From Gallionella sp. (GTDB lineage Bacteria > Pseudomonadota > Gammaproteobacteria > Burkholderiales > Gallionellaceae), in NCBI GenBank assembly GCA_028689145.1, contig JAQTWT010000001.1, positions 248,001-312,000 on the forward strand: a stretch of DNA of 64,000 nt, given 5' to 3'. Within the stretch, counting starts at the first letter, position 1. Each line of letters begins with the position of its first letter. Shown here in pieces: positions 1 to 64,000 of this stretch. A model generated the notes under the pieces. It was not told where the DNA came from, searched no databases, and saw nothing but the letters and a program-made list of their open reading frames with translations. Both the position numbers and the translations under genes were made by a program.

Positions 1-2
1 AG

Positions 3-881
3 ATTCTGGAATTCATCGCGCAGGTAATGGGCAGCGCGCGCCGCCAGGTGATGATAGAAGCGACCATCGTCGAAGTGCGCCTGAACGATCAATACAAACA
101 GGGCATCAACTGGTCGGCACTGATCAAGGCGGGAGGCAAACAATTCAAGCTGGTGCAGAGCAGCGCGGGACTGCCCACCGGGGTCGGCAACGGTATGTTC
201 GGCATTATCACCAACCCGACCGCCGCGAGCATTGGCTCTCAGGTGTCGCTGCTGGAATCGTTCGGTAACGTGAAGGTGCTATCCAGCCCGAAACTCAGCG
301 TGCTCAACAACCAGACCGCGATTATCAAGGTGGTGGATAACCTGGTTTATTTCACCATCGCGGCCACCACGGTGACTAACCAGACCGGTTCGCAAACCAA
401 CTACACCAGTTCGCCGACTACCCTGCCGGTCGGATTCACCATGAGCGTCACGCCGCAGATCAGCGACAACGACAGCGTGCTGTTCAACCTGAAACCGGCC
501 ATTTCGCGGGTCACCAGCTACGTCAACGATCCCAATCCCGATCTGGCGCGCGCCGGGGTGGTCAGCCGCATCCCGCAGACCCAGACGCGCGAGATGGAAT
601 CGGTGCTCAAGATCGAGAACAACCAGATCGCCGTGATGGGCGGGCTGATGCAGGACTCGATCAACGACCTTACCGATGCCATACCCGGCCTGTCCAAAAT
701 TCCGCTGGCCGGCGAGCTGTTCAAACAGCGCAACGACAGCACCGAAAAAACCGAACTGGTGATCTTCCTGCGCCCGATGGTCATCAAGAACGCCAGCATA
801 GACGGGGATTTCAGCGCGTACCGCGACGCGCTGCCGGACCGGAATTTCTTCAAGGAATCCAGTGTTTCGTCCCGCAAATAA
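3..881 (+). CDS. mshL: MSHA-type pilus secretin MshL, C-terminal part (5' end outside window)
   Basis: Outer-membrane secretin domain of a type IV/MSHA pilus system. It forms the ring through which the pilus leaves the cell. The frame is open from the left edge, so the N-terminal part is missing and the in-frame ATG at 27 is internal. The conserved secretin stretch VMIEATIVEVRLND lies near the start of the visible part. It is followed by LSSPKLSVLNNQTAIIKV and, near the end, by IPGLSKIPLAGELF and TELVIFLRPMV, the usual closing beta-barrel motifs. A TPR gene follows 12 nt downstream, as in MSHA clusters. MshL is preferred over PilQ or GspD from the sequence style and this neighbour. Secretin identity is near certain, the MSHA subtype less so. 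Confidence 0.8.
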   Translation: MLEFIAQVMGSARRQVMIEATIVEVRLNDQYKQGINWSALIKAGGKQFKLVQSSAGLPTGVGNGMFGIITNPTAASIGSQVSLLESFGNVKVLSSPKLSVLNNQTAIIKVVDNLVYFTIAATTVTNQTGSQTNYTSSPTTLPVGFTMSVTPQISDNDSVLFNLKPAISRVTSYVNDPNPDLARAGVVSRIPQTQTREMESVLKIENNQIAVMGGLMQDSINDLTDAIPGLSKIPLAGELFKQRNDSTEKTELVIFLRPMVIKNASIDGDFSAYRDALPDRNFFKESSVSSRK

Positions 882-893
882 CTTGTCTGGTAA

Positions 894-1922
894 ATGGTCA
901 TGAACCTGCTGATGAATGCGCGCAGGAAGCAACATAACGCCGCGCTTGAACTTATCCTTGAAGAGCAGCCGATACCGGCGGCAGAAAATATTTCACCGCT
1001 CAAAAATATCCGGGATGCCGGGCAGAATCTGTTTAGCGCGAAATCGCCCGCCGCATCGGCTTGGCATACGCGCAGGCGCAATTGGCTGGTTGCCTGTTGC
1101 GGCACAACCTTGCTGCTGGCCGCCGGTTATTACCGGTATGGCGGTTCCGCAAACAAGGCCCAGCCGTCCAATCCGGTTGCCAGTATTCCGGCGCAGTTAA
1201 TACCTTACGCCGCAGCGGCAGAACCCGAGATACGCAATATTTTTGCCGCACCTGCCGCAGACAAACCGCCGTTGCTGGCGATCGCTGAATCAGTCAAATC
1301 CACCGCGTTGGCAGCAATCGCATCACCCGAAAATGTTCGCATCCGCATCGAGCGGCAGAAGACCGTACCCGTAAATCCGCTGCTCAACAACGCCTATCAG
1401 GCCTACCTCAGCGGCGATCTCGATATGGCGCAACGGCTGTACCGTGAGCTGCTCGGCGGGGATGCACGCAACACCGACGCATGGCTGGGTATAGCCGTCA
1501 TCGCGCAACAGCGCGGCGAGGATAATCTGGCTGCGCAGTATTATTCCCGTGTGCTGGCGCTCGATCCGCGCAATGCCGTGGCGCATACCGGAATGTCGGC
1601 GCTAACCGCCAACGACGGCGACGAACAACATCTGCAAAGCCAGCTCGACGGACAGCAAGGTTCAGCCGTGCTGCATTTCGCACTGGGCAACCGCTATGCC
1701 GAACAAGCCCGCTGGGACGAAGCTCAGCAAAGCTATTTCACGGCCTACACGCTGAAATCCGGCAACGCCGAATTTGCGTTCAATCTGGCCGTCAGCCTAG
1801 ACCATCTCGGACAGAGCAGCCTAGCCGCGCAATATTACCAACGCGCCTTGCAGCTGGACGATCAGCCACACAGATTCGATCATGCACAAACCGAGCAGCG
1901 CATACGCGAATTAACCAGATAA
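894..1922 (+). CDS. TPR-repeat protein of the MSHA-type pilus cluster (MshN-like)
   Basis: A 342-residue bitopic protein. A cytoplasmic N-terminus rich in charged residues is followed by one membrane segment around residues 63-80 (WLVACCGTTLLLAAGYY). A Pro/Ala-rich spacer leads to about four tetratricopeptide repeats from residue 165 on (for example LDMAQRLYRELL, AAQYYSRVLALDPRN, AAQYYQRALQLDD). TPR domains of this kind serve as protein-protein scaffolds in pilus assembly. It lies 12 nt after the secretin gene and is probably co-transcribed. ATG codons at 894 and 900 are both possible starts. The MshN label is inferred from position and architecture only. Confidence 0.7.
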   Translation: MVMNLLMNARRKQHNAALELILEEQPIPAAENISPLKNIRDAGQNLFSAKSPAASAWHTRRRNWLVACCGTTLLLAAGYYRYGGSANKAQPSNPVASIPAQLIPYAAAAEPEIRNIFAAPAADKPPLLAIAESVKSTALAAIASPENVRIRIERQKTVPVNPLLNNAYQAYLSGDLDMAQRLYRELLGGDARNTDAWLGIAVIAQQRGEDNLAAQYYSRVLALDPRNAVAHTGMSALTANDGDEQHLQSQLDGQQGSAVLHFALGNRYAEQARWDEAQQSYFTAYTLKSGNAEFAFNLAVSLDHLGQSSLAAQYYQRALQLDDQPHRFDHAQTEQRIRELTR

Positions 1923-2000
1923 CTGCGCCATCGCGTGGCGATAAGTTATCGCGTAATCGTCTATCATTCCAGATTCAATCCACTGAACATTACATAGATT

Positions 2001-2092
2001 CCGTTCGGGCTGAGGTATTGAAGCCTGTCCTGACCCTATCGAAGTAGCATAAAGCTACGCGCGCTAACCCTTCGATACCTCAGGGTGAACGG
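2001..2092. repeat. Dispersed inverted repeat, CCGTTCG...CGAACGG family
   Basis: Left arm 2001-2023 and right arm 2070-2092 are inverted copies with about three mismatches (CCGTTCGGGCTGAGGTATTG against the complement of the right arm). The spacer carries a smaller palindrome (GTAGCATAAAGCTAC). Related arms occur at 7311-7394 and 15599-15671, with partial copies near 3987 and 43186. The GTTCGACAGGCTCAGG-type core is a common REP-like element in proteobacterial genomes. It fills the space between the TPR gene and mutM, where it could act as a transcript stabiliser or terminator. Confidence 0.75.
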
Positions 2093-2119
2093 TGTATAGA
2101 ATTGCCGGAGAACCTCCAA

Positions 2120-2935
2120 TTGCCTGAACTACCCGAAGTTGAAACCACGCGGCGCGGCCTTGCGGCGCACCTTACCGGCCAGACCATCGCGGATGTCGTC
2201 ATCCGCAACGCCAGCCTGCGCTGGCCCATCCCGAAAAATTTGCCCAAACTGCTGCGCGGCCAAACCATCGTCGCGCTCAAGCGCCGCGCGAAATATCTGC
2301 TGATGGATTGCGGCAGCGGCACGCTGATCTTGCATCTCGGCATGTCCGGCAGCCTGCGCATCCTGCCCGCAGGCACCCCGGCGGAAAAACACGACCACTT
2401 CGATTTGGTGCTGGGCAACGGCCTGCTGATGCGCCTGCGCGACCCGCGCCGCTTCGGTGCGGTGCTGTGGCATAGCGGCGATGTGCATACCCACCCGCTG
2501 CTTGCCGCCCTCGGCCCTGAGCCGCTGGAAGAGAACTTCGATGCGCGCTATCTGCATCAGGCCATGCGCGGGCGCAGCATCGCCATCAAACAATGCATCA
2601 TGGACAACCATGTGGTGGTCGGCGTGGGCAACATCTATGCCAATGAAGCGCTGTTCCGCGCCGGGATCAAACCGCAACTCGCCGCCGGAAAACTCAGCCT
2701 GCCGCGCTGCGCCAGACTGGTTGCCGAAATACGCGCCACCCTCGCGGAAGCCATTAAACTCGGCGGCAGCAGCCTGCGCGATTTCGTCAACACCTCCGGG
2801 CAGCCCGGCTATTTCCAACAACACTATTGGGTGTACGGGCGCGACGGTGAAGCGTGCCGCAAATGCGGCACGCCGATCAAGCAGATCAAACAGGGACAGC
2901 GTTCCAGTTTTTATTGCGGGAATTGCCAGAAATAA
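2120..2935 (+). CDS. mutM: Formamidopyrimidine-DNA glycosylase (Fpg/MutM)
   Basis: Base-excision repair enzyme that removes 8-oxoguanine and other oxidised purines and nicks the strand by beta/delta elimination. The start is the TTG at 2120, not the TTG at 2102, because the mature enzyme must begin P-E-L-P-E-V, with the catalytic N-terminal proline exposed after Met removal. A GGAG at 2107-2110 is correctly spaced for it. Further support: KRRAKYLL (catalytic Lys region), [12 protein letters not shown], and a C-terminal zinc finger CRKCG...CGNC. The 271 residues match the family length. It stands alone after a repeat element and before an unrelated gene. Confidence 0.95.
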
Positions 2936-3083
2936 CTGCTATGAAATTCAGTATTGGGCAGCACGGCATGATGGTTCCAAAAGTAATGCGATGCTGCCGT
3001 TTAGTTTGCTAGATAGTCAAAACAACACCGGCTTGTGCTAGAGTTTATCCGTACTTGAGCGAGGCGAAATAACCTCTAAACCT

Positions 3084-3109
3084 GTTGGGTTACGCTACGC
3101 TAACCCAAC
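3084..3109. repeat. Short palindrome GTTGGGTTA-N8-TAACCCAAC
   Basis: Perfect 9-nt arms around CGCTACGC, 12 nt before the phosphoesterase start. This is a small REP-type palindrome of the kind often found between betaproteobacterial genes. It lies so close to the coding start that, if transcribed, it would fold in the 5' leader. Confidence 0.6.
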
Positions 3110-3120
3110 CTACCTATTTA

Positions 3121-3966
3121 ATGAAAACTACCATGCGCCATTTGATTATCCTCACGCTGCTTGCGTTAACGCTTATCCAATCCGCACACGCGGAACGGCT
3201 GCCCCGCCCAGATCATGTGGTAGTGGTGATCGAGGAGAATCGCGGCTACTCGCAAATCATGGACAAGCTGCACAGCGCTTCCTATATCCACGCGCTGGCG
3301 AAGCGCGGCATGTTGTTCACGCAGTCTTATGGCGTGACCCATCCGAGCCAGCCGAACTATCTGGCACTATTCTCCGGTTCGACGCAGAGTGTTCGCGGCA
3401 ATGCCTGCCCGAACACTTTCGATACCGCCAATCTCGCCTCGGCGCTGCTGGATGCGGGCTTGAGCTTTACCAGCTACGCGGAATCGCTGCCCGCGGCGGG
3501 CGATTTGAGCTGTGCTGCCGGGGCGTATCAGCGCAAACATAATCCGGTGGCAAACTGGCAAGGCTCGCGCCTGCCGCCCGGAATCAACCAACGCTTTGCC
3601 GATTTTCCGCAGGATTTCTCCATGCTGCCGACTGTGTCTTTTGTCATCCCAGATCAGGATCACGACATGCACGACGGCAGTTTTGAGGCAGCGGATGCTT
3701 GGCTGAAAAAGCATATTGCGCCTTATGTGGACTGGGCGTTCAAGCACAACAGCCTATTGATCCTCACTTGGGACGAGGATAATTTCAAAGAGAATAATCG
3801 CGTCGTGACGCTGTTGGTCGGGCCGATGGTGAATGCGGGGGAAAGCGACCAGCGTATCGACCACTATAACGTGTTGCGCACGCTGCTGGGGTTTTACGGG
3901 TTGCCCGCGCTTGGCGCGGCGCGGGAGGCGGAAGCGATCAAGGGTGTGTGGAAGAAACTAAAGTAG
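3121..3966 (+). CDS. Secreted phosphoesterase (acid phosphatase/phospholipase C-like family)
   Basis: Member of the alkaline-phosphatase-like phosphoesterase family (PF04185 type: AcpA, non-haemolytic phospholipase C). The N-terminus MRHLIILTLLALTLIQSAHA is a clear signal peptide, so the enzyme is periplasmic or secreted. Metal-site motifs are visible: VVVVIEENRGYSQIM near the mature N-terminus, THPSQPNYLALFSG, VIPDQDHDMHDG and LLILTWDEDN. The 281 residues fit the short acid-phosphatase branch rather than the roughly 700-residue phospholipases. The ATG at 3121 is chosen, with 3133 also possible; the frame upstream runs through the palindrome and is not protein-like. The substrate cannot be told from sequence. 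No operon partner is apparent. Confidence 0.8.
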   Translation: MKTTMRHLIILTLLALTLIQSAHAERLPRPDHVVVVIEENRGYSQIMDKLHSASYIHALAKRGMLFTQSYGVTHPSQPNYLALFSGSTQSVRGNACPNTFDTANLASALLDAGLSFTSYAESLPAAGDLSCAAGAYQRKHNPVANWQGSRLPPGINQRFADFPQDFSMLPTVSFVIPDQDHDMHDGSFEAADAWLKKHIAPYVDWAFKHNSLLILTWDEDNFKENNRVVTLLVGPMVNAGESDQRIDHYNVLRTLLGFYGLPALGAAREAEAIKGVWKKLK

Positions 3967-4043
3967 CAGTGTGGGGGGTGCCAGTCCTGAGCCTGTCGAA
4001 GCGGCCCGCGAACATTCATTAAACAGAGAAAAAAGATCGCATG

Positions 4044-4126
4044 TGTAGGCTGGAGGTGAGCAATGCGAACCCCAGCATGTTTGATGTTACCAAACGCTGG
4101 GGTTCGTGCCTCACCACCAGCCTACA
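4044..4126. repeat. Long palindrome TGTAGGCTGG..., copy 1
   Basis: About 83 nt that fold on themselves: TGTAGGCTGG, GGTGAG and CGAACCCCAGC on the left are matched by GCTGGGGTTCG, CTCACC and CCAGCCTACA on the right. A second copy lies at 21638-21718. Both copies sit beside a DUF167 gene. The open frame through this copy, upstream of 4218, is an artefact of the repeat. Confidence 0.75.
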
Positions 4127-4217
4127 AAACTATTTAATGGCCGACTCTATAGTGTCGCGGGCATGGCCCGCTCCTACAGGTGCCCGGTTAAAATTTTCGG
4201 ACAAATTCAAACTGGTT

Positions 4218-4553
4218 ATGCCGCTATTTAGTACCCCAAAAAAATCCGAACCGTTCTACCGCTGGGAACAGGATACGCTGGTGCTCAATATTCTTGGTCG
4301 TCCGAATTCGAAGCGAGATGCCATCGGCAAGGTCGTCGGTCACCAGCTTGAAGTGTATGCCGCCGCCGTGCCGCGCAGGGGCGGGGCCACCGCGCACATG
4401 ATGCGCTATCTGGCAGGGGTATTCGATGTGCCGTTAAGCGCGATTGAGGTGGTGTTCGGCGAAAAGAACGTGAACAAGCAGATCAGGGTAAAAGCGCCCA
4501 AGCATTTGCCGGCACCGATTCAATTCGCGGATTGCCCGAACAACCGTAAATAA
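4218..4553 (+). CDS. DUF167 (YggU-like) family protein
   Basis: Small protein of 111 residues. Its core (LVLNILGRPNSKRDAIGKVV, then QLEVYAAAVPRRGGATAHM and YLAGVFDVPLSAIEVVFGEK) matches the DUF167 alpha/beta fold. The role of this family is unknown. The start is placed at the ATG at 4218 because upstream codons come from a palindromic repeat and show no conserved protein. A second, more typical DUF167 gene lies at 21715-22008 in the usual yggT-proC context, so this copy is the divergent paralogue. It converges on the ferredoxin gene across a shared terminator. Confidence 0.7.
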   Translation: MPLFSTPKKSEPFYRWEQDTLVLNILGRPNSKRDAIGKVVGHQLEVYAAAVPRRGGATAHMMRYLAGVFDVPLSAIEVVFGEKNVNKQIRVKAPKHLPAPIQFADCPNNRK

Positions 4554-4599
4554 AAACACGCACTAGGCGGCATTAAATTTTTGGGCAAATCAGAAACGA

Positions 4600-4630
4600 A
4601 AAAAAGCCGCACAGAATCTGTGCGGCTTTT
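4600..4630. terminator. Bidirectional intrinsic terminator
   Basis: A GC-rich hairpin (AAAAAGCCGCACAGA / TCTGTGCGGCTTTT) sits between the convergent DUF167 gene (ends 4553) and ferredoxin gene (stop at 4647). A run of T follows it on the minus strand and TTTT on the plus strand, so it can end both transcripts. Confidence 0.85.
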
Positions 4631-4646
4631 CCTTGCCGAGAGAGAC

Positions 4647-4919
<273 letters not shown>

Positions 4920-4924
4920 TTAAA

Positions 4925-5395
<471 letters not shown>

Positions 5396-5962
5396 TTAAA
5401 GGCACCCTGCTGAAACACTCAGTAATTGGTAATGCACCTTCCCTGCCCTGCCCGATTTTAAAACCTGCCAGGGTGGCGCAACATCAATCGCCGTGCCGGA
5501 TTCAACATACAGTACACCATTCTCATTCAGGCGTTGCGGCAAAATTTCCAGCAGCCTGGGCAGATAATCGCCCTGAAACGGCGGGTCCAGAAAAATCACG
5601 TCATAACGCTTTGCATCACGAAGTGCGAATTCTAGCCCATCTTGGCCTTGTATGAAAACCTCGCTGCAACCCAATTTTTTGAGATTGTCCTGCAGGGCGC
5701 GGAAAACCGCGGGATTTTTCTCGATCATCACTACCTGCGCGGCTCCGCGCGAAGCGGCTTCAAATCCCATCGCACCGCTACCGGCAAACAGATCGAGGCA
5801 AGTCCGGCCATATAGCGTCTGCCCCAGCCAATTGAACAGCGTTTCGCGCACCCGGTCGGGCGTGGGACGCAAGCCCGGAGCCTCCGGAAAGTCGATCACG
5901 CGGCTGCGCAACTCTCCGCCGATGATCCTGACCCGGTTGGTTTTGCTGCTGGCTTTTTTTAT
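5396..5962 (-). CDS. rsmD: 16S rRNA (guanine-966-N2)-methyltransferase RsmD, apparent ATA start
   Basis: SAM-dependent methyltransferase acting on G966 of 16S rRNA. Motifs: LRPTPDRVRETLFNWLG, the SAM loop LDLFAGSGAMGFEAASRGA, and the catalytic DPPF (VIFLDPPFQGDY). The conserved N-terminus RVRIIGGELRSR lies in frame upstream of the first ordinary start (TTG at 5911). Going upstream, the frame reads KKASSKTNRVRIIGG back to an ATA codon at 5962-5960, with no ATG, GTG or TTG before an in-frame stop. This ATA overlaps the TAA of the preceding M16 gene as ATAA, exactly where an ATGA overlap would be expected. I therefore place the start at the ATA. Starting at 5911 would delete conserved residues. 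Confidence 0.85.
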   Translation of the reverse strand: MKKASSKTNRVRIIGGELRSRVIDFPEAPGLRPTPDRVRETLFNWLGQTLYGRTCLDLFAGSGAMGFEAASRGAAQVVMIEKNPAVFRALQDNLKKLGCSEVFIQGQDGLEFALRDAKRYDVIFLDPPFQGDYLPRLLEILPQRLNENGVLYVESGTAIDVAPPWQVLKSGRAGKVHYQLLSVSAGCL

Positions 5963-7428
5963 TTTGCGGCCCCGTTCTTATCTGCGAAATCCGGCGGCGC
6001 GCCCACGATCACCGTCGCCATTGCCTGCGGGTTGATGTGCCGCGCAAACGCCTCGCATATCTGCGCGACGCTCACCTGTTCGACCTTGCGCGTAAAATCG
6101 TCCAAATAGGTCAGCGGCAGATCGTAGAAGCCGATGATGCTCAGGTAGTCGAGTATCTTGCGGTTGCTGTCGATACGCATCGGGAATCCGCCTACAATAT
6201 TCAGCTTGGCGGCTAGCAGTTCTTTTTCGGTCGGGCCGTTGGCGACGAATTCCGCCAGCGTACCGCGTACCAGTTGCAAAGCTTCGTCTGCCTGCTCCTT
6301 CTTGGTTTGCAAACCGAGCTGAAACGCGCCCGTATGCTTCAGCGGCATAAAATAACTATAAACGCTGTATGCCAAGCCGCGCTTTTCGCGCACCTCGCTC
6401 ATCAGCCGCGACACGAAACCGCCGCCGCCCAGAATATGGTTGCCGACATACAACGGGAAGTAATCCGGATCGCTGCGCGCCATGCCCGGTGCGCCGATCA
6501 GAATGTGGCTCTGGCTGGCGGGATGGGCGATGCGCTGCTCGCTGGCCGGGATTTGCGGCGCAACTTCCGGCAATGCCGGGGGCGCATCCGCTGACGGCAG
6601 TTTCCCGGTGAGCTGTTGCGCGACAGCTTCGGCTTCGGCGCGCGTGATGTCGCCCATGATGGCCACTACCGCGCTGCTCGCCCGGTAATGCGCGCGGTAG
6701 AAGTCGGCCAGATCCTGCACGCCAATCTTTTCCACGCTGGCAATTTCACCGGAAGCCGACAACGCGTAAGGGTGTGTGCCGTACACCGCTTTCTGGAAAG
6801 CCTTGCCGGCAATACTTTCCGGCTTGGTCTCGGCTTCTTTCAGCGCGGCGATTACCCGCACTTTTTCCCGCGCCAGAATCTCTTCCGGAAACAGCGGGCT
6901 TTGCAGCACCCGCGCCATTATGTCCAAAGCCTTGTTGCGCTCGGCTGCACTGCTCAGCGTGCGCAGGGAAATACTGGCACGGTCCTGGTCGAAGCCGCCG
7001 CCGAATTGCGCGCCGATATCCGCCATACCGCGCGAAATATCGTCCTCGCTCAACCCCTCCGCGCCCAGATCCAGCAGGTGATGGGTCAGCCCCGCCACGC
7101 CGGATTTATCCGCCGCATCGAAGCTGCTGCCCGCCGGAACGCTCACCGCTACATCAAGCATCGGAATATCGTGATCTTCCACAAACAGCACCTTCGCGCC
7201 GCTGGCGCTTTGCCAGTGCTGGATGTTCGGGGTGGCATACGCTGCTGTCGTAATGCAACACAATGCGGCTGCGAGAACAAAACTACCAAAGTAGTTAGAA
7301 GAATAAAAAACCGTTCGCCCTGACCCTTCGGCTACGCTCAGGACTAAAGGCCTTGTCGAAGGGCTTTGTGGTTCGACAGGCTCACCACGAACGGATTTTA
7401 ATCTTTTTAATGTGCTATTAGCGAACAT
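5959..7428 (-). CDS. M16 family peptidase-like protein, second (non-catalytic) subunit
   Basis: M16 metallopeptidase-like protein with a signal sequence (YFGSFVLAAALCCITTAAYA), thus periplasmic. The usual HxxEH zinc motif is replaced by HHLLD in GVAGLTHHLLDLGAEG, so this is the inactive partner, as in other paired M16 systems. C-terminal M16 signatures such as GGGGFVSRLMSEVREKRGLAYSV are intact. The ATG at 7428 overlaps the end of the active-subunit gene by 11 nt, implying coupling. Between this start and the signal peptide the frame crosses a palindromic repeat (7311-7394), giving an odd N-terminal VRGEPVEPQSPSTRPLV segment. No other start lies between the repeat and the signal peptide. Confidence 0.85.
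   Translation of the reverse strand: MFANSTLKRLKSVRGEPVEPQSPSTRPLVLSVAEGSGRTVFYSSNYFGSFVLAAALCCITTAAYATPNIQHWQSASGAKVLFVEDHDIPMLDVAVSVPAGSSFDAADKSGVAGLTHHLLDLGAEGLSEDDISRGMADIGAQFGGGFDQDRASISLRTLSSAAERNKALDIMARVLQSPLFPEEILAREKVRVIAALKEAETKPESIAGKAFQKAVYGTHPYALSASGEIASVEKIGVQDLADFYRAHYRASSAVVAIMGDITRAEAEAVAQQLTGKLPSADAPPALPEVAPQIPASEQRIAHPASQSHILIGAPGMARSDPDYFPLYVGNHILGGGGFVSRLMSEVREKRGLAYSVYSYFMPLKHTGAFQLGLQTKKEQADEALQLVRGTLAEFVANGPTEKELLAAKLNIVGGFPMRIDSNRKILDYLSIIGFYDLPLTYLDDFTRKVEQVSVAQICEAFARHINPQAMATVIVGAPPDFADKNGAAK
7311..7394. repeat. CCGTTCG...CGAACGG repeat inside the second M16 gene
   Basis: Starts CCGTTCGCCCTGACCCTTCG and ends GTTCGACAGGCTCACCACGAACGG, with an inner CTTGTCGAAGGGC. 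It is the same family as 2001-2092 and 15599-15671. It lies within the 5' coding end of the M16 gene and stays in frame. Confidence 0.8.
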
Positions 7429-8782
7429 GCGGCGCTCCCATAGGCGGACGTTTCGGCTTGCCGGAAAGCGGCTGCGGGTCGAGCGTTGCAACCGTCAAAT
7501 TGTCGTCGCGCAAGAACTCCTCGGCGACCTGACGCACCTGCTCCGCCGTCACCGCCTGAAGCTTCTCCAGCATCAGCGGAATCGCGCGATGGCCCAGGCC
7601 GATGCTCTCCATCTGGCCGATCTGCATCGCCTGATAGAACACCGAATCGCGTTTGTACACTTCGCCCGCCATCACCTGCGCCTTGACGCGTTTCAATTCT
7701 TCATCGCTCACGCCATCTTTGAGCAGTAGCGCAATCTCGCGGCGCAACGCGGCTTCCACATCGTTTACCGTCATGCCTTCGCTGGGCGTGGCTTCCAAGG
7801 TGAACAGGCTCGGGCCGCGCGAAGCTGAGTCATAACCGGCACCCGCTCCGCTGGCGATCTGTTGCTCTCGCACCAGATGCTTGTTCAGGCGCGCCGACTC
7901 GCTGCCGTCCAGCACGCCAGCCAGAATATCCAGCGCGTAAGGTTTCCAGTCCTGTTCCGGCGCTTGCAAGGTCGGCGCATGAAAGCTCATCACCAGATGC
8001 GGTAGTTCGGCGGGCGCTTTCACCACCATGCGCTTGATGCCGACCTGCGCAGGCTCGGTATAATTACGCCGTGTCGGCAATATGCGCTTGGGAATGGCTC
8101 CATAGTAGCGTTGCGCCAAGGCAAACACTTCATCGGCCTTCACATCACCAGCAATCACCAGCGTGGCGTTGTTCGGCGTGTACCAGCGGTCATACCATGC
8201 CTTCGCGTCGCCCACCGACAGCGCTTCCAGATCGCTCATCCAGCCGATTACCGGATGGTGGTATGGATGTTCCTGATAGATCGTCGCCATCATTTTTTCC
8301 TGCAACAACGAGTGCGCTTCATCATCGGTGCGCCAGCGGCGTTCCTCCATGACCACCCTGATCTCCTTGGCGAATTCGGTAGCGGTGAGATTCAAATTGC
8401 GCATCCGGTCCGATTCCAGTTGCATCGCCAGCGGCAATTTTGATTTGTGCAATTGCTGGAAATAGGCGGTGTAGTCGTAGCTGGTAAAGGCATTCTCGCG
8501 CCCGCCCGCCGCCGCGATACGCTTGGAAAACTCGCCCATCGGCACATCCTTGGTGCCTTTGAACATCAAGTGTTCCAGCACATGCGCGATGCCGGTCACC
8601 CCGGTGCGCTCGTCCATGCTGCCCGCCTTGTACCAGATTTGCTGCACCACCACCGGCGCGCGGTGATCTTCCTTGACCACGACTTTCAGCCCGTTCGCCA
8701 GCGTGCGTTCAAACACCTCCGCCTGCGCGGCAGCCTGAACCCCTCCGAACAACAGCGCGATGCACAGCAGATAAATTCTCAT
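7418..8782 (-). CDS. M16 family zinc metallopeptidase, catalytic subunit
   Basis: Periplasmic zinc peptidase of the pitrilysin/processing-peptidase family. The signal peptide MRIYLLCIALLFGGVQAAAQA starts at the ATG at 8782; the longer open frame upstream is not conserved-looking. The inverted zinc motif HVLEH (GIAHVLEHLMFKGT) is at about residue 64-68. The distal Glu region EIRVVMEERRWRTDDEAHS is present. At 454 residues it is the usual single-repeat size and pairs with the downstream HxxEH-less subunit. It heads the minus-strand operon M16-M16-rsmD-coaD-ferredoxin, divergent from ftsY. The physiological substrate is unknown. Confidence 0.92.
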   Translation of the reverse strand: MRIYLLCIALLFGGVQAAAQAEVFERTLANGLKVVVKEDHRAPVVVQQIWYKAGSMDERTGVTGIAHVLEHLMFKGTKDVPMGEFSKRIAAAGGRENAFTSYDYTAYFQQLHKSKLPLAMQLESDRMRNLNLTATEFAKEIRVVMEERRWRTDDEAHSLLQEKMMATIYQEHPYHHPVIGWMSDLEALSVGDAKAWYDRWYTPNNATLVIAGDVKADEVFALAQRYYGAIPKRILPTRRNYTEPAQVGIKRMVVKAPAELPHLVMSFHAPTLQAPEQDWKPYALDILAGVLDGSESARLNKHLVREQQIASGAGAGYDSASRGPSLFTLEATPSEGMTVNDVEAALRREIALLLKDGVSDEELKRVKAQVMAGEVYKRDSVFYQAMQIGQMESIGLGHRAIPLMLEKLQAVTAEQVRQVAEEFLRDDNLTVATLDPQPLSGKPKRPPMGAPHVR

Positions 8783-8902
8783 GTCCCTAGCCCTGTAACG
8801 TGTATCAGCATAGAATAACGGCATCAGCCACACGACACACTGTGTGGCTGATTTGTGCATATTATACATACCCCATTTTCCCGACCCAAGAATGCATCCA
8901 GC

Positions 8903-9967
8903 ATGTTTAGTTTCCTGAAAAAAAATCCGCCTGAAACCCCGGCAACCAAGCCCGACGGCGGCTGGATTGCGCGCCTGAAGTCCGGGCTGGCGCGCACCGG
9001 CAACCAGCTGACCGGCCTGTTCATTCCCGGCGGCAGAATCGACGATGAACTGTACGAAGAACTGGAAACCATCCTGATCACCGCCGATGTCGGCATGGAC
9101 GCGACCGGCGCGCTGCTCGCCGACCTGCGCCGCTACGTCAGAGAACACCACCTGAGCGAAGCGGGACAAATGAAGGAAGCGCTTGCTCACTGCCTGCTCA
9201 AGCTGCTCAAACCACTGGCGCAACCGCTGCAGGCCGACACCCATAAGCCGTTCGTCATCATGCTATGCGGGGTAAACGGTGCGGGCAAGACCACCTCCAT
9301 CGGCAAGCTGGCCAAGTATCTGCAGGGGCAGGGCTTGTCGGTACTGCTTGCGGCGGGCGACACGTTCCGCGCCGCGGCACGCGAACAACTGATGACCTGG
9401 GGCGAGCGCAACAATGTGACGGTGATCGCGCAGCAGAGCGGCGATGCCGCCGCGGTGATCTACGATGCGGTGCAGGCCGCGCAGGCGCGCAACATCGACG
9501 TGGTGCTGGCCGATACCGCCGGACGGCTGACCACCCAAGCGCACCTGATGGAAGAGATCAAGAAGGTCAAGCGCGTCATCGCCAAAGCCTTACCGGACGG
9601 GCAAGCCCGCCCCCCCCTATCTAACTTTCCCCCGCAAGCGGGAGAAAGGACAAACGAATCGCTACGCGAATCTGGCTCTAGTGCGCCGCACGAGGTGCTG
9701 CTGGTGCTGGATGCCAACACCGGCCAGAACGCGCTGAGCCAGGTCAAAGCGTTCGACGAGGCGCTCGGTGTGACCGGGCTGATCCTGACCAAGCTGGACG
9801 GCACCGCCAAGGGCGGCGTGATCGCCGCGATTGCCCATTCCCATCATCACCGGGCACATCCGATCCCGGTGCGTTTCATCGGCGTCGGCGAAGGGCTGGA
9901 TGACCTGCGCCCGTTCGTCGCGGAGGATTTTGTCGCGGCGCTGCTGGGGCTGGACGAGGGCAATTAA
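8903..9967 (+). CDS. ftsY: Signal recognition particle receptor FtsY (with in-frame insertion)
   Basis: SRP receptor GTPase that docks ribosome-SRP complexes at the inner membrane. Start ATG at 8903 (MFSFLKKN). The N domain is followed by the G domain: P-loop [15 protein letters not shown] (residue ~123), [29 protein letters not shown] and the closing [11 protein letters not shown]. Between the DTAGRL and TKLDG motifs, just before [17 protein letters not shown], there is an extra stretch of about 29 residues (roughly 9595-9681; [20 protein letters not shown]) encoded by a palindromic repeat. FtsY homologues normally read ALPDAPHEVLL here. The acidic A domain is very short. The 3' end is duplicated downstream at 10835. 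Confidence 0.95.
9612..9662. repeat. CCCGCAAGCGGG repeat inserted in ftsY
   Basis: A perfect-loop hairpin CTTTCCCCCGC-AA-GCGGGAGAAAG (9625-9648), followed by GGACAAACGA, with CTATCTAACT before it. The same unit recurs between genes at 45432-45470. Here it adds codons in frame to the FtsY GTPase domain. Confidence 0.8.
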
Positions 9968-9997
9968 AAACTATTGCGACGCTGAGCCAGTATCACC
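9776..9997 (+). repeat. Direct repeat A: genuine 3' end of ftsY plus flank
   Basis: Runs from GGGCTGATC to the sequence TTAAAAACTATTGCGACGCTGA...GTATCACC just past the stop codon. It recurs as copy B at 10835-11057 with 7 synonymous differences and two changed final codons. The short downstream tract TTAAAAACTATTGCGACGCTGA also recurs a third time at 10801-10822. Confidence 0.9.
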
Positions 9998-10429
9998 TTA
10001 ACGAATCACGCGTCGTGCCGAAATCTTCAAACGCTTGGCAGCAGAAAGCATTCCTTCATCAAGCGTAGCGACAAACTCCACCCCATTGTTATGCGCAACA
10101 GCCAAATGCAAGGCATCCGGTGCGCGCAGTTGCGTGGCGAAGTTTGCGACGTATTCACCGGCCAACTCGAAATCGTAACTAGTGGGGACAAACACAAACA
10201 GCGACGATGCGACGACCGAGCCGAACTCATCGACCAACTGCCGCCCCTCGGCAGTCGTCAGCATCCCCATGCGGACATCGCGCGACACCAGACTGGCGAA
10301 TTCAACGTCCGTCCATTTGCTGACGGCCAGCGTGCCTGCCGCTTGACGGGAAACAAAATCTGCCACCTTCCCGGAAGTCGCCTCCTCCCGGAACAACGGT
10401 GCGAGAAAACTGGTATCGAGATAGATCAT
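9998..10429 (-). CDS. PIN-domain toxin (VapC-like ribonuclease)
   Basis: 143-residue PIN-domain protein, the toxin of a type II toxin-antitoxin pair. PIN nucleases cleave RNA with a Mg-binding acidic quartet. The expected residues are visible: Asp5 in MIYLDTSFLAPLF, Glu in WTDVEFASLVSR, Asp in LRAPDALHLAVA and Asp in EFVATLDEGM. Its ATG overlaps the antitoxin stop by 4 nt (ATGA). The pair sits between two copies of the ftsY 3' end, which points to acquisition as a unit. The RNA target is not predictable. Confidence 0.9.
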   Translation of the reverse strand: MIYLDTSFLAPLFREEATSGKVADFVSRQAAGTLAVSKWTDVEFASLVSRDVRMGMLTTAEGRQLVDEFGSVVASSLFVFVPTSYDFELAGEYVANFATQLRAPDALHLAVAHNNGVEFVATLDEGMLSAAKRLKISARRVIR

Positions 10430-10662
10430 TCCGCATCACGCAGTTCGCGCAAAGCCTGCGCACTACTCCCCTTCCGTGCAGGAAGCTGTTTACGCAACTC
10501 GGCCAGCCGCTTCAAGGGAACAGGCTGTTTGATAGGCGTTGCAGGCACCACCTTGGCGACCGGACGGCCATGCCGGGTGATCACCACCTCCTCGCCTAAC
10601 TCGACTTTATGAATCAACTCACTCAACTGCGCCTTGGCAGTCGCCAGATTGACCGCACTCAT
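10426..10662 (-). CDS. Phd/YefM-type antitoxin
   Basis: 78-residue antitoxin. The N-terminal Phd/YefM DNA-binding fold is clear: VNLATAKAQLSELIHKVELG, then EEVVITRHGRPVAKVVP. The C-terminal half is basic and probably disordered, wrapping the PIN toxin. It is first in the operon, preceded by AGGAG. Two direct TGACCATAA repeats upstream are likely autoregulatory sites. Phd-type antitoxins commonly pair with PIN toxins. Confidence 0.9.
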   Translation of the reverse strand: MSAVNLATAKAQLSELIHKVELGEEVVITRHGRPVAKVVPATPIKQPVPLKRLAELRKQLPARKGSSAQALRELRDAE

Positions 10663-10672
10663 GATCTGCTCC

Positions 10673-10693
10673 TTATGGTCATAATTATGGTCA
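10673..10693 (-). promoter_or_regulatory. Direct-repeat operator/promoter of the PIN toxin-antitoxin pair
   Basis: Two copies of TTATGGTCA (10673-10681 and 10685-10693; TGACCATAA on the transcribed strand) are spaced by 12 nt, about one helical turn, immediately upstream of the antitoxin ribosome site. This spacing suits cooperative binding of the antitoxin. The role is inferred. Confidence 0.5.
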
Positions 10694-10834
10694 CAGTATA
10701 AACCCGACGGACAAAATTGCCAGATTAAATTACTAGCCGGAATGAGCCAGAATATTTTGTGGTGCCCCCTATTACCCCAGTTGGGGCTAGAGGGGAGCGA
10801 TTAAAAACTATTGCGACGCTGACCCCGTATCATT

Positions 10835-11026
10835 GGGCTGATCTTGACCAAGCTGGACGGCACCGCCAAGGGCGGCGTAATCGCCGCGATTGCCCATTCC
10901 CATCATCACCGGGCACATCCGATCCCGGTGCGCTTCATCGGCGTGGGTGAAGGACTGGATGACCTGCGCCCGTTCGTCGCGGAAGATTTTGTCGCGGCGC
11001 TGCTGGGGCTGGACGAGAGTAGTTAA
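10835..11026 (+). pseudogene. ftsY C-terminal fragment (duplicated 3' end)
   Basis: Encodes the last about 63 residues of FtsY ([20 protein letters not shown] ... [13 protein letters not shown]) with its own TAA at 11024-11026, but no N or P-loop region. It matches the real gene at 9776-9967 with only synonymous changes until the last codons (GN becomes SS). The downstream tract TTAAAAACTATTGCGACGCTGA is also copied (to about 11057). There is no ribosome site or proper start, so it is a remnant. It marks the right edge of the PIN toxin-antitoxin insertion. Confidence 0.9.
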
Positions 11027-11097
11027 AAACTATTGCGACGCTGATCCCGTATCGCTGCGTATCACCTGCTAACCCCGTATCACCTAGCTGCTCAAAT

Positions 11098-11720
11098 TTA
11101 TGCAGTGGTGACGTATTTGCTAAAATAATTTGTTATGACGAAACAAAATGGGTATAGCTTATTATTTGACTGAGGAGCTGAATATTTTTTTATAATTATT
11201 GCCAATTCCGCTTCTGTTAAATCGATGAATGCTTCAATCAGCTTTTTTCGAGATGAATTCAAGCAATTAACATCCAAAGCAAGCTCCTTGATTGTCTTTG
11301 AAGCCGCCTTATCCTTTTTATTGGTCGCGTAAATTTCACCAAAGGCAGAATATGAAAACCTTGATCCACACGATGCTAATAACGGTGTTACAAAACTAGG
11401 TGTATACAAGTTTTCTTTCTTGTGTCCGCAATGAATTGGTTGTTTAGGTTTATATGCGTCCGGTTGACAAGAAGCAAGGAGGTTGCCGTAATCGAATGTT
11501 AGGGATTTATCTTTGCTTCTTGGAATAAGGTGCTCAATGTGACTACTAGATTCATTAATCTCTTGGCCGCAATAGCAACATATGAACCTTGTTCCGCCAA
11601 TAATGATTTGAGGACTACATTTTTTAAAGGGTTACGTAATTTTTTCCAATCTGTTCCCTTGTATTTTGATTTCCAATTATCAAATTTCAATGGAGAGTTA
11701 TTCTTTTGTATGTACCTCAT
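11098..11720 (-). pseudogene. HNH endonuclease, PtuB-like (TIGR02646 type), frameshifted
   Basis: Two open segments in different frames together make one HNH protein of about 207 residues. The first, from the ATG at 11720, reads to LLAEQG. The match then continues in the +1 frame from about 11586 with FICCYCGQEIN, HIEHLIPRS, FDYGNLLASC and HCGHKKENLYTPSF. No stop lies in the joined frame. The CCYCG and HIEH motifs and the length fit the HNH partner of Septu defence systems. The break lies in the sequence CAAGGTTCATATG, where one base appears lost. Its ATG overlaps the upstream ATPase gene by 4 nt. As written, the gene gives a 73-residue truncated product. True mutation, sequencing error or programmed shift cannot be told apart here. 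Confidence 0.8.
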
Positions 11721-12982
11721 TTTCCAAGAAGCTCCCTTCTGACAATTAATGCTTCGGCTTTTACCAATTCTGGGTCGTCACCTATCAGGTTTTTTAACTT
11801 AGAAATGAGTGAGCGTGCTTTTTTAAAATTATTGTTTTCAATTTCAAGAAAAAGCTGACCTAGCATTAGGTGCACATCATCAGGGCGGTCTTGGGTTTCC
11901 ATCAAATCTTCAAGCAAGCGTTCTGTATTTCTACCGTACGAAAACTTAGGCTGCAGTGCAATTATTTTTCCGTCGGCAGATGACTTAATGATGTTGATGC
12001 ATTCAGGCTTCACCTGACTGAGTACTAGAGGTGAGTGTGTCGACACAATGAATTGGCAGTTCTTAAACGTTTCACTAAGTGATGAAACGATCCGTCGTTG
12101 CCATGTTGGATGTAAATGCAATTCAATTTCATCAATCAGGACGACTCCTTCTCCCTCTAGGGGATCGGCCAATCCGGGATTCGCCAAGGCCAAACGTCGA
12201 GCCAAATCACCAACCATTGCTAGCAAGCATTTTTCGCCATCAGATAATTGATTAACACTAATCTCTGTCTTATTCTTTTTCAACACCATTCTTAATGGTG
12301 TTCGTTTTATCTTTATATCTGAAAAGTTTGGTACAAGTTTGTAAATGGCGCGTCTTACACATTCAAGCTGTCTATCCCTTTTTCTTGAATTATTTATACG
12401 CTCTTCATTTTCGATATCTTCGCGATTTCTAAACCATTCAAAAAACAATCTGAAATTACTACTCTGACCATTCAGTGCATTGTCTATGGCCTCGTGCTGA
12501 TCGAATATGTGCTTACCTTTAATCCTGAGCGGGATATCCAGCACAGCACGGTTTGTTGGGTAGTAAACAGCTATTGGAATATTGCAAGACGCATCTGTCT
12601 TGATTTTTTCCCGCAAACTATTGGTAATAGCTTTAATTTGCTCTAAATTTGAAATTCGTTGAGCTGATGGGGTAGTGCTGCTATATCGATCTCTAATTAC
12701 GAACCATGTAACATCACCCGAATCGTCAAGGGTTATTGTTATGGTATTTTGAGTTTTAGAAACGCCATTTCGAATGTCTGCAACGCTGAATACTCTGCCA
12801 CCGGCTCCGTGCTCTGACTTAACTCGGCAAGTGAATCTAGAAAGCAATACAGCCAAGCAGTCTATAACTGACGATTTGCCACAACCATTTACACCCGCAA
12901 TAACATTGACGTTCTCGTGAAAAACTAAAGGGAGCGATTCGATCCCTCTGAAATTCTCGATTTGGAGTTGCTTTATCTTCAT
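11717..12982 (-). CDS. AAA ATPase, PtuA-like (Septu anti-phage system)
   Basis: 421-residue RecF/SMC-like ATPase. The N-terminus MKIKQLQIENFRGIESLPL is typical of OLD/RecF-type proteins. Walker A GVNGCGKSS lies near residue 31. The ABC signature QLSDGEKCLLA, Walker B GVVLIDEIELHLHP and the switch His in STHSP follow in the second half. Paired with a downstream, overlapping HNH gene, this is the layout of Septu (PtuA-PtuB), where the ATPase controls the nuclease. No reverse transcriptase is nearby, so a retron is not supported. The gene is clearly AT-richer than ftsY or ftsE, consistent with horizontal transfer. The C-terminal 70 residues form a helical tail. Confidence 0.8.
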   Translation of the reverse strand: MKIKQLQIENFRGIESLPLVFHENVNVIAGVNGCGKSSVIDCLAVLLSRFTCRVKSEHGAGGRVFSVADIRNGVSKTQNTITITLDDSGDVTWFVIRDRYSSTTPSAQRISNLEQIKAITNSLREKIKTDASCNIPIAVYYPTNRAVLDIPLRIKGKHIFDQHEAIDNALNGQSSNFRLFFEWFRNREDIENEERINNSRKRDRQLECVRRAIYKLVPNFSDIKIKRTPLRMVLKKNKTEISVNQLSDGEKCLLAMVGDLARRLALANPGLADPLEGEGVVLIDEIELHLHPTWQRRIVSSLSETFKNCQFIVSTHSPLVLSQVKPECINIIKSSADGKIIALQPKFSYGRNTERLLEDLMETQDRPDDVHLMLGQLFLEIENNNFKKARSLISKLKNLIGDDPELVKAEALIVRRELLGK

Positions 12983-13168
12983 CTTGCGGCCTTAATTTCA
13001 CCATTTACATTCATATGTAGCGCAAGCTAATTATAGAGTAAACGGGCTAGTATCTAACAATTAAACGTGAACAATCGGGGACAGACCACGATTTCTTTGC
13101 AATCATCACTTCACCCCTAACCCTAACCCGCACTGCCATTGGGGTCGAGTTCGGGATATGTTTCTGAA

Positions 13169-13462
13169 TCACGCCGCCAGCTTCAGTTCGACTTTCTTCC
13201 CCGCCCGCGTCGCCAAGGTAATCAGCATGTCCAGACTGAATTTCTCGAATTTGCCGCGTATCAGGTCGGATACGCGCGATTGGGAGATGCCGAGTACCTG
13301 GGCGGCTTCGGCCTGCGTCCATTGCTTGTCGCGGATTAGGATTTCGAGTTGGCACATCAGTTCAGAACGCATTGCGAGGATGGCCGCTTCATCCGGCGGG
13401 AAGCCAAGGTCGAGGAATACATTGCCGCTGGATTTGGTGATTTTGAGTTTCTCTATTTTCAT
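13169..13462 (-). CDS. XRE-family antitoxin (HigA-like)
   Basis: 97-residue protein with a helix-turn-helix of the lambda-repressor type at residues 45-75 (WTQAEAAQVLGISQSRVSDL). It belongs to the short HTH antitoxins that follow HigB/RelE-like toxins. Its start overlaps the toxin stop by 4 nt. It should neutralise the toxin and repress the operon. Confidence 0.88.
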   Translation of the reverse strand: MKIEKLKITKSSGNVFLDLGFPPDEAAILAMRSELMCQLEILIRDKQWTQAEAAQVLGISQSRVSDLIRGKFEKFSLDMLITLATRAGKKVELKLAA

Positions 13463-13782
13463 TTCGCACTTTCCTTGAGTTGCTTGTAGCGGGCGGCTGC
13501 CAGCGCGATATCTTCCTTGCGCGTCTGCTGTGTCTTTTTCTGGAAGGCGTGCAACACATAAACCGCATCCGCGAATTTAGCCACATAGATCACGCGCCAT
13601 TCGCCCAGCACGTGGACTCGAATCTCATATGCGCCAGCGCCTACATTCAGCATCGGCTTCCAGTCGGCAGGCATCAGACCGGCCTGTACACGGAAGAGCT
13701 GAAAACCTGCGGCTTGCTTCACCTCATGGGGGAATGCGGCCAGATCGTCTTCGCTGGAGCCGATGAACTTGAGGGGTTTCAT
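13459..13782 (-). CDS. HigB/RelE-superfamily toxin (phage Gp49-like)
   Basis: 107-residue toxin of the RelE-like fold. Typical stretches: MKPLKFIGSSEDDLAAFPHE at the N-terminus, GAYEIRVHVLGEWRVIYVAKF in the core and VYVLHAFQKKTQQT with the basic RNA-cleaving surface. The toxin-first order identifies a HigBA-like pair. It is the right-hand gene of the accessory island and is transcribed away from ftsE. Confidence 0.88.
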   Translation of the reverse strand: MKPLKFIGSSEDDLAAFPHEVKQAAGFQLFRVQAGLMPADWKPMLNVGAGAYEIRVHVLGEWRVIYVAKFADAVYVLHAFQKKTQQTRKEDIALAAARYKQLKESAK

Positions 13783-13792
13783 GCGGGCAATA

Positions 13793-13806
13793 TATAAGTA
13801 TTTATA
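13793..13806 (-). promoter_or_regulatory. AT-rich palindrome upstream of the HigBA-like pair
   Basis: TATAA-GTAT-TTATA lies 11 nt before the toxin start, in a region resembling a -10 element. An autorepression site for the HTH antitoxin is plausible. This is inferred from position and symmetry. Confidence 0.35.
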
Positions 13807-13928
13807 TTAAATGACAAGTGGGGATTTTTTGTTGTGACGCAATACCCGGGACAACCGGCCCTGCCGCCCGTCATGAAAACGGCCACGAAGAATTGCTTTC
13901 TCCGCAGCAAGCCGCTAGCATCCGCAAG

Positions 13929-14579
13929 ATGATTTCCTTCAACCAAGTCTGCAAACGTTACCCCGGCGGCTATGAGGCGCTGAAGAACGTTTCGTTCGAC
14001 ATCGCGGCGGGCGAAATGGTATTCCTCACCGGGCATTCCGGCGCGGGTAAGAGCACGCTGCTCAAGCTGATCGCCGCGATCGAGCGGCCCAACTCCGGCA
14101 GCGTGCTGGTGAACAATCAGAACGTCGGCGTGCTGAAAGGCGGCGCATTGCCTTATCTGCGCCGCAACCTCGGCATCATCTTTCAGGATCATAAATTATT
14201 GTTCGACCGCAGCGTGTTCGACAACGTGCTGCTGCCGCTGCAAATCTGCGGCTTCGATCACCGCGAAAGCGGCAAGCGGGTGCGTGCCGCGCTGGATAAG
14301 GTCGGCCTGATCAAGCGCGAAAAGGCCAACCCCATCGCGTTGTCCGGCGGAGAGCAGCAGCGTCTGTGCATCGCGCGCGCCATCGTCAACCGTCCCGCCA
14401 TCCTGCTGGCCGACGAGCCGACCGGCAATCTGGATGCGGCCTACGCACAGGAAATCATGGCGATCTTCAAATCGTTCCATCAGGTCGGCGTCACGCTGCT
14501 GATCTCCACGCACGACGAGATCGTGCTGCAGGACAGCGGGGTGCGCGTGCTGGCGCTGAAGCACGGAGAGTTGCAATGA
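13929..14579 (+). CDS. ftsE: Cell division ATP-binding protein FtsE
   Basis: ATPase of the FtsEX complex, which activates septal peptidoglycan hydrolases during division. The ATG at 13929 ([18 protein letters not shown]) is chosen; the codons upstream are not FtsE-like. Walker [10 protein letters not shown], signature LSGGEQQR, Walker [13 protein letters not shown] and the switch ISTHD are all present in 216 residues. The stop codon overlaps the ftsX start. It normally follows ftsY directly; here the island intervenes. Confidence 0.97.
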
Positions 14580-15484
14580 TGCACGCGCTCACCCAACATC
14601 TGACCGTACTGCGCACCGTGCTGCAGCGCATGTTCGCCTCGCCGCTGGCCGGGCTGCTCAACATATTGGTGATCGGCATCGCCCTCAGTCTGCCGGCCGG
14701 CATGTACACGCTGCTGCAAAATGTTCAGGGGTTGGTCGCGCAGCTTTCCGGCACACCGCAGGTCAGCCTGTTTCTGGCGATGGACGCGAAAGCGGATGAT
14801 ATCGAGCGGTTGCGCAAACAACTCGCGCAGCATCCGGCCATCGAACGCGCCGAGTTTGTCACCCGCGCACAGGCGCTTGAGCAGCTCAAACAAAGCACCG
14901 GCCTCGCCGATGTGATCGGCGGCATGAACCAGAATCCGCTGCCGGATGCTTTCGTCGTTTATCCGAAACAGAGCGATGCACTAGCGCTGGACGGGCTGCG
15001 CGACGAACTGGCGAAACTGCCCAAGGTGGAACAGGCGCAGCTCGATTCGGCATGGGCCTACAAGCTCGAAGCGCTGCTCAAATTCGGCCGCATGGCGGTG
15101 CTGATCCTCGCCAGCCTGCTCAGCCTCGCGCTGATCGCCGTCACTTTCAATACCATCCGCCTGCAAATTCTCACCCAGCGCGACGAGATCGAGGTCGCCA
15201 AACTGATCGGCGCAACCAACGGCTTCATCCGCCGCCCGTTCCTGTATTTCGGCGCGCTGCAGGGATTGCTCGGCGGTATCGCGGCCTGGCTGATCGTCAC
15301 CGCCAGCCTGCTGTTGCTCAACCGGCAACTCGGCACGCTGGCGCAGCTCTATGCCAGCCAGTTCACGCTGCATCCTCTATCGGTCGGCGACAGCCTGTCG
15401 CTGCTGTTGTTCTCGGTGTACCTCGGCTGGCTGGGGGCATGGCTGTCAGTCGCGCGGCATCTGTCGCAGATCGAGCCGAGCTGA
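14576..15484 (+). CDS. ftsX: Cell division permease-like protein FtsX
   Basis: Membrane partner of FtsE with four transmembrane segments: one near residues 20-40 (LLNILVIGIALSLPAGMY), then three in the C-terminal half around LILASLLSLALIAVTF, ALQGLLGGIAAWLIV and LLLFSVYLGWLGAWL. The large periplasmic loop between the first and second binds the hydrolase activator EnvC in known systems. Two consecutive ATGs (14576 and 14579) overlap the ftsE stop; GGAGAG at 14565-14570 favours the second slightly. No rpoH gene follows, unlike in enterics. Confidence 0.96.
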   Translation: MMHALTQHLTVLRTVLQRMFASPLAGLLNILVIGIALSLPAGMYTLLQNVQGLVAQLSGTPQVSLFLAMDAKADDIERLRKQLAQHPAIERAEFVTRAQALEQLKQSTGLADVIGGMNQNPLPDAFVVYPKQSDALALDGLRDELAKLPKVEQAQLDSAWAYKLEALLKFGRMAVLILASLLSLALIAVTFNTIRLQILTQRDEIEVAKLIGATNGFIRRPFLYFGALQGLLGGIAAWLIVTASLLLLNRQLGTLAQLYASQFTLHPLSVGDSLSLLLFSVYLGWLGAWLSVARHLSQIEPS

Positions 15485-15570
15485 TAGTTGCAGGCGGAAT
15501 AATGTCAGTGCTATTTGTGTCTTGCGCTGCGGCAAATGGAAAAAGTTTGCGGTATTGGATTCGCCTGTAA

Positions 15571-15706
15571 ATAGTAGTGCGTTCCAGCAAAACCATTACC
15601 GTTCGCGGTGAGCTTGTCGAACCGCTGGTTGCCCGCCAATACTAGCCTTCGACAAGCTCAGGCCGAACGGTTTATTTGTAACTGTTTTAATGGAACGTAC
15701 TACTAG
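15571..15706. repeat. Nested inverted repeat downstream of ftsX
   Basis: Two palindromes lie inside each other. The inner one (15599-15671) belongs to the CCGTTCG...CGAACGG family with CTTGTCGAA arms. The outer arms, AGTAGTGCGTTCCAGCAAAAC and the complement of GTTTTAATGGAACGTACTACT, flank it and reach the stop codon of the histidine kinase gene. It separates the convergent ftsX and kinase genes and probably works as a terminator-like barrier. Confidence 0.65.
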
Positions 15707-17820
15707 CCCGTTTTATCCAGCATTGTCAGCAATACTCGCTGCAACTGGCCGGGTGAAACTGGTTTATGCAGCAGTGGTATGCCGCCGGCCTGTGCATCGT
15801 TCAAAAGATCCGGTGTCGTGTTGCCGGTAATCAGCATTGCCGGCAATGTCTCTCCCAGCACTGTCCGTAACGCAGCAATTGCATCCAGTCCGGTTTGCGG
15901 TTCACGCAGCAGATAATCGCAGATTAACAGGTCCGGTGCATGGGCCTGCGCCAGCGCGAGTGCTTCTTCGATAGATTCCGCCACATCGCACTCAAATCCC
16001 CAGTCGCGTAACAGATGGAGCATGCCCGTGCGTACGATCTCATCGTCGTCTAGTACCAGCACGCGCATATTGGGTGCCTGTTCGCCGGGTTGCGCCGGTT
16101 CGTGATCCTCGGCAGGCGGGACTTCAACGGCGATGGGCAAAGACAGCCGAAATACACTGCCGCGTTGTGGTGTGGAAACCACCGACAGTTTATGTTCCAA
16201 TGTTCGTGCCAGACCATCCACAATGGCGAGGCCGAGCCCCAGTCCCTTGCGGTGGTCATGTTCGGGATTGCCCAACTGGTGAAATTCGCGAAACACCGCC
16301 TGTTGATGGGACGGTGCAATCCCGATACCGGTATCCCATATTTCCAATACTGCCTGATCTCCGCGCTTGCGGCACGCCACCAGCAGGCCGCCGCGATCAG
16401 TGTAGCGAATTGCGTTGGATATCAGATTGCGCAAAATCAGCTCTACCAGCATCGGATCGGATTGCACTTCCAGAATAGTCTCGCGCGAACGGTATGCGAG
16501 CCCCTTTGCGTCGGCTTGCGATACGAATTCCCTTTCCAGTTTGTTGAATAAGGGCTGCAAGCGGAACGCCTGCACGCAAGGTTCGACAACCCCGGCTTCG
16601 ATGCGAGAAAAATCGAGCAAAGTATTGAGCATGTCCACGGAAGATTTTGATGCGGCGTTGGCGCGGGCGAGCACTTCGCGCTGGTAGGTGCTGAGTTCGG
16701 TGCGTGCCAGCACATCCAGAAACAAGCCCTGGGCATGAATCGGCTGGCGCAGGTCGTGGCTGGCAGCGGCAAGAAATTTTGATTTGGCAAGATTGGCATC
16801 TTCTGCCCGCTGCTTTGCAGCGACAATATCCGCTTCCAGCAGTTTGCGGCGTCTCGCCGCCACGGCGAGCAAGAACACGATCACGAAAGTAAAGACGCAG
16901 ATGGAGGCATAGACCACGGTATTGCGCAGCCACACTGCAAGCACTTCGTCGCGCTGCCGCGAAAGAATCAGCCCGAGGCCGGTGTCGCCTACCCGGCGGA
17001 CGACGAAGAGCCGCGTCTTGCCGTCATGGGCGGAAGGGCCGATGTGGCGTGTTACTTGCATGCCTGTTTTGTAATGATCGTAAAACACCTTGCTGACTTT
17101 AGCGATGTTGTTGCCGAAAAACTTTTCCGGATTGCTGCGGCGGTACACGAGATCGCCGTCGCGGTTGAAAATGACGGACATGCTGGCGGAGTCGTCAGGA
17201 TTGATTGTGTGCAATACGTGCGGGAAGAAACGAAAGCCGATGGTGGTAGCCGCGATACCAAGAAATTCGCGGTTTGGCCCGATGATTGGCAAAGTAAAGG
17301 TAACGGCGGGGACACCGAGCAGATTCTTGTCGGGGCGTGACATAAACAGCTTCGCTGCCCGACCGGGGGCGCGGTGAACGGCAAAATATGTCTCGCGTGA
17401 AATATCCCGTCCGACAAGCGTCGCATCGGTGGAACTGCGGATGCGCCCGGTGGCATCGGTCAGCAGCAACGCGCCGAGTTCGGGAATATCCTTGCGGTGG
17501 CGGTGAAGTTCCGCGGCAAAGGCATTGTCCTGGAGCGACCGGTTTTTCAGCCGTTCATCTGTTATATGAGTCAGCAAATTATTTATGTCGTGCAACGCGT
17601 CGGCAACTTTTGCGTCTGCATTGCGGGCGTGCGCTTCAAGCAGCCGGTATTCCGATTCCTGCGCCTGCCGGTACTCGTCATAGGTAATCCAGCCGAGCGT
17701 GATGCAGACGACCAGTAACAGGACAATCGGGATGATAGTTTCGCTCAAAAATCCGGGTAAAATTTTTGACCGTTCTGCCGTGATGCTTCCTCGGGCAATT
17801 CGTGACAGGTTGCCTTGCAT
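15703..17820 (-). CDS. Hybrid sensor histidine kinase (dCACHE-like sensor, HisKA, HATPase, REC)
   Basis: 705-residue inner-membrane kinase. Membrane segments flank a periplasmic region of about 250 residues: TIIPIVLLLVVCITLGWITY near residue 30 and VYASICVFTFVIVFLLAVAA near 310. Motifs GALLLTDATGRIRSSTD and FFPHVLHTI suggest a double-CACHE ligand-binding fold. HisKA with phospho-His in AAASHDLRQPIHAQGL (about 360) and HATPase motifs NLISNAIRYTDRGG and GLGLGLAIV follow. The C-terminal receiver has its Asp in LLICDYLLREP. The NarL-type regulator gene starts 2 nt upstream of this gene in the same direction, so the two form a two-component operon. The ligand is unknown. Confidence 0.9.
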   Translation of the reverse strand: MQGNLSRIARGSITAERSKILPGFLSETIIPIVLLLVVCITLGWITYDEYRQAQESEYRLLEAHARNADAKVADALHDINNLLTHITDERLKNRSLQDNAFAAELHRHRKDIPELGALLLTDATGRIRSSTDATLVGRDISRETYFAVHRAPGRAAKLFMSRPDKNLLGVPAVTFTLPIIGPNREFLGIAATTIGFRFFPHVLHTINPDDSASMSVIFNRDGDLVYRRSNPEKFFGNNIAKVSKVFYDHYKTGMQVTRHIGPSAHDGKTRLFVVRRVGDTGLGLILSRQRDEVLAVWLRNTVVYASICVFTFVIVFLLAVAARRRKLLEADIVAAKQRAEDANLAKSKFLAAASHDLRQPIHAQGLFLDVLARTELSTYQREVLARANAASKSSVDMLNTLLDFSRIEAGVVEPCVQAFRLQPLFNKLEREFVSQADAKGLAYRSRETILEVQSDPMLVELILRNLISNAIRYTDRGGLLVACRKRGDQAVLEIWDTGIGIAPSHQQAVFREFHQLGNPEHDHRKGLGLGLAIVDGLARTLEHKLSVVSTPQRGSVFRLSLPIAVEVPPAEDHEPAQPGEQAPNMRVLVLDDDEIVRTGMLHLLRDWGFECDVAESIEEALALAQAHAPDLLICDYLLREPQTGLDAIAALRTVLGETLPAMLITGNTTPDLLNDAQAGGIPLLHKPVSPGQLQRVLLTMLDKTG

Positions 17821-17822
17821 GG

Positions 17823-18425
17823 CTAGCCTACTAGTCCTTGGCGGCGTGCCTCAAATACCGCTTCCGCCCGGCTCGACATCTGGAAGTATTCCAGTATGTC
17901 CTGCACATGCCTGCGCACGGTGTTGTCCGATAGCGAAAGCTTGCGTGCAATGAGTTTATTCGATAGCCCCTGATGCAACAGATCGAGTACTTCACATTGG
18001 CGCGGAGTCAGATGCCGTGGCACAGCACCCCGATCTTCCTGGGACAGCGCTGGAAAGTGACCGCGCAAAACCAGATTGACTGTTGCAGTGATTTTCTCCG
18101 CTGTTTCAGCCTTGGAAACAAAGCCTGCGGCACCCCGTGCGAGCGCCAGACGAACGGTTTCCGGATCATCCTGGGAAGACAGTACCAGAATTGGTACCAA
18201 CGGCCATTTTTGTTTGAGTAACGCAATGCCATCCAGACCGTTAAGTCCGTTCAGCTTGATGTCCAGCAACACTACATCGATGTTATCCGGTGTGCCGGTC
18301 AGCGCCTCATTCAATGAACTCGCCTCGAAAATCCTTATATCGGATATGCCGGTGGTAAGCACCATCCCAAGTCCGGCGCGGAACATGGCATGGTCGTCAA
18401 TCAATAAAATACGGGTGGCTAGCAT
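17823..18425 (-). CDS. NarL/LuxR-family response regulator
   Basis: Receiver plus LuxR-type HTH, about 200 residues from the ATG at 18425 (MLATRILLIDDHAMFRAG). The acidic pocket (DD), the phospho-Asp in VVLLDIKLNGLNG, and the Ser and Lys switch residues (LSSQDD, FVSKAE) are all present. The HTH reads LTPRQCEVLDLLHQGLSNKL then SDNTVRRHVQDILEYF. It lies directly upstream of the hybrid kinase and is the likely output of that kinase. An atypical regulator is divergently transcribed 87 nt away. Confidence 0.9.
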   Translation of the reverse strand: MLATRILLIDDHAMFRAGLGMVLTTGISDIRIFEASSLNEALTGTPDNIDVVLLDIKLNGLNGLDGIALLKQKWPLVPILVLSSQDDPETVRLALARGAAGFVSKAETAEKITATVNLVLRGHFPALSQEDRGAVPRHLTPRQCEVLDLLHQGLSNKLIARKLSLSDNTVRRHVQDILEYFQMSSRAEAVFEARRQGLVG

Positions 18426-18512
18426 GACGCGTATTAAACCACTTAGACAAGGTATCGGCATGGTCTTTTTGGACCATATGAAATTTGCCGGATGGTGTGT
18501 AAATTCCGTGCC

Positions 18513-19196
18513 ATGAAAATCTTACACATAGACCATCATGCTTTGTTCCGCGAGGGACTGCACCATGTGTTGCGGCAGCTACCCGGTGGAGTCTCCGAAA
18601 TATTGGAGGCTGAAAGCTTCCCGGACGGCTTGAAGCTTGCCGGGCAGCGCGCGGATCTGAATCTGATGTTGCTGGAACTGGATTCGCCGGATAGCGGGGG
18701 TGCGATTGCAGTCAGACTATTGCGCCAGTGTCGCCCGTATATTCCGGTCATGGTGGTATCAGGCGCGCAGGATCGCCGCATCATAAACAAAGCGCTGGGT
18801 TATGGTGCCAGCGGCTTCGTCAGCAAAAGTTCTACCGGAACCGTGTTGTTGGATGCGTTAAAGGTGGTACTTTCCGGCGGTATTCATATACCGCCGCTTG
18901 TGCAAAAACCTTGCAGCAAACGCAGCGCCAAACGCGGACAGAATTCCAACGAATGTAATTTGACCGCGCGCCAGACGCATATTTTGAGTTATTTGACCGC
19001 GGGTCTCAGCAACAAGGAAATTGCCGAAACAATCAACCTTGCCGAAGGTACCGTCAAGGCTCATGTGGCCGCGATATATCAATCTTTGTGCGTATCAAAC
19101 CGTATGGAAGCGGTGCGGGTGGCACGGCAGCTTGGCTTAACCGACAAGTCTCATCCAGTTCCATTTCGCAGTTTGAATGATCAGGCAGGTTGTTAA
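18513..19196 (+). CDS. LuxR-family regulator with a degenerate receiver (Asp replaced by Glu)
   Basis: 228 residues from the ATG at 18513. The fold matches the neighbouring NarL-type regulator, but the receiver is altered. The usual DD pair is DH (LHIDHHALFREG), and the phospho-acceptor position reads Glu (LMLLELDSPDSGG, against VVLLDIKLNGLNG in the neighbour). Glu can mimic a phosphorylated state, so the protein may be constitutively active or respond to another signal. The HTH is standard: LTARQTHILSYLTAGLSNKE and LAEGTVKAHVAAIY. It is divergent from the two-component operon and lies upstream of the Cys-rich and HD-GYP genes. Confidence 0.85.
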   Translation: MKILHIDHHALFREGLHHVLRQLPGGVSEILEAESFPDGLKLAGQRADLNLMLLELDSPDSGGAIAVRLLRQCRPYIPVMVVSGAQDRRIINKALGYGASGFVSKSSTGTVLLDALKVVLSGGIHIPPLVQKPCSKRSAKRGQNSNECNLTARQTHILSYLTAGLSNKEIAETINLAEGTVKAHVAAIYQSLCVSNRMEAVRVARQLGLTDKSHPVPFRSLNDQAGC

Positions 19197-19267
19197 GCCG
19201 CTTTGAAACCCAATTACCCTGCTGTATTGCCGGTGCGCCGGTAGAGTATAGAAGAGGGAGGTACATC

Positions 19268-19645
19268 ATGAATGCAGTAGAGGCACGTCTAACCAGTATT
19301 CAGTCCGCCATTGTCCGGCTCACCCAAACAGCGATCGGGAAGTACAACTGTTATGCAACACCTTCCAACGGTGAATGCGGCAACATGGAGTGCATATTGC
19401 GCAAGGACTGTTTTGATGCGGCACGTGAATTATTTCCACCCTTGCGCATGCCGGAACAAGAGGTGACGAAATTATCCGCTACTCCGGCCATCCCAGTGCC
19501 GGAACAAACCGGCAGTGGGCAGGATGCCGGCATTGCCAAACCCGCAAATGGCGAGCGTGCCAACAAAACTTGCCCGTTGCGCGCCACCTGCAATCTGCCG
19601 TCAGATTATTGCAGCAAAGGGCACTGTGAGGACTGGTTTTTTTGA
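19268..19645 (+). CDS. Cysteine-rich small protein, unknown function
   Basis: 125 residues, not recognised. Two Cys clusters are seen: NCYATPSNGECGNMECILRK with KDCFD at residues 28-50, and CPLRATCNLPSDYCSKGHCE at the C-terminus. A Pro/Gly-rich linker joins them. The Cys pattern suggests metal or Fe-S binding or disulfides. There is no signal peptide. A strong GAGGGAGGT ribosome site precedes the ATG at 19268. It lies just before the HD-GYP gene and may be co-expressed with it. Confidence 0.7.
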   Translation: MNAVEARLTSIQSAIVRLTQTAIGKYNCYATPSNGECGNMECILRKDCFDAARELFPPLRMPEQEVTKLSATPAIPVPEQTGSGQDAGIAKPANGERANKTCPLRATCNLPSDYCSKGHCEDWFF

Positions 19646-19691
19646 ACTTTTTGGTGGTGTATTGGCAGATAACAGGCGAGGGGTGGCGAAA

Positions 19692-20903
19692 ATGATCGTA
19701 AAAATACCCGTAAAACAACTCAGGGTCGGCATGTACCTCCACGACCTTAATTGCGGCTGGATGAATCATCCGTTTGCGCGCAACCGTTTCATGATCGACG
19801 ATGCCGCCACGTTGAAAAAGATCTATGGCGCCGGTGTCGCCGAAGTCTATATCGACACCAAGCTCGGCTTGGGTGTCGATGTTACGGAAGCCGAAACGGC
19901 GGATAGCGGGGAAATCGAGGAGCCATTGCCCGAGTTGTCCACGCTGGTGCCGACCATTCTTGTCAAACGTTCCCCCGCGGAAGAATTCGAAAATGCCAAA
20001 AACCTGTACTCCAATGCCAACCAGTTGATGCAGGACATGATGAAAGATGTCCGTATGGGCAAGCAAATCAAGGTGGAGCAATGCGAGCCGATGGTCGACA
20101 ATATTCTCGATTCGATATTCAGCGCCCCCTCCGCGCTGCTGCCGCTGGCCCAAATCAAGACCAGCAACGAATACACCTTCCAGCACTCGGTTTCGGTCGC
20201 CGCGCTGGCGGTCGCGTTCGGGCGGGTACTGGAAATGCCGCGCACCGAGATCAAGGAGCTGGCGTTGGGCGGTTTGCTGCATGATGTGGGCAAGGCCATC
20301 GTGCCGGGGAATATATTGAACAAACCGGGCAAACTGGACGATGCGGAATTTGTCGTGATGAAGAGCCATGCGGCGAACACCGCCGACCTGCTCAAGGGGC
20401 TAGAGGGGATCAGCGAGGTCGCGTTTAATGCCGCCGCGCAGCACCATGAACGTTTTGACGGCTCCGGTTACCCGAAGGGGCTGAAAGGCGAGCAGATCAG
20501 CCAGCACGGTCAGATGCTCGCCATCGTGGATGTCTATGATGCGATCACCTCGATCCGCGTTTATCACAAGGGCATGTCGCCGACCGAGGCATTAAGGAAA
20601 ATGTACGAATGGAGCGGCAGCCACTTTAATCCCAGGCTGGTGCAGGCGTTCATCAAAGGGATCGGTATCTATCCGGCGGGTTCGCTGGTGCGCATGGAGA
20701 GCGATAAGCTGGGTATCGTGCGGGAAGTTGTGCCGGACAAGTTGTTGCAGCCAGTCGTGCAATATATCTACGATTGCAAAAAAATGAGCTATATCCCGGC
20801 CGAGACGGTGAATCTTTCCGTCTCGGATGACAAGATAAAGTCCCACGAGTCATTCGAGAAGTGGGGGATAGACCGGGCCAGATGGGCGATGGAATATGCC
20901 TGA
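19692..20903 (+). CDS. HD-GYP domain cyclic-di-GMP phosphodiesterase
   Basis: 403 residues from the ATG at 19692 (MIVKIPVKQLRVGMYLHDL). The N-terminal 120 residues match the DUF3391-type domain found before HD-GYP domains. The catalytic part has the HD pair in LGGLLHDVGKAIVP, His residues in KSHAANTADLL, and an intact GYP signature HHERFDGSGYPKGLKGEQI. It should hydrolyse c-di-GMP and so favour motility over attachment. It has no membrane segment. A GGDEF protein is encoded at the other end of the motility block. Confidence 0.93.
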   Translation: MIVKIPVKQLRVGMYLHDLNCGWMNHPFARNRFMIDDAATLKKIYGAGVAEVYIDTKLGLGVDVTEAETADSGEIEEPLPELSTLVPTILVKRSPAEEFENAKNLYSNANQLMQDMMKDVRMGKQIKVEQCEPMVDNILDSIFSAPSALLPLAQIKTSNEYTFQHSVSVAALAVAFGRVLEMPRTEIKELALGGLLHDVGKAIVPGNILNKPGKLDDAEFVVMKSHAANTADLLKGLEGISEVAFNAAAQHHERFDGSGYPKGLKGEQISQHGQMLAIVDVYDAITSIRVYHKGMSPTEALRKMYEWSGSHFNPRLVQAFIKGIGIYPAGSLVRMESDKLGIVREVVPDKLLQPVVQYIYDCKKMSYIPAETVNLSVSDDKIKSHESFEKWGIDRARWAMEYA

Positions 20904-20968
20904 TATGGAAGTTGTATTTTGGAAACTTCTATTTTTGGAGAAGGTGTTGCTCGGATTTTTAGTGAATA

Positions 20969-21364
20969 TCACGAACTCTTTTTGAAACGCTCTATCTCCC
21001 GCCTGTCGCGTTTGGTTGGCCGGCCTTTGAAATGGAAAGGTTGCGGCTGCGCCTTGAGTTGGGCCGCGATGGCTTCGCGCCGTTGGCGGCTTTCATCGGT
21101 CTCGCGATAGAGCTTCTGCGCCTCGGATGCCGGGCCGCGTTTGTTGGACAATGCCAGCACTTCGACAACATATTGTTTCTGCCCGGCGAGGATGCTCAGC
21201 ATATCTCCCACTGCCACCGCTTTGGCCGGCTTGACGCGCGTTTCGTTGAGCTGCACCTGGCCGCATTCAACAGCATCCGCCGCCAGAGTGCGTGTTTTGA
21301 AGAACCGCGCGGCACAAAGCCACTTGTCCAAACGAAATTTCTCGGTGTTATTTTCGGCAGCCAT
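20969..21364 (-). CDS. S4-domain RNA-binding protein (Hsp15/HslR-like)
   Basis: 131 residues from the ATG at 21364. The S4 RNA-binding domain is at the N-terminus (FRLDKWLCAARFFKTRTLAADAVECGQVQLN). A basic C-terminal tail (KGRPTKRDRREIERFKKSS) is characteristic of Hsp15, which recycles stalled 50S subunits that carry nascent chains. It stands alone and converges on the HD-GYP gene. Confidence 0.9.
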   Translation of the reverse strand: MAAENNTEKFRLDKWLCAARFFKTRTLAADAVECGQVQLNETRVKPAKAVAVGDMLSILAGQKQYVVEVLALSNKRGPASEAQKLYRETDESRQRREAIAAQLKAQPQPFHFKGRPTKRDRREIERFKKSS

Positions 21365-21515
21365 AATAAAAAGTTTCACATTTTCCCGCGACAGATTATC
21401 ATTTGCGCGCGCAGTGTCTTACCGGAACTCCGGTTGATGCAATTGCAGGAATGCACAGCAAACCTGCCGCACGGGTTGCCGTATATTTCATGTTAAAACC
21501 ACAAGGAGAACGATC

Positions 21516-21587
21516 ATGGCTAAAGGACAGCAACGCAAGACCAAAGAAGCGAAGAAACCCAAGAAGGAAAAAGCGCCAGCCGCTTGA
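21516..21587 (+). CDS. Very small lysine-rich protein (23 residues)
   Basis: A strong AAGGAG ribosome site at 21503-21508, 7 nt before the ATG, opens a 23-codon frame: MAKGQQRKTKEAKKPKKEK then APAA and TGA at 21585-21587. The composition is half basic. I recall similar tiny MAKGQ-type proteins as recurring annotations in proteobacteria. The length, ribosome site and Lys-rich composition argue for a real gene. Nucleic-acid or ribosome association is a guess from charge alone. Confidence 0.65.
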   Translation: MAKGQQRKTKEAKKPKKEKAPAA

Positions 21588-21637
21588 TAGGTACGCTTGT
21601 CACGTATCAGCGCTCAGCCGAACGACATAGTCATATG

Positions 21638-21718
21638 TGTAGGCTGGCGGTGAGGCACGAACCCCAGCTTGGTTGTGTTTGAACATGCTGGGGTTCGCGT
21701 AGCTCACCGCCAGCCTAC
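21638..21718. repeat. Long palindrome TGTAGGCTGG..., copy 2
   Basis: About 80 nt: TGTAGGCTGGCGGTGAG and CGAACCCCAGC are matched by GCTGGGGTTCG and CTCACCGCCAGCCTAC. It is the same family as 4044-4126. It abuts the stop codon of the second DUF167 gene and could terminate or protect that transcript. Confidence 0.75.
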
Positions 21719-22008
21719 GGATTCGCTTTCAGTAACCCTTCCGGATCAACCTTGCTGCCTTCTACCGCCACCACCTTGTGGCGCGATTGCCCGCCTTGCT
21801 TGAGTTCCACCTGACGCAACGGCACCTCAAATAATTGCGCAATAAACTTCAGCAGCGCCTCGTTGGCGCGCCCCTCGACCGGCGGTGCGGCCAGCCGGAT
21901 CTTGAGTGCTTCGCCGTGCAATCCGGCGATTTCGGTGCGCTTTGCGCCGGGCTGCACATGCAATGTCAGCGTAATCACATCCGAGCTACGACGATACCAA
22001 CCGGTCAT
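21715..22008 (-). CDS. DUF167 (YggU) family protein
   Basis: 97 residues with the family core LTLHVQPGAKRTEIAGLHGE, LKIRLAAPPVEGRANEALLK and LFEVPLRQVELKQGGQSRHK. The yggS-proC-yggT-DUF167 order is a conserved proteobacterial cluster. Its ATG comes 1 nt after the yggT stop, indicating coupled expression. Molecular function is not established. A divergent paralogue lies at 4218-4553. Confidence 0.9.
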   Translation of the reverse strand: MTGWYRRSSDVITLTLHVQPGAKRTEIAGLHGEALKIRLAAPPVEGRANEALLKFIAQLFEVPLRQVELKQGGQSRHKVVAVEGSKVDPEGLLKANP

Positions 22009-22009
22009 T

Positions 22010-22576
22010 TCAGAACAGGCCGGAGGCGAGGCGCTCCAGCGCCCCGATCGGCACGATGACGATAAGCTGGCAGATGATGAATAGCAGCAACGGCGACAGA
22101 TCCACGCTGCCCAACAGCGGCACGATACGGCGCAACGGTTGCATGAAGCGCCGGGTTGCGGTGCTCAACAGTGGCGCGACGGAAGAATAGGGGTTTATCC
22201 AGGACAGGATCGCCTGTGCGAATACGGCTGCCATCAGCAAGTACAGGCTGATCTTGAGCAGCTTGACCGCTGCCAGCGCCACCAGCCCAACCATTGGGAA
22301 GCCGTGCAACGGCAAGCCCTGCACCCACAGAAATCCCGCCAGATAGAACATCTCGACCAGCAGCGCGAGCAGCAGCGATGCGCTGTCCAATCCGCGCATT
22401 GCAGGAACGAAACGGCGTGCACGCAACACCAGAAAATCGGTGAGCACCATGATGAATTCGCCGATCGGGTTGTGCAGCGGCGCGCGCAGCCATTGCAGGT
22501 GGAAACGCAGCAGCAGGATCGCCGCAAACGGCTGCAGCAGGATGTCGAGCAGGAACAATAGGGCTTCGTTTAACAT
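22010..22576 (-). CDS. YggT family integral membrane protein
   Basis: 188 residues from the ATG at 22576, which lies 1 nt after the proC stop. The YggT unit appears twice (LLFLLDILLQPFAAILLLRF, then LLMAAVFAQAILSWINPYSS). Each is followed by the family's amphipathic motif (LHNPIGEFIMVLTDFLV, RFMQPLRRIVPLLGSVDLSP). This gives about four to five membrane spans. The family is linked to osmotic or cation tolerance in some bacteria, with no known biochemical activity. Confidence 0.92.
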   Translation of the reverse strand: MLNEALLFLLDILLQPFAAILLLRFHLQWLRAPLHNPIGEFIMVLTDFLVLRARRFVPAMRGLDSASLLLALLVEMFYLAGFLWVQGLPLHGFPMVGLVALAAVKLLKISLYLLMAAVFAQAILSWINPYSSVAPLLSTATRRFMQPLRRIVPLLGSVDLSPLLLFIICQLIVIVPIGALERLASGLF

Positions 22577-22577
22577 A

Positions 22578-23387
22578 TCAATCCTTGCCCAGTTCGTCGC
22601 CCATTTCACGGGAACGCGCCGCAGCGGCATGCGCGGCTTGCGCGATGTGCTTGGCGACATGATTGGCGGACATGCTCAGCAGCGCGCGTTCGGTGGTGCC
22701 GTTTTTGGAAGTGACGCGCGCGCGCAGCACGCTGACATCTTCAGTGCTGAAAGCGGCCAATTTGCTGGCTCCCAGAAAAGTGGCCAAGCTCAGACGGTGC
22801 GCGTCTTCGGCATCCAGCCCCAGCTCAAGCGCCGCCTGTTGCAGCGCCTCGATGAAATAGAACACGTAAGCCGGGCCGCTGCCGGAAATCGCCGTAACGG
22901 CATCCAGCATCGCTTCGTCCTGCAACCACAGCACTTCGCCAACCGCCGCCAGAATATTTTGCGCCTGTTCGCGTTGCTCATCATTTACCGATGGCATCGC
23001 ATACAAACCGGTGATGCCGCTGTGGATCAGGGCCGGAGTGTTGGGCATGGCGCGAACGATAGCCTGACTGCCAGACCAGCGCGCAAGATCAACGGCGCGT
23101 ATCCCGGCTGCGATGGATACCAGCAGTTGCCCGTCGAGTAGCGGGGCGAGCTGCTGCGCCACTTCGCGCAATTGTTGCGGCTTGACCGCAAAAACGACGA
23201 CATCGCTGCCGGATACGCCTTTTGCGATATCCTCCACGGCATGCACCGCAAAATCATGTTGCAGCCGCGCACGGTTGTCGGCATTGATCTCCACCACTCT
23301 GATTTGTCCGGCCACAAAGCCTTTGCCCAGCAATCCGCCGATGAGTGCCGCGGCCATATTGCCGCCGCCGATGAAGCAGATATTCAT
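22578..23387 (-). CDS. proC: Pyrroline-5-carboxylate reductase (ProC)
   Basis: Last enzyme of proline synthesis, reducing P5C with NADPH. The N-terminal Rossmann motif CFIGGGNMAAALIGGLL, VVVFAVKPQQL, RAMPNTPALIHSGITGLYA and the C-terminal SGSGPAYVFYFIEAL, TFLGASKLA and RVTSKNGTTERAL signature are all present in 269 residues. The start overlaps the yggS stop by 4 nt. Confidence 0.97.
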   Translation of the reverse strand: MNICFIGGGNMAAALIGGLLGKGFVAGQIRVVEINADNRARLQHDFAVHAVEDIAKGVSGSDVVVFAVKPQQLREVAQQLAPLLDGQLLVSIAAGIRAVDLARWSGSQAIVRAMPNTPALIHSGITGLYAMPSVNDEQREQAQNILAAVGEVLWLQDEAMLDAVTAISGSGPAYVFYFIEALQQAALELGLDAEDAHRLSLATFLGASKLAAFSTEDVSVLRARVTSKNGTTERALLSMSANHVAKHIAQAAHAAAARSREMGDELGKD

Positions 23388-24082
23388 TGGTTTTCTCCGT
23401 AATTTCTTGACCCGAAAATCGCCGAGCCGACGCGTACCATTGTTGCACCTTCCGCGATGGCCGCCGCAAAATCATGCGACATACCCATCGACAGCGTATC
23501 CAGATTTAAGCCCTGCCGGTTGAGCTGATCGCGCAATTCACGCAATTGCGCAAAAGGCAGGCGTTGCGCGGCAATATCGTCACAGGGCGCGGGAATCGCC
23601 ATTAGCCCGCGCAGCCTGAGTTGCGGCAACCGCGCCACGGCTTGTGCCAAACCGGTCACTTCATCGGGAGCCACGCCGCTCTTGCTGTCCTCAGCGCTCA
23701 CGTTAACCTGCAAACAGACATTGAGCGGCGGCATATCTGGCGGACGCTGTGCCGACAGGCGTTCGGCAATCTTCAGTCTGTCCACACTGTGCACCCAGGA
23801 AAAATTCTCCGCAATGGGGCGGGTCTTGTTGCTTTGTACCGGCCCGATAAAGTGCCACTCGATCGGCAGATCATGCAATGCGGCGAGCTTCTCCAGGGCT
23901 TCCTGCACGTAGCTTTCGGCAAAGCGGGACTGCCCGGCGTGATATGCTTCCCGCATCGCGGCGGGAGGGAATGTCTTGCTAACCGCCAGCAGAACAACTT
24001 CGTCCGGAGTGCGACCCGATGTGACAGCCGCTGTCACAATTGCGTTGCGCACGGCTTGCAAGTTGGAAGCGATTGTTGTCAT
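23384..24082 (-). CDS. PLP homeostasis protein (YggS/PLPBP)
   Basis: Pyridoxal-phosphate-binding protein of the YggS/ProSC family, which balances vitamin B6 and amino-acid pools without known catalysis. The PLP-binding Lys is in [10 protein letters not shown], and [39 protein letters not shown] and RVGSAIFG are conserved. The ATG at 24082 gives 232 residues, the usual size. First gene of the yggS-proC-yggT-DUF167 operon, divergent from pilT. Confidence 0.95.
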
Positions 24083-24169
24083 AATCTCATGCGCCGCAAA
24101 TCCTTTTCGCGCGGTTCCTGAACAGATCATCACGAAGGAACCGCCTCATCAAACAGGGACGATTATAAA

Positions 24170-25213
24170 ATGGATATCACTGAACTGCTTGCTTTTGGTG
24201 TCAAGAACAAAGCCTCCGACCTGCATCTCTCCGCCGGGCTGCCGCCGATGATCCGTGTGCATGGCGACATGCGCCGCATCAACCTTCCGCCGATGGATCA
24301 TAAAGAAGTGCATGGTCTGGTGTATGACATCATGAACGACCAGCAGCGCAAATTCTACGAGGAGAACAAGGAAGTTGACTTCTCCTTTGAGGTGCCGGGG
24401 CTAGCCCGTTTTCGCGTCAATGCGTTCATCCAGAACCGCGGTGCCGGCGCGGTAATGCGCACCATTCCTTCCAAGATATTGTCGCTGGAGGATCTCAAAG
24501 CACCGAAGAGCTTTGAAACGATCTCCGATTATCCGCGCGGTATGGTGCTGGTGACGGGGCCTACCGGCTCCGGCAAATCCACCACGCTGGCTGCGATGAT
24601 CAACCACCGCAACGAACACGAAATGGGGCATATCCTGACGGTGGAAGACCCGATCGAGTTTGTACATGAAAGCAAGAAATGCCTGATCAACCAGCGCGAA
24701 GTGGGGCGGGATACGCTGTCGTTCCAGAATGCGTTGCGCTCGGCGTTGCGTGAAGACCCTGACATTATTCTGGTCGGCGAGATGCGCGATCTGGAAACCA
24801 TCCGTCTGGCAATGTCGGCGGCGGAAACCGGCCATCTGGTGTTCGGCACGCTGCATACCAGTTCGGCAGCCAAGACTATCGACCGTATCATCGACGTGTT
24901 CCCCGCCGACGAAAAGGAAATGGTGCGCGCGATGTTGTCGGAATCGCTGCGCGCGGTGATTTCGCAGGCGCTGCTCAAGACCAAGGATGGAACAGGCCGG
25001 GTAGCCGCGCACGAGATCATGGTCTGTACCCCGGCGATCCGCAACCTGATCCGCGAAGCCAAAGTGCCGCAGATGTATTCAGCGATACAAACCGGCCAAG
25101 CGCTGGGTATGCAGACGCTCGACCAATGCCTGTCCAATCTGGTCAAATCGAACACGATTACCCCGGCAGAAGCACGCAGCAAGGCGATGAACAAGGATAT
25201 GTTCCCGGGCTAA
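24170..25213 (+). CDS. pilT: Type IV pilus retraction ATPase PilT
   Basis: Hexameric ATPase that depolymerises the type IV pilus and powers twitching. Walker A GPTGSGKSTTLAAM (about residue 131), Asp box VEDPIEFVH, Walker B DIILVGEMRDLETI and His box AAETGHLVFGTLHT are all seen. The retraction-specific motif AIRNLIRE is near the C-terminus. The 347 residues fit. pilU follows, and the yggS operon is divergent, a common arrangement. Confidence 0.97.
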   Translation: MDITELLAFGVKNKASDLHLSAGLPPMIRVHGDMRRINLPPMDHKEVHGLVYDIMNDQQRKFYEENKEVDFSFEVPGLARFRVNAFIQNRGAGAVMRTIPSKILSLEDLKAPKSFETISDYPRGMVLVTGPTGSGKSTTLAAMINHRNEHEMGHILTVEDPIEFVHESKKCLINQREVGRDTLSFQNALRSALREDPDIILVGEMRDLETIRLAMSAAETGHLVFGTLHTSSAAKTIDRIIDVFPADEKEMVRAMLSESLRAVISQALLKTKDGTGRVAAHEIMVCTPAIRNLIREAKVPQMYSAIQTGQALGMQTLDQCLSNLVKSNTITPAEARSKAMNKDMFPG

Positions 25214-25285
25214 CGGCTTAGCTGGTGGCTGGGATAGCTGCCGACTATGAGCTTCAGACTACCGGCTTAAATTAGGAGTTTTATC

Positions 25286-26422
25286 ATGGAAAGAGACCAG
25301 GCCACCGAGCTGATACACAACTTGCTGCGCGGTATGCTCAGTAAAAAAGCTTCCGATTTGTTCATCACGTCGGGCTTCCCGCCGGCGTTCAAGATGGACG
25401 GCAAAATGACACCGATGTCCAATCAGGCGCTTACTCACCAGCATACCCAAGAGCTGGCGCGCAGCATCATGAACGACAAACAGGCTGCCGAGTTTGAAGC
25501 CACCCACGAGTGCAACTTCGCGATCAGCCCGCCCGGCATCGGGCGCTTCCGCGTCAACATCTTTATGCAGCAACAGCGCGTCGGGATGGTGCTACGTACC
25601 ATTACCACCAAGATCCCCGATCTCGACGAGATGGGGCTGCCTGAAGTACTCAAGGACGTTGTGATGACCAAGCGCGGCCTGGTGATTCTGGTCGGCGGAA
25701 CCGGCTCGGGTAAATCCACCACGCTGGCCGCGATGATCGGGCATCGCAATAAAAACAGCTACGGTCACATCATCACCATTGAAGACCCGGTGGAATATGT
25801 GCATGACCACGGCAACTGCATCGTCACGCACCGCGAAGTCGGCGTGGACACCGAGTCTTGGCACAACGCGCTGAAGAATACCCTGCGTCAGGCACCGGAC
25901 GTAATCCTGATCGGCGAAATCCGCGACCACGAAACCATGGAACATGCCGTGGCTTTTGCCGAAACCGGCCACCTGTGTTTGGCTACCCTGCACGCCAACA
26001 GCGCCAATCAGGCGCTGGATCGCATCATCAACTTTTTCCCGGAAGAACGGCGCATGCAGTTGCTAATGGACTTGTCGCTGAACGTAAAGTCGCTTATTTC
26101 CCAGCGCCTGATTCCGAAAAAAGACGGTACGGGACGTGCTGCCGCAATCGAAATCCTGCTCAATTCGCCGCTGATCGCGGATCTGATTTTCAAGGGCGAG
26201 GTTAATTCGATCAAGGCGGTGATGGCCAAGTCGCGCGAGCTGGGCATGGAGACTTTCGACGGCGCGCTGTTCAATCTGTATGAAGCCGAAAAGATTTCCT
26301 ACGAAGAAGCGCTGAAGAATGCCGACTCGGTCAACGACTTGCGTTTGCGCATCAAGCTGGAAAGCAAACTGGTAACGGATCGCAACCTGTCGGCCGGCAC
26401 GGAAGGTTTGAAGCTCACCTAA
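25286..26422 (+). CDS. pilU: PilT-dependent retraction ATPase PilU
   Basis: Paralogue of PilT, 378 residues. It has Walker A GGTGSGKSTTLAAM, Walker B DVILIGEIRDHETM and His box FAETGHLCLATLHA. The C-terminal tail is longer than in PilT, typical of PilU. PilU adds retraction force but needs PilT. It follows pilT by 72 nt with its own GGAG ribosome site. Confidence 0.95.
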   Translation: MERDQATELIHNLLRGMLSKKASDLFITSGFPPAFKMDGKMTPMSNQALTHQHTQELARSIMNDKQAAEFEATHECNFAISPPGIGRFRVNIFMQQQRVGMVLRTITTKIPDLDEMGLPEVLKDVVMTKRGLVILVGGTGSGKSTTLAAMIGHRNKNSYGHIITIEDPVEYVHDHGNCIVTHREVGVDTESWHNALKNTLRQAPDVILIGEIRDHETMEHAVAFAETGHLCLATLHANSANQALDRIINFFPEERRMQLLMDLSLNVKSLISQRLIPKKDGTGRAAAIEILLNSPLIADLIFKGEVNSIKAVMAKSRELGMETFDGALFNLYEAEKISYEEALKNADSVNDLRLRIKLESKLVTDRNLSAGTEGLKLT

Positions 26423-26445
26423 TGCCGTTTAAATAGTGCGATATC

Positions 26446-26517
26446 GTAGGGGCGCGATTCATCGCGCCCTTTTTCGGATGCCTGAATAGATCAGGGCGCG
26501 ATGAATCTCGCCCCTAC
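26446..26517. repeat. Palindrome GTAGGGGCGCGATTCATCGCGCCC family, copy 1
   Basis: Arms at 26446-26470 and 26493-26517, nearly perfectly complementary, with a TTTTTC loop region. They lie between the convergent pilU and methyltransferase genes. A second, more diverged copy is at 36789-36859. The strong hairpin with a T run could terminate the pilU transcript. Confidence 0.75.
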
Positions 26518-26541
26518 AGGGTTATTTGGTCTTTGAGAAAA

Positions 26542-27681
26542 TTATCTGCGGTTGCTGCCCGATACAATCTTATATTCAAGCAAACGGCATTCAATTGCGC
26601 CGTTGAACAGCGGGGTGCGCTTGGACGGGGACAGGCGCATCAGTTTCAGGATGGCCTTGTCGGCAGTGAACAAATACGCCGTCCAGCCGCCGAATTTCTT
26701 TTTCAGCGCGTCGCCCAGTTTCGGGTACAGCACTTCCAATTCTTCCAGCTCGCCCATGCGTTCGCCGTAGGGCAGATTCGCCACCAGCATGCCGTGCTCC
26801 GCGGGGGCGGAAATTTCCAGCACGTTGGCTTGCTTGAGTTCCACGCATTCCGATAATCCCGCTACTTCCAGATTGCGCCACGAGGTTTTGAGGGCGTCGC
26901 CGTACAGATCGCTGCCGTAAATCTCCAGCGGTTTGGCCGGTAATTGCGCGGCGATGGCCTGTTCGCGCATTTTTCCCCACAGCGCCGCATCGAAATTTTT
27001 CAGTTTCTCGAATGCAAAATTGCGCGCGATACCGGGCTGGATATTCAGCGACATCTGTACCGCTTCGATCAGGAATGTGCCGCTGCCGCACATCGGGTCG
27101 AGCAGCGGTGTGCCGGGCCGCCAGTTCATCAAACGCAAAATACCTGCCGCCAGATTTTCGCGCAACGGCGCGATGTTGGTGTGCTGGCGTACGCCGCGCT
27201 TGAACAACGCATCGCCGGAAGTATCCAGATACAGCATCAGCTTGCTGTCTTCAATAAATACGTGGATGCGCACATCCGGAGTGAGCGTATCTACGCTCGG
27301 ACGTTCGTTGCAGTGCGCGCGGAAACGGTCACACACCGCATCTTTGACTAGCAGCGTGATGAACTCCAAGCTTTTCAGCGGGCAGCGAATCGCCGTGGTG
27401 TTCACCCGGATGGTATGGCTGACATCGAACCAGCGCTGCCACTGCAATTCGAATGCCGCCTGATAAATATCAGGCTCGCCGCGATATTGCGCTTCCTTGA
27501 CGCGCCACAGGATGCGGCTGGCGATGCGGCTTTCCAGATTGGCGCGATAACACAACGCCCAGTCGCCGGAGAAATGCACGCCGCCCTCGGTGCTGCGCAC
27601 ATTCTGCGCACCAAGCACTTCGAGATCGTTATGGAGTACGGCTTCCAGACCGCGCGGACAGGGGGCAAAAAAATCAGGCAT
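26542..27681 (-). CDS. THUMP-domain class I RNA methyltransferase (RlmL N-terminal/YpsC-like)
   Basis: 379 residues. The N-terminal ferredoxin-like/THUMP region (FAPCPRGLEAVLHNDLEVLG, RIHVFIEDSKLMLYLDTSGD) binds RNA. The Rossmann methyltransferase part has LLDPMCGSGTFLIEAV and the catalytic VANLPYGERMGE (NPPY-type). This is the single-domain form related to the N-terminal half of RlmL, which makes m2G2445 in 23S rRNA. The exact target here is inferred. It is last in the minus-strand run headed by the ferredoxin gene at 30226. Confidence 0.9.
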   Translation of the reverse strand: MPDFFAPCPRGLEAVLHNDLEVLGAQNVRSTEGGVHFSGDWALCYRANLESRIASRILWRVKEAQYRGEPDIYQAAFELQWQRWFDVSHTIRVNTTAIRCPLKSLEFITLLVKDAVCDRFRAHCNERPSVDTLTPDVRIHVFIEDSKLMLYLDTSGDALFKRGVRQHTNIAPLRENLAAGILRLMNWRPGTPLLDPMCGSGTFLIEAVQMSLNIQPGIARNFAFEKLKNFDAALWGKMREQAIAAQLPAKPLEIYGSDLYGDALKTSWRNLEVAGLSECVELKQANVLEISAPAEHGMLVANLPYGERMGELEELEVLYPKLGDALKKKFGGWTAYLFTADKAILKLMRLSPSKRTPLFNGAIECRLLEYKIVSGSNRR

Positions 27682-27685
27682 AGAT

Positions 27686-28096
27686 TCAGAAAGGTTTGAC
27701 GGTGACGAGAATAACCACGGCGAGCAGAATCAGCACGGGGATTTCATTGAACCAGCGATAAAACACATGGTTGCGCGTATTCCGGTCGGCGGCGAACTGT
27801 TTCAGCAGCCTGCCGCAATAGTAGTGATAACCGACCAGCAACAGCACCAGGCTCAGCTTGGCATGCAGCCAGCCGCCGCTGAAGCCGTAACCCAACCACA
27901 GCCAGATGCCGGAAGCCAAGGCCAGAACGGCAATCGGTGTGACGAAGCGGTACAGCTTGCCCTCCATCAGTTTCAGCCGGGCGATCTCGGCAGGCTCGGC
28001 TGCCATCGCATGGTTTACGAACAGCCTTGGCAAATAGAACAGCCCGGCGAACCAGCTCACCACGAAAATTATGTGAAACGCTTTAATCCACAACAT
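27686..28096 (-). CDS. hemJ: HemJ-like membrane protein (UPF0093/CopD superfamily)
   Basis: 136-residue membrane protein with four predicted helices. Conserved residues of the HemJ-type protoporphyrinogen IX oxidase are visible: His in KAFHIIFVVSWFAGLFYLPR, and His/Lys in GGWLHAKLSLVLLL. HemJ oxidises protoporphyrinogen to protoporphyrin in haem synthesis in bacteria lacking HemG or HemY. The ATG at 28096 with AAGGA upstream is chosen over the TTG 6 nt earlier. It sits between an ABC permease and an RNA methyltransferase gene. CopD-type proteins are distant relatives, so some doubt remains. Confidence 0.75.
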   Translation of the reverse strand: MLWIKAFHIIFVVSWFAGLFYLPRLFVNHAMAAEPAEIARLKLMEGKLYRFVTPIAVLALASGIWLWLGYGFSGGWLHAKLSLVLLLVGYHYYCGRLLKQFAADRNTRNHVFYRWFNEIPVLILLAVVILVTVKPF

Positions 28097-28105
28097 GCCC
28101 AATCC

Positions 28106-28891
28106 TTATTTAGAAAGCCGCCGCCGGAACAATACCAGCGACACATAAAATCCGGCCAGTGCGTAGCAAAACAACACGGCGGCATGCCAGATAAAATCCA
28201 CCGGAACCGAGTCATTTAACAATGGCCGCGCCAGATTGATAGCATGGGTCAACGGCAGGATGGCAGACACGGTTTGCAATAGCAGCGGCAGTTGCGTGAC
28301 CGGAAAAAACACGCCGCATAATAACATCATGGGCGTGATCACCAGCGTGAAGTAGTACATGAAAAAGTCGTAGCTTGGCGCCAACGCGGTCATGATCAAA
28401 CCGAGTGCGGCAAAACACAGCCCGACCAGCAACGCCAGCGGGATCAACCACAGCGACAGTGCTGAGTGCGTCAAACCCAGCAGCCAGATCACTGCCAGCA
28501 CCGCCAGTCCTGACAGCAGGCTCTTGCTCGCCGCCCACAGGATTTCCGCGAGCACCACATCGTCCAGTGTGACCGGCGTATTGAGAATGGCTTCCCAGGT
28601 GCGCTGCTCGTGCATGCGCGCGAAGCCCGAATACAATGCCTCGAAACTGGCGCTGTTCATAGTGCTGTAGCACACTGTCCCGGCGGCGAGGAATACCATG
28701 TAGGAAGTGCCGCCCATCTCCGGCAGCAGGCTGCCCAGCCCGTAGCCCAACCCCAGCAGATAGATCACCGGATCGGCCAAATGGCCGAGGATGGATGTTG
28801 CGGCGACTTTCTTCCACACCAGCAGGTGGCGGCGCCAGATCGGGAAGAAGCGCAGGCTCAGGCGCGGCAGGGAAAAGTGATGTTGGTTCAT
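28106..28891 (-). CDS. ABC-2 type transporter permease (NodJ-like)
   Basis: About 261 residues with six predicted membrane helices (for example ALSLWLIPLALLVGLCFAAL and FTLVITPMMLLCGVFFPVTQ). The latter holds the family's FFP motif. It pairs with the ATPase encoded upstream in the same direction. This NodIJ-like family exports lipids or oligosaccharides; the substrate here is unknown. The ATG at 28891 with AGAGG upstream is preferred to the GTG at 28897. Confidence 0.85.
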   Translation of the reverse strand: MNQHHFSLPRLSLRFFPIWRRHLLVWKKVAATSILGHLADPVIYLLGLGYGLGSLLPEMGGTSYMVFLAAGTVCYSTMNSASFEALYSGFARMHEQRTWEAILNTPVTLDDVVLAEILWAASKSLLSGLAVLAVIWLLGLTHSALSLWLIPLALLVGLCFAALGLIMTALAPSYDFFMYYFTLVITPMMLLCGVFFPVTQLPLLLQTVSAILPLTHAINLARPLLNDSVPVDFIWHAAVLFCYALAGFYVSLVLFRRRLSK

Positions 28892-28923
28892 GCTCACCTC
28901 TTCGGCTCTTGGCGGTCAGCCAT

Positions 28924-28979
28924 GTAGCGTGCGCTATGCGCACGACTTAGGGCGGAATCGTGCGCATAGCGCACGCTAC
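28924..28979. repeat. Perfect 22-nt palindrome between ABC transporter genes
   Basis: GTAGCGTGCGCTATGCGCACGA (28924-28945) is repeated as its exact complement at 28958-28979, around a 12-nt loop. It lies in the intergenic gap between the ATPase and permease genes of one operon. There it could attenuate the downstream permease or stabilise the upstream mRNA. Confidence 0.8.
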
Positions 28980-28985
28980 GGTGCA

Positions 28986-29915
28986 TCATTCGCGCATCTC
29001 CCTGCCCGTCAATTTCAAAAACACGTCTTCCAAGTTCGCGGGGCGGTGCATGTAGCGCAATTGGGGCTGTTGCTGCAATTCAAGCAACAGCGGTTGCGCA
29101 TCCTGCACATAACAGAATACCGTCTCGCCGCTCACTTCGAAACGTTGTGCATGGCGCGCCGCGTGGCTATCTGCCCACACTGCCGCCTGTTCGCCGAATA
29201 CCTCGACTACCTGCGGTTCGATGTTTTGTTCAATGAGTTCACGCGGCGAACCGGAACTGATGATTTTGCCGTTGTCCATTACCGCGAGACGATGGCAGAG
29301 CCGCTCCGCCTCGTCCATAAAGTGCGTGGTGAGCAACAGCGTCTTGCCGCGCGCAGTCAGTTCGCGCAGGCGTTGCCAGATCAGATGGCGCGCTTGCGGA
29401 TCGAGGCCGGTGGTCGGCTCATCCAGAAAAATAATATCGGGATCGTTCACCAGCGCGCGCGCCAGCGTCAGTCGCCGCTTCATGCCGCCGGACAGGGTCG
29501 GCACTCTGGCATCGCGTTTGTGGGTGAGATTGGCGAACTCCAGCAGTTCAGGCAAACGCGCTTCGATTTCGCTGTCCTTCATGCCGAAGTAGCGGCCATA
29601 CACCAGCAGGTTTTCCGCCACGGTAAAATCCGGGTCGAGGTTGTCGGCCTGCGGCACAACGCCAACGCGCACCCGTGCGGCACGGGATTCTTCCGGTACG
29701 GCATGCTCGAACAAGCGCAACTCGCCCGCGTCCGGCTCTATCAATCCAAGCATCAGGCGCAACGTGGTGGTTTTGCCCGCGCCGTTCGGCCCGAGCAAAC
29801 CGAAGCATTCGCCGCGCCGGATCGACAGACTCAAGCCGTCTACCACCGCATGTCCGCCGTAGCATTTGCGCAGATCGCGCGCGCTGATCACTGCATCCAT
29901 GCCCGACATCGACAT
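28986..29915 (-). CDS. ABC transporter ATP-binding protein (NodI-like)
   Basis: 309-residue ABC ATPase. Walker [21 protein letters not shown], signature [16 protein letters not shown], Walker [15 protein letters not shown] and the His switch [18 protein letters not shown] are intact. About 80 residues C-terminal to the nucleotide-binding domain are typical of NodI/DrrA-type exporters. Its ATG overlaps the stop of the 2Fe-2S ferredoxin gene (TGATG). Confidence 0.92.
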
Positions 29916-30226
29916 CAGATTTTAAGCCGATCCACAATCCGGCCGTGTTTGAGATGCTGTTCGATGATTTCATCGAGATCGCTGTCATTCTTGTAGGTAT
30001 ACCAGATGCTTTCAGGGTACACCACGATCACCGGCCCCAACTCGCAACGGTTCATGCAGCCTGCCGAATTAATGCGAATATTGTTCTGCCGGTTGGAAAT
30101 ACCGAGTTCTTTCACCCTGCTCTTCATGTAATCGCGGGCATTCTGCGCGCCATGATTATTGCAGCAAGCGCTGCCGTCCTCGCGCTGGTTGGTGCAGAAA
30201 AAAACATGTTTGTCGTAAAAACTCAT
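29915..30226 (-). CDS. Thioredoxin-like [2Fe-2S] ferredoxin
   Basis: 103 residues with the thioredoxin-like 2Fe-2S pattern: [16 protein letters not shown] near the N-terminus and [20 protein letters not shown] in the second half. This fold occurs in the NuoE C-terminus and in free-standing ferredoxins. Its electron partner is unknown. It heads the run ferredoxin-ATPase-permease-hemJ-methyltransferase, with a one-base overlap to the ATPase gene. Confidence 0.9.
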
Positions 30227-30258
30227 GGTTGTGCTCTCTCAAATTTAATCCGGCGGAA

Positions 30259-31329
30259 TTATACTTGGCGTATCCGCCATAAATGCAACATCAGCAGCAG
30301 CGGGAAGATCAGTGTAATGGTCTGCGCCAATCCGTTGTAATTGAGCAAATGCCCGTAATGCCAGTGATAGACGGACATCGAGGCGGCGGGAGTGTTGCTG
30401 TCAAAAACAAAATTCACGATAATGAAATAGGCTATTGCCACTATCGCACCGGCAATGATCACGGCTATGCGAGGTAGCAACAACACCGAAAACAGCAACA
30501 ACATTCCCAGCAATATTCCCAGAGCAGCCTCGCTATTTATCCACAGCAGCAGCGCCCATGACTTGAGCAATACTGCAGCAGTGATAAATTTAGCCAATGC
30601 CACCAGACTCAACACGAACAACAATGCGCTGACAATGTTGCGCGGAAAGCGCAACAAGGTCAGCATCAATGCGCCCAGCATCAACAGGTTCAGGGTAACG
30701 GCAGCACTTTCCCACCAGTCGAACGGGGCTGGCGGCAGAGTGACGAAAGGCTGACGCGCCACTTCGCTGATGAATACATTACCCAGCATCGGCAGGGAGG
30801 GGTTTATCTGTCCAAACATCCACAACGCGATCAGCGCCAGCCCAAAGTCCATCTCCTTTCCCTGGTGAAACAAGCCGCTGCGCCATTCTGTCAGATGGGT
30901 GAATAACCATGTCCAAGAGGCAATGCTTACCGCCAGCAAAGCTCCCAACAGCGCACCCGCGCTATTCGACAGCAAATCCATATTCGAACTGATGCGTGCG
31001 GGTAAATACATCTGCAGATACTCCATGCACGCGGACATCAAGATACCCAGACACAAGGTAAGGATTACACTGGACAGACTTCCGCAACGCGCACGCAATG
31101 TCAGCCCGGCCAGAAAGCCGAAAGGCAGATAAGACAACAGATTGATGATCGCATCGAATGCGGTATAAGTGAGCAGCAAAGGTTCACCAAGCACTTCGGC
31201 GAAGCTCAGCCCCTGCTCACGCCAGCCGGTAAACGGTGACAGGCTGGCATACACGATGAACAGCGCATAGCCCAGCGCCAGCCAGGTGCGCAGCCGTGCC
31301 CGGGTCGCAGTGAAGAATATTTCTCTCAT
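30259..31329 (-). CDS. VanZ-like family membrane protein
   Basis: 356 residues, about nine to ten membrane spans. The N-terminal VanZ-like region is recognisable by INLLSYLPFGFLAGL and EYLQMYLPARISSNMDLLSN, with the conserved D-x-x-x-N motif. The C-terminal half is an additional helical membrane domain (LGILLGMLLLFSVLLLPRIA). Family function is unclear beyond links to cell-envelope antibiotics. It ends about 30 nt upstream of the ferredoxin gene and may be part of that operon. Confidence 0.85.
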   Translation of the reverse strand: MREIFFTATRARLRTWLALGYALFIVYASLSPFTGWREQGLSFAEVLGEPLLLTYTAFDAIINLLSYLPFGFLAGLTLRARCGSLSSVILTLCLGILMSACMEYLQMYLPARISSNMDLLSNSAGALLGALLAVSIASWTWLFTHLTEWRSGLFHQGKEMDFGLALIALWMFGQINPSLPMLGNVFISEVARQPFVTLPPAPFDWWESAAVTLNLLMLGALMLTLLRFPRNIVSALLFVLSLVALAKFITAAVLLKSWALLLWINSEAALGILLGMLLLFSVLLLPRIAVIIAGAIVAIAYFIIVNFVFDSNTPAASMSVYHWHYGHLLNYNGLAQTITLIFPLLLMLHLWRIRQV

Positions 31330-31656
31330 ACCTTATGCATGGTCGTATCGCATGGCGAACAGTCACGCGAGTTTAACCTATCTGGTCGTGTGATTACGCC
31401 TCAACAGGCTAAGTATTGTCAAATTGCAGATAAGAAGAAAGGCGCACTGCCTGTATTTCGTGTACAAATAATCAAAAATGCGAGCAAACCAATGGCTGTA
31501 TATTGACCATAGATAGAAATACATAGACACTGCGCACTAATTTTAAGGAAAAATACTCCCAATCCCTGATTAACGTACTATCTATTTTTGCCCTGTTATT
31601 TAGCACCTCAATTTATGGTGGAAGTTGAACGGGTAATTCAGTAAGAAGGAATTGTA
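31330..31656. other. Intergenic region between divergent VanZ-like and flgT-like genes
   Basis: 327 nt, AT-richer than its surroundings, with no supportable coding frame. It must hold the promoters of both genes. An AAGGAA ribosome site is at 31645-31650. A weak sigma-28-like pattern (TAAC-N15-GCCCTGTT, from about 31571) is too degenerate to call. Confidence 0.6.
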
Positions 31657-33600
31657 ATGCTGGTAAATGTCCGCGCTTCTCTTGCTGCTGTTATTTTAGT
31701 GACTGTTTGCCTTTGTGCGGCGGAGTTTGCCGTTGCCGGGCCGCAAGCCACGACAGCACCACATGCCACTGACTCCGGCATGGGAAGAGTCAGAGCAGAG
31801 GGGATTTCAACCATAGGTGTCGGCGGGCGTAATATTGCCCGTCAGGAAGCATTGAGTGACGCGCTACGAAACGTTGCCGCTTTGGCAAGCGCGCCTGCAA
31901 TGGGCGGCAAACCTCACGGCACTGTAAATACGTCCAAACACAATCCTGATGCACAGTCAGAGCAACAAGAAAGCTATTACTCGATAGTTCGTGAATGGGA
32001 AAATCAAGGGCAATACCATATTGCAGTTAGCGCCAAAGTAGTTCGGGGTAAATTTAATCCGGAACAAGCAATACTGCTTCAAACCCCGAGGAAAAAAATC
32101 GTCGTTATTCAATTTGATGTTGCCAATACCATGCATGTGGACGATATCAACAATATTTACGACGGTCTTCCAGTTGCGCTTTCCAGCCAATTAAAGGAAA
32201 GCGGGGAATTCCTGCCGTCCTACATAGGGCGCTCGATTCCTGTTGAGACAGGCACACTGCAACGCGAGGCAATTATTCAAATTGCAGGAGAAACAGGAGC
32301 GCAATTTCTGATTGCCGGTGTGGTCATGAATGCGGAAACAAGCAAGGAAAAATGGTCGTTGAATATGCCGCTTGACTTGTCTGTGAAGGTTCCGTTTGGC
32401 GGATACAAGAAAAGACATATTGAAGTTGAATTTTCTGTTTACGACGGACTTACCGGTGCCAGACAATTGTTGCGTCGTTTTGACGAATATGCCGAGGGCG
32501 ATGTAAAGGTGGGCAACAACAAGCCATTTGGCAGCAGTATTTTCTTTGGGACAGAGTTTGGCAAGGCTACGGGACGCTTGATTGATTCTGCAGTTAATGA
32601 AATTCAGCTGACATTGGAAAATGTACCATTTGCCGCGCATATCATTCGGGTTGAAGGAAGAAAGGTTTTTCTGGATGCGGGGGGGGATTCACTCTTAAAC
32701 CCCGGAGACAAGCTGGTCGCTTACACCAGCGATACACGCCTACCGATAGCCGAGTTAAACGGCTCAGTCCTTGGTATTACAGATCATGCGGCGGATGTGG
32801 TTACCTTGACCCAGGTTGGCGCGCAATTCTCTATCGGTGAGCTATCTGAAGATGCGGAAAAACTCGGCATCAAAGCTGGCAACATCGCCAGAGTAAATCT
32901 TTTCGATCAGCACGATTTGGCAGCGAAGCGAATTGCCGCCCAACAACTTGCCAAGGCACAACAAGAAGCTGCCGCCGAGGCCGAACGGATGAAAGCGGAA
33001 GCCGCTCAAGCAGAAGCTGCGCGGATTGCAGCAGAAAAGGCGCGAATCAAGGCTGAACAGGAAGCAAAAGCACAAGCTTTAGCCGCGGCCAAAGCTGCGG
33101 CTAAAGCCGCCCAATTGAAGGCGCAACAGAAAACCAAAAGCGCGCGACTCAGTGCGGCGCAACAAGCCCGTGCGCGCGCTCTAGCAATACGGGCGAAAGC
33201 GGCGCAGAAAGCCAAAGCGCAAGCGGCGCAAAAAGCACCGGTTGAGCCGGAAACGCAAGTAGAATCATCATGTGCCAAGGCAGAACAAACCGCCACAGCC
33301 AAAGCTGAGGCATCGTGTGCCAAAGCTGCGCAGGAAACAAAAAATCAAGCAGCCGCTGTTGTGGATGAACAGTCCCGGCAAGCAGTCAAAGAAGGAGATG
33401 GCGAAGGAAAGCCCCAGTATATAAAGCTGCCGCCCAAAGACACGTCCAAGGCCAAGACCAAGCCGGGCGCATCTTCCACCGCCGCCAAATCACAATCCGC
33501 CGTCAGGGGAGAGACTTCGGAAAATGGTCCAAAATATATCAAGCTTCCGCCCGGCGATGCGCATCAGATCAAGATGCAAGCCAAACCGGCAGCCAAATAA
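31657..33600 (+). CDS. FlgT-like flagellar protein with a long TolA-like C-terminal extension
   Basis: 647 residues with a signal peptide (residues 1-27, ending AAEFAVAG). The first about 400 residues look like FlgT, a periplasmic protein of the H-ring around the flagellar basal body. There is an N-terminal repeat-type domain (GVGGRNIARQEALSDALRNV), a middle domain (KKIVVIQFDVANTMHVDDIN ... GAQFLIAGVVMNAETS), and a C-terminal domain (GRKVFLDAGGDSLLNPGDKL). After residue 420 comes a roughly 140-residue Ala/Lys/Gln/Glu helix, compositionally like TolA domain II. A tail with two YIKLPP motifs ends the protein. The extension is not typical of FlgT. The gene faces the che operon across a terminator. 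Confidence 0.7.
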   Translation: MLVNVRASLAAVILVTVCLCAAEFAVAGPQATTAPHATDSGMGRVRAEGISTIGVGGRNIARQEALSDALRNVAALASAPAMGGKPHGTVNTSKHNPDAQSEQQESYYSIVREWENQGQYHIAVSAKVVRGKFNPEQAILLQTPRKKIVVIQFDVANTMHVDDINNIYDGLPVALSSQLKESGEFLPSYIGRSIPVETGTLQREAIIQIAGETGAQFLIAGVVMNAETSKEKWSLNMPLDLSVKVPFGGYKKRHIEVEFSVYDGLTGARQLLRRFDEYAEGDVKVGNNKPFGSSIFFGTEFGKATGRLIDSAVNEIQLTLENVPFAAHIIRVEGRKVFLDAGGDSLLNPGDKLVAYTSDTRLPIAELNGSVLGITDHAADVVTLTQVGAQFSIGELSEDAEKLGIKAGNIARVNLFDQHDLAAKRIAAQQLAKAQQEAAAEAERMKAEAAQAEAARIAAEKARIKAEQEAKAQALAAAKAAAKAAQLKAQQKTKSARLSAAQQARARALAIRAKAAQKAKAQAAQKAPVEPETQVESSCAKAEQTATAKAEASCAKAAQETKNQAAAVVDEQSRQAVKEGDGEGKPQYIKLPPKDTSKAKTKPGASSTAAKSQSAVRGETSENGPKYIKLPPGDAHQIKMQAKPAAK

Positions 33601-33676
33601 TCAGGCCGGTCGTATAGTCTGACATTCTGGGATTCTGCCGCTATTTTGCAGGTTCGAGTTCTCGCTGAAGTAAAAA

Positions 33677-33717
33677 ATAATCCTGCCGAGCGCGTTTGAC
33701 GCATCATGCAGGATTAT
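33677..33717 (-). terminator. Intrinsic terminator of the che operon
   Basis: Stem ATAATCCTGC / GCAGGATTAT (33677-33686 with 33708-33717) enclosing a smaller GCG-rich hairpin, followed on the minus strand by TTTTTTA. It lies 8 nt after the STAS gene stop, ending the minus-strand chemotaxis transcript. Confidence 0.85.
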
Positions 33718-33724
33718 CGTTGAA

Positions 33725-34039
33725 TCAAACCGAGTTCTTGATGTTGAAAATCTTGCTGAAATTGGCGACTTCCAGCACTTGCGATACTACGCCGGAGGTG
33801 TTGAGCAGGCTAACAGCCTTATTGGCCGCCTTGGAACGCTCATTTAACAGCATCAGCATGCCCAATGCAGAGCTGTCCAGATAATCCACTTTGCTCATTT
33901 CGACTTCGATTTCCCGTACAGCGGTGTTGTCAATCAGTTGCGCATAGGCATCCTTGAAGTCGCGGTGTACTTGAAAATCAAAGCGGCCAGTCATGGTGAT
34001 GCGTGCCGTTTGATCACTGGTTTGTACATTGATAGCCAT
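33725..34039 (-). CDS. STAS-domain protein (anti-sigma factor antagonist type)
   Basis: 104 residues, a stand-alone STAS domain. The phosphorylatable Ser region reads VDYLDSSALGMLMLLNERSK, the classic SpoIIAA-like motif. The N-terminal strand ITMTGRFDFQVHRDF fits. It is the last gene of the cheR-cheD-cheB run. Such proteins act in partner-switching or link chemotaxis arrays to other signals. No cognate kinase or phosphatase is visible in the window. Confidence 0.88.
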   Translation of the reverse strand: MAINVQTSDQTARITMTGRFDFQVHRDFKDAYAQLIDNTAVREIEVEMSKVDYLDSSALGMLMLLNERSKAANKAVSLLNTSGVVSQVLEVANFSKIFNIKNSV

Positions 34040-34103
34040 GGTTTCTCCTTAGAATGAAATCCGCATTACTCGGTTATTATAGATTTAATTTTGCGATTAT
34101 AGA

Positions 34104-35192
34104 TCAAACACGGTTACTCTTGCCGCTATGCGATGCGAGATATTCCAAAGTGCGGCGTGCGATATTCTGTAACGGCAAGACTTCGCATGCGCCGCCAACC
34201 GCAATCGCCTCTTTCGGCATACCGAAAACCACGCAACTCGCCTCGTCCTGCGCAATGGTGTGAGAACCGGCCTGTTTCATTTCCAGCAGGCCTTGCGCAC
34301 CGTCCTTGCCCATACCGGTCAGAATAACGCCCAGCGCGTTTGCACCGGCCACATTGGCCGCGGACCGGAATAGTACATCCACCGACGGGCGATGGCGGTT
34401 TACAGGCGTACCCTGATTCAGCTCCGTCATGTAATTCGCACCGCTGCGCTTGAGCAACAGATGCGAATGCCCCGGCGCGATATACGCATGACCGGGCAGT
34501 ATGCGCTCGTTATGCTCCGCTTCTTTCACTGAAATTTTACACAGGCTGTTGAGCCGGTCGGCAAACGATTTGGTGAAATTTTCCGGCATGTGCTGTGTCA
34601 CCAGAATGCCGGGTACATCGGCGGGAAGCTTGGTTAATACCTCCTTGATCGCTTCGGTTCCGCCGGTTGATGCGCCGATGATAATCAATTTTTCCGTGGA
34701 AGAAAAACGCCCCGCAATACTCGGCAGAATGGCATCCGCGGAAAACTTTTCCTGAATCACCGGTGCAGGTGCCGTTTTGCGCACCCTTGCCTGCGCCGCC
34801 GCGCGGATTTTGTCGGTAATCTCCAGGGCATAGTCCGACATGCCGCGCGCAATATCCATTTTTGGCTTGGAAACGAAATCCACCGCGCCCAATGCCAACG
34901 CGCGGAACGTGATATCGGAGCCGCGTTCGGTCAAAGTGGAAACCATCACCACCGGCATCGGGCGCAAGCGCATCAACCGCTCCAGAAAATCGATCCCGTC
35001 CATTTTGGGCATTTCCACATCCAGCGTCAGCACGTCCGGATTGAGCGATTTAATCATCTCTCGCGCCACAATCGGGTCGGGAGCCGCACCCACACACTCC
35101 ATATCGCTTTCCCGGTCGATGATCTCTTTCATCACGCTGCGGATCAGCGCGGAATCGTCAATTACCAGTACCCTGATTTTTCGATTTTCCAT
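34104..35192 (-). CDS. cheB: Chemotaxis protein-glutamate methylesterase CheB
   Basis: Receiver domain ([10 protein letters not shown]; phospho-Asp in [21 protein letters not shown]) followed by the methylesterase domain. The catalytic triad is visible: Ser in [11 protein letters not shown], His in [10 protein letters not shown] and Asp in [11 protein letters not shown]. It demethylates or deamidates receptors after CheA phosphorylation. 362 residues. It lies 24 nt after cheD. Confidence 0.97.
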
Positions 35193-35216
35193 ACTCGCTC
35201 TTAGATTTATCCCAAA

Positions 35217-35831
35217 TTACCCAAACAACTCCACATCGCCTTCCACTTTCGAAAAATGCAGGCGCGTCACATATTCCGACTCGCGGCTGATGATCGTATC
35301 GTTGTGTACCTGTTTCAATTTCTTTACCCTGACCAAGCCGGTACTCGGAAAAAAATATACTTTGCGCGGGTAAATATCGAGCAGATCCTGCGCGACAATC
35401 GGAATTTTCTCCGTGTGGAGAAATTTTTGCACAAACTCGGCATTGCGCTCGCCGACATTGGCGACGGTAAAGCCGCGCAACACCGCGCCGCCGCCGAATA
35501 CCTTAGCCTCCAGATTATTCCGGTTAGCGCCCATCTTAAGCAACTGGTTGATCAATATTTCCATCGCATAAGTGCCATACCGCGCCGAGTCTCCCAACGG
35601 ATTCTTTTCGTCCTGTCCGCCATCCGGCAGCATAAAATGATTCATGCCGCCGATTCCGCTGGTCTTGTCGCGGATGCAGGCGCAAACGCAGGAACCCAGC
35701 ACCGTCACCAGCAGCATGTCGCGTGCGGTGGTGTAATACTCGCCGGGCAATATTTTGGCCGCTTCGGAATTATGTTGCCGGTCAAAATACAGATTGGGTG
35801 CCAGTACTTCTTCGTAGCCATGATTAGTCAT
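35217..35831 (-). CDS. cheD: Chemoreceptor glutamine deamidase CheD
   Basis: 204 residues. The catalytic Cys and His are in VTVLGSCVCACIRD and IGGMNHFMLPDG; GGGAVLRGFTVANVGERNAEF is a further family motif. CheD deamidates receptor Gln residues and, in some species, works with CheC. The C-terminus ends GDVELFG, almost the same hexapeptide as at the end of the receptor encoded at 46012-47223 (GDIELF). Confidence 0.96.
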   Translation of the reverse strand: MTNHGYEEVLAPNLYFDRQHNSEAAKILPGEYYTTARDMLLVTVLGSCVCACIRDKTSGIGGMNHFMLPDGGQDEKNPLGDSARYGTYAMEILINQLLKMGANRNNLEAKVFGGGAVLRGFTVANVGERNAEFVQKFLHTEKIPIVAQDLLDIYPRKVYFFPSTGLVRVKKLKQVHNDTIISRESEYVTRLHFSKVEGDVELFG

Positions 35832-35890
35832 GCCGTGCAGTCCTTTGCTGGTAATCAGCCAATTGATGCTGCTTCGACAGAAAAAGCGGA

Positions 35891-36769
35891 TTATTTCTTC
35901 GCATGATTGATGGCATGAGGCTTGTATTTTGCCAATTCGTATACTGTCTTGCCGCGCAATGTAAACACATGCCCGGCGTTATGGAAACTTTCCGAATGGC
36001 CTGCGAATAACAAACCATCCGGCTGCAATAGTGGTGCAAAACGTTCCAATATCTTGAGCTGGGTCGCCTTGTCGAAATAGATCATCACATTGCGGCAAAA
36101 GATCGCGTCCAGCGGCCCGCGGATATGCCAATCATCGCTGAGCAGATTCACCTGGCGAAAGGTGATCATCGCGCGCAACTCGGGCCTCACCCGCACGAAA
36201 CCCGCCTGAGCTCCGGTTCCCTTGAGGAAAAAGCGCTTTACTACTGCATCGGGAAGTTTTTCAATGCGCTCAATCGGGTAAACACCAGCTTCCGCCTTGG
36301 CGAGCACGTTGGTATCCAGATCGGTTGCCACGATGGTAACGGGCGGTGTAAATGTGCCGAAGGCATCCACCATAGTCATTGCCATCGTGTACGGTTCTTC
36401 TCCGGTCGAAGCAGCAGAACACCACAGCGAAATGGGGTGTTTCCCCTTTTGTTTAAGCACATGCTCGGCCAACAACGGAAAATGGTGCGGTTCGCGAAAA
36501 AACGAAGTGAGATTAGTGGTAAGCGAATTTACAAACGCCTCCCATTCGGCTTCATTATTGCTTTCCAATAATGCCAGATAATCCTTGAAATTATTGATGC
36601 CGGTTGCACGCAAGCGCCGTGCCAAACGGCTATACACCATATCCTGCTTGGACGGATTCAGCGAGATGCCGGCATGTTCATAGATCATTTGCCGTACCTG
36701 CTCAAAGTCCTTGGTCGTGAATTTGAACTCACGATCATGACCGGCACTGGATGGAATATTAGTTGTCAT
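35891..36769 (-). CDS. cheR: Chemotaxis protein methyltransferase CheR
   Basis: SAM-dependent methyltransferase that modifies receptor Glu residues. The N-terminal helical domain (FTTKDFEQVRQMIYEHAGIS) is followed by the SAM site LWCSAASTGEEPYTMAM, IFCRNVMIYFDKATQ and the closing LLFAGHSESF. The ATG at 36769 (MTTNIPSSAGHD) is chosen because the frame upstream comes from a palindromic repeat. It lies between two receptors with C-terminal EWEEF peptides and cheD. Confidence 0.96.
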   Translation of the reverse strand: MTTNIPSSAGHDREFKFTTKDFEQVRQMIYEHAGISLNPSKQDMVYSRLARRLRATGINNFKDYLALLESNNEAEWEAFVNSLTTNLTSFFREPHHFPLLAEHVLKQKGKHPISLWCSAASTGEEPYTMAMTMVDAFGTFTPPVTIVATDLDTNVLAKAEAGVYPIERIEKLPDAVVKRFFLKGTGAQAGFVRVRPELRAMITFRQVNLLSDDWHIRGPLDAIFCRNVMIYFDKATQLKILERFAPLLQPDGLLFAGHSESFHNAGHVFTLRGKTVYELAKYKPHAINHAKK

Positions 36770-36788
36770 AGCACCCTGAATATGGTTT

Positions 36789-36859
36789 GTAGGGGCGCGA
36801 TTCACGCACCCTTTTTCTGATACATAAATAGTTCAGGACGCAATGAATCGCGCCCCTAC
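36789..36859. repeat. Palindrome GTAGGGGCGCGATTC family, copy 2
   Basis: Arms 36789-36812 and 36835-36859 with several mismatches, and the same CTTTTTC loop start as the copy at 26446-26517. It lies between the receptor stop (36864) and the cheR start. Confidence 0.7.
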
Positions 36860-36863
36860 ATCC

Positions 36864-39800
36864 CTAAAACTCTTCCCACTCACCGTCGTCACCGTGTGGC
36901 TTACCTTGTGGTTTGGTTGCTGGCGCTTTACCCGAGCCCACTTTGGCGGGGGATGCTGCCTTGCGTACCGGGACAGCGTGTTGCGGGGTGCGTGCGACTG
37001 CAGTGCTGCCGGAGTGACTGTCCACCTTGAACGTGCCCACCGAAACCGACAGATTCTGTGCCTGCTCTTCCAGAGATTCGGCGGCGGCAGCAGCCTCTTC
37101 CACCAGCGCGGCATTCTGCTGGGTCACTTCGTCCATCTGGGTAATAGCCAAGTTGACCTGCTCGATACCGGCGCTCTGTTCGACTGATGCGGCGGTGATC
37201 TCTGACATGATGTCGGTGACGCGTTTGATCGCGGTGACGATTTCTTCCATGGTCTGTCCGGCCTGCGCCACCAGCTTGCTGCCGCCTTCGACTTTCTCCA
37301 CCGAGTCGCCAATCAGCGTCTTGATCTCCTTGGCTGCTGCTGCGGAGCGTTGTGCCAGATTGCGCACCTCTCCGGCCACCACCGCAAAACCGCGCCCCTG
37401 CTCTCCCGCTCTGGCCGCTTCAACCGCAGCATTCAGCGCAAGAATATTGGTCTGGAACGCGATACCGTCGATCACGGAAATAATGTCCACGATCTTGCGC
37501 GACGACTCGTTGATCGAGTCCATGGTGGTGACCACCTGATTAACCACTGTACCGCCCTTGGAGGCAATATCCGAGGCACCAATCGCCAGCTGGTTGGCCT
37601 GTTTGGCGTTCTCGGCATTCTGCTTCACGGTCGAGGTCAGCTCTTCCATGCTGGAGGCGGTCTCTTCCAGACTGGAGGCCTGTTCCTCGGTGCGCTGTGA
37701 CAGATCGTTATTGCCTGCCGCAATTTCTTTGGCGGCGGTGTTGATGGTGTCGGTGGCATCCTTGATCTGGCTGATGATCTGGCTCAGATTCTCGGCAGTG
37801 CCGTTTGAATCGTTCTTCAATTGGCCGAAGGTACCGCTGTAATCGTTGCTGATGCGGTCAGTTAAATCGCCCCGCGACAACGCTCCCAACATGCGTACCA
37901 CTTCCTGCAAACCCTTGTCGGAGGTTTCTACCAGACCGTTTACATTTTGCGAAAGCTCGCGCATAAAACCTTCCTTGCCGGACAGTTCGATGCGCCGGGT
38001 AAAGTCCCCATTCTTCGCCGCCTCTACGATGGTGCGCACTTCAGACTCCACCTTCAGCTCAAGTGTGGCATCCTGCCATTCCACCGCTGTGCCGATACGT
38101 TGTCCTTTTTCATTATTCACTGGCATGGCGGTTAGCTTGAAAGTGCGGTCGCCGATTTTGATCGTCGCTTTATACAATCCCGACAATTGTTTTACCATTG
38201 CCTGCTGGTGTCCCGGATTCTTGTGGTAGCTGTCGAAATTTGACCCCAACACCTTGTCAGCGACGAAATGCGGCATCACCTTGCGTATCGCCTCCTCGTT
38301 GTCCTTGAACATGCGTTGAGCCGTACGGTTGATATAGACAATCTTGCCGTTGGGGTCCGCAATGGTCACATTGGCCGTGGCATCATCCAGCGCCGAACGA
38401 ACGCGCAGTGCCTCATCCGATACGCGCTGCGCTTCGCGCACCATGTATACCAGCGTATCCTGCATGCTGCGCATCGAGGCGATCAGGCTGGAACTATCGC
38501 CTTCCCGTGCGGCGATCTTGTAGTTCAAATCGCCGCCGGCAATGGCCTGCGCCACCTGGCGCGCATACTTCGGCTCCCCGCCCAATTCGCGCAACAGCAC
38601 GCGGATGATCCATACCGAAAAGAACAGCGCGGCCGACAGCGCGAACGCCGTCAGCAACAGAAACATCCACCACTGGCGCCGCGCTTTTGTCTCCAACTGA
38701 TCGGCCAGATTGCGCAGCTCGTCTGCCAGCACATCCTCGACCTGTTTCATGCCCTCGATCTTCTGGGTGATATTCTTGAACCAATGCGCCGGATCTACGC
38801 CGAACCCGCCGGTTGCAGCCTTGCCGATCGCGACCTGGCGCAGCCGCTCAACCTCGGCTACCGCTTCCATGTTCGCCTCGTCCTGATATGCATCCAGTTC
38901 GTTCTTGCTGGCATAGCCACGGAACAGCTCCGAATAGGTCTTCTGGTTAGCCAGCAAACCGATGAAGCGCTGATAGGCATCGCCATCGAATTTGTCGGCC
39001 GCAAAAGCCCCGTTCACCGTGGCGCGCTCGCGCCCGGCCATCTCCTTCTCATTGAGAAACATCAGATAGGCGCTGGTAGAACGGGCCAGCTCCTGATTCG
39101 AACTGATCCTGGCGGTGTAGGAAATAACATCCAGCCAGGAAGCGATGAATCCCGTGTAGAAGCCGAACGAATCCTTCGGCGCAAGTTGCAGGCTGGCAAT
39201 TGAGGCGCGACTGGCTTCCAGCGTCTTTAAACCTTCCTGCGCACTAGCCAATTTATCGCGGAATCCCGCCTGCAAGCTGCCCTGATCCAGCGTTGCGATC
39301 AATTCGCGCAGTTCGACGATACGCTGGTCGGTTTGCCGGCGTTGCTGCGGCAGTTCACCGGCAAACTTCATGCCATTGGAGGACAGAAAACCCGCCGACA
39401 TGCCGCGCTCTTTTTGCGCCTCGTGGATCACCGCGCTGGACTTCACCGCCAACTCGGTGGTGACCCGCATCGCACGCAATTCATTCAGCGATTGGGTTTT
39501 TTCCCACATGCTGTTGACGGAAAAATACAGCAAGCCGAGCACGGGAAATACCAGCAACATGAGCAAACGCAAGCGCAATGGCACGTTTGACAACAGGGAA
39601 CGCTCGCCCGCGTGCAAATCAACTTTCTTGCCGGCGCGTATTGCCTGATAGACTTTTTCCGCATTTGCCTTCTCGCTGGCGGTCACCCCCCGCCGCACCG
39701 AGGTATAACCCACGATCTTGCCGTCCTCGCGCGTCGGAGTGACATGCGCATGCACCCAATAATGGTCGCCGTTTTTGCTGCGGTTTTTGACGATGCCTTC

Positions 39801-40037
39801 CCAGCCATGCCCGACCTTTACCGTTTCCCACAGATCGGCAAACGCCTCGGCAGGCATATCCGGATGACGCAGAATGTTGTGCGGCTGGCCGATCAACTCC
39901 TCTTTACTGTAACCGCTAATCGCGATGAAATCGTCGTTGACGTGGGTAATAACCCCCTTCAGATCGGTCGAAGACACGATGTTGATGTCTGCGCCAACGG
40001 CAATCTCTTTTTGGGTTACAGGCAAATTGGTACGCAT
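36864..40037 (-). CDS. Methyl-accepting chemotaxis protein with PAS, NIT and second PAS domains
   Basis: 1057-residue receptor. An Aer-like PAS domain is at the N-terminus ([20 protein letters not shown]). Two membrane segments ([17 protein letters not shown] near 160; [20 protein letters not shown] near 460) flank a periplasmic NIT nitrate/nitrite-sensing-type domain with the signature [20 protein letters not shown] region and a second PAS ([20 protein letters not shown]) follow, then the signalling domain with hairpin [20 protein letters not shown]. The C-terminus ends in EWEEF, a CheR/CheB-tether-type pentapeptide. The ligand is inferred only from the NIT family. Confidence 0.92.
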
Positions 40038-40175
40038 TTTTTACTCCTGGTTTGTATGTTTTTTGCCGGGGAAATACTATTCATGCACCCCGGCTTCAGG
40101 CTGGCACAGCCTGACAAATCACCACGCATATTAATCTGCTTGTATTGCGGTACGGCGCGCCCCTATCATGTCAAA

Positions 40176-42479
40176 TCAAAACTCTTCCCACTCACCATCC
40201 GCATCGCTACCCTGCGGCTTGGTTTTGGGTTTTGCCGGTGCGCCTTTGCCGGGTGCTGCCTTGGCCACAGAAGCGCCCTTGCGTGCCGGGGCAGCGTGTT
40301 GCGGAGCGCGTGTAACCTGAGCCGACTCGCGACGCGCCACTGCGGTGCTGCTTGAGTGACTGTCCACCTTGAACGTGCCCACCGAGACTGACAGGTTCTG
40401 CGCCTGTTCTTCCAGCGATTCGGCTGCCGCTGCAGCCTCTTCCACCAGCGCGGCATTCTGCTGGGTCACTTCGTCCATCTGGGTGATGGCAGTGTTGACC
40501 TGCTCGATACCCTGGCTTTGTTCTTGGGAAGCAGCAGTGATCTCGGACATGATGTCGGTCACGCGCTTGATCGCGGTAACGATCTCTTCCATGGTCTGTC
40601 CGGCCTGCGCCACCAGCTTGCTGCCGCCTTCGACTTTCTCCACCGAGTCGCCAATCAGCGTCTTGATCTCCTTGGCTGCTGCTGCGGAGCGTTGTGCCAG
40701 ATTGCGCACCTCTCCGGCCACCACCGCAAAACCGCGTCCCTGTTCACCGGCTCTGGCCGCTTCAACCGCGGCATTCAGCGCAAGAATATTGGTCTGGAAC
40801 GCGATACCGTCGATCACGGAAATAATATCCACAATCTTGCGCGACGATTCGTTGATCGAGTCCATGGTAGTCACCACCTGACCGACCACTGCACCGCCTT
40901 TGCCCGCCACGTCCGAGGCGCCGATCGCCAGTTGATTGGCCTGTTTGGCGTTCTCGGCGTTCTGTTTCACGGTGGAGGTGAGTTCTTCCATGCTGGAGGC
41001 GGTCTCTTCCAGACTGGAGGCTTGCTCTTCGGTACGCTGCGACAGGTCGCTGTTACCCGCGGCGATTTCCTTGGAGGCGGTGTTGATGGTGTCGGTCGCG
41101 TCCTTGATCTCGCCGACCAACTGTTTGAGGTTGTCTACCGTGCCGTTCACACCGTTCTTCATGTCGCCGAACGAGCCTGGGTAGTCCTTGGCGATAGTTT
41201 GGGTCAGGTCGCCCTTGGCCAAGGCATTGGCCACGCGCACCACGTCGGCAATGCCGGTTTCGGTGACGTTGGACAACTGGTTGAGCAGATCGGACAGGGT
41301 CTTGGTGTAACCGGCTTTGCCGGTCAAGTCCATTTTGGTGCTGAAGCTGCCGCGTACTGCCGCGTCTTCGACGATATCCTTGATTTCGCCGACGATCTTG
41401 GTCAGTGCCTCGACCGTGCTGTTGACACCGTTCTTGGTCTGGCCGAATACCCCCGGATACTCCTTGGTGATCTTCTGGCTCAAATCGCCGGCAGCCAGAG
41501 CGGTAGCGACGCGGGTAACGTCATCCATCGCAGTGCCGGTGATATCGGAGAGCTGATTGAGCAACTCGGACAGTTCTTTGGTGTAACCCGCCTTGCCGTT
41601 CATGTCCATCTTGGTGCTGAAGCTGCCCCGTACCGCCGCTTCTTCGACGATGTTCTTGATCTCGGCGACGATGGCGCGCAGGCTGTCCTGCATGGCTTTC
41701 ATTGAGCTCAGCAACACGCCGACCTCATCCTTCTGTCCGGTGTCGATGTTCGAGCTGAGATCCCCAGCAGCGATCGCGCCGGCGACCTGCTGGGCGGTTT
41801 GCAGGGAACGGGTGATGTTGCGGATCAGCATGAAGCCGATGAGGGCCGCCAGTGCAATGCCCAGCACGATGGAGAATATGGAAACGGTGCGGGTGGTTTC
41901 GTATTCGGCGCTGGACTTCTCGAATTCCTGTTTGGCCACCTCGACCTGCAGGTTCTTCAGGCTATCGGCCAGTTCCATAGCCTTGCTGCCCTTGGGGCCG
42001 ACGGCTTTAACCATCACGGTATTGGCTTCGGCGTAGCGTCCCTGTTTGTACAGGTCCATCGCGGGGAGCAGGCCATTCTGGACGAAATCCTTGCGGTTCG
42101 CGGCATATTCCTCGGCCAGCACCTTCTCTTCCGGGGTCAGATAGGAGGCCATGTAGCCATCCCAGACCTTGCCGATCTCGGCGATGTTTTTCTCGACCTT
42201 GTCGGTGTGTCTGGAAATCGGGTGATCGTGCAGTTTGCTTTCTTCCATGCGCGGGTCATGCATGCCGGACAGATGCAGTTGCTGAATGTTCTCGGACATC
42301 AGATCGGTGATTTCGGCGATCTGCGCCAGCGGCACGGCACGATCCAGATAGACCGAGCGTAGCCCGTCGTTGGCATGGCTCATGCCGCGCAAGCCGATAA
42401 AGCCGATGACCGCCAGAACGACAGACAGGAAGGATATGAGATAGATCAGGCGCGCTTTGATGGTGAGGTTCTTTAACAT
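40176..42479 (-). CDS. Methyl-accepting chemotaxis protein, 4-helix-bundle sensor with repeated HAMP-like units
   Basis: 767 residues from the ATG at 42479 (GGGAGA 7 nt upstream). Membrane segments near residues 10-30 and 190-212 flank a four-helix-bundle periplasmic domain. HAMP follows, then two tandem units of about 92 residues starting [20 protein letters not shown] and [20 protein letters not shown]. Each unit ends with a [24 protein letters not shown]-like segment. The signalling hairpin and C-terminal EWEEF match the receptor encoded next downstream. DNA identity between the two signalling regions is near complete over long stretches. Confidence 0.92.
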
Positions 42480-42516
42480 GATGGATTCTCCCGTTAGATT
42501 GCTGTTTGTGTTCAAT

Positions 42517-43002
42517 TTATGCGGTGGCCGCTTCGACCAGATCCATGTCGCGGCTGGTCATGAGTTTTTCGATATCCACGATGATGATCATGCGATCATC
42601 CACCGTGCCTAGCCCGGTGATGTACTGGGTGTCCAGCGCGCCGCTGAATTCCGGTGCGGCTTTGACCTGTTCGGTGGTCAGTGCGATCACATCAGACACG
42701 CCGTCCACCACCATGCCGACCACGCGGTTGGCGACATTCAGGATTATCACCACGGTCAGCTGGTTATATGTCACGTTGCCGAGGTTGAACTTGATGCGCA
42801 TGTCGATGATCGGCACGATAATGCCGCGCAGGTTGATCACGCCCTTGATGAATTCCGGGGAATTGGCGATGGTGGTCACCGCATCGTAGCCGCGGATTTC
42901 CTGAACCTTGAGGATGTCGATGCCGTATTCCTCGCTGCCCAAAGTAAAAGTCAACAGTTCGCGGCTTGTGCCATCCGCCGCTTTGGTTTCGCTTGCTTGC
43001 AT
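42517..43002 (-). CDS. cheW: Chemotaxis coupling protein CheW
   Basis: 161 residues. The CheW fold is shown by [38 protein letters not shown] and [11 protein letters not shown]. It links receptors to CheA. It lies downstream of the first cheA and upstream of two receptor genes. Confidence 0.97.
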
Positions 43003-43060
43003 GGTGACCTCCTATTTAACAGTTATTAACTTAATCTAAATAATCTATTTGTCACCATCC

Positions 43061-43150
43061 CCTTGCAGGGGGAGGGTTAGGGAGGGGGTAGAAACGTGTA
43101 CATTTCACCACTTTTACCCCCATCCTAACCTTCCCCCTGCAAGGGGGAAG
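43061..43150. repeat. Imperfect palindrome CCTTGCAGGGGGAGGGTTAGG family
   Basis: The left arm CCTTGCAGGGGGAGGGTTAG and the right arm TAACCTTCCCCCTGCAAGG are complementary across about 40 nt. It lies between cheA and cheW in an otherwise continuous run, with a partial CTTCGACAGGCTCAGGGC repeat just after it (about 43186). It may partly terminate transcription between cheA and cheW. Confidence 0.65.
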
Positions 43151-43226
43151 GAACAGTTCCGTTGCACCCGCTACATCGGTGCCCTTCGACAGGCTCAGGG
43201 CAGGCTTTGCCCAATCTGTGAATCGC

Positions 43227-45359
43227 CTACGCTTGGGCAAACTTGACCAGCGCACCCACGTCCATGATCATTGCGACCCGGCCGTCGCCCATGATTGTGG
43301 CGCCCGACACGCCCACCACTTTGCGGTAATTGGTTTCCAGACTCTTGATCACCACCTGATGCTGGCTGACCAAGTCATCGACGAACAGCGCGACCTTTTG
43401 ACCTTCCGCTTCCAGCAACACCAGGATTCCTTTGGTCGGATCGGTGAATTTTGGCTGAATGTTGAATATTTTATGCAGTGCGATAATCGGCAGATATTCG
43501 CCGCGTACATGCAGCACCTGCCCCTGACCGCTGATTTCTTTTATGTCTGCTGCATTGGGTTGCAGCGACTCGATAATGAAACTGAGCGGCACGATATAGA
43601 GCTGGTCGCCCACTGCGATGGACAGTCCGTCCAGTATCGCCAACGTTAACGGCAGGCGGATAGTAATGGTGCTGCCTTCGCCTGCCTTGGACGCGATCTC
43701 AACGCGCCCGCCAATGCCCTCGATGTTCTTCTTGACCACATCCATGCCGACTCCGCGACCGGATACATCCGTGACCACAGCGGCGGTGGAAAAGCCGGGC
43801 GCAAAGATCATCAGCCAGACATCGGCATCGCTGATGTTGTCGTTGAACGGGATGCCTTTTTCTTTGGCTTTGGCAAGTATCCGTTCGCGGTTCAAACCGG
43901 CACCGTCATCCGATACCTGAATGACGATGTTGCCGCCCTGATGCGCGGCACGCAGGGTAATTGTGCCCTGCGGGTCTTTGCCCTTGGCAATGCGTTCTTC
44001 CGGCATCTCGATGCCGTGATCCAGACTATTGCGCACCAGATGGGTCATCGGGTCGCTGATTTTTTCGATCAGACCCTTGTCCAATTCGGTGCCCTCGCCA
44101 ACCATTTTGAGCTGAACTTTCTTGTCCAGTTTTCCGGCAAGGTCCCGTACCAGACGCGGGAAGCGGCTGAACACAAAATTGATCGGCATCATGCGTACCG
44201 ACATAACGGCTTCCTGAAGTTCGCGGGTGTTAAGTTCAAGCTGTGCCAATCCGCTGACCAGCGATTCGTTTAATACCGGATCGAGATGCGAGGCAATTTC
44301 AGCGAGCATGGATTGGGTAATCACCAGTTCGCCGACCAGATTGATCATTTGGTCGACTTTTTCCACGCCGACGCGGATCGAGGTCTCGGCAGCCGGTGCA
44401 GCAGCAGCTGGTGCGCGATCCGAGGCGCGGCGGTGCGGTGTTTCATCCGGTTTAGCGGGTGATTCGGACGTTGCCGCTTGCGCCTGATTTTCCACATCGA
44501 CGAAGAAGCCGTAACCCTGCGCATTCTCGGCTTCAGACTTGAGTGTTTCCGGTTCGACAAAAAAACCATAGCCCTGCGCGTCTTCGGTTGCAGCTTGAAG
44601 TTGTTCCGGTTCGACAAAGAAGCCGTAGCCTTGCTCGTCTTCCGATGGGTTTTCTGCCGCTGCAGCCGTATCGCCAAGCGAGGTGATGGTGAGTTGCTCG
44701 GGCTCCAAAAAGAATGAAAAGGTATCGCGCAAATCCTGTTCGGATGCATAACTGGTCAGCGATAGCGTGACCAATTCAGCGGTAATTTTTTGGTTTTCGA
44801 TCTTGCCGACATTGCTTAATTCTTCCAGCAGATTGTTGAGATCGGATTTATTGGGGAATATGTCGGTCGAATTCTTGAATTCGACCTGATAATTATGCTG
44901 TGCGGAAACGGGCGCTGCGGTAGCAGCAGGAGCTACCGGTTCGGTCTTGGTATTGCCGCCTTGCTGCGAGCCTTTGGCCGTCAATTGCGCCAGTCTGGCG
45001 CGGATTTCAATCGACGGCGCAGTATCGGCGATGGTTCCGTTCTGGTGTGCTTCCAGCAAGCCTTTCAGCACATCGCCCGCTTGCAGGAAGGCATCGACCA
45101 TATCGGAAGTGATCTTGATTTCATTCTTGCGAATGCCATCCAGCAGGGTTTCCAGAATGTGCGTCACTTCGGTCATATCGTTAAAACCGAATGTGCCGCT
45201 ACCGCCTTTAATGGAATGCGCCGAGCGGAAGATGGCGTTTAGCTGGTCCGGATCCGGCGCGTCAAGATCAAGCGCGAGCAACAGACTTTCCATGTTATCG
45301 AGATGCTCGGCGGACTCTTCAAAGAACACCTGGTAAAACTGGCTCATGTCGATGGACAT
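43227..45359 (-). CDS. cheA: Chemotaxis histidine kinase CheA (first copy, repeat-bearing linker)
   Basis: 710 residues. HPt domain with phospho-His in FRSAHSIKGGSGTFGF (about residue 48); dimerisation P3 (VDQMINLVGELVITQSMLAE); ATPase P4 (HLVRNSLDHGIEMPEER, DDGAGLNRERIL, GRGVGMDVVKKNI); CheW-like P5. Between P1 and P3 the linker holds a P2-like segment and then three near-identical units (EQGYGFFVEPEQ, AQGYGFFVEPET, AQGYGFFVDVEN). A looser FFLEPEQL precedes them. This is the main kinase candidate, with cheY upstream and cheW downstream. Confidence 0.95.
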   Translation of the reverse strand: MSIDMSQFYQVFFEESAEHLDNMESLLLALDLDAPDPDQLNAIFRSAHSIKGGSGTFGFNDMTEVTHILETLLDGIRKNEIKITSDMVDAFLQAGDVLKGLLEAHQNGTIADTAPSIEIRARLAQLTAKGSQQGGNTKTEPVAPAATAAPVSAQHNYQVEFKNSTDIFPNKSDLNNLLEELSNVGKIENQKITAELVTLSLTSYASEQDLRDTFSFFLEPEQLTITSLGDTAAAAENPSEDEQGYGFFVEPEQLQAATEDAQGYGFFVEPETLKSEAENAQGYGFFVDVENQAQAATSESPAKPDETPHRRASDRAPAAAAPAAETSIRVGVEKVDQMINLVGELVITQSMLAEIASHLDPVLNESLVSGLAQLELNTRELQEAVMSVRMMPINFVFSRFPRLVRDLAGKLDKKVQLKMVGEGTELDKGLIEKISDPMTHLVRNSLDHGIEMPEERIAKGKDPQGTITLRAAHQGGNIVIQVSDDGAGLNRERILAKAKEKGIPFNDNISDADVWLMIFAPGFSTAAVVTDVSGRGVGMDVVKKNIEGIGGRVEIASKAGEGSTITIRLPLTLAILDGLSIAVGDQLYIVPLSFIIESLQPNAADIKEISGQGQVLHVRGEYLPIIALHKIFNIQPKFTDPTKGILVLLEAEGQKVALFVDDLVSQHQVVIKSLETNYRKVVGVSGATIMGDGRVAMIMDVGALVKFAQA

Positions 45360-45431
45360 TGGATTTTTCCTAGAGTGATGTGTGAAAAATTCTGATTGAA
45401 CTCAATGTAGGTCTGGCAAGAACATCCCTCT

Positions 45432-45470
45432 CTCTAACTCTCTCCCGCAAGCGGGAGAAAGGACAAACGA
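45432..45470. repeat. CCCGCAAGCGGG repeat upstream of cheA
   Basis: CTCTAACTCTCTCCCGCAAGCGGGAGAAAGGACAAACGA-type unit (hairpin CTCTCCCGC-AA-GCGGGAG). It is the same element as the one inserted in ftsY at 9612-9662. It lies between cheY and cheA. Confidence 0.75.
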
Positions 45471-45504
45471 GAAGAGCAATTGTTAACCCTGCCCACCCTA
45501 CGTT

Positions 45505-45870
45505 CTAGCCAACGACTTTTTTTACAACCTCCAGCAATTTTTGCGGATCAAACGGCTTTACCAGCCAACCGGTGGCACCAGCAGCCTTGCCCTGAGCTTT
45601 CATGGCATCGCTGGACTCGGTGGTCAGCATCAGAATCGGCACAGACCGGTATTGAGGCAGTCCGCGCAAATTTTTGATCAGCGTCAGACCGTCCATCTTG
45701 GGCATATTCTGGTCGGTCAGTACCAGATTGGCCGCATTGGCTTTGGCTTTGTCCAGTCCTTCCTGTCCATCGGCTGCTTCGATAACGGTATAACCGGCCG
45801 ATTTCAGAGTAAAAGCTACCATTTGCCGGATAGAGGCGGAATCATCGACAGTTAGTATTATTTTGGCCAT
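45505..45870 (-). CDS. cheY: Chemotaxis response regulator CheY (copy 1)
   Basis: 121-residue single receiver. Acidic pocket VDDSASIRQMV, phospho-Asp in LVLTDQNMPKMDG, Thr in LMLTTESS, Lys in WLVKPFDPQ. This type is often found beside cheA in betaproteobacteria. It lies 145 nt upstream of cheA and probably starts or continues that transcript. The other CheY (51290-51688) is next to cheZ and is the likelier motor-binding one. Confidence 0.93.
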   Translation of the reverse strand: MAKIILTVDDSASIRQMVAFTLKSAGYTVIEAADGQEGLDKAKANAANLVLTDQNMPKMDGLTLIKNLRGLPQYRSVPILMLTTESSDAMKAQGKAAGATGWLVKPFDPQKLLEVVKKVVG

Positions 45871-46011
45871 TTTGCACTCGATTAAGTTATCAAAAATACT
45901 TGAGTAGATTACATTATTTTAGCTAAGAAATGCAACGTAAAAACAGTCACAGTCAGGATACACCAATTACATTACACCGTTATAACCGGTCGCAACGACA
46001 CTAACCCCGCA

Positions 46012-47223
46012 CTAAAACAACTCGATGTCGCCCGTGCTGAAATTATCCTGTGCAACGGGGTTGGATTTCTTGGCATCCAGCGTCACGACATGCTCGTGCA
46101 GCAGGTTATTGTAAGCCGATATTTGGTTGAGATATTCGTCGCGATTCAGGCTGTCTGTACCCTTACTCATTTCGCCGGCAACTTCCTGCAAAGCGGTCAT
46201 GCGCATTTGTGCATGACCGATCAACTGCGAACTCATGTCCTGAAATTGCAAAGTAGATACGGCTACCGCGACATTCTGCTCGACTTTTGAGTTGATGCGG
46301 CTTAGCTCGACGGCATTGCCGGCGATAGTTTCATTGAGCGCGGTAAGATCGTTCATCATGGCTTTGACATGCTGCTTGGAGTCCATCACAAACGTCATAT
46401 CGTTGGCCGCAAGTTTGTCAATATAGTGTTCGGCACTAATCAGCGATTGGCTGACATTGCCCACCAGCGTGCGGATCTGCTTGCTAAATTTATTGGTATT
46501 TTCGGAAAGGTTGCGCACCTCGTCGGCCACCACGGCAAAGCCGCGTCCGGCATCACCCGCACGCGCGGCTTCGATAGCCGCATTCAGGGCGAGCAGATTG
46601 GTTTGCTTGGCGATGCTTTCCACCTCGGTCAGGATGCTCAAAATACTGGATACTTGCGCATTGATAGCATCCATTTTTTCCACCAGCTCCATCGCATGCT
46701 TGCTGTTTTCCACCGTGCTGTCGACAAATTCGTTCATCGCTTTTTCGGTGTCATGAACAAAATGCTCGAACTTTTCTTTGGCGCTCGACCCGCCGCTGCT
46801 TGAATCGCCCTCGGTGATAAACAGCGTCAAGGCCTGCTGGGCACGCACCTCGTCGGCCATCGCGGTAAAGGTGCTGACCAGCGTGGAAATGGCATCGCTG
46901 AGTATGGCTTGTGTATTGCCCAGCTCGGTATGCGCGGAACTGAGCTGGTTGGAAACTTCCTTGCCGAATTGCACATGGAATGCGTTGCTTTCATGAATCA
47001 GCGGGGTGTCCTGTGCGGCGAGTGAGTTGTCTGACCCGGAAGACGCGTTGCCGGTGACGGCACGTTTAAGCAGGTAGCCCCATACGGATGTCAATACCAG
47101 AAATAAAACTGCATCTGCCGCGGCTATGGCGGGACTGTAAAAATACAGCGCGTGCCCTCCCAGCAGAATACCGCTAAGCAATATGCCAATGATGGCGGAG
47201 CGAGAATAATTTGTCATGGTCAA
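46012..47223 (-). CDS. Short membrane-anchored methyl-accepting chemotaxis protein
   Basis: 403 residues. Two N-terminal membrane helices ([20 protein letters not shown] and [20 protein letters not shown]) form a hairpin with almost no periplasmic loop, so sensing must be in the membrane or cytoplasm. The signalling tip reads [20 protein letters not shown]. There is no HAMP. Its C-terminus ends GDIELF, close to the GDVELFG end of CheD. It sits between the two cheA modules. Confidence 0.88.
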
Positions 47224-47401
47224 CAGATACCCATTTTTGAATAACTATAGAATATGGCGATGCATGAACCGCGTCAATCTTGAATGATTGCTTTTAACCA
47301 ACACATCATGCTTGATTTACGCCGTATTGACGGGCTATTCATGGTAGTGCGTTGCAATGCACAGGTGTGCTGGCACATTCTACCCGTTAGTTACTACAAA
47401 A

Positions 47402-48529
47402 CTATTTCGGCGAATGGCACAACAGGCTGCTATCGCCTTCTCCCGCTACCGCAATTCTTTCCAGTGCGGCGAGAACCTCCATACTGTCGGCTTCCATTCT
47501 ACCGACCAGTTCGATACCGAGCAGAGGATCACCGGCTCGAAACGCTGTGACTGCCTCCCGTCCATTCTGGTGGAATGCCTGATGCGGATTTGCAATGGCT
47601 GCGTAACCGTCCAGTCTGGAAAAACAATCCTTGCCTTCGCCCTCGAAGTACCACTTGCCCAAACGGCATGCGGTGTGCGACGCAAAGCTATCAGCAGTGC
47701 GCTCGGAGATGCCCATGAACACTTTGTAAATTTCAAACTTGTACAGGATGTGGTCAATTTTGGCGACTTCGACGAAACTGCGCAGTGCCGCGGCTGAAAT
47801 CGTGCCTTCCATCTGGTGCGACAGACTCAGCACTTGCTGCATATTATCCATGACACCGCCGACATCGCGGCCAAATACCTGTGACTTCGCCGCCCATTCT
47901 TCCATCTGCACTTTAGTGAGATCGGTTTCGCCCTGAATGGCAACCACAATCGTCGAGATTTCGCTGGTCGCCTTCGCGGTGCGCTCGGCCAGTTTGCGCA
48001 CCTCGTCCGCGACGACCGCAAAGCCGCGCCCTTGTTCGCCGGCGCGCGCGGCTTCGATGGCCGCGTTAAGCGCCAACAGGTTGGTCTGGTCGGCAATTTC
48101 CTTGATCAGTTGAACGATGCTGCCGATCTGCGCCGCCCGTTCAGTCAGATTCTGCACGTTTTGCGAAGTTTGCAGCGTGTCGCCGGACAGCGCCTCCAGA
48201 CTTTGCGATATCTGCAACACAGCCGTGCGGTTGTTTTCGGAAATACTGGCCGCTTCAATGGCGTGTTGTTTTTCTTCGCGCAACGCCTGCGCTGCGGCAA
48301 CCTGGGATTGTTGCAGCACGGCAAAGGAATCGCCGAATCCCTGCATATTGGCAAACAACCGCGCCGAGGTGTCGTGTTCCGTCCGAAGCGCCTTCAACTC
48401 GGTGAGCGCCGCGTCACGCTCATTTTCCAATGCAGCCAAATTACTGTGCATTGCGGCGATCTCTTGCTCGGTTTGGCTTAACCTCGCGCGCAATGACTGG
48501 TGTTCACGTCTTAATTTTCCGCAAAACAT
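47402..48529 (-). CDS. Soluble chemoreceptor with zinc-binding CZB domain
   Basis: 375 residues, no membrane segment. An N-terminal coiled coil (about 1-70) precedes the signalling domain ([20 protein letters not shown]). The C-terminal CZB domain has the expected zinc ligands: His in [14 protein letters not shown], Cys in [13 protein letters not shown] and His in [11 protein letters not shown] receptors such as TlpD respond to zinc or oxidants such as hypochlorous acid. It is encoded directly after the second cheA. Confidence 0.9.
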
Positions 48530-48608
48530 CTTTCTCTCCCGTGTGGCAAAGAGTGATAGGAAGGGTAGGTTTGCCTACTGCTTGCTGCCCACTCTTAAAC
48601 CTATATGT

Positions 48609-50465
48609 TTAATGTCCGCGTATGTCGCTGAGCAATTCCTTGATATCGAGAATCAGCACGATATCGCCTTCACTGGACATCGTCACACCTGCCACGCCTT
48701 TGGGGCGGAAAGTGTCCAGTGATTTGATCACCACATCGTCATGTCCGGCAAAGCCGTCTGCCGAGAGGATGAAGCTGTTGTTGCCAAACTGCATCAGTAC
48801 GCCCACTTCGGGCACCACACCCTGTTCCCATCCGATCAATTGAGCCAACGGCAGTACCGGCAGCACCTCGCCGCGAACGACCATGGTAGCTTTACCGGAG
48901 ACCTGCTGTAACTGGTCGGGCGTAATGGACAGGATTTCGCGCACCATCGACAGGGGAACGGCAAAAGACTGATCGCCGAGTCGCAAGATCAGTACCGGCA
49001 GGATCGCGAGCGTGAGCGGCAAGGAAATGGTGATTTCTGTGCCCCGCTCCGGTTCGGACTGAATAGTGATAATTCCGTTAAGTTTCGAGATGTTGGTTTT
49101 GACCACATCCATACCGACACCGCGTCCGGATACGCTGGAGATTTCTTCCTTGGTCGAAAAACCCGGCAGGAAAATGAGTTCCAGACACTGATTTTCATCC
49201 AGTGTGTTAGCCATCTCATTGGTGATCAGCCCTTTTTCTACCGCCTTGTTGCGGATCACATCCGGGCGCATACCGCGCCCGTCGTCCTTGATGATAATCA
49301 GAATGTGGTCGCCTTCCTGGCGCGCGCTCAACTCCACGATGCTCTTTTCCGGTTTGCCGGCAGCTATGCGTTTCTCGATGGTTTCAACACCGTGATCCAC
49401 CGCATTGCGCACCAAGTGAACCAGCGGATCGTTCAAATCCTCGATCATGGTCTTGTCCATCTCGGTTTCTTCACCGACCAGCACCAGTTCCACATCCTTG
49501 CCCAGCGAGCGCGCCAAATCCCGCGCCAAACGCGGGTATTTCTTGAACAGGCGCCCGATCGGCTGCATGCGGGTTTTCATTACCGCATTCTGCAAATTCA
49601 CTACCAGCATATCCAGTTGCGTGACAGATTGGTCGAGTTCGCTCAGGGTATTCTGGTCATTGCGCCCCTGCAAAATGTCAGAACGCAAATGGGTGAGACG
49701 ATTTTTGGTCAGGCCGATTTCGCCGGAAAGATTCAACACTTGATCGAGGCGGTCGGTGTCCACGCGGATAGTCGATTCCTTGGCCTCCTGTGCCGGAACG
49801 TCACCGCCACGGCGGCCTACCGTGGCACCCGGTACGTCGGCTGTACGGCGACCGAATGCTTCCTTGGTCGATTTCTCCTCGGAGATTGCTTCGGCGATTT
49901 TTTCAGGGTCGCGGGTTGCGCCCACCTTGGCGACGATATCCGTGCCGGTCAGCGCGGAATATAACGCATTCCAATCGACACCATCAGGGGCTTGGGTTGT
50001 CGATGGTGTGGCCTGCGCGACAGACGGGGCTGCGGGGTTGGGTTTATTTTCTGTCTTTTGCGCCGAGGGGGCTTTGCCGTCCAGTGCAGCCTTTAAATTT
50101 GCCAGAATATCCGCGGGAGCGGCCTCGGGTTGCAGACTTTGTTGCAGCGCATTGAACATTCTGCGTACTTCGGCAGTTGCCGCGAAAATTACGTCCATAA
50201 GTTCCGCGCTCAGTGTTAATTCACGATTGCGCAGCTTGTCGAACAAATTTTCGGTGAGGTGGCACAGTGTGACCAGCTCGCTTGCATTGAGAAATCCGGC
50301 ACCGCCTTTGATGGTGTGAAAGCCGCGAAATATCTCGTTGAGCAATTTGCTGTCGTCCGGATGTTTCTCCAGCTCCATCAATTTGCTGTCCACGTCGGAC
50401 AACATCTCCCCGGCCTCTGTCAGGAAATCGCTCAGCAATTCTTCCATGCCCGCAAAGTCGTTCAT
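48609..50465 (-). CDS. cheA: Chemotaxis histidine kinase CheA (second copy)
   Basis: 618 residues. HPt with phospho-His in FRGFHTIKGGAGFLNA (about residue 50), a Pro/Ala-rich linker without an obvious P2 domain, P3 (DQVLNLSGEIGLTKNRL), P4 (HLVRNAVDHGVETIEKR, DDGRGMRPDVI, GRGVGMDVVKTNI) and P5. It is clearly diverged from the other CheA and lacks the GYGFF repeats. It follows cheZ and cheY, so it may phosphorylate the motor-type CheY. Confidence 0.95.
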   Translation of the reverse strand: MNDFAGMEELLSDFLTEAGEMLSDVDSKLMELEKHPDDSKLLNEIFRGFHTIKGGAGFLNASELVTLCHLTENLFDKLRNRELTLSAELMDVIFAATAEVRRMFNALQQSLQPEAAPADILANLKAALDGKAPSAQKTENKPNPAAPSVAQATPSTTQAPDGVDWNALYSALTGTDIVAKVGATRDPEKIAEAISEEKSTKEAFGRRTADVPGATVGRRGGDVPAQEAKESTIRVDTDRLDQVLNLSGEIGLTKNRLTHLRSDILQGRNDQNTLSELDQSVTQLDMLVVNLQNAVMKTRMQPIGRLFKKYPRLARDLARSLGKDVELVLVGEETEMDKTMIEDLNDPLVHLVRNAVDHGVETIEKRIAAGKPEKSIVELSARQEGDHILIIIKDDGRGMRPDVIRNKAVEKGLITNEMANTLDENQCLELIFLPGFSTKEEISSVSGRGVGMDVVKTNISKLNGIITIQSEPERGTEITISLPLTLAILPVLILRLGDQSFAVPLSMVREILSITPDQLQQVSGKATMVVRGEVLPVLPLAQLIGWEQGVVPEVGVLMQFGNNSFILSADGFAGHDDVVIKSLDTFRPKGVAGVTMSSEGDIVLILDIKELLSDIRGH

Positions 50466-50568
50466 TTCTTTCTCCTATCTGATGCAGTCTCTAGCCGTTC
50501 ATCAGGTTGCCAAAGAACAACAACCATGGCCTGCTATGCAAGGGGATGGCTCGCCATCCCCTGCGTTA

Positions 50569-51282
50569 TTAAAAACCTAAACTAGCCAACAGGTCATCCA
50601 CCTGATCCTGGTTGGTCACGATGTCGGTGCGTCCTGTTGTATTGACGACAGGACCATTCAATAGCCCGTCATAATCGGCTTTGACTGCAGGAGGTGCGTT
50701 CTCCAGCAATAATGTCACCAATTGCTGCTCCATGGTTTTCGTGACTTCGATGATTTTTTTGATGACCTGCCCGGTCAGATCCTGAAAATCCTGGGCCATC
50801 ATGATTTCCATCAGGTAACCATTGGTTGCTTTGGTTTGCTTGGGTACTTCATACAGGAATGCATGTGTTTGCATCACAAGATTTTTGAATTGTTCCACAT
50901 CCAGCTTTTTCTCGAACAGCATGTCCCACTGCCCGGCCAGACGGTGTGATTCCACTTCTACTTTTTCCAGAATCGGTTGCGCCGAATCGGTGGCGTTTAA
51001 TACCTTCTCCGCGGCCTGTTGCGTCAGGGTGGCCACATAATTCAAGCGGTCACGCGCATCGGGAATCGATGATGCCGCTTTCTCAATTTGCTTGTTAAGA
51101 CCCAGTTCGCGCAATGTGTCGTGCAATGTTCGCGCCATGTGCCCGATATGGTTGATTACTTTATCTGAGCCATCACCGGCAATTGAGGTATTGGGGTCGT
51201 CTTCGGCGACATTTGCTGCAACGATGCTGTCGAACAACGATTCGAGATCGTCGGAATCACCGCTTGCTGTATTACTTGTCAT
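50569..51282 (-). CDS. cheZ: CheY-P phosphatase CheZ
   Basis: 237 residues, mostly helical. The catalytic region AQDFQDLTGQVIKKIIEVTK carries the Asp and Gln needed for CheY-P hydrolysis. The C-terminal CheY-binding peptide NQDQVDDLLASLGF is intact. It lies 7 nt after cheY, and the pair is the standard cheY-cheZ module. Confidence 0.96.
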   Translation of the reverse strand: MTSNTASGDSDDLESLFDSIVAANVAEDDPNTSIAGDGSDKVINHIGHMARTLHDTLRELGLNKQIEKAASSIPDARDRLNYVATLTQQAAEKVLNATDSAQPILEKVEVESHRLAGQWDMLFEKKLDVEQFKNLVMQTHAFLYEVPKQTKATNGYLMEIMMAQDFQDLTGQVIKKIIEVTKTMEQQLVTLLLENAPPAVKADYDGLLNGPVVNTTGRTDIVTNQDQVDDLLASLGF

Positions 51283-51289
51283 GGCATAC

Positions 51290-51688
51290 TCACTTTTGTA
51301 GGTTCGGGAAGTTTTGGAAGATTTTCTTCAGCTTCTCATCCAGCGTGGCGGCCGTGAATGGTTTTACCACATAGCCACTCGCCCCGGCTTTCGCCGCTTC
51401 AATAATATTTTCTTTCTTGGCTTCCGCAGTGACCATCAGTACCGGCAGATGCTTGAGCTTGTCATCCGCCCGAATGGAACGCAGCAGATCAATGCCCGTC
51501 ATATTGGGCATATTCCAGTCGGAAACCACGAAATCAAATGTGTCAGCGCGCAGCTTGGTTAGCGCATCTATCCCGTCTTCCGCTTCCTGCACGTTGGTAA
51601 AACCCAACTCTTTGAGCAAATTGCGCACGATGCGCCGCATTGTGGAAAAATCATCAACCACCAAAAACTTTGTATTTTCAATACCCAT
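51290..51688 (-). CDS. cheY: Chemotaxis response regulator CheY (copy 2, cheZ-linked)
   Basis: 132 residues and E. coli-like: [20 protein letters not shown], phospho-Asp in [13 protein letters not shown], Thr in [12 protein letters not shown], Tyr/Lys in SGYVVKPFT. The pairing with cheZ and these residues make it the likely flagellar-switch-binding CheY. Confidence 0.96.
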
Positions 51689-51703
51689 AACAATCCCCTA
51701 CCT

Positions 51704-52651
51704 TCAATTCAACAGCGGCCTCAATGTTGTCGACAAAATCATCGAATCAAATTTAGGCACATAATAATCCACCCCGACGCGACGCCCCATCGCGCGATTG
51801 GCATCGGAAGAAAGTGACGAGTGCATCACCACAGGTATGCCTTCAAAACGGCGATCAGATTTGATGTTTTGGGTTAAGACGTAGCCGTCCATTTCCGGCA
51901 TTTCCGCATCGGTCAAAATCACCTGTATCTGATCCTGCAAATTGGCTCCCGTACTTTGCGCCGCATCCGCCATGGCCTTAAGCCTGTCCCATGCCTCCTG
52001 GCCATTATTCGACTGGATATGCTTGATGCCCATTTTGTCCAGTACCTCAGCAATTTTTCTGCGTGCCACCATTGAATCGTCGGCGAAAAATATGCACAGG
52101 TCGCGCGCCGATTCCACACGCTCCACCTCGCCTACCACGCCTTCACCGAAGGCATTGGCCAAAATCTGCTCAACGTCCAGAATTGATACCAGCGTGCCAT
52201 CCTGCAATTCCGTGATCGCGGTAATCAGCGAGCCCTGATCGGAAAGCATTCCCTCGGTGGCGCGCACCTTATCCCAGTCCACCCGGATGATGCGATCAAC
52301 ACCCTTTACCAGAAAGCCGAGGATGTGGGTATTGTATTCCGCCACCATCATGGTCTGGTGCCTCTCGGTCGTCTGGATTCCCATGAAGTTCGCCAGATTT
52401 AGCACCGGCATAACATGGCCGCGCAATGACACGATACCGTCAACCCCGCTCGGCATATTGGGTGTGCGGGTAATTTTCTTTGCCTGACTGATTTCCTTGA
52501 CCTTGAATACATTGATGCCGAACTTCTCATCGCTGCCCAAATTAAACAGCAGAATTTCCATTTTATTGGTGCCGGCCAGATTGGTGCGGGCATCAACGTG
52601 ATCCAGCATGTTGCTTTGGTCGCTGCTCGAAATATCTTCCATATAAGTCAT
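51704..52651 (-). CDS. cheV: CheV: CheW-receiver fusion (copy 1)
   Basis: 315 residues from the ATG at 52651 (AAGGAG upstream). CheW domain (LGSDEKFGINVFKVKEISQ, VSLRGHVMPVLNLANF) followed by a receiver (FADDSMVARRKIAEVL, phospho-Asp in LTDAEMPEMDGYVLTQ). CheV couples receptors to CheA and adapts signalling when phosphorylated. It follows a second cheV directly. Confidence 0.95.
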   Translation of the reverse strand: MTYMEDISSSDQSNMLDHVDARTNLAGTNKMEILLFNLGSDEKFGINVFKVKEISQAKKITRTPNMPSGVDGIVSLRGHVMPVLNLANFMGIQTTERHQTMMVAEYNTHILGFLVKGVDRIIRVDWDKVRATEGMLSDQGSLITAITELQDGTLVSILDVEQILANAFGEGVVGEVERVESARDLCIFFADDSMVARRKIAEVLDKMGIKHIQSNNGQEAWDRLKAMADAAQSTGANLQDQIQVILTDAEMPEMDGYVLTQNIKSDRRFEGIPVVMHSSLSSDANRAMGRRVGVDYYVPKFDSMILSTTLRPLLN

Positions 52652-52699
52652 TTTATTCTCCTTGGTGGAGGTGTACCGTGCCGCGTCTCACCTTCACTA

Positions 52700-53641
52700 T
52701 CAAACCAACAACCTCGCTAATGTTTCCGCCAATTTTTGCGCCTCGAATTTCGGCACATATTCGTCCACCCCGACCGCTTTGCCCATCTGCTCGTTGGAAG
52801 TGCTGCTCAGTGACGAATGCATCAACACAGGGATTCCGGCAAAGCGTTTGTCAGACTTGATTTTGCGTGTCAGCATGTAACCGTCCATCTCCGGCATTTC
52901 AACGTCGGTGAGGATCACTTGCACCATGTTTTTGAGCGGGATATTCGAGGCATCCGAGTAGTCTGCCAGCTTGGACAATTCCTCCCACGCCTGGCGGCCA
53001 TTGATCGCTGAAATAGACTTCACCTGCATGGCTTCCAGTGTTTTGGCAATCTGGCTGCGCGCAACCGAAGAGTCGTCGGCAAAAAATACGGTGCGCTCTT
53101 TGCCCAGCGGTCGCACACTCTTGAATATGTTGTCATCGCTGTCAAAATGACCGGTTTCGGAAAGAACTTTTTCCACATCCAGCATCATCACCAGTCGCTT
53201 GTCTTTTAGTTCGGTAATAGCGGTAACCAGACCGCCCATTTCCGCCACCAGCATTTGTGGTGGAACGCGCATCGCCGACCAGTCCAAACGCAGGATGTTG
53301 TCTACCGCCTTGACCAGAAAACCCTGCGTATGGCCGTTGTATTCGGTGACGATCATGATCTCCGGCTTCAGCTCGGTTTCGATGCCGATATATTTGGCCA
53401 GATCGATCACCGGAACCAGTACCCCGCGCAAGCTCACCATCCCCTCTACCGCTTTGGGCATATCCGGCGCGCGCGTAATGGCGGGAATGCGCATTACCTC
53501 GCGCACCTTGAATACGTTAATGCCGAAGGTTTCCTCGCGCCCGGTGCGACTGTCAACGCCCAATGAAAACATCAGGATTTCCAGCTTGTTGGTACCGGCC
53601 AGTTTGGTTCTGGCATCAATGCTTTTTAATAATTCCGACAT
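52700..53641 (-). CDS. cheV: CheV: CheW-receiver fusion (copy 2)
   Basis: 313 residues. CheW domain (ETFGINVFKVREVMRIPAIT, VSLRGVLVPVIDLAKYIG) and receiver (FADDSSVARSQIAKTL, phospho-Asp in LTDVEMPEMDGYMLTR). It resembles the neighbouring CheV along its full length, indicating an older tandem duplication. GAGGAG precedes the ATG. Confidence 0.95.
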   Translation of the reverse strand: MSELLKSIDARTKLAGTNKLEILMFSLGVDSRTGREETFGINVFKVREVMRIPAITRAPDMPKAVEGMVSLRGVLVPVIDLAKYIGIETELKPEIMIVTEYNGHTQGFLVKAVDNILRLDWSAMRVPPQMLVAEMGGLVTAITELKDKRLVMMLDVEKVLSETGHFDSDDNIFKSVRPLGKERTVFFADDSSVARSQIAKTLEAMQVKSISAINGRQAWEELSKLADYSDASNIPLKNMVQVILTDVEMPEMDGYMLTRKIKSDKRFAGIPVLMHSSLSSTSNEQMGKAVGVDEYVPKFEAQKLAETLARLLV

Positions 53642-53706
53642 TTCATCTCCTCACTTTGGTAGCGGTTGAAGCGGAATATCCCGCAACACGCTATCCGTTC
53701 CCAACT

Positions 53707-55779
53707 TTATTTCATCGCACATTTGGTTAGAGGATATCCCGCTTTACTCAATTCATCGGCTGATTTAGCCATTTCATCCGCCGCCAGCCTTGCATCTTTA
53801 GCGGATTGCGTATTGTTGTCAACCAGTATTGTAATGCGCTCAAGGCTATTTGCCACACTCTCTCCGGCTGCACTTTGTTCACTGGATGCAGTGGCTATAT
53901 GCCCGACGTGCTCGGCTACATTGGTGGTAGCTTTCATAATTTCTTTCAAACCGTCGCCGTTTTTACGGATCAAATCAATCCCGTTTTCAACTTCGGTAAC
54001 CGCCCAATGCATTGATTTTACAGCGGCATCCGATATCGAGTTAATCTCGCTGATGGTGCTGGCAATATCCTTGGTGCTGGTTGCGGTACGTTCGGCCAGT
54101 TTGCGCACTTCGTCCGCCACCACGGCAAAACCTCGCCCCTGTTCGCCGGCACGCGCCGCCTCGATTGCCGCATTCAGCGCCAGTAGGTTGGTTTGCTCGG
54201 CGATTTCCTTGATGGTATTCGCGATGATGCCGATTCTGTGGATGGATGTACCCAAGTCCGAAATCGTTTTACTGGAATCCTGTACCGTTTGCGCGACCTT
54301 GCCGGTCGCAACGATACTGAGCTCCATGTTGCTGTTATTTTCCTCGACGATTTTCTGCATTGACTGCGCATTACTAAGAGAATCCGCGGCCATGTGCGCG
54401 ACCTCGGCAATCGACTGGCTGAATTCTTCCATGGTGCTGGCAATTTGCTGTATGTGGTCTTGTTCGGTCATGGCATTGTTTGCCATGCCCGATACCCTGA
54501 CATCCATATCCACGATACGTTTGCGCATCTGCCCGACCGGCGTGACAATTTCATCCACCATGGTGCGCAAATAGCATTGCATGGTTTGAATCTCGCACAT
54601 TAGCTTGCCCATTTCATCCTGAATGGAAATATCCAGCTCGGTATCGAGATTTCCTTCCATAATGTTGCGGAATTCCTTGCCGACTTCCGACATCGGGCGA
54701 CGGATAAATTTATCCACGCAGAAACCGATAAAGAACAGCAGAAATACTTGCAATGCGACCTGCCCGATCAGCATCCTGAACTCGATCTCGTTGATGCGTT
54801 TCAGATCATGCTGCAGATCGATCACTATATCGGAGGCGCCGAGCGCAGTGCCTTCCGGCACTGTATGGCAAACCGTGCAATCGGTGCCGTGGAAATTTTT
54901 GCTGGCCAGATACGGCGTGGTAATACGCATGATCGGATTACCCGAGGTATCTTTGCCGAACATGATATTTTGTTTCTTGGTCTCGATAGCCTGACGTTGT
55001 ATATCGTCCTTGATTCGTTCTTCAGGCAATGCGCCATATTGTTCCGCCACCTGTGGTGCGCGCACCATCTGGGCGGACGTAACGTTGCCCGACGAGGTCG
55101 CCTTGGTGAGCAATAGCTTACGGTTGTTTACATCGCTGATCTGCCCGGTGACCATAAGCATGTTGCCGCTGTCCATAAGCTGATTCGCGATCTGGTCGCC
55201 TTTTTCCGAGGCCAGATTCAACATATCGTCTTTGAGTGTGCTCGTCATATAGAGTTGCGCCACGGTGAGGATCAACAACAACGGAACCTGTATTGCCGCT
55301 TGCAGCTTGGCTTTCATCGACCAGTTCTTGATTTTGAACCGTTCATATTTCGAGACAATTTGCGCGCCGGATTGGTTCAGTTCGCGGTATAGCGCCTCCG
55401 CACCGGCGATTTGATTGCGTGTCGGAGGTTTGCGCACCGACACGTAACCGATGATTTGCCCGCCTTCAATAATGGGGGCAACGGTGGCGCGCACCCAATA
55501 ATGATCGCCATTCTTGCAACGGTTTTTGACTACGCCGCGCCACGGGCGCTCTTGTTTTAATGTGTCCCACAGCCACTGAAATGCCTGCGGCGGCATGTCG
55601 GGGTGGCGCACCAGATTGTGGTTGGTGCCGATCAGTTCTTCGCGCGAATATCCGGAAATTTCAACAAATGCATCGTTTGCGTAGGTGATGATACCCTTGG
55701 TGTCGGTTTTTGAGACCAGCACCGTATTGACCGGAAACGGCACTTCCTTTTGCGACACATAAGCATTTTTGTTTTGCAT
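53707..55779 (-). CDS. PAS chemoreceptor with a periplasmic CxxCH (c-type haem) sensor domain
   Basis: About 690 residues from the ATG at 55779 (GGAGC 7 nt upstream). Aer-like PAS ([20 protein letters not shown]), membrane segment near 176-194 ([18 protein letters not shown]), and a periplasmic domain containing a haem-attachment motif at about residue 300 ([15 protein letters not shown]). A second membrane segment ([18 protein letters not shown]), HAMP and the signalling domain ([20 protein letters not shown]) follow. The sensor resembles the Tll0287/DUF3365-type haem domains of bacterial sensors. It is expected to sense redox state or gases such as O2 or NO; this is inference. Confidence 0.9.
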
Positions 55780-55893
55780 TGTCGTTGCTCCTTTTAGCAC
55801 TGCTTTCGGGCGATATTATAGTAACCAATGATCTGACTGTGTTTATTGGACAATCTGGACGAATGGCTGATCGTTATATCAATCACCTCTGCG

Positions 55894-57531
55894 TCACACT
55901 CTGAATTTACTTACCACGCCTTGTAATTCTTTTGCCACATGCTCGAGGCATACGATATTTTCGTTGTTTGATTGCAATGCAGCGGAGCTCTCTTCAGACA
56001 TTTGCGCGATTTTTTCCACGTTGCGTGCAATGTTGGCGCTTGCCACGCTCTGCTCGACTACCGAGGCGGCAATATCGCTTACTCCCTGACTGGATTGTGA
56101 CACAGCCTCGCCAGCTTCGGTCAACACCTTCGAGACGCGCTCGACCTGCTCCTGGGTTGCCTGCAGGGAGCGCAAGCCCTCTTGCACCACTTCTTCGACA
56201 CGAGTTGATTTCTGGTTTAACGAATTGGTCACCTGATCAATTTCGTTCGCCGACTGGGCGGATTTTTCCGCCAGCTTGCGCACCTCGTCCGCTACCACGG
56301 CAAAACCGCGCCCCTGTTCGCCGGCGCGAGCCGCTTCGATCGCCGCATTTAACGCCAGCAGGTTGGTCTGGTCGGCAATTTCTTTTACCTGCTGTGTCAT
56401 GCCGGCAATAGCGCGCGTGCTATCGACAAATTCTTTGACCGAGTCGGCGATCTGATTGACCGTCTCCTGCACATGACTGATCTCGCCAATCATTTCCATC
56501 ATGCTTACATTACCTTGTTGAGTTTGCAGCAGACTAGCCTCGGACAGTTTGCGTACGGTTTCGGTGTTGGCGGCTACCGAATTGATGCTTACGGTGATCT
56601 GCTCGACCGCCGCCGACGTTGAAGCTGCCGCTTCGCTTTGCGTGCGCGAACCTTGCGCAATTTGCAGCGAGGCTACCGATAAATGTGCCGCCGTACCGGA
56701 CAACGAATCGGTATCGGCAAGCACGACTTTGATGATATTTGAAAAGCCGTCGATCAGCCCGTTAAAAACCGTGGCTGCCTGACCAATCTCATCCTGTCCG
56801 TACACTCTGGCGCGTGCGCTCAAATCGCCGTCGGCGGACATTTTTACCATCACGTTGCGCAACTCGCTTATGGAACGATTGATACCGCTAACAATGGAAA
56901 AGCCAAGCACGCCACCCAAAGTCGCACCGAGCAAAATCAGCGCGAGAACCAGCATGCGCATGTTATTGAATAACACGCCGGAATCTTCATACGCTTCCTG
57001 GGCATCGCCCTTTTGCATATCGATCAAGGCGGTCAGCGCTTTATCCAGCGGGGCGGACAAGGGGGTTATGTGCTCCACCTGTATGCGCCGAACCTCGGTT
57101 GCGTTATTGGCTTGCATCGCGATGACAATTGGCTTAACACCCTCTTCGACGAAGCGTCCGCGCGCAGCGACAAAATCGGCAGCCAGCCTCTTGTCTTCCT
57201 CATCTACAACATGCTCCCCCAAAATCGCTGCGGTAAACTCAGTCCACTGCTTGTCGATTGCAGTCTTGTTTGCCTCGATTTCATGTGCATATTTCGCCAT
57301 ATCTTCGGGATGGTTAATCGCGCTGGAGATAGCAAGCCGGTTATTCATATTGGCGATATAGATAGTATTCAACTGTGTGAGCGGAAGCACACGATCCTCG
57401 TAGACCGATTTGATTGCGCCATTCAGCTTACCGGATGCAAATAACCCAACCCCTCCAACCATAACAAGCGCTGTTACTAAAAAGGCCAGCAAAATCCATA
57501 ATCTGGCACTAATTTTCATGTTATTTAGCAT
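55894..57531 (-). CDS. Methyl-accepting chemotaxis protein (4-helix-bundle sensor)
   Basis: 545 residues, Tar-like layout. Membrane segment 1 ([20 protein letters not shown]), a periplasmic four-helix bundle of about 160 residues, segment 2 ([20 protein letters not shown]), HAMP and the signalling hairpin [20 protein letters not shown]. There is no C-terminal tether peptide (ends VVSKFRV). ATGs at 57531 and 57519 are both possible starts. It is the first gene downstream of the sigma-28 promoter. Confidence 0.93.
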
Positions 57532-58142
57532 CCCGCCCCCGTGTAAAAGCTTTTATTATCAAGCAGACTATTCCCGCAAATAACCTGCGATTTGTCGTGT
57601 CTTCGGCATCATGAAAGCAAGTTCAAAAGTCCTGCGCGCCTGATTTACGCATATCGCATAGATTCAGGCCTCTTTTCATAGCTATCACTTTATCGGCAAT
57701 ACCCCGATTTTCTTTAGGTGAACAGAGAAATAAACCCCAGTCAATTCTCGAGATTAAGCGCCTTTCCTGTCAAACCACACCAAGAAGGAGTGCGACTTCC
57801 CTCAGGTGATCAGGCAACCTGAACCAGAAATCCTTATTAATTCCGAGCTAAACAGGGGTAATTACCAATGGAATCTGCCAACCATGACGCAAAATATACC
57901 CAGATTCCGCGGTGATATGCTGACAAATGCTAACAATCAACCATGCTAGAGGGCGCGAGAACCGCGCCCTGAATGATTGTTGCCGCCTCACAAGAATAAG
58001 GGCGACAACAAAACTAATGTGGCGTTGCACTATTGATGAAACTTAACGGAAATGTTGGCGAAATCTTTGTAAGGGAAGTTCAGTTTCAAACTGAATGCAA
58101 TAACTCTTAAGCAAGACAGGAATTATCCGTGAACCACCAGAA
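57532..58142. other. Intergenic region upstream of the receptor/che run
   Basis: 611 nt between motB and the first receptor, without a convincing gene. It contains the sigma-28 promoter at 57690-57716 and a perfect hairpin GGGCGCG-AGAAC-CGCGCCC at about 57951-57969. A 60-codon open frame on the minus strand (57848-58030) has no ribosome site and no recognisable protein features. The hairpin may help end the motAB transcript but lacks a T run. Confidence 0.6.
57690..57716 (-). promoter_or_regulatory. Sigma-28 (FliA) promoter
   Basis: On the minus strand it reads TAAA (57716-57713), exactly 15 nt, then GCCGATAA (57697-57690). This is a full match to the flagellar sigma-28 consensus TAAA-N15-GCCGATAA. 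It points at the receptor gene that starts about 160 nt downstream and at the following che genes. Confidence 0.88.
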
Positions 58143-59117
58143 TTAGGGCGCTACCGGAACCTCAGACACTGGTGTTTCGCCGGTACCGCTGACACCGGTT
58201 TCAGCATCATCTTCACCGATATCCTCTCCCACAGTACCTCCGTCATGACTGGCTGCATCCTCGGCTTTTTTATTCATTACAATCATACTTATACGACGAT
58301 TGACCGGATTTAGAGGATCCTCTTTGGTAAAAAGCACGGCGGATGATAAACCCACCACACGGATGATTTTCTCGTCTGACATACCGCCAGCAATCAATTC
58401 ACGGCGCGATGCATTGGCACGATCAGCAGATAGCTCCCAATTGCTGTACCCCCGGTTTCCGCCACCGTAGAGTGCTGCATCGGTATGACCGGAGATGCTT
58501 ATTTTGTTGGGCACCTCGTTCAGCATCATGCCGATCTCATGCAGTATTTCACGGGTGTAGGGTTCAAGTTCCGCACTGCCAATCTGAAACATTGGCCGGT
58601 TTTTTTCATCAACGATCTGGATGCGCAAGCCTTCGCTGGTGATATCGAGCAGAATTTGTTTTTTAAACTGTTGCAGCTTGGGGCTATTATCGATAGCCTT
58701 CTCGATATTTGCTTTCAGCTCTTTGAGTTTATTGAGTTCTTTTTCTCGCTCAGCCTTCGACAGCGATTGTGTATTTGCCTTGATGTTGATGATTCTCTTT
58801 TCCGGCGGCAAGTCCCCCATCTTGACCTGACCGGATGCTCGCGTCAGATCTTGTCCTCCGCCCTTGAGAATGCTTGAGCTATCACCGCTTCCGGAGCCGC
58901 CGGTCAATGCAACCTTGAGCGGCGTTTTGAAGTATTCCGAAATACCCTTCAGGTCGCCCGCAGTCACCGATCCCAGCAGCCACATTAGCAGGAAGAATGC
59001 CATCATCGCCGTCACAAAATCGGCGTAAGCGATTTTCCATGCGCCGCCGTGAGCCATGCCCACGACTTTCTTGACGCGTTTGATAACGATGGGTTTTTTA
59101 TTTCTATCTTCGGACAT
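58143..59117 (-). CDS. motB: Flagellar stator protein MotB
   Basis: 324 residues. A short cytoplasmic N-terminus (KPIVIKRVKKV) and one membrane helix containing the proton-carrying Asp (AYADFVTAMMAFFLLMWLLG) come first. The plug follows, then an OmpA-like peptidoglycan-binding domain (ISISGHTDAALYGG, NWELSADRANASRRELI, RRISMIVMNK). The C-terminal tail is acidic and Gly-rich. It follows motA by 62 nt. The Asp-containing helix indicates a proton-driven stator. Confidence 0.96.
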   Translation of the reverse strand: MSEDRNKKPIVIKRVKKVVGMAHGGAWKIAYADFVTAMMAFFLLMWLLGSVTAGDLKGISEYFKTPLKVALTGGSGSGDSSSILKGGGQDLTRASGQVKMGDLPPEKRIINIKANTQSLSKAEREKELNKLKELKANIEKAIDNSPKLQQFKKQILLDITSEGLRIQIVDEKNRPMFQIGSAELEPYTREILHEIGMMLNEVPNKISISGHTDAALYGGGNRGYSNWELSADRANASRRELIAGGMSDEKIIRVVGLSSAVLFTKEDPLNPVNRRISMIVMNKKAEDAASHDGGTVGEDIGEDDAETGVSGTGETPVSEVPVAP

Positions 59118-59179
59118 ATTGGACCGATGCCGGGTGTGATATATCAGGTATCAGATGCAATCTGAACCTCGGCTACTGA

Positions 59180-60034
59180 TTAGCGTTTCCGTTTGACATG
59201 CTCTTCGAGTTCGGCAAAAGTGGGGCGTTCAGTCGAATTCAAAGCCTTGCGACCGAACTCAACCGCCATTGCCGGAGCGTATCCGTTAAGATTAGCCAAG
59301 AGCGTCACCTTGATGGTCTGCAACATTTTGGTAGTTTCATCAGCTTTTTGCTCAAGCGTCGTCGCCAGCGGACCGACAAATCCGTAAGCCAGCAAAATAC
59401 CAAGGAACGTTCCAACCAGCGCATGGGCGATCAGCATACCCAATTCTGCGGGCGGGATGCCGACCGATTCCATGGTATGCACCACACCCATCACCGCCGC
59501 CACAATACCAAATGCGGGCATACCATCGCCTAATTTGGCAATTACATGGGAAGGCACGATCGCTTCGTGATGATGCGTTTCAATTTCCACGTCAATCAGG
59601 TTTTCGATTTCCATTGCATTCAAGTTGCCGCTGACCATGATGCGCAAATAGTCGGTCATAAATTCAACAATATGATGATCCGAAGTAATTTTTGGATATT
59701 TGGCAAACAGTGCGCTTTCATGAGGTTCCTCCACATCACCCTCGATGGACATCAAGCCTTCCTTGCGCACCTTGCTCAGCAATTCGTAGAGCAAAGCCAG
59801 CGCTTCCATGTAGTCATCCTTGCCGTACTTGGAACCCTTCAATACGCTAGGCAAGTCTTTGAGGGTTGCCTTGATCACCTTCGCCGTATTGCCAACCAGA
59901 AATGCGCCAGCCGCAGCGCCCCCGATCATCAACAATTCGATCGGCTGAAGCAATGCAGCCAAGTGTCCGCCAGCCAGGACGAAACCGCCGAATACCGAGA
60001 AACAAACAATCAAATAGCCAACGATTACTAACAT
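59180..60034 (-). CDS. motA: Flagellar stator protein MotA
   Basis: 284 residues, four membrane helices. Typical segments: LVIVGYLIVCFSVFGGFVLA, the cytoplasmic loop with GLMSIEGDVEEPHES, KLGDGMPAFGIVAAVMGVVH and LGMLIAHALVGTFLGILLAY. E. coli-like length. With MotB it converts the proton gradient into rotation. It lies 253 nt downstream of flhC, in the same direction. Confidence 0.96.
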   Translation of the reverse strand: MLVIVGYLIVCFSVFGGFVLAGGHLAALLQPIELLMIGGAAAGAFLVGNTAKVIKATLKDLPSVLKGSKYGKDDYMEALALLYELLSKVRKEGLMSIEGDVEEPHESALFAKYPKITSDHHIVEFMTDYLRIMVSGNLNAMEIENLIDVEIETHHHEAIVPSHVIAKLGDGMPAFGIVAAVMGVVHTMESVGIPPAELGMLIAHALVGTFLGILLAYGFVGPLATTLEQKADETTKMLQTIKVTLLANLNGYAPAMAVEFGRKALNSTERPTFAELEEHVKRKR

Positions 60035-60286
60035 GCACGCTCTCTTTAATTATTTCAGCGTTAAGGTCAATGGGGTTCTGCGTGCGTATTTTAGAGCAAA
60101 TCCGCGTCGCGAGGATGCAACTTTGTGTGCAATGTGTTTTTTGGTTTTGCCGGGGAGCTCGTCATTATTAAATTGGATGCAAAATATATCGGCGGATGCC
60201 ATAACGCCTCCGCGTCATTGGCGGACATTGGTTACATAGGGAAACGGAGTACTGCACAGGCGCACCAGAGACTGCGCCAGCACATA

Positions 60287-60850
60287 TCAGGCCGCTTGTG
60301 CGGCAGCCATGGAGGCTTGTTTTGCAGCCTTGGTTTTGCCGGCGCGTGCGGGAGGGTGGCAAATGCCGCAGACGTAATTATCATTCAGGTCGTTGGCATG
60401 CGTCACAAAGAAACCACCGCAGGCTTTGCACGGCGCAAGTTGCATCATCCCCGCCTTGAAGAAGCGAATCAGGAACCATGCACGGGTAATACTTAACGAT
60501 GGCTCGGTATCTTCAATACCGCGAACCTGATCGAGGTATAAACGATAGGCGGTAATCAGCGCTTGTACGCCATCGATTCCGGCATACTTGACCAGAAACT
60601 GGTAAATATCCATAAAGATGGACGAGTGGATGTTCGGCTGCCAGCTCATAAACCAGTCGGTTGAGTAGGGCAACATCCCCTTGGAAGGAGACTCTCCCTT
60701 GATTTCTTTGTATAGCCGGAGCAAGCGCTCGCGACTCAGCGTGGTTTCCTCTTGCAGCAACTGCAAGCGCGCACCCATCTCAATCAGGTCGATTGCGATT
60801 TTGACTTGCTGGGCTTCACCCGCCACTGTTTTGACAACCGGCATATCCAT
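60287..60850 (-). CDS. flhC: Flagellar master regulator subunit FlhC
   Basis: 187 residues. Core LIEMGARLQLLQEETTLSRE and LYKEIKGESPSKGMLPYSTD, and the zinc-binding Cys pairs CKACGG and CGIC near the C-terminus. FlhD4C2 activates class II flagellar promoters. flhC starts 3 nt after the flhD stop. The Ala/Lys-rich tail is slightly longer than in E. coli. Confidence 0.96.
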   Translation of the reverse strand: MDMPVVKTVAGEAQQVKIAIDLIEMGARLQLLQEETTLSRERLLRLYKEIKGESPSKGMLPYSTDWFMSWQPNIHSSIFMDIYQFLVKYAGIDGVQALITAYRLYLDQVRGIEDTEPSLSITRAWFLIRFFKAGMMQLAPCKACGGFFVTHANDLNDNYVCGICHPPARAGKTKAAKQASMAAAQAA

Positions 60851-60853
60851 CTC

Positions 60854-61171
60854 TTACGCCAATTCTTCAACAGGTTGCGCCGACATCAGAATCGCGGCAT
60901 GCGCTTGTGACATCATGCGATCCTTACTGTAACCGGCCACCATATTCAGCAGCAAATTCTCTTCAAAGCGGAAGCAGCACAACAGCATATTGGATGCAGC
61001 CATCTTGATAACCTGCGCGGGCGACAACCCGGCGATCACCTCTACAAGATCCTGACTGATACCCAAGCGGAAAATTGCGGCAGCCTTGTCTTCCTTGATC
61101 ATTTGCTGCGCCAGCATCAGATAAGTCAGATTAAGGTCCCGGATACCCTCTTGCAATTGCACTGTGTTCAT
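60854..61171 (-). CDS. flhD: Flagellar master regulator subunit FlhD
   Basis: 105 residues: IRDLNLTYLMLAQQMIKEDK, AAIFRLGISQDLVEVIAGLS and QVIKMAASNMLLCCFRFEEN are typical FlhD. First gene of flhDC, placed directly upstream of motAB as in enterics. No clear promoter was found in the 293 nt upstream, which also holds a small hairpin at about 61337-61354. Confidence 0.95.
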   Translation of the reverse strand: MNTVQLQEGIRDLNLTYLMLAQQMIKEDKAAAIFRLGISQDLVEVIAGLSPAQVIKMAASNMLLCCFRFEENLLLNMVAGYSKDRMMSQAHAAILMSAQPVEELA

Positions 61172-61464
61172 ATAGCCCCCTTGTAGCTAATGGAGAACGG
61201 ATTATCTTGAATCAACTGCGCCATCCGGCAGCCATATATTCCGGCTGCGAATTGCAGCGATTGCATTATCACGTCAATGGGGCGGAAATAAAATCAGAAG
61301 CGCGCTAATTATTTTGTAGGAATGGCAGGGTAAGCTATGTAAGATTTTTTCTTACAAAAACATCCTGTTTGAAATGCGCAGGAGTGATTCTGACTGAGCG
61401 TATGTAAAGCTTGCACGTTTGGGTGCGCAGCGAGCACCTGCCGACAATCAATGCTCGGGCGAAG

Positions 61465-63393
61465 TTATTTCTCGGAAACTGTCTGGTTTCGCCCGCCGGC
61501 TTTAGCCGCATACAAGCATTCATCCGCCCGATTCAGCAAGTCATCTATTGAGGTGACTCCCGCTTTTTTCTCGGCCACACCGATACTGATCGTCAGCTTA
61601 ATGCTTACCCCCTGATTTTTCAGCTTCAGTGCGGCGACATTCAGGCGCAACCGCTCTGCACCCTGATAGGCGGCATCTATATCGGCTTCCGGGCAAATTA
61701 TCAGAAACTCTTCGCCGCCGTAGCGGCACACCACATCCTGCGTGCGAGCCGATTGGCGAAGAGTATGCGCGACAGCTTTCAGCGCATCGTCGCCCGCCTG
61801 ATGGCCGAATTTGTCATTGATGGATTTGAAGTGGTCTATATCCACCATCATGCATGTTAAGTTGCGCCCGCCGCGTTCGGATAACGCCCACTCTTGCTCA
61901 AGCCGCTCCATGGCAAAACGGCGGTTGGGTAATTCGGTAAGCGCATCGGTCAATGCCAGACGCTGCAGGTGCTCGTTGGATGCCGCCAGTTCTTTGGAAA
62001 AACGCAACAACTGCTCGCGGTCAAACGCCAGCTCTTCCTGCAACTGCACCACACGCTGCGCGGCGCGCAAGCGCGCAAAGAATATCTTTTGCGTAAGCGG
62101 CTTGATCATACAATCGTCCGCACCCGCTTCAAAAGCTTCAATGAGCTTGTCCGAACTCCGTTGCGCGGTGAGAATGATGATGTACATGTTGCGCTGATCG
62201 TAATTTTCGCGCAGTTTTTTGCACAAAGCGATACCATCCATCTGCGGCATCAGCCAATCGCTGATTACCACTTGTGGCTGCTGCTGCGCAATTACTTTCA
62301 GCGCTTCCACGCCGTCGCGAGCCGTCTGCACGCTATGTCCGGCTGCCACCAGCATCGATTTGAACAGGTCAAGCATATTCAGGTCGTGCTCTACCACCAG
62401 CACGCGCATCTTGTAATTATCCTGATCGGCATGCGGCCATTGCGGCACCTCTACTTCCGGAGCAATGGCATCGGGCTGCTGGGTCAGCAGTTCGACAAAT
62501 GAGGGCATATGCGCAGCCCCCATGTTCATCAGCGCCAGCCAATCCAGCCAATCCACCGCGCAGGCATCGCCAATTTCGATGAGCTCGGCCACCTCGATCG
62601 CCACACTTGCCGCCTGCCGCCTGATTTTTGTCACCAGTTTTCCGCGCTCCGCCGGACTCGCCAGGCAAACATCCGCGATCAGTGCCGCGAGGTGCAGCAG
62701 ATGCAGCAGCCGCCAGTCGCGCGAACCTTCGGTTACCTTGGCGGTTTCGGGCTGGCGGAAATGCCGCGCAATCATCTGATAAATTTTCGGGAAATGCATA
62801 TCGGCAAGCATCGCCTCGCCCAATTCTGCCTGATCACAGCCGAACCTGTCGTGCTCCAGCTTGAGCAACTCCTCCACTGCCTTGCCTTTGGTCTGTGTGA
62901 GCAGCTCCCCGTATTCCTTGTGGTGCACCGTGGATAAAGCCAACTGGCCGATATTGCTGAGCAAGCCCAGCACAAAAACTTCCTCTGCGGCCGCTAAACG
63001 CGCATGCGCCGCCAAATGCCGCGCGGCGATTCCGGTCAGCAATGAATGAGTCCAGAAATGCTGGTAGTCGAACTGTTTGCAGGGGCCGTGGCGATAATCC
63101 GCGATGAGCGCAATACCGAGCACCAATTGGCGCAATGCACGCGCACCCAGCACCGTAACGGCATCGGTGATAGTGACGACCGGCCTTGAGGCATTGGCGA
63201 GCAACACATTGGCCGCTCTAATGACCCGCGCACTCAGTGCGGGATCGGCACCGATCAGGCGAACAATATCTTGATTGGATACGTCCTCGCGCTGCGTCAG
63301 ATTAATAACTTCTAGCGCCACACCTTTCGGCGTGGGCAAACGCCCGCTGCTTTTTAGATGCGTCAGTATTGATTGTTCCGCGATGTCTACCAC
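61465..63393 (-). CDS. HDOD-receiver-GGDEF diguanylate cyclase
   Basis: About 642 residues from the GTG at 63393 (AGGGG 7 nt upstream), preferred over an upstream start with no ribosome site. The N-terminal HDOD domain (SGRLPTPKGVALEVINLTQR, LIGADPALSARVIRAANVLL, VLGARALRQLVLGIALIADY) is followed by a receiver (VVEHDLNMLDLFKSMLVAAG; phospho-Asp in VVISDWLMPQMDG). A coiled coil then leads to a GGDEF domain with an active RYGGEEFLI site. An RTQD motif five residues before GGEEF is a product-inhibition I-site. It should make c-di-GMP under receiver control. It lies next to flhD, on the same strand. Confidence 0.92.
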   Translation of the reverse strand: MVDIAEQSILTHLKSSGRLPTPKGVALEVINLTQREDVSNQDIVRLIGADPALSARVIRAANVLLANASRPVVTITDAVTVLGARALRQLVLGIALIADYRHGPCKQFDYQHFWTHSLLTGIAARHLAAHARLAAAEEVFVLGLLSNIGQLALSTVHHKEYGELLTQTKGKAVEELLKLEHDRFGCDQAELGEAMLADMHFPKIYQMIARHFRQPETAKVTEGSRDWRLLHLLHLAALIADVCLASPAERGKLVTKIRRQAASVAIEVAELIEIGDACAVDWLDWLALMNMGAAHMPSFVELLTQQPDAIAPEVEVPQWPHADQDNYKMRVLVVEHDLNMLDLFKSMLVAAGHSVQTARDGVEALKVIAQQQPQVVISDWLMPQMDGIALCKKLRENYDQRNMYIIILTAQRSSDKLIEAFEAGADDCMIKPLTQKIFFARLRAAQRVVQLQEELAFDREQLLRFSKELAASNEHLQRLALTDALTELPNRRFAMERLEQEWALSERGGRNLTCMMVDIDHFKSINDKFGHQAGDDALKAVAHTLRQSARTQDVVCRYGGEEFLIICPEADIDAAYQGAERLRLNVAALKLKNQGVSIKLTISIGVAEKKAGVTSIDDLLNRADECLYAAKAGGRNQTVSEK

Positions 63394-63503
63394 GCCACTA
63401 CCCCTAAAGAGTGCTTTTTGATATTTGTAACATTTTACCGCAAATAAGCGCAATAAGTGTGATGCGTCGCGAGAGAAGCATTATACGAATCATGGCGCAC
63501 ATC

Positions 63504-63519
63504 TGGCCGCACAGTTGCT
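63504..63519 (+). promoter_or_regulatory. Candidate sigma-54 promoter of the prepilin gene
   Basis: TGGCCGCACAGTTGCT has the GG and GC dinucleotides at exactly the -24/-12 spacing (GG-N10-GC) and the TTGCT half is consensus; the -24 half matches only TGGC. It lies 55 nt before the prepilin ATG. Pilin genes are often sigma-54 dependent. This is a sequence match only. Confidence 0.4.
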
Positions 63520-63574
63520 GTATGCTCCGTGCGGCATCCACCGGCAGGCACGCCTGCAAATAGGAGATCGGCAA

Positions 63575-64000
63575 ATGAAACGCAATCAATCCGGTTTTAC
63601 CCTGATCGAAATCGCAATTGTGCTGGTAATTATCGGCCTGTTGCTGAGCGGCGCGTTGAAGGGGCAGGAACTCATCAACAGCGCGAAGGTCAAGAACTTC
63701 GCCGCTGATTTCAAAAATATTCCGGTATTCCTCTATGGTTATCAGGACAAGTTCAGGGCATTGCCGGGTGATGATTCGACTATCGGTACAGCCAATACCC
63801 ATGTTGCCGGCGCATCAACCTGCAGCCCGGCAGCGGCCGCAAAGTGTGTTGCGGGTAACGGTATTATAGATGGGGCGTGGAACACGCATGGCATTACCGA
63901 CGAAAGCTACCTATTCTGGCAACAAGTACGATTGGCCGGGTTGGCTCCCGGAACTACCACCATTCCCGGCGCGCCCGCCATCGGCGACGGATACCTGCCC
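63575..64000 (+). CDS. Type IV prepilin-like protein (3' end outside window)
   Basis: The ATG at 63575 follows AGGAG at 63563-63567 and opens a frame that runs off the right edge. A short 7-residue leader MKRNQSG precedes the prepilin peptidase site G|FTLIE, then the hydrophobic helix IAIVLVIIGLLLSGALKG. The remaining 110 residues (LPGDDSTIGTANTHVAG...) contain a Cys pair (TCSPAAAAKC). It is a pilin or pseudopilin; MSHA, type IVa or type II secretion cannot be settled from this part. Confidence 0.85.
   Translation, partial: MKRNQSGFTLIEIAIVLVIIGLLLSGALKGQELINSAKVKNFAADFKNIPVFLYGYQDKFRALPGDDSTIGTANTHVAGASTCSPAAAAKCVAGNGIIDGAWNTHGITDESYLFWQQVRLAGLAPGTTTIPGAPAIGDGYLP

Follow-up and report, generated by a model that had tools for sequence, protein, structure and literature searches.

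How does a toxin-antitoxin module come to lie between two copies of the end of a conserved gene, with the gene itself left whole? The question is raised by a stretch of DNA from Gallionella sp. (positions 248001-312000 of contig C7 of genome G000, which measures 2.74 Mb); the whole stretch, 64,000 nucleotides long, is referred to here as the window. The 3′ end of a gene that we take to be ftsY is found there twice, as a gapless direct repeat of 219 nt (94.5% identity, spacing 1059) at 9776-9994 and 10835-11053. The original prediction was that a PIN/Phd module with its own ftsY end rebuilds the gene on insertion, a proposal that our analysis partly supports. In iron-oxidising relatives of Gallionella, a few conserved genes have toxin-antitoxin (TA) or defence genes at one end, and beside these stands a second version of that gene end, truncated and somewhat divergent. 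The comparison suggests that the cassettes spread together with a piece of the target gene and in this way leave the gene intact. The names ftsY, ftsE, ettA and fadA are presumptive, some of them being those of the first reading of the sequence.

The duplicated ftsY end and the ftsY-ftsE insert

The features of the region, in window coordinates, are the following.

8903..9967, plus strand: ftsY, complete, ending in copy A (open reading frame; orthologues in relatives)
9776..9994, plus strand: copy A, ftsY 3′ end (219-nt direct repeat)
9967..9989, minus strand: T1 terminal repeat beside copy A, degenerate (pattern match)
9998..10429, minus strand: PIN-domain toxin (PF01850, E 1.1e-11)
10426..10662, minus strand: Phd/YefM antitoxin (PF02604, E 4.7e-12)
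10804..10826, minus strand: T1 terminal repeat that edges the cassette, with its GGGG end toward copy B (pattern match)
10835..11053, plus strand: copy B, ftsY 3′ end in truncated form, its start lying 8 nt past the T1 repeat (direct repeat)
11026..11048, minus strand: T1 terminal repeat beside copy B (pattern match)
11098..11409, minus strand: PtuB piece, C-terminal part (PADLOC E 9.2e-21)
11499..11720, minus strand: PtuB piece, N-terminal part (PADLOC E 1.1e-9)
11717..12982, minus strand: PtuA ATPase of Septu (PADLOC E 1.1e-150)
13077..13094, plus strand: T2 terminal repeat of the GGGGACAGACCACG type (same ends flank Y1 genes in L217, L227 and L232)
13169..13462, minus strand: HTH_37 protein, antitoxin-like (PF13744, E 2.9e-21)
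13459..13782, minus strand: Gp49 (RelE/ParE-like) protein, toxin-like (PF05973, E 1.7e-25)
13929..14579, plus strand: presumably ftsE, the usual neighbour of ftsY (open reading frame; orthologues)

The presence of two ftsY 3′ ends was confirmed, though the repeat stops about 3 nt short of the limits first proposed, as was that of a PIN/Phd pair between them, which matches PF01850 and PF02604 and whose toxin and antitoxin genes overlap as in type II toxin-antitoxin systems. A third ftsY end, thought to lie at 10801, was rejected. A third piece does exist, as a 51-nt match at 10782-10832 (86%), its conserved part being the T1 repeat AAAAACTATTGCGACGCTGA, a transposase terminal repeat and not an ftsY end; the codons upstream of it (LGLEGSD) bear a weak similarity to ftsY that we do not count as one. 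A plasmid search with the cassette as query returned no match.

The insert extends to ftsE at 13929 and comprises three minus-strand cassettes (PIN/Phd, Septu and Gp49/HTH), the Septu pair consisting of an intact PtuA and a PtuB split over two reading frames. When related ftsY-ftsE regions were compared, as had been proposed, the two genes were usually adjacent: in the named records ftsE lies within 400 nt of ftsY at 67 of 80 loci (within 40 nt at 48), two loci have larger gaps (6286 nt in L044 and 772 nt in L081), and the remaining 11, some of them short stretches, show no ftsE within the available DNA. The gap measures 3965 nt in the window, 6234 nt in G030 and ~6.6 kb in G022, and the cargo, 4 to 6.6 kb in all, differs from site to site among these three and L044. 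The proteins scanned were a UvrD-like helicase, a protein kinase and one protein without match in G030; a NERD-UvrD helicase, a DUF4143 ATPase and an HNH-effector-like match in G022; and a CARF6 match, an ORC-CDC6-like protein, a metallophosphatase and a D12 methyltransferase in L044. G022 also harbors a second, truncated ftsY end (codons 318-352) directly before ftsE, its edge lacking a repeat tip. No recombinase or integrase was found among 17 proteins scanned from the inserts at the four sites, a subset of their open reading frames that includes seven window proteins scanned with Pfam and PADLOC. The compact state of most loci, the different cargo at four sites and the 17 recombinase-free proteins agree with the earlier description of the ftsY 3′ end as an insertion site without a visible integrase. 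A relative with a single ftsY end and the same TA pair in place, the case named beforehand as contrary, was not encountered, homologues of the pair lying on contigs other than those of the ftsY matches in a set with many draft genomes.

In the minimal mobile elements of Neisseria, a given pair of conserved neighbours can enclose one set of genes or another, and mobility genes are absent. The window, G030, G022 and L044 likewise carry different cargo between one and the same pair of genes, with no mobility genes among the open reading frames scanned; the present sites differ from those elements in having transposase-type edge repeats and a second, truncated version of the neighbour gene. As part of the joint reading developed below, we give even odds to the ftsY-ftsE gap being one of a few integrase-free cassette sites in the genus. 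The four L044 genes listed above stand in a row (9137-13889) and possibly form a defence cluster not yet described.

Copies A and B differ in their last two codons and at seven others, and these seven changes are all synonymous, exactly as first stated. The accompanying claim that both ends evolved as coding sequence is upheld at P 0.0002 if both copies are taken as neutral, but at P 0.05 if one is constrained. Synonymous bias was also seen in G022 ftsY, G046 fadA and G002 ettA, and four cases pooled (30 synonymous, 7 not) yielded P 0.02 with one copy constrained. Five of the seven changes are assigned to copy B, all of them synonymous, when judged by six close relatives; with all loci compared, the change at 9925 would be assigned the other way. 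Whether copy B is closer to the ftsY of another species had been named as a check. A and B are mutual nearest relatives, the next standing at 92-93%, and an origin of copy B in a distant species is therefore rejected. The ftsY gene is mosaic between lineages, L040 being 83-86% identical in four bins before 9597 and showing two mismatches in 9597-9747.

Positions 9597-9700 of ftsY hold an in-frame repeat-like insert, 98% shared with L040 and partly present again at 45426-45470 (91% over 45 nt). The window contains two further direct repeats, at 36991-37829 / 40333-41171 (839 nt, 88%) and 47985-48100 / 56267-56382 (116 nt, 88%).

The repeat at the cassette edge

AAAAACTATTGCGACGCTGA occurs in three copies in the window against 0.00 expected in shuffles. 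In a comparison set of 76 genomes of the genus (Gallionella and close kin, own genome included), it was found with up to two mismatches in 21, against 2 of 76 for a reversed control pattern, and a sample of 300 genomes from the order yielded a longer T1 pattern in 9. In L219, a Y1 gene for a 243-aa protein has the reverse complement of AAAAACTATTGCGACGCTGA, GGGGTCAGCATCGCAATA..., just ahead of its start codon, and related GGGG ends flank other Y1 genes of 240-290 aa, several as inverted pairs. Three of these Y1 proteins match PF01797; against the NCBIfam model for REP-associated tyrosine transposases the same three score below the cut-off (best 75.6 vs 80 bits). TIRYT elements, in the passages available to us, have a flanking repeat core GGGGWSAS and repeats that form dispersed families (PMC3733652, PMC6006769), the motif of subclass 2.1 being reported as GGGG[AT][CG]A[CG] (PMC6006769). 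The T1 tail is thus a terminal repeat of TIRYT (RAYT-like Y1) transposase elements: its core fits GGGGWSAS and it matches the ends of Y1 genes in the genus, a feature by which TIRtrons are recognised.

The locus itself carries no Y1 gene between inverted repeats. A PF01797 search of the own genome gave four hits, none in the window, and the flanks read around these four genes held no clear GGGG ends, one degenerate TGGGTCAG lying near one of them. IS200-type Y1 genes were rejected as the source of the repeat because the paired ends were seen at the loci of the 240-290 aa Y1 genes instead; among the IS200-type loci (L185, L189-L204), a GGGG-type match occurred only in L196 and L203, and none was T1-like.

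The likeness to TIRtrons (TnpAY1 subclass 2.1, RAYT-like) lies in the GGGGWSAS-type repeat and its dispersed families, as far as the passages on TIRYT describe them (PMC3733652, PMC6006769). Here, in contrast, the repeat edges TA cassettes that lack a transposase gene and adjoins truncated host gene ends, features absent from those passages (PMC3733652, PMC6006769). One of the same sources mentions, in the part available, E. coli strains in which a REPtron locus is replaced by a toxin-antitoxin operon (PMC6006769); in the titles and abstracts of the literature searched, RAYT/TIRYT repeats were not linked to TA cassettes or gene-end duplicates.

Duplicates are enriched at the outer edge of the repeat. 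One was present at the outer edge of T1 at 13 of 88 sites and at the inner edge at 3 of 89 (Fisher P 0.009, loci L298-L377 left out), against 7/699 random positions (outer edge versus random, P 7e-9); some of the duplicates are short or weak (L047, L178, L277). The loci behind this and the other counts of duplicates are not a random sample, each having been included because it carried ftsY, a Y1 gene, a TA homologue or the repeat. An earlier test, counting duplicates of at least 30 nt that start within 20 nt outside the tip, gave 12/85 repeat sites against 6/510 random ones. Other repeat kinds had duplicates at 1/57 (T2), 1/56 (T3) and 4/26 sites (T4, all in one low-complexity run of L214). 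The L219 Y1 gene itself adjoins a duplicate (100 nt, 99%).

Integron gene cassettes form arrays of small genes, TA pairs included, with repeated edges. A similar array is seen at 6500-11400 of L167 (G024:C84), where small genes have T1 and T3 repeats at their edges, in one orientation throughout the stretch read. Judged by eye, the T1 repeat bears no resemblance to integron attC or Xer dif sites.

Recurrence at fadA and ettA

Homologues of the TA pair were found in G042, G046 (two), G040, G027 and G010, and in part in G009. At G046:C37, the fadA 5′ end and a truncated duplicate of it (251 nt, 93%) enclose a homologous PIN/Phd pair, with the repeat tip on the truncated-copy side, and in G002, G044 and G065 PIN-type cassettes follow ettA and are themselves followed by the repeat tip and a truncated ettA end. 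A cassette adjoining a truncated second gene end, as originally described for ftsY, is thus seen again at fadA and ettA, with the same layout at all three genes: gene end, cargo, repeat tip, truncated gene end.

Among the matches listed, additional incomplete copies of the ettA 3′ end often lie close to ettA. At 31 ettA loci, 28 fragment pieces were counted, 5 of which had a repeat tip no more than 25 nt from their edge; at six ettA loci the longest match was the fragment itself, in 3 cases with a tip. The tip is therefore present in 8 of 34 fragments, the other 26 having no recognised tip at the edge. The repeated rounds of insertion suspected at the outset are in keeping with the several fragments present in each of G044, G037 and G032. 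A cassette shared by G044, G028 and G065 (83% over 640-657 nt) meets ettA at a different reference position in each, 613, 656 and 738 respectively, and its edge has thus been joined at least three times.

Twenty-nine ettA pieces of at least 45 nt were ranked against 37 resident genes, 25 of them having their own gene in the set. The resident ettA was the best match for 2 of the 25 and tied first for 1, a ranking that opposes one own gene to the best of 36 others and is thereby biased toward other genomes. Best foreign and own identities were 94% vs 83% in G032, 93% vs 73% in G037 and 86% vs 74% in G051. Compared with the average of the others, own identity was higher for 14 of 18 pieces and lower for 4, clearly so in G037 (0.73 vs 0.86), G032 (0.83 vs 0.88) and G051 (0.74 vs 0.80), the first two being marked cases, with G021 (0.76 vs 0.77) as the fourth; in both tests, pieces of one interrupted fragment were counted separately. 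Given the bias of the ranking and the 14 of 18 pieces above the mean, a foreign origin is clear for some ettA fragments and not for most. Which ettA copy tracks the gene body varied across pieces.

In the own genome, a T1-like repeat lies at C7:370120-370142, ~2 kb from ettA (C7:372184), and a 44-nt ettA-like piece at C7:223954-223997, ~1.4 kb from a T1 repeat (C7:225410) and ~148 kb from ettA.

How the cassettes may enter

We put at roughly 0.5 the probability that the cassettes enter by homology, bringing a gene end along. A cassette, here the PIN/Phd pair edged by a TIRYT terminal repeat, would travel on linear or circular DNA with the adjoining host gene end and enter a related cell by homologous recombination within that gene end. 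Its far edge, sometimes at the repeat tip, possibly after cleavage by a Y1 transposase, would be attached somewhere within the resident gene end. This would leave the host gene complete (copy A), with the truncated allele (copy B) beyond the tip, and repetition would build arrays. What we observed in its favor is the layout at several genes, the enrichment of duplicates at the outer edge, a site with differing cargo and a cassette with three break points; the presence of a comEC homologue is supporting context. The resident ettA that seldom ranked first, the clearly lower own identity in G037, G032 and G051, the synonymous bias and the mosaic ftsY also speak for it. The reading is weakened by the many tip-less ettA junctions and the biased test of foreign origin, and against it also count the own identity above the mean in 14 of 18 pieces, the mixed outcome as to which copy follows the gene body, the synonymous excess, weak with one copy constrained, the small number of duplicates at other repeat kinds and the own Y1 genes without clear GGGG ends. 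In homology-facilitated illegitimate recombination, as outlined in the part of the source available, one side is joined by homology and the other without it (PMC3240628), and the proposed entry would similarly have one homologous and one non-homologous junction; here, however, a fixed cassette edge recurs, often at the repeat, and the truncated resident end is kept.

More tentatively, these could be the traces of an integrase-free system in which TA and defence genes are cut at the tip of a Y1-transposase repeat together with a piece of the neighboring conserved gene, the piece acting as an address label that would direct homologous re-entry to the corresponding gene of another species. With the gene kept whole, arrays would then grow at ettA, ftsY and fadA.

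Transposition in place seems unlikely. Y1 (TIRYT) machinery would insert the cassette and duplicate 30 to 270 nt of the gene end next to it, the copies then diverging within the genome; this would suit the fixed cassette edge with its variable break points, the duplicates at the outer edge of the repeat, the one beside the L219 Y1 gene and the 14 of 18 pieces to which the own ettA is nearer than the others are on average, but the fragments of G032, G037 and G051 are far nearer to other species than to the own gene and all five copy B changes are synonymous. Somewhat less probable is a variant of entry by homology with a defined molecule, an excised circle whose tip is joined to an inner point of the gene end and which integrates by a single Campbell-type crossover in that end. 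Such a circle would yield exactly the order gene end, cargo, tip, truncated end, and circular single-stranded intermediates are described for the related IS200/IS605 family in the part of the source available (PMC6006769). The circle is hypothetical, and tip-less junctions would need another closure.

The integrative element e14, at icd, brings a replacement end to the 3′ end of its target, and the gene is kept whole. A duplicated end beside a whole gene and the preference for 3′ ends at ftsY and ettA recall such elements, yet here no integrase was found, the length of the duplication and the break point vary, the latter even for one cassette where a fixed short core site at both ends would be expected, and fadA is targeted at its 5′ end. 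A remnant of a tyrosine recombinase island that targeted gene 3′ ends with a replacement end and has since lost its integrase is thus very improbable, the 17 scanned proteins including no recombinase. Least credible of all is an assembly chimera of two strains: many of the relatives are metagenome assemblies and A and B resemble alleles of near relatives, but the junction falls at the repeat tip, and likewise in other assemblies and genes, including large contigs of G002, G065 and L044.

No mobility genes are visible with the small TA and defence genes that move between genomes. If entry by homology is correct, a gene-end fragment traveling with such cargo would account for its arrival at conserved loci whose genes stay unbroken and for the growth of arrays there, and TIRYT repeats might then have a role as well. 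The fragments would then be a record of the donor lineage, readable from sequence.
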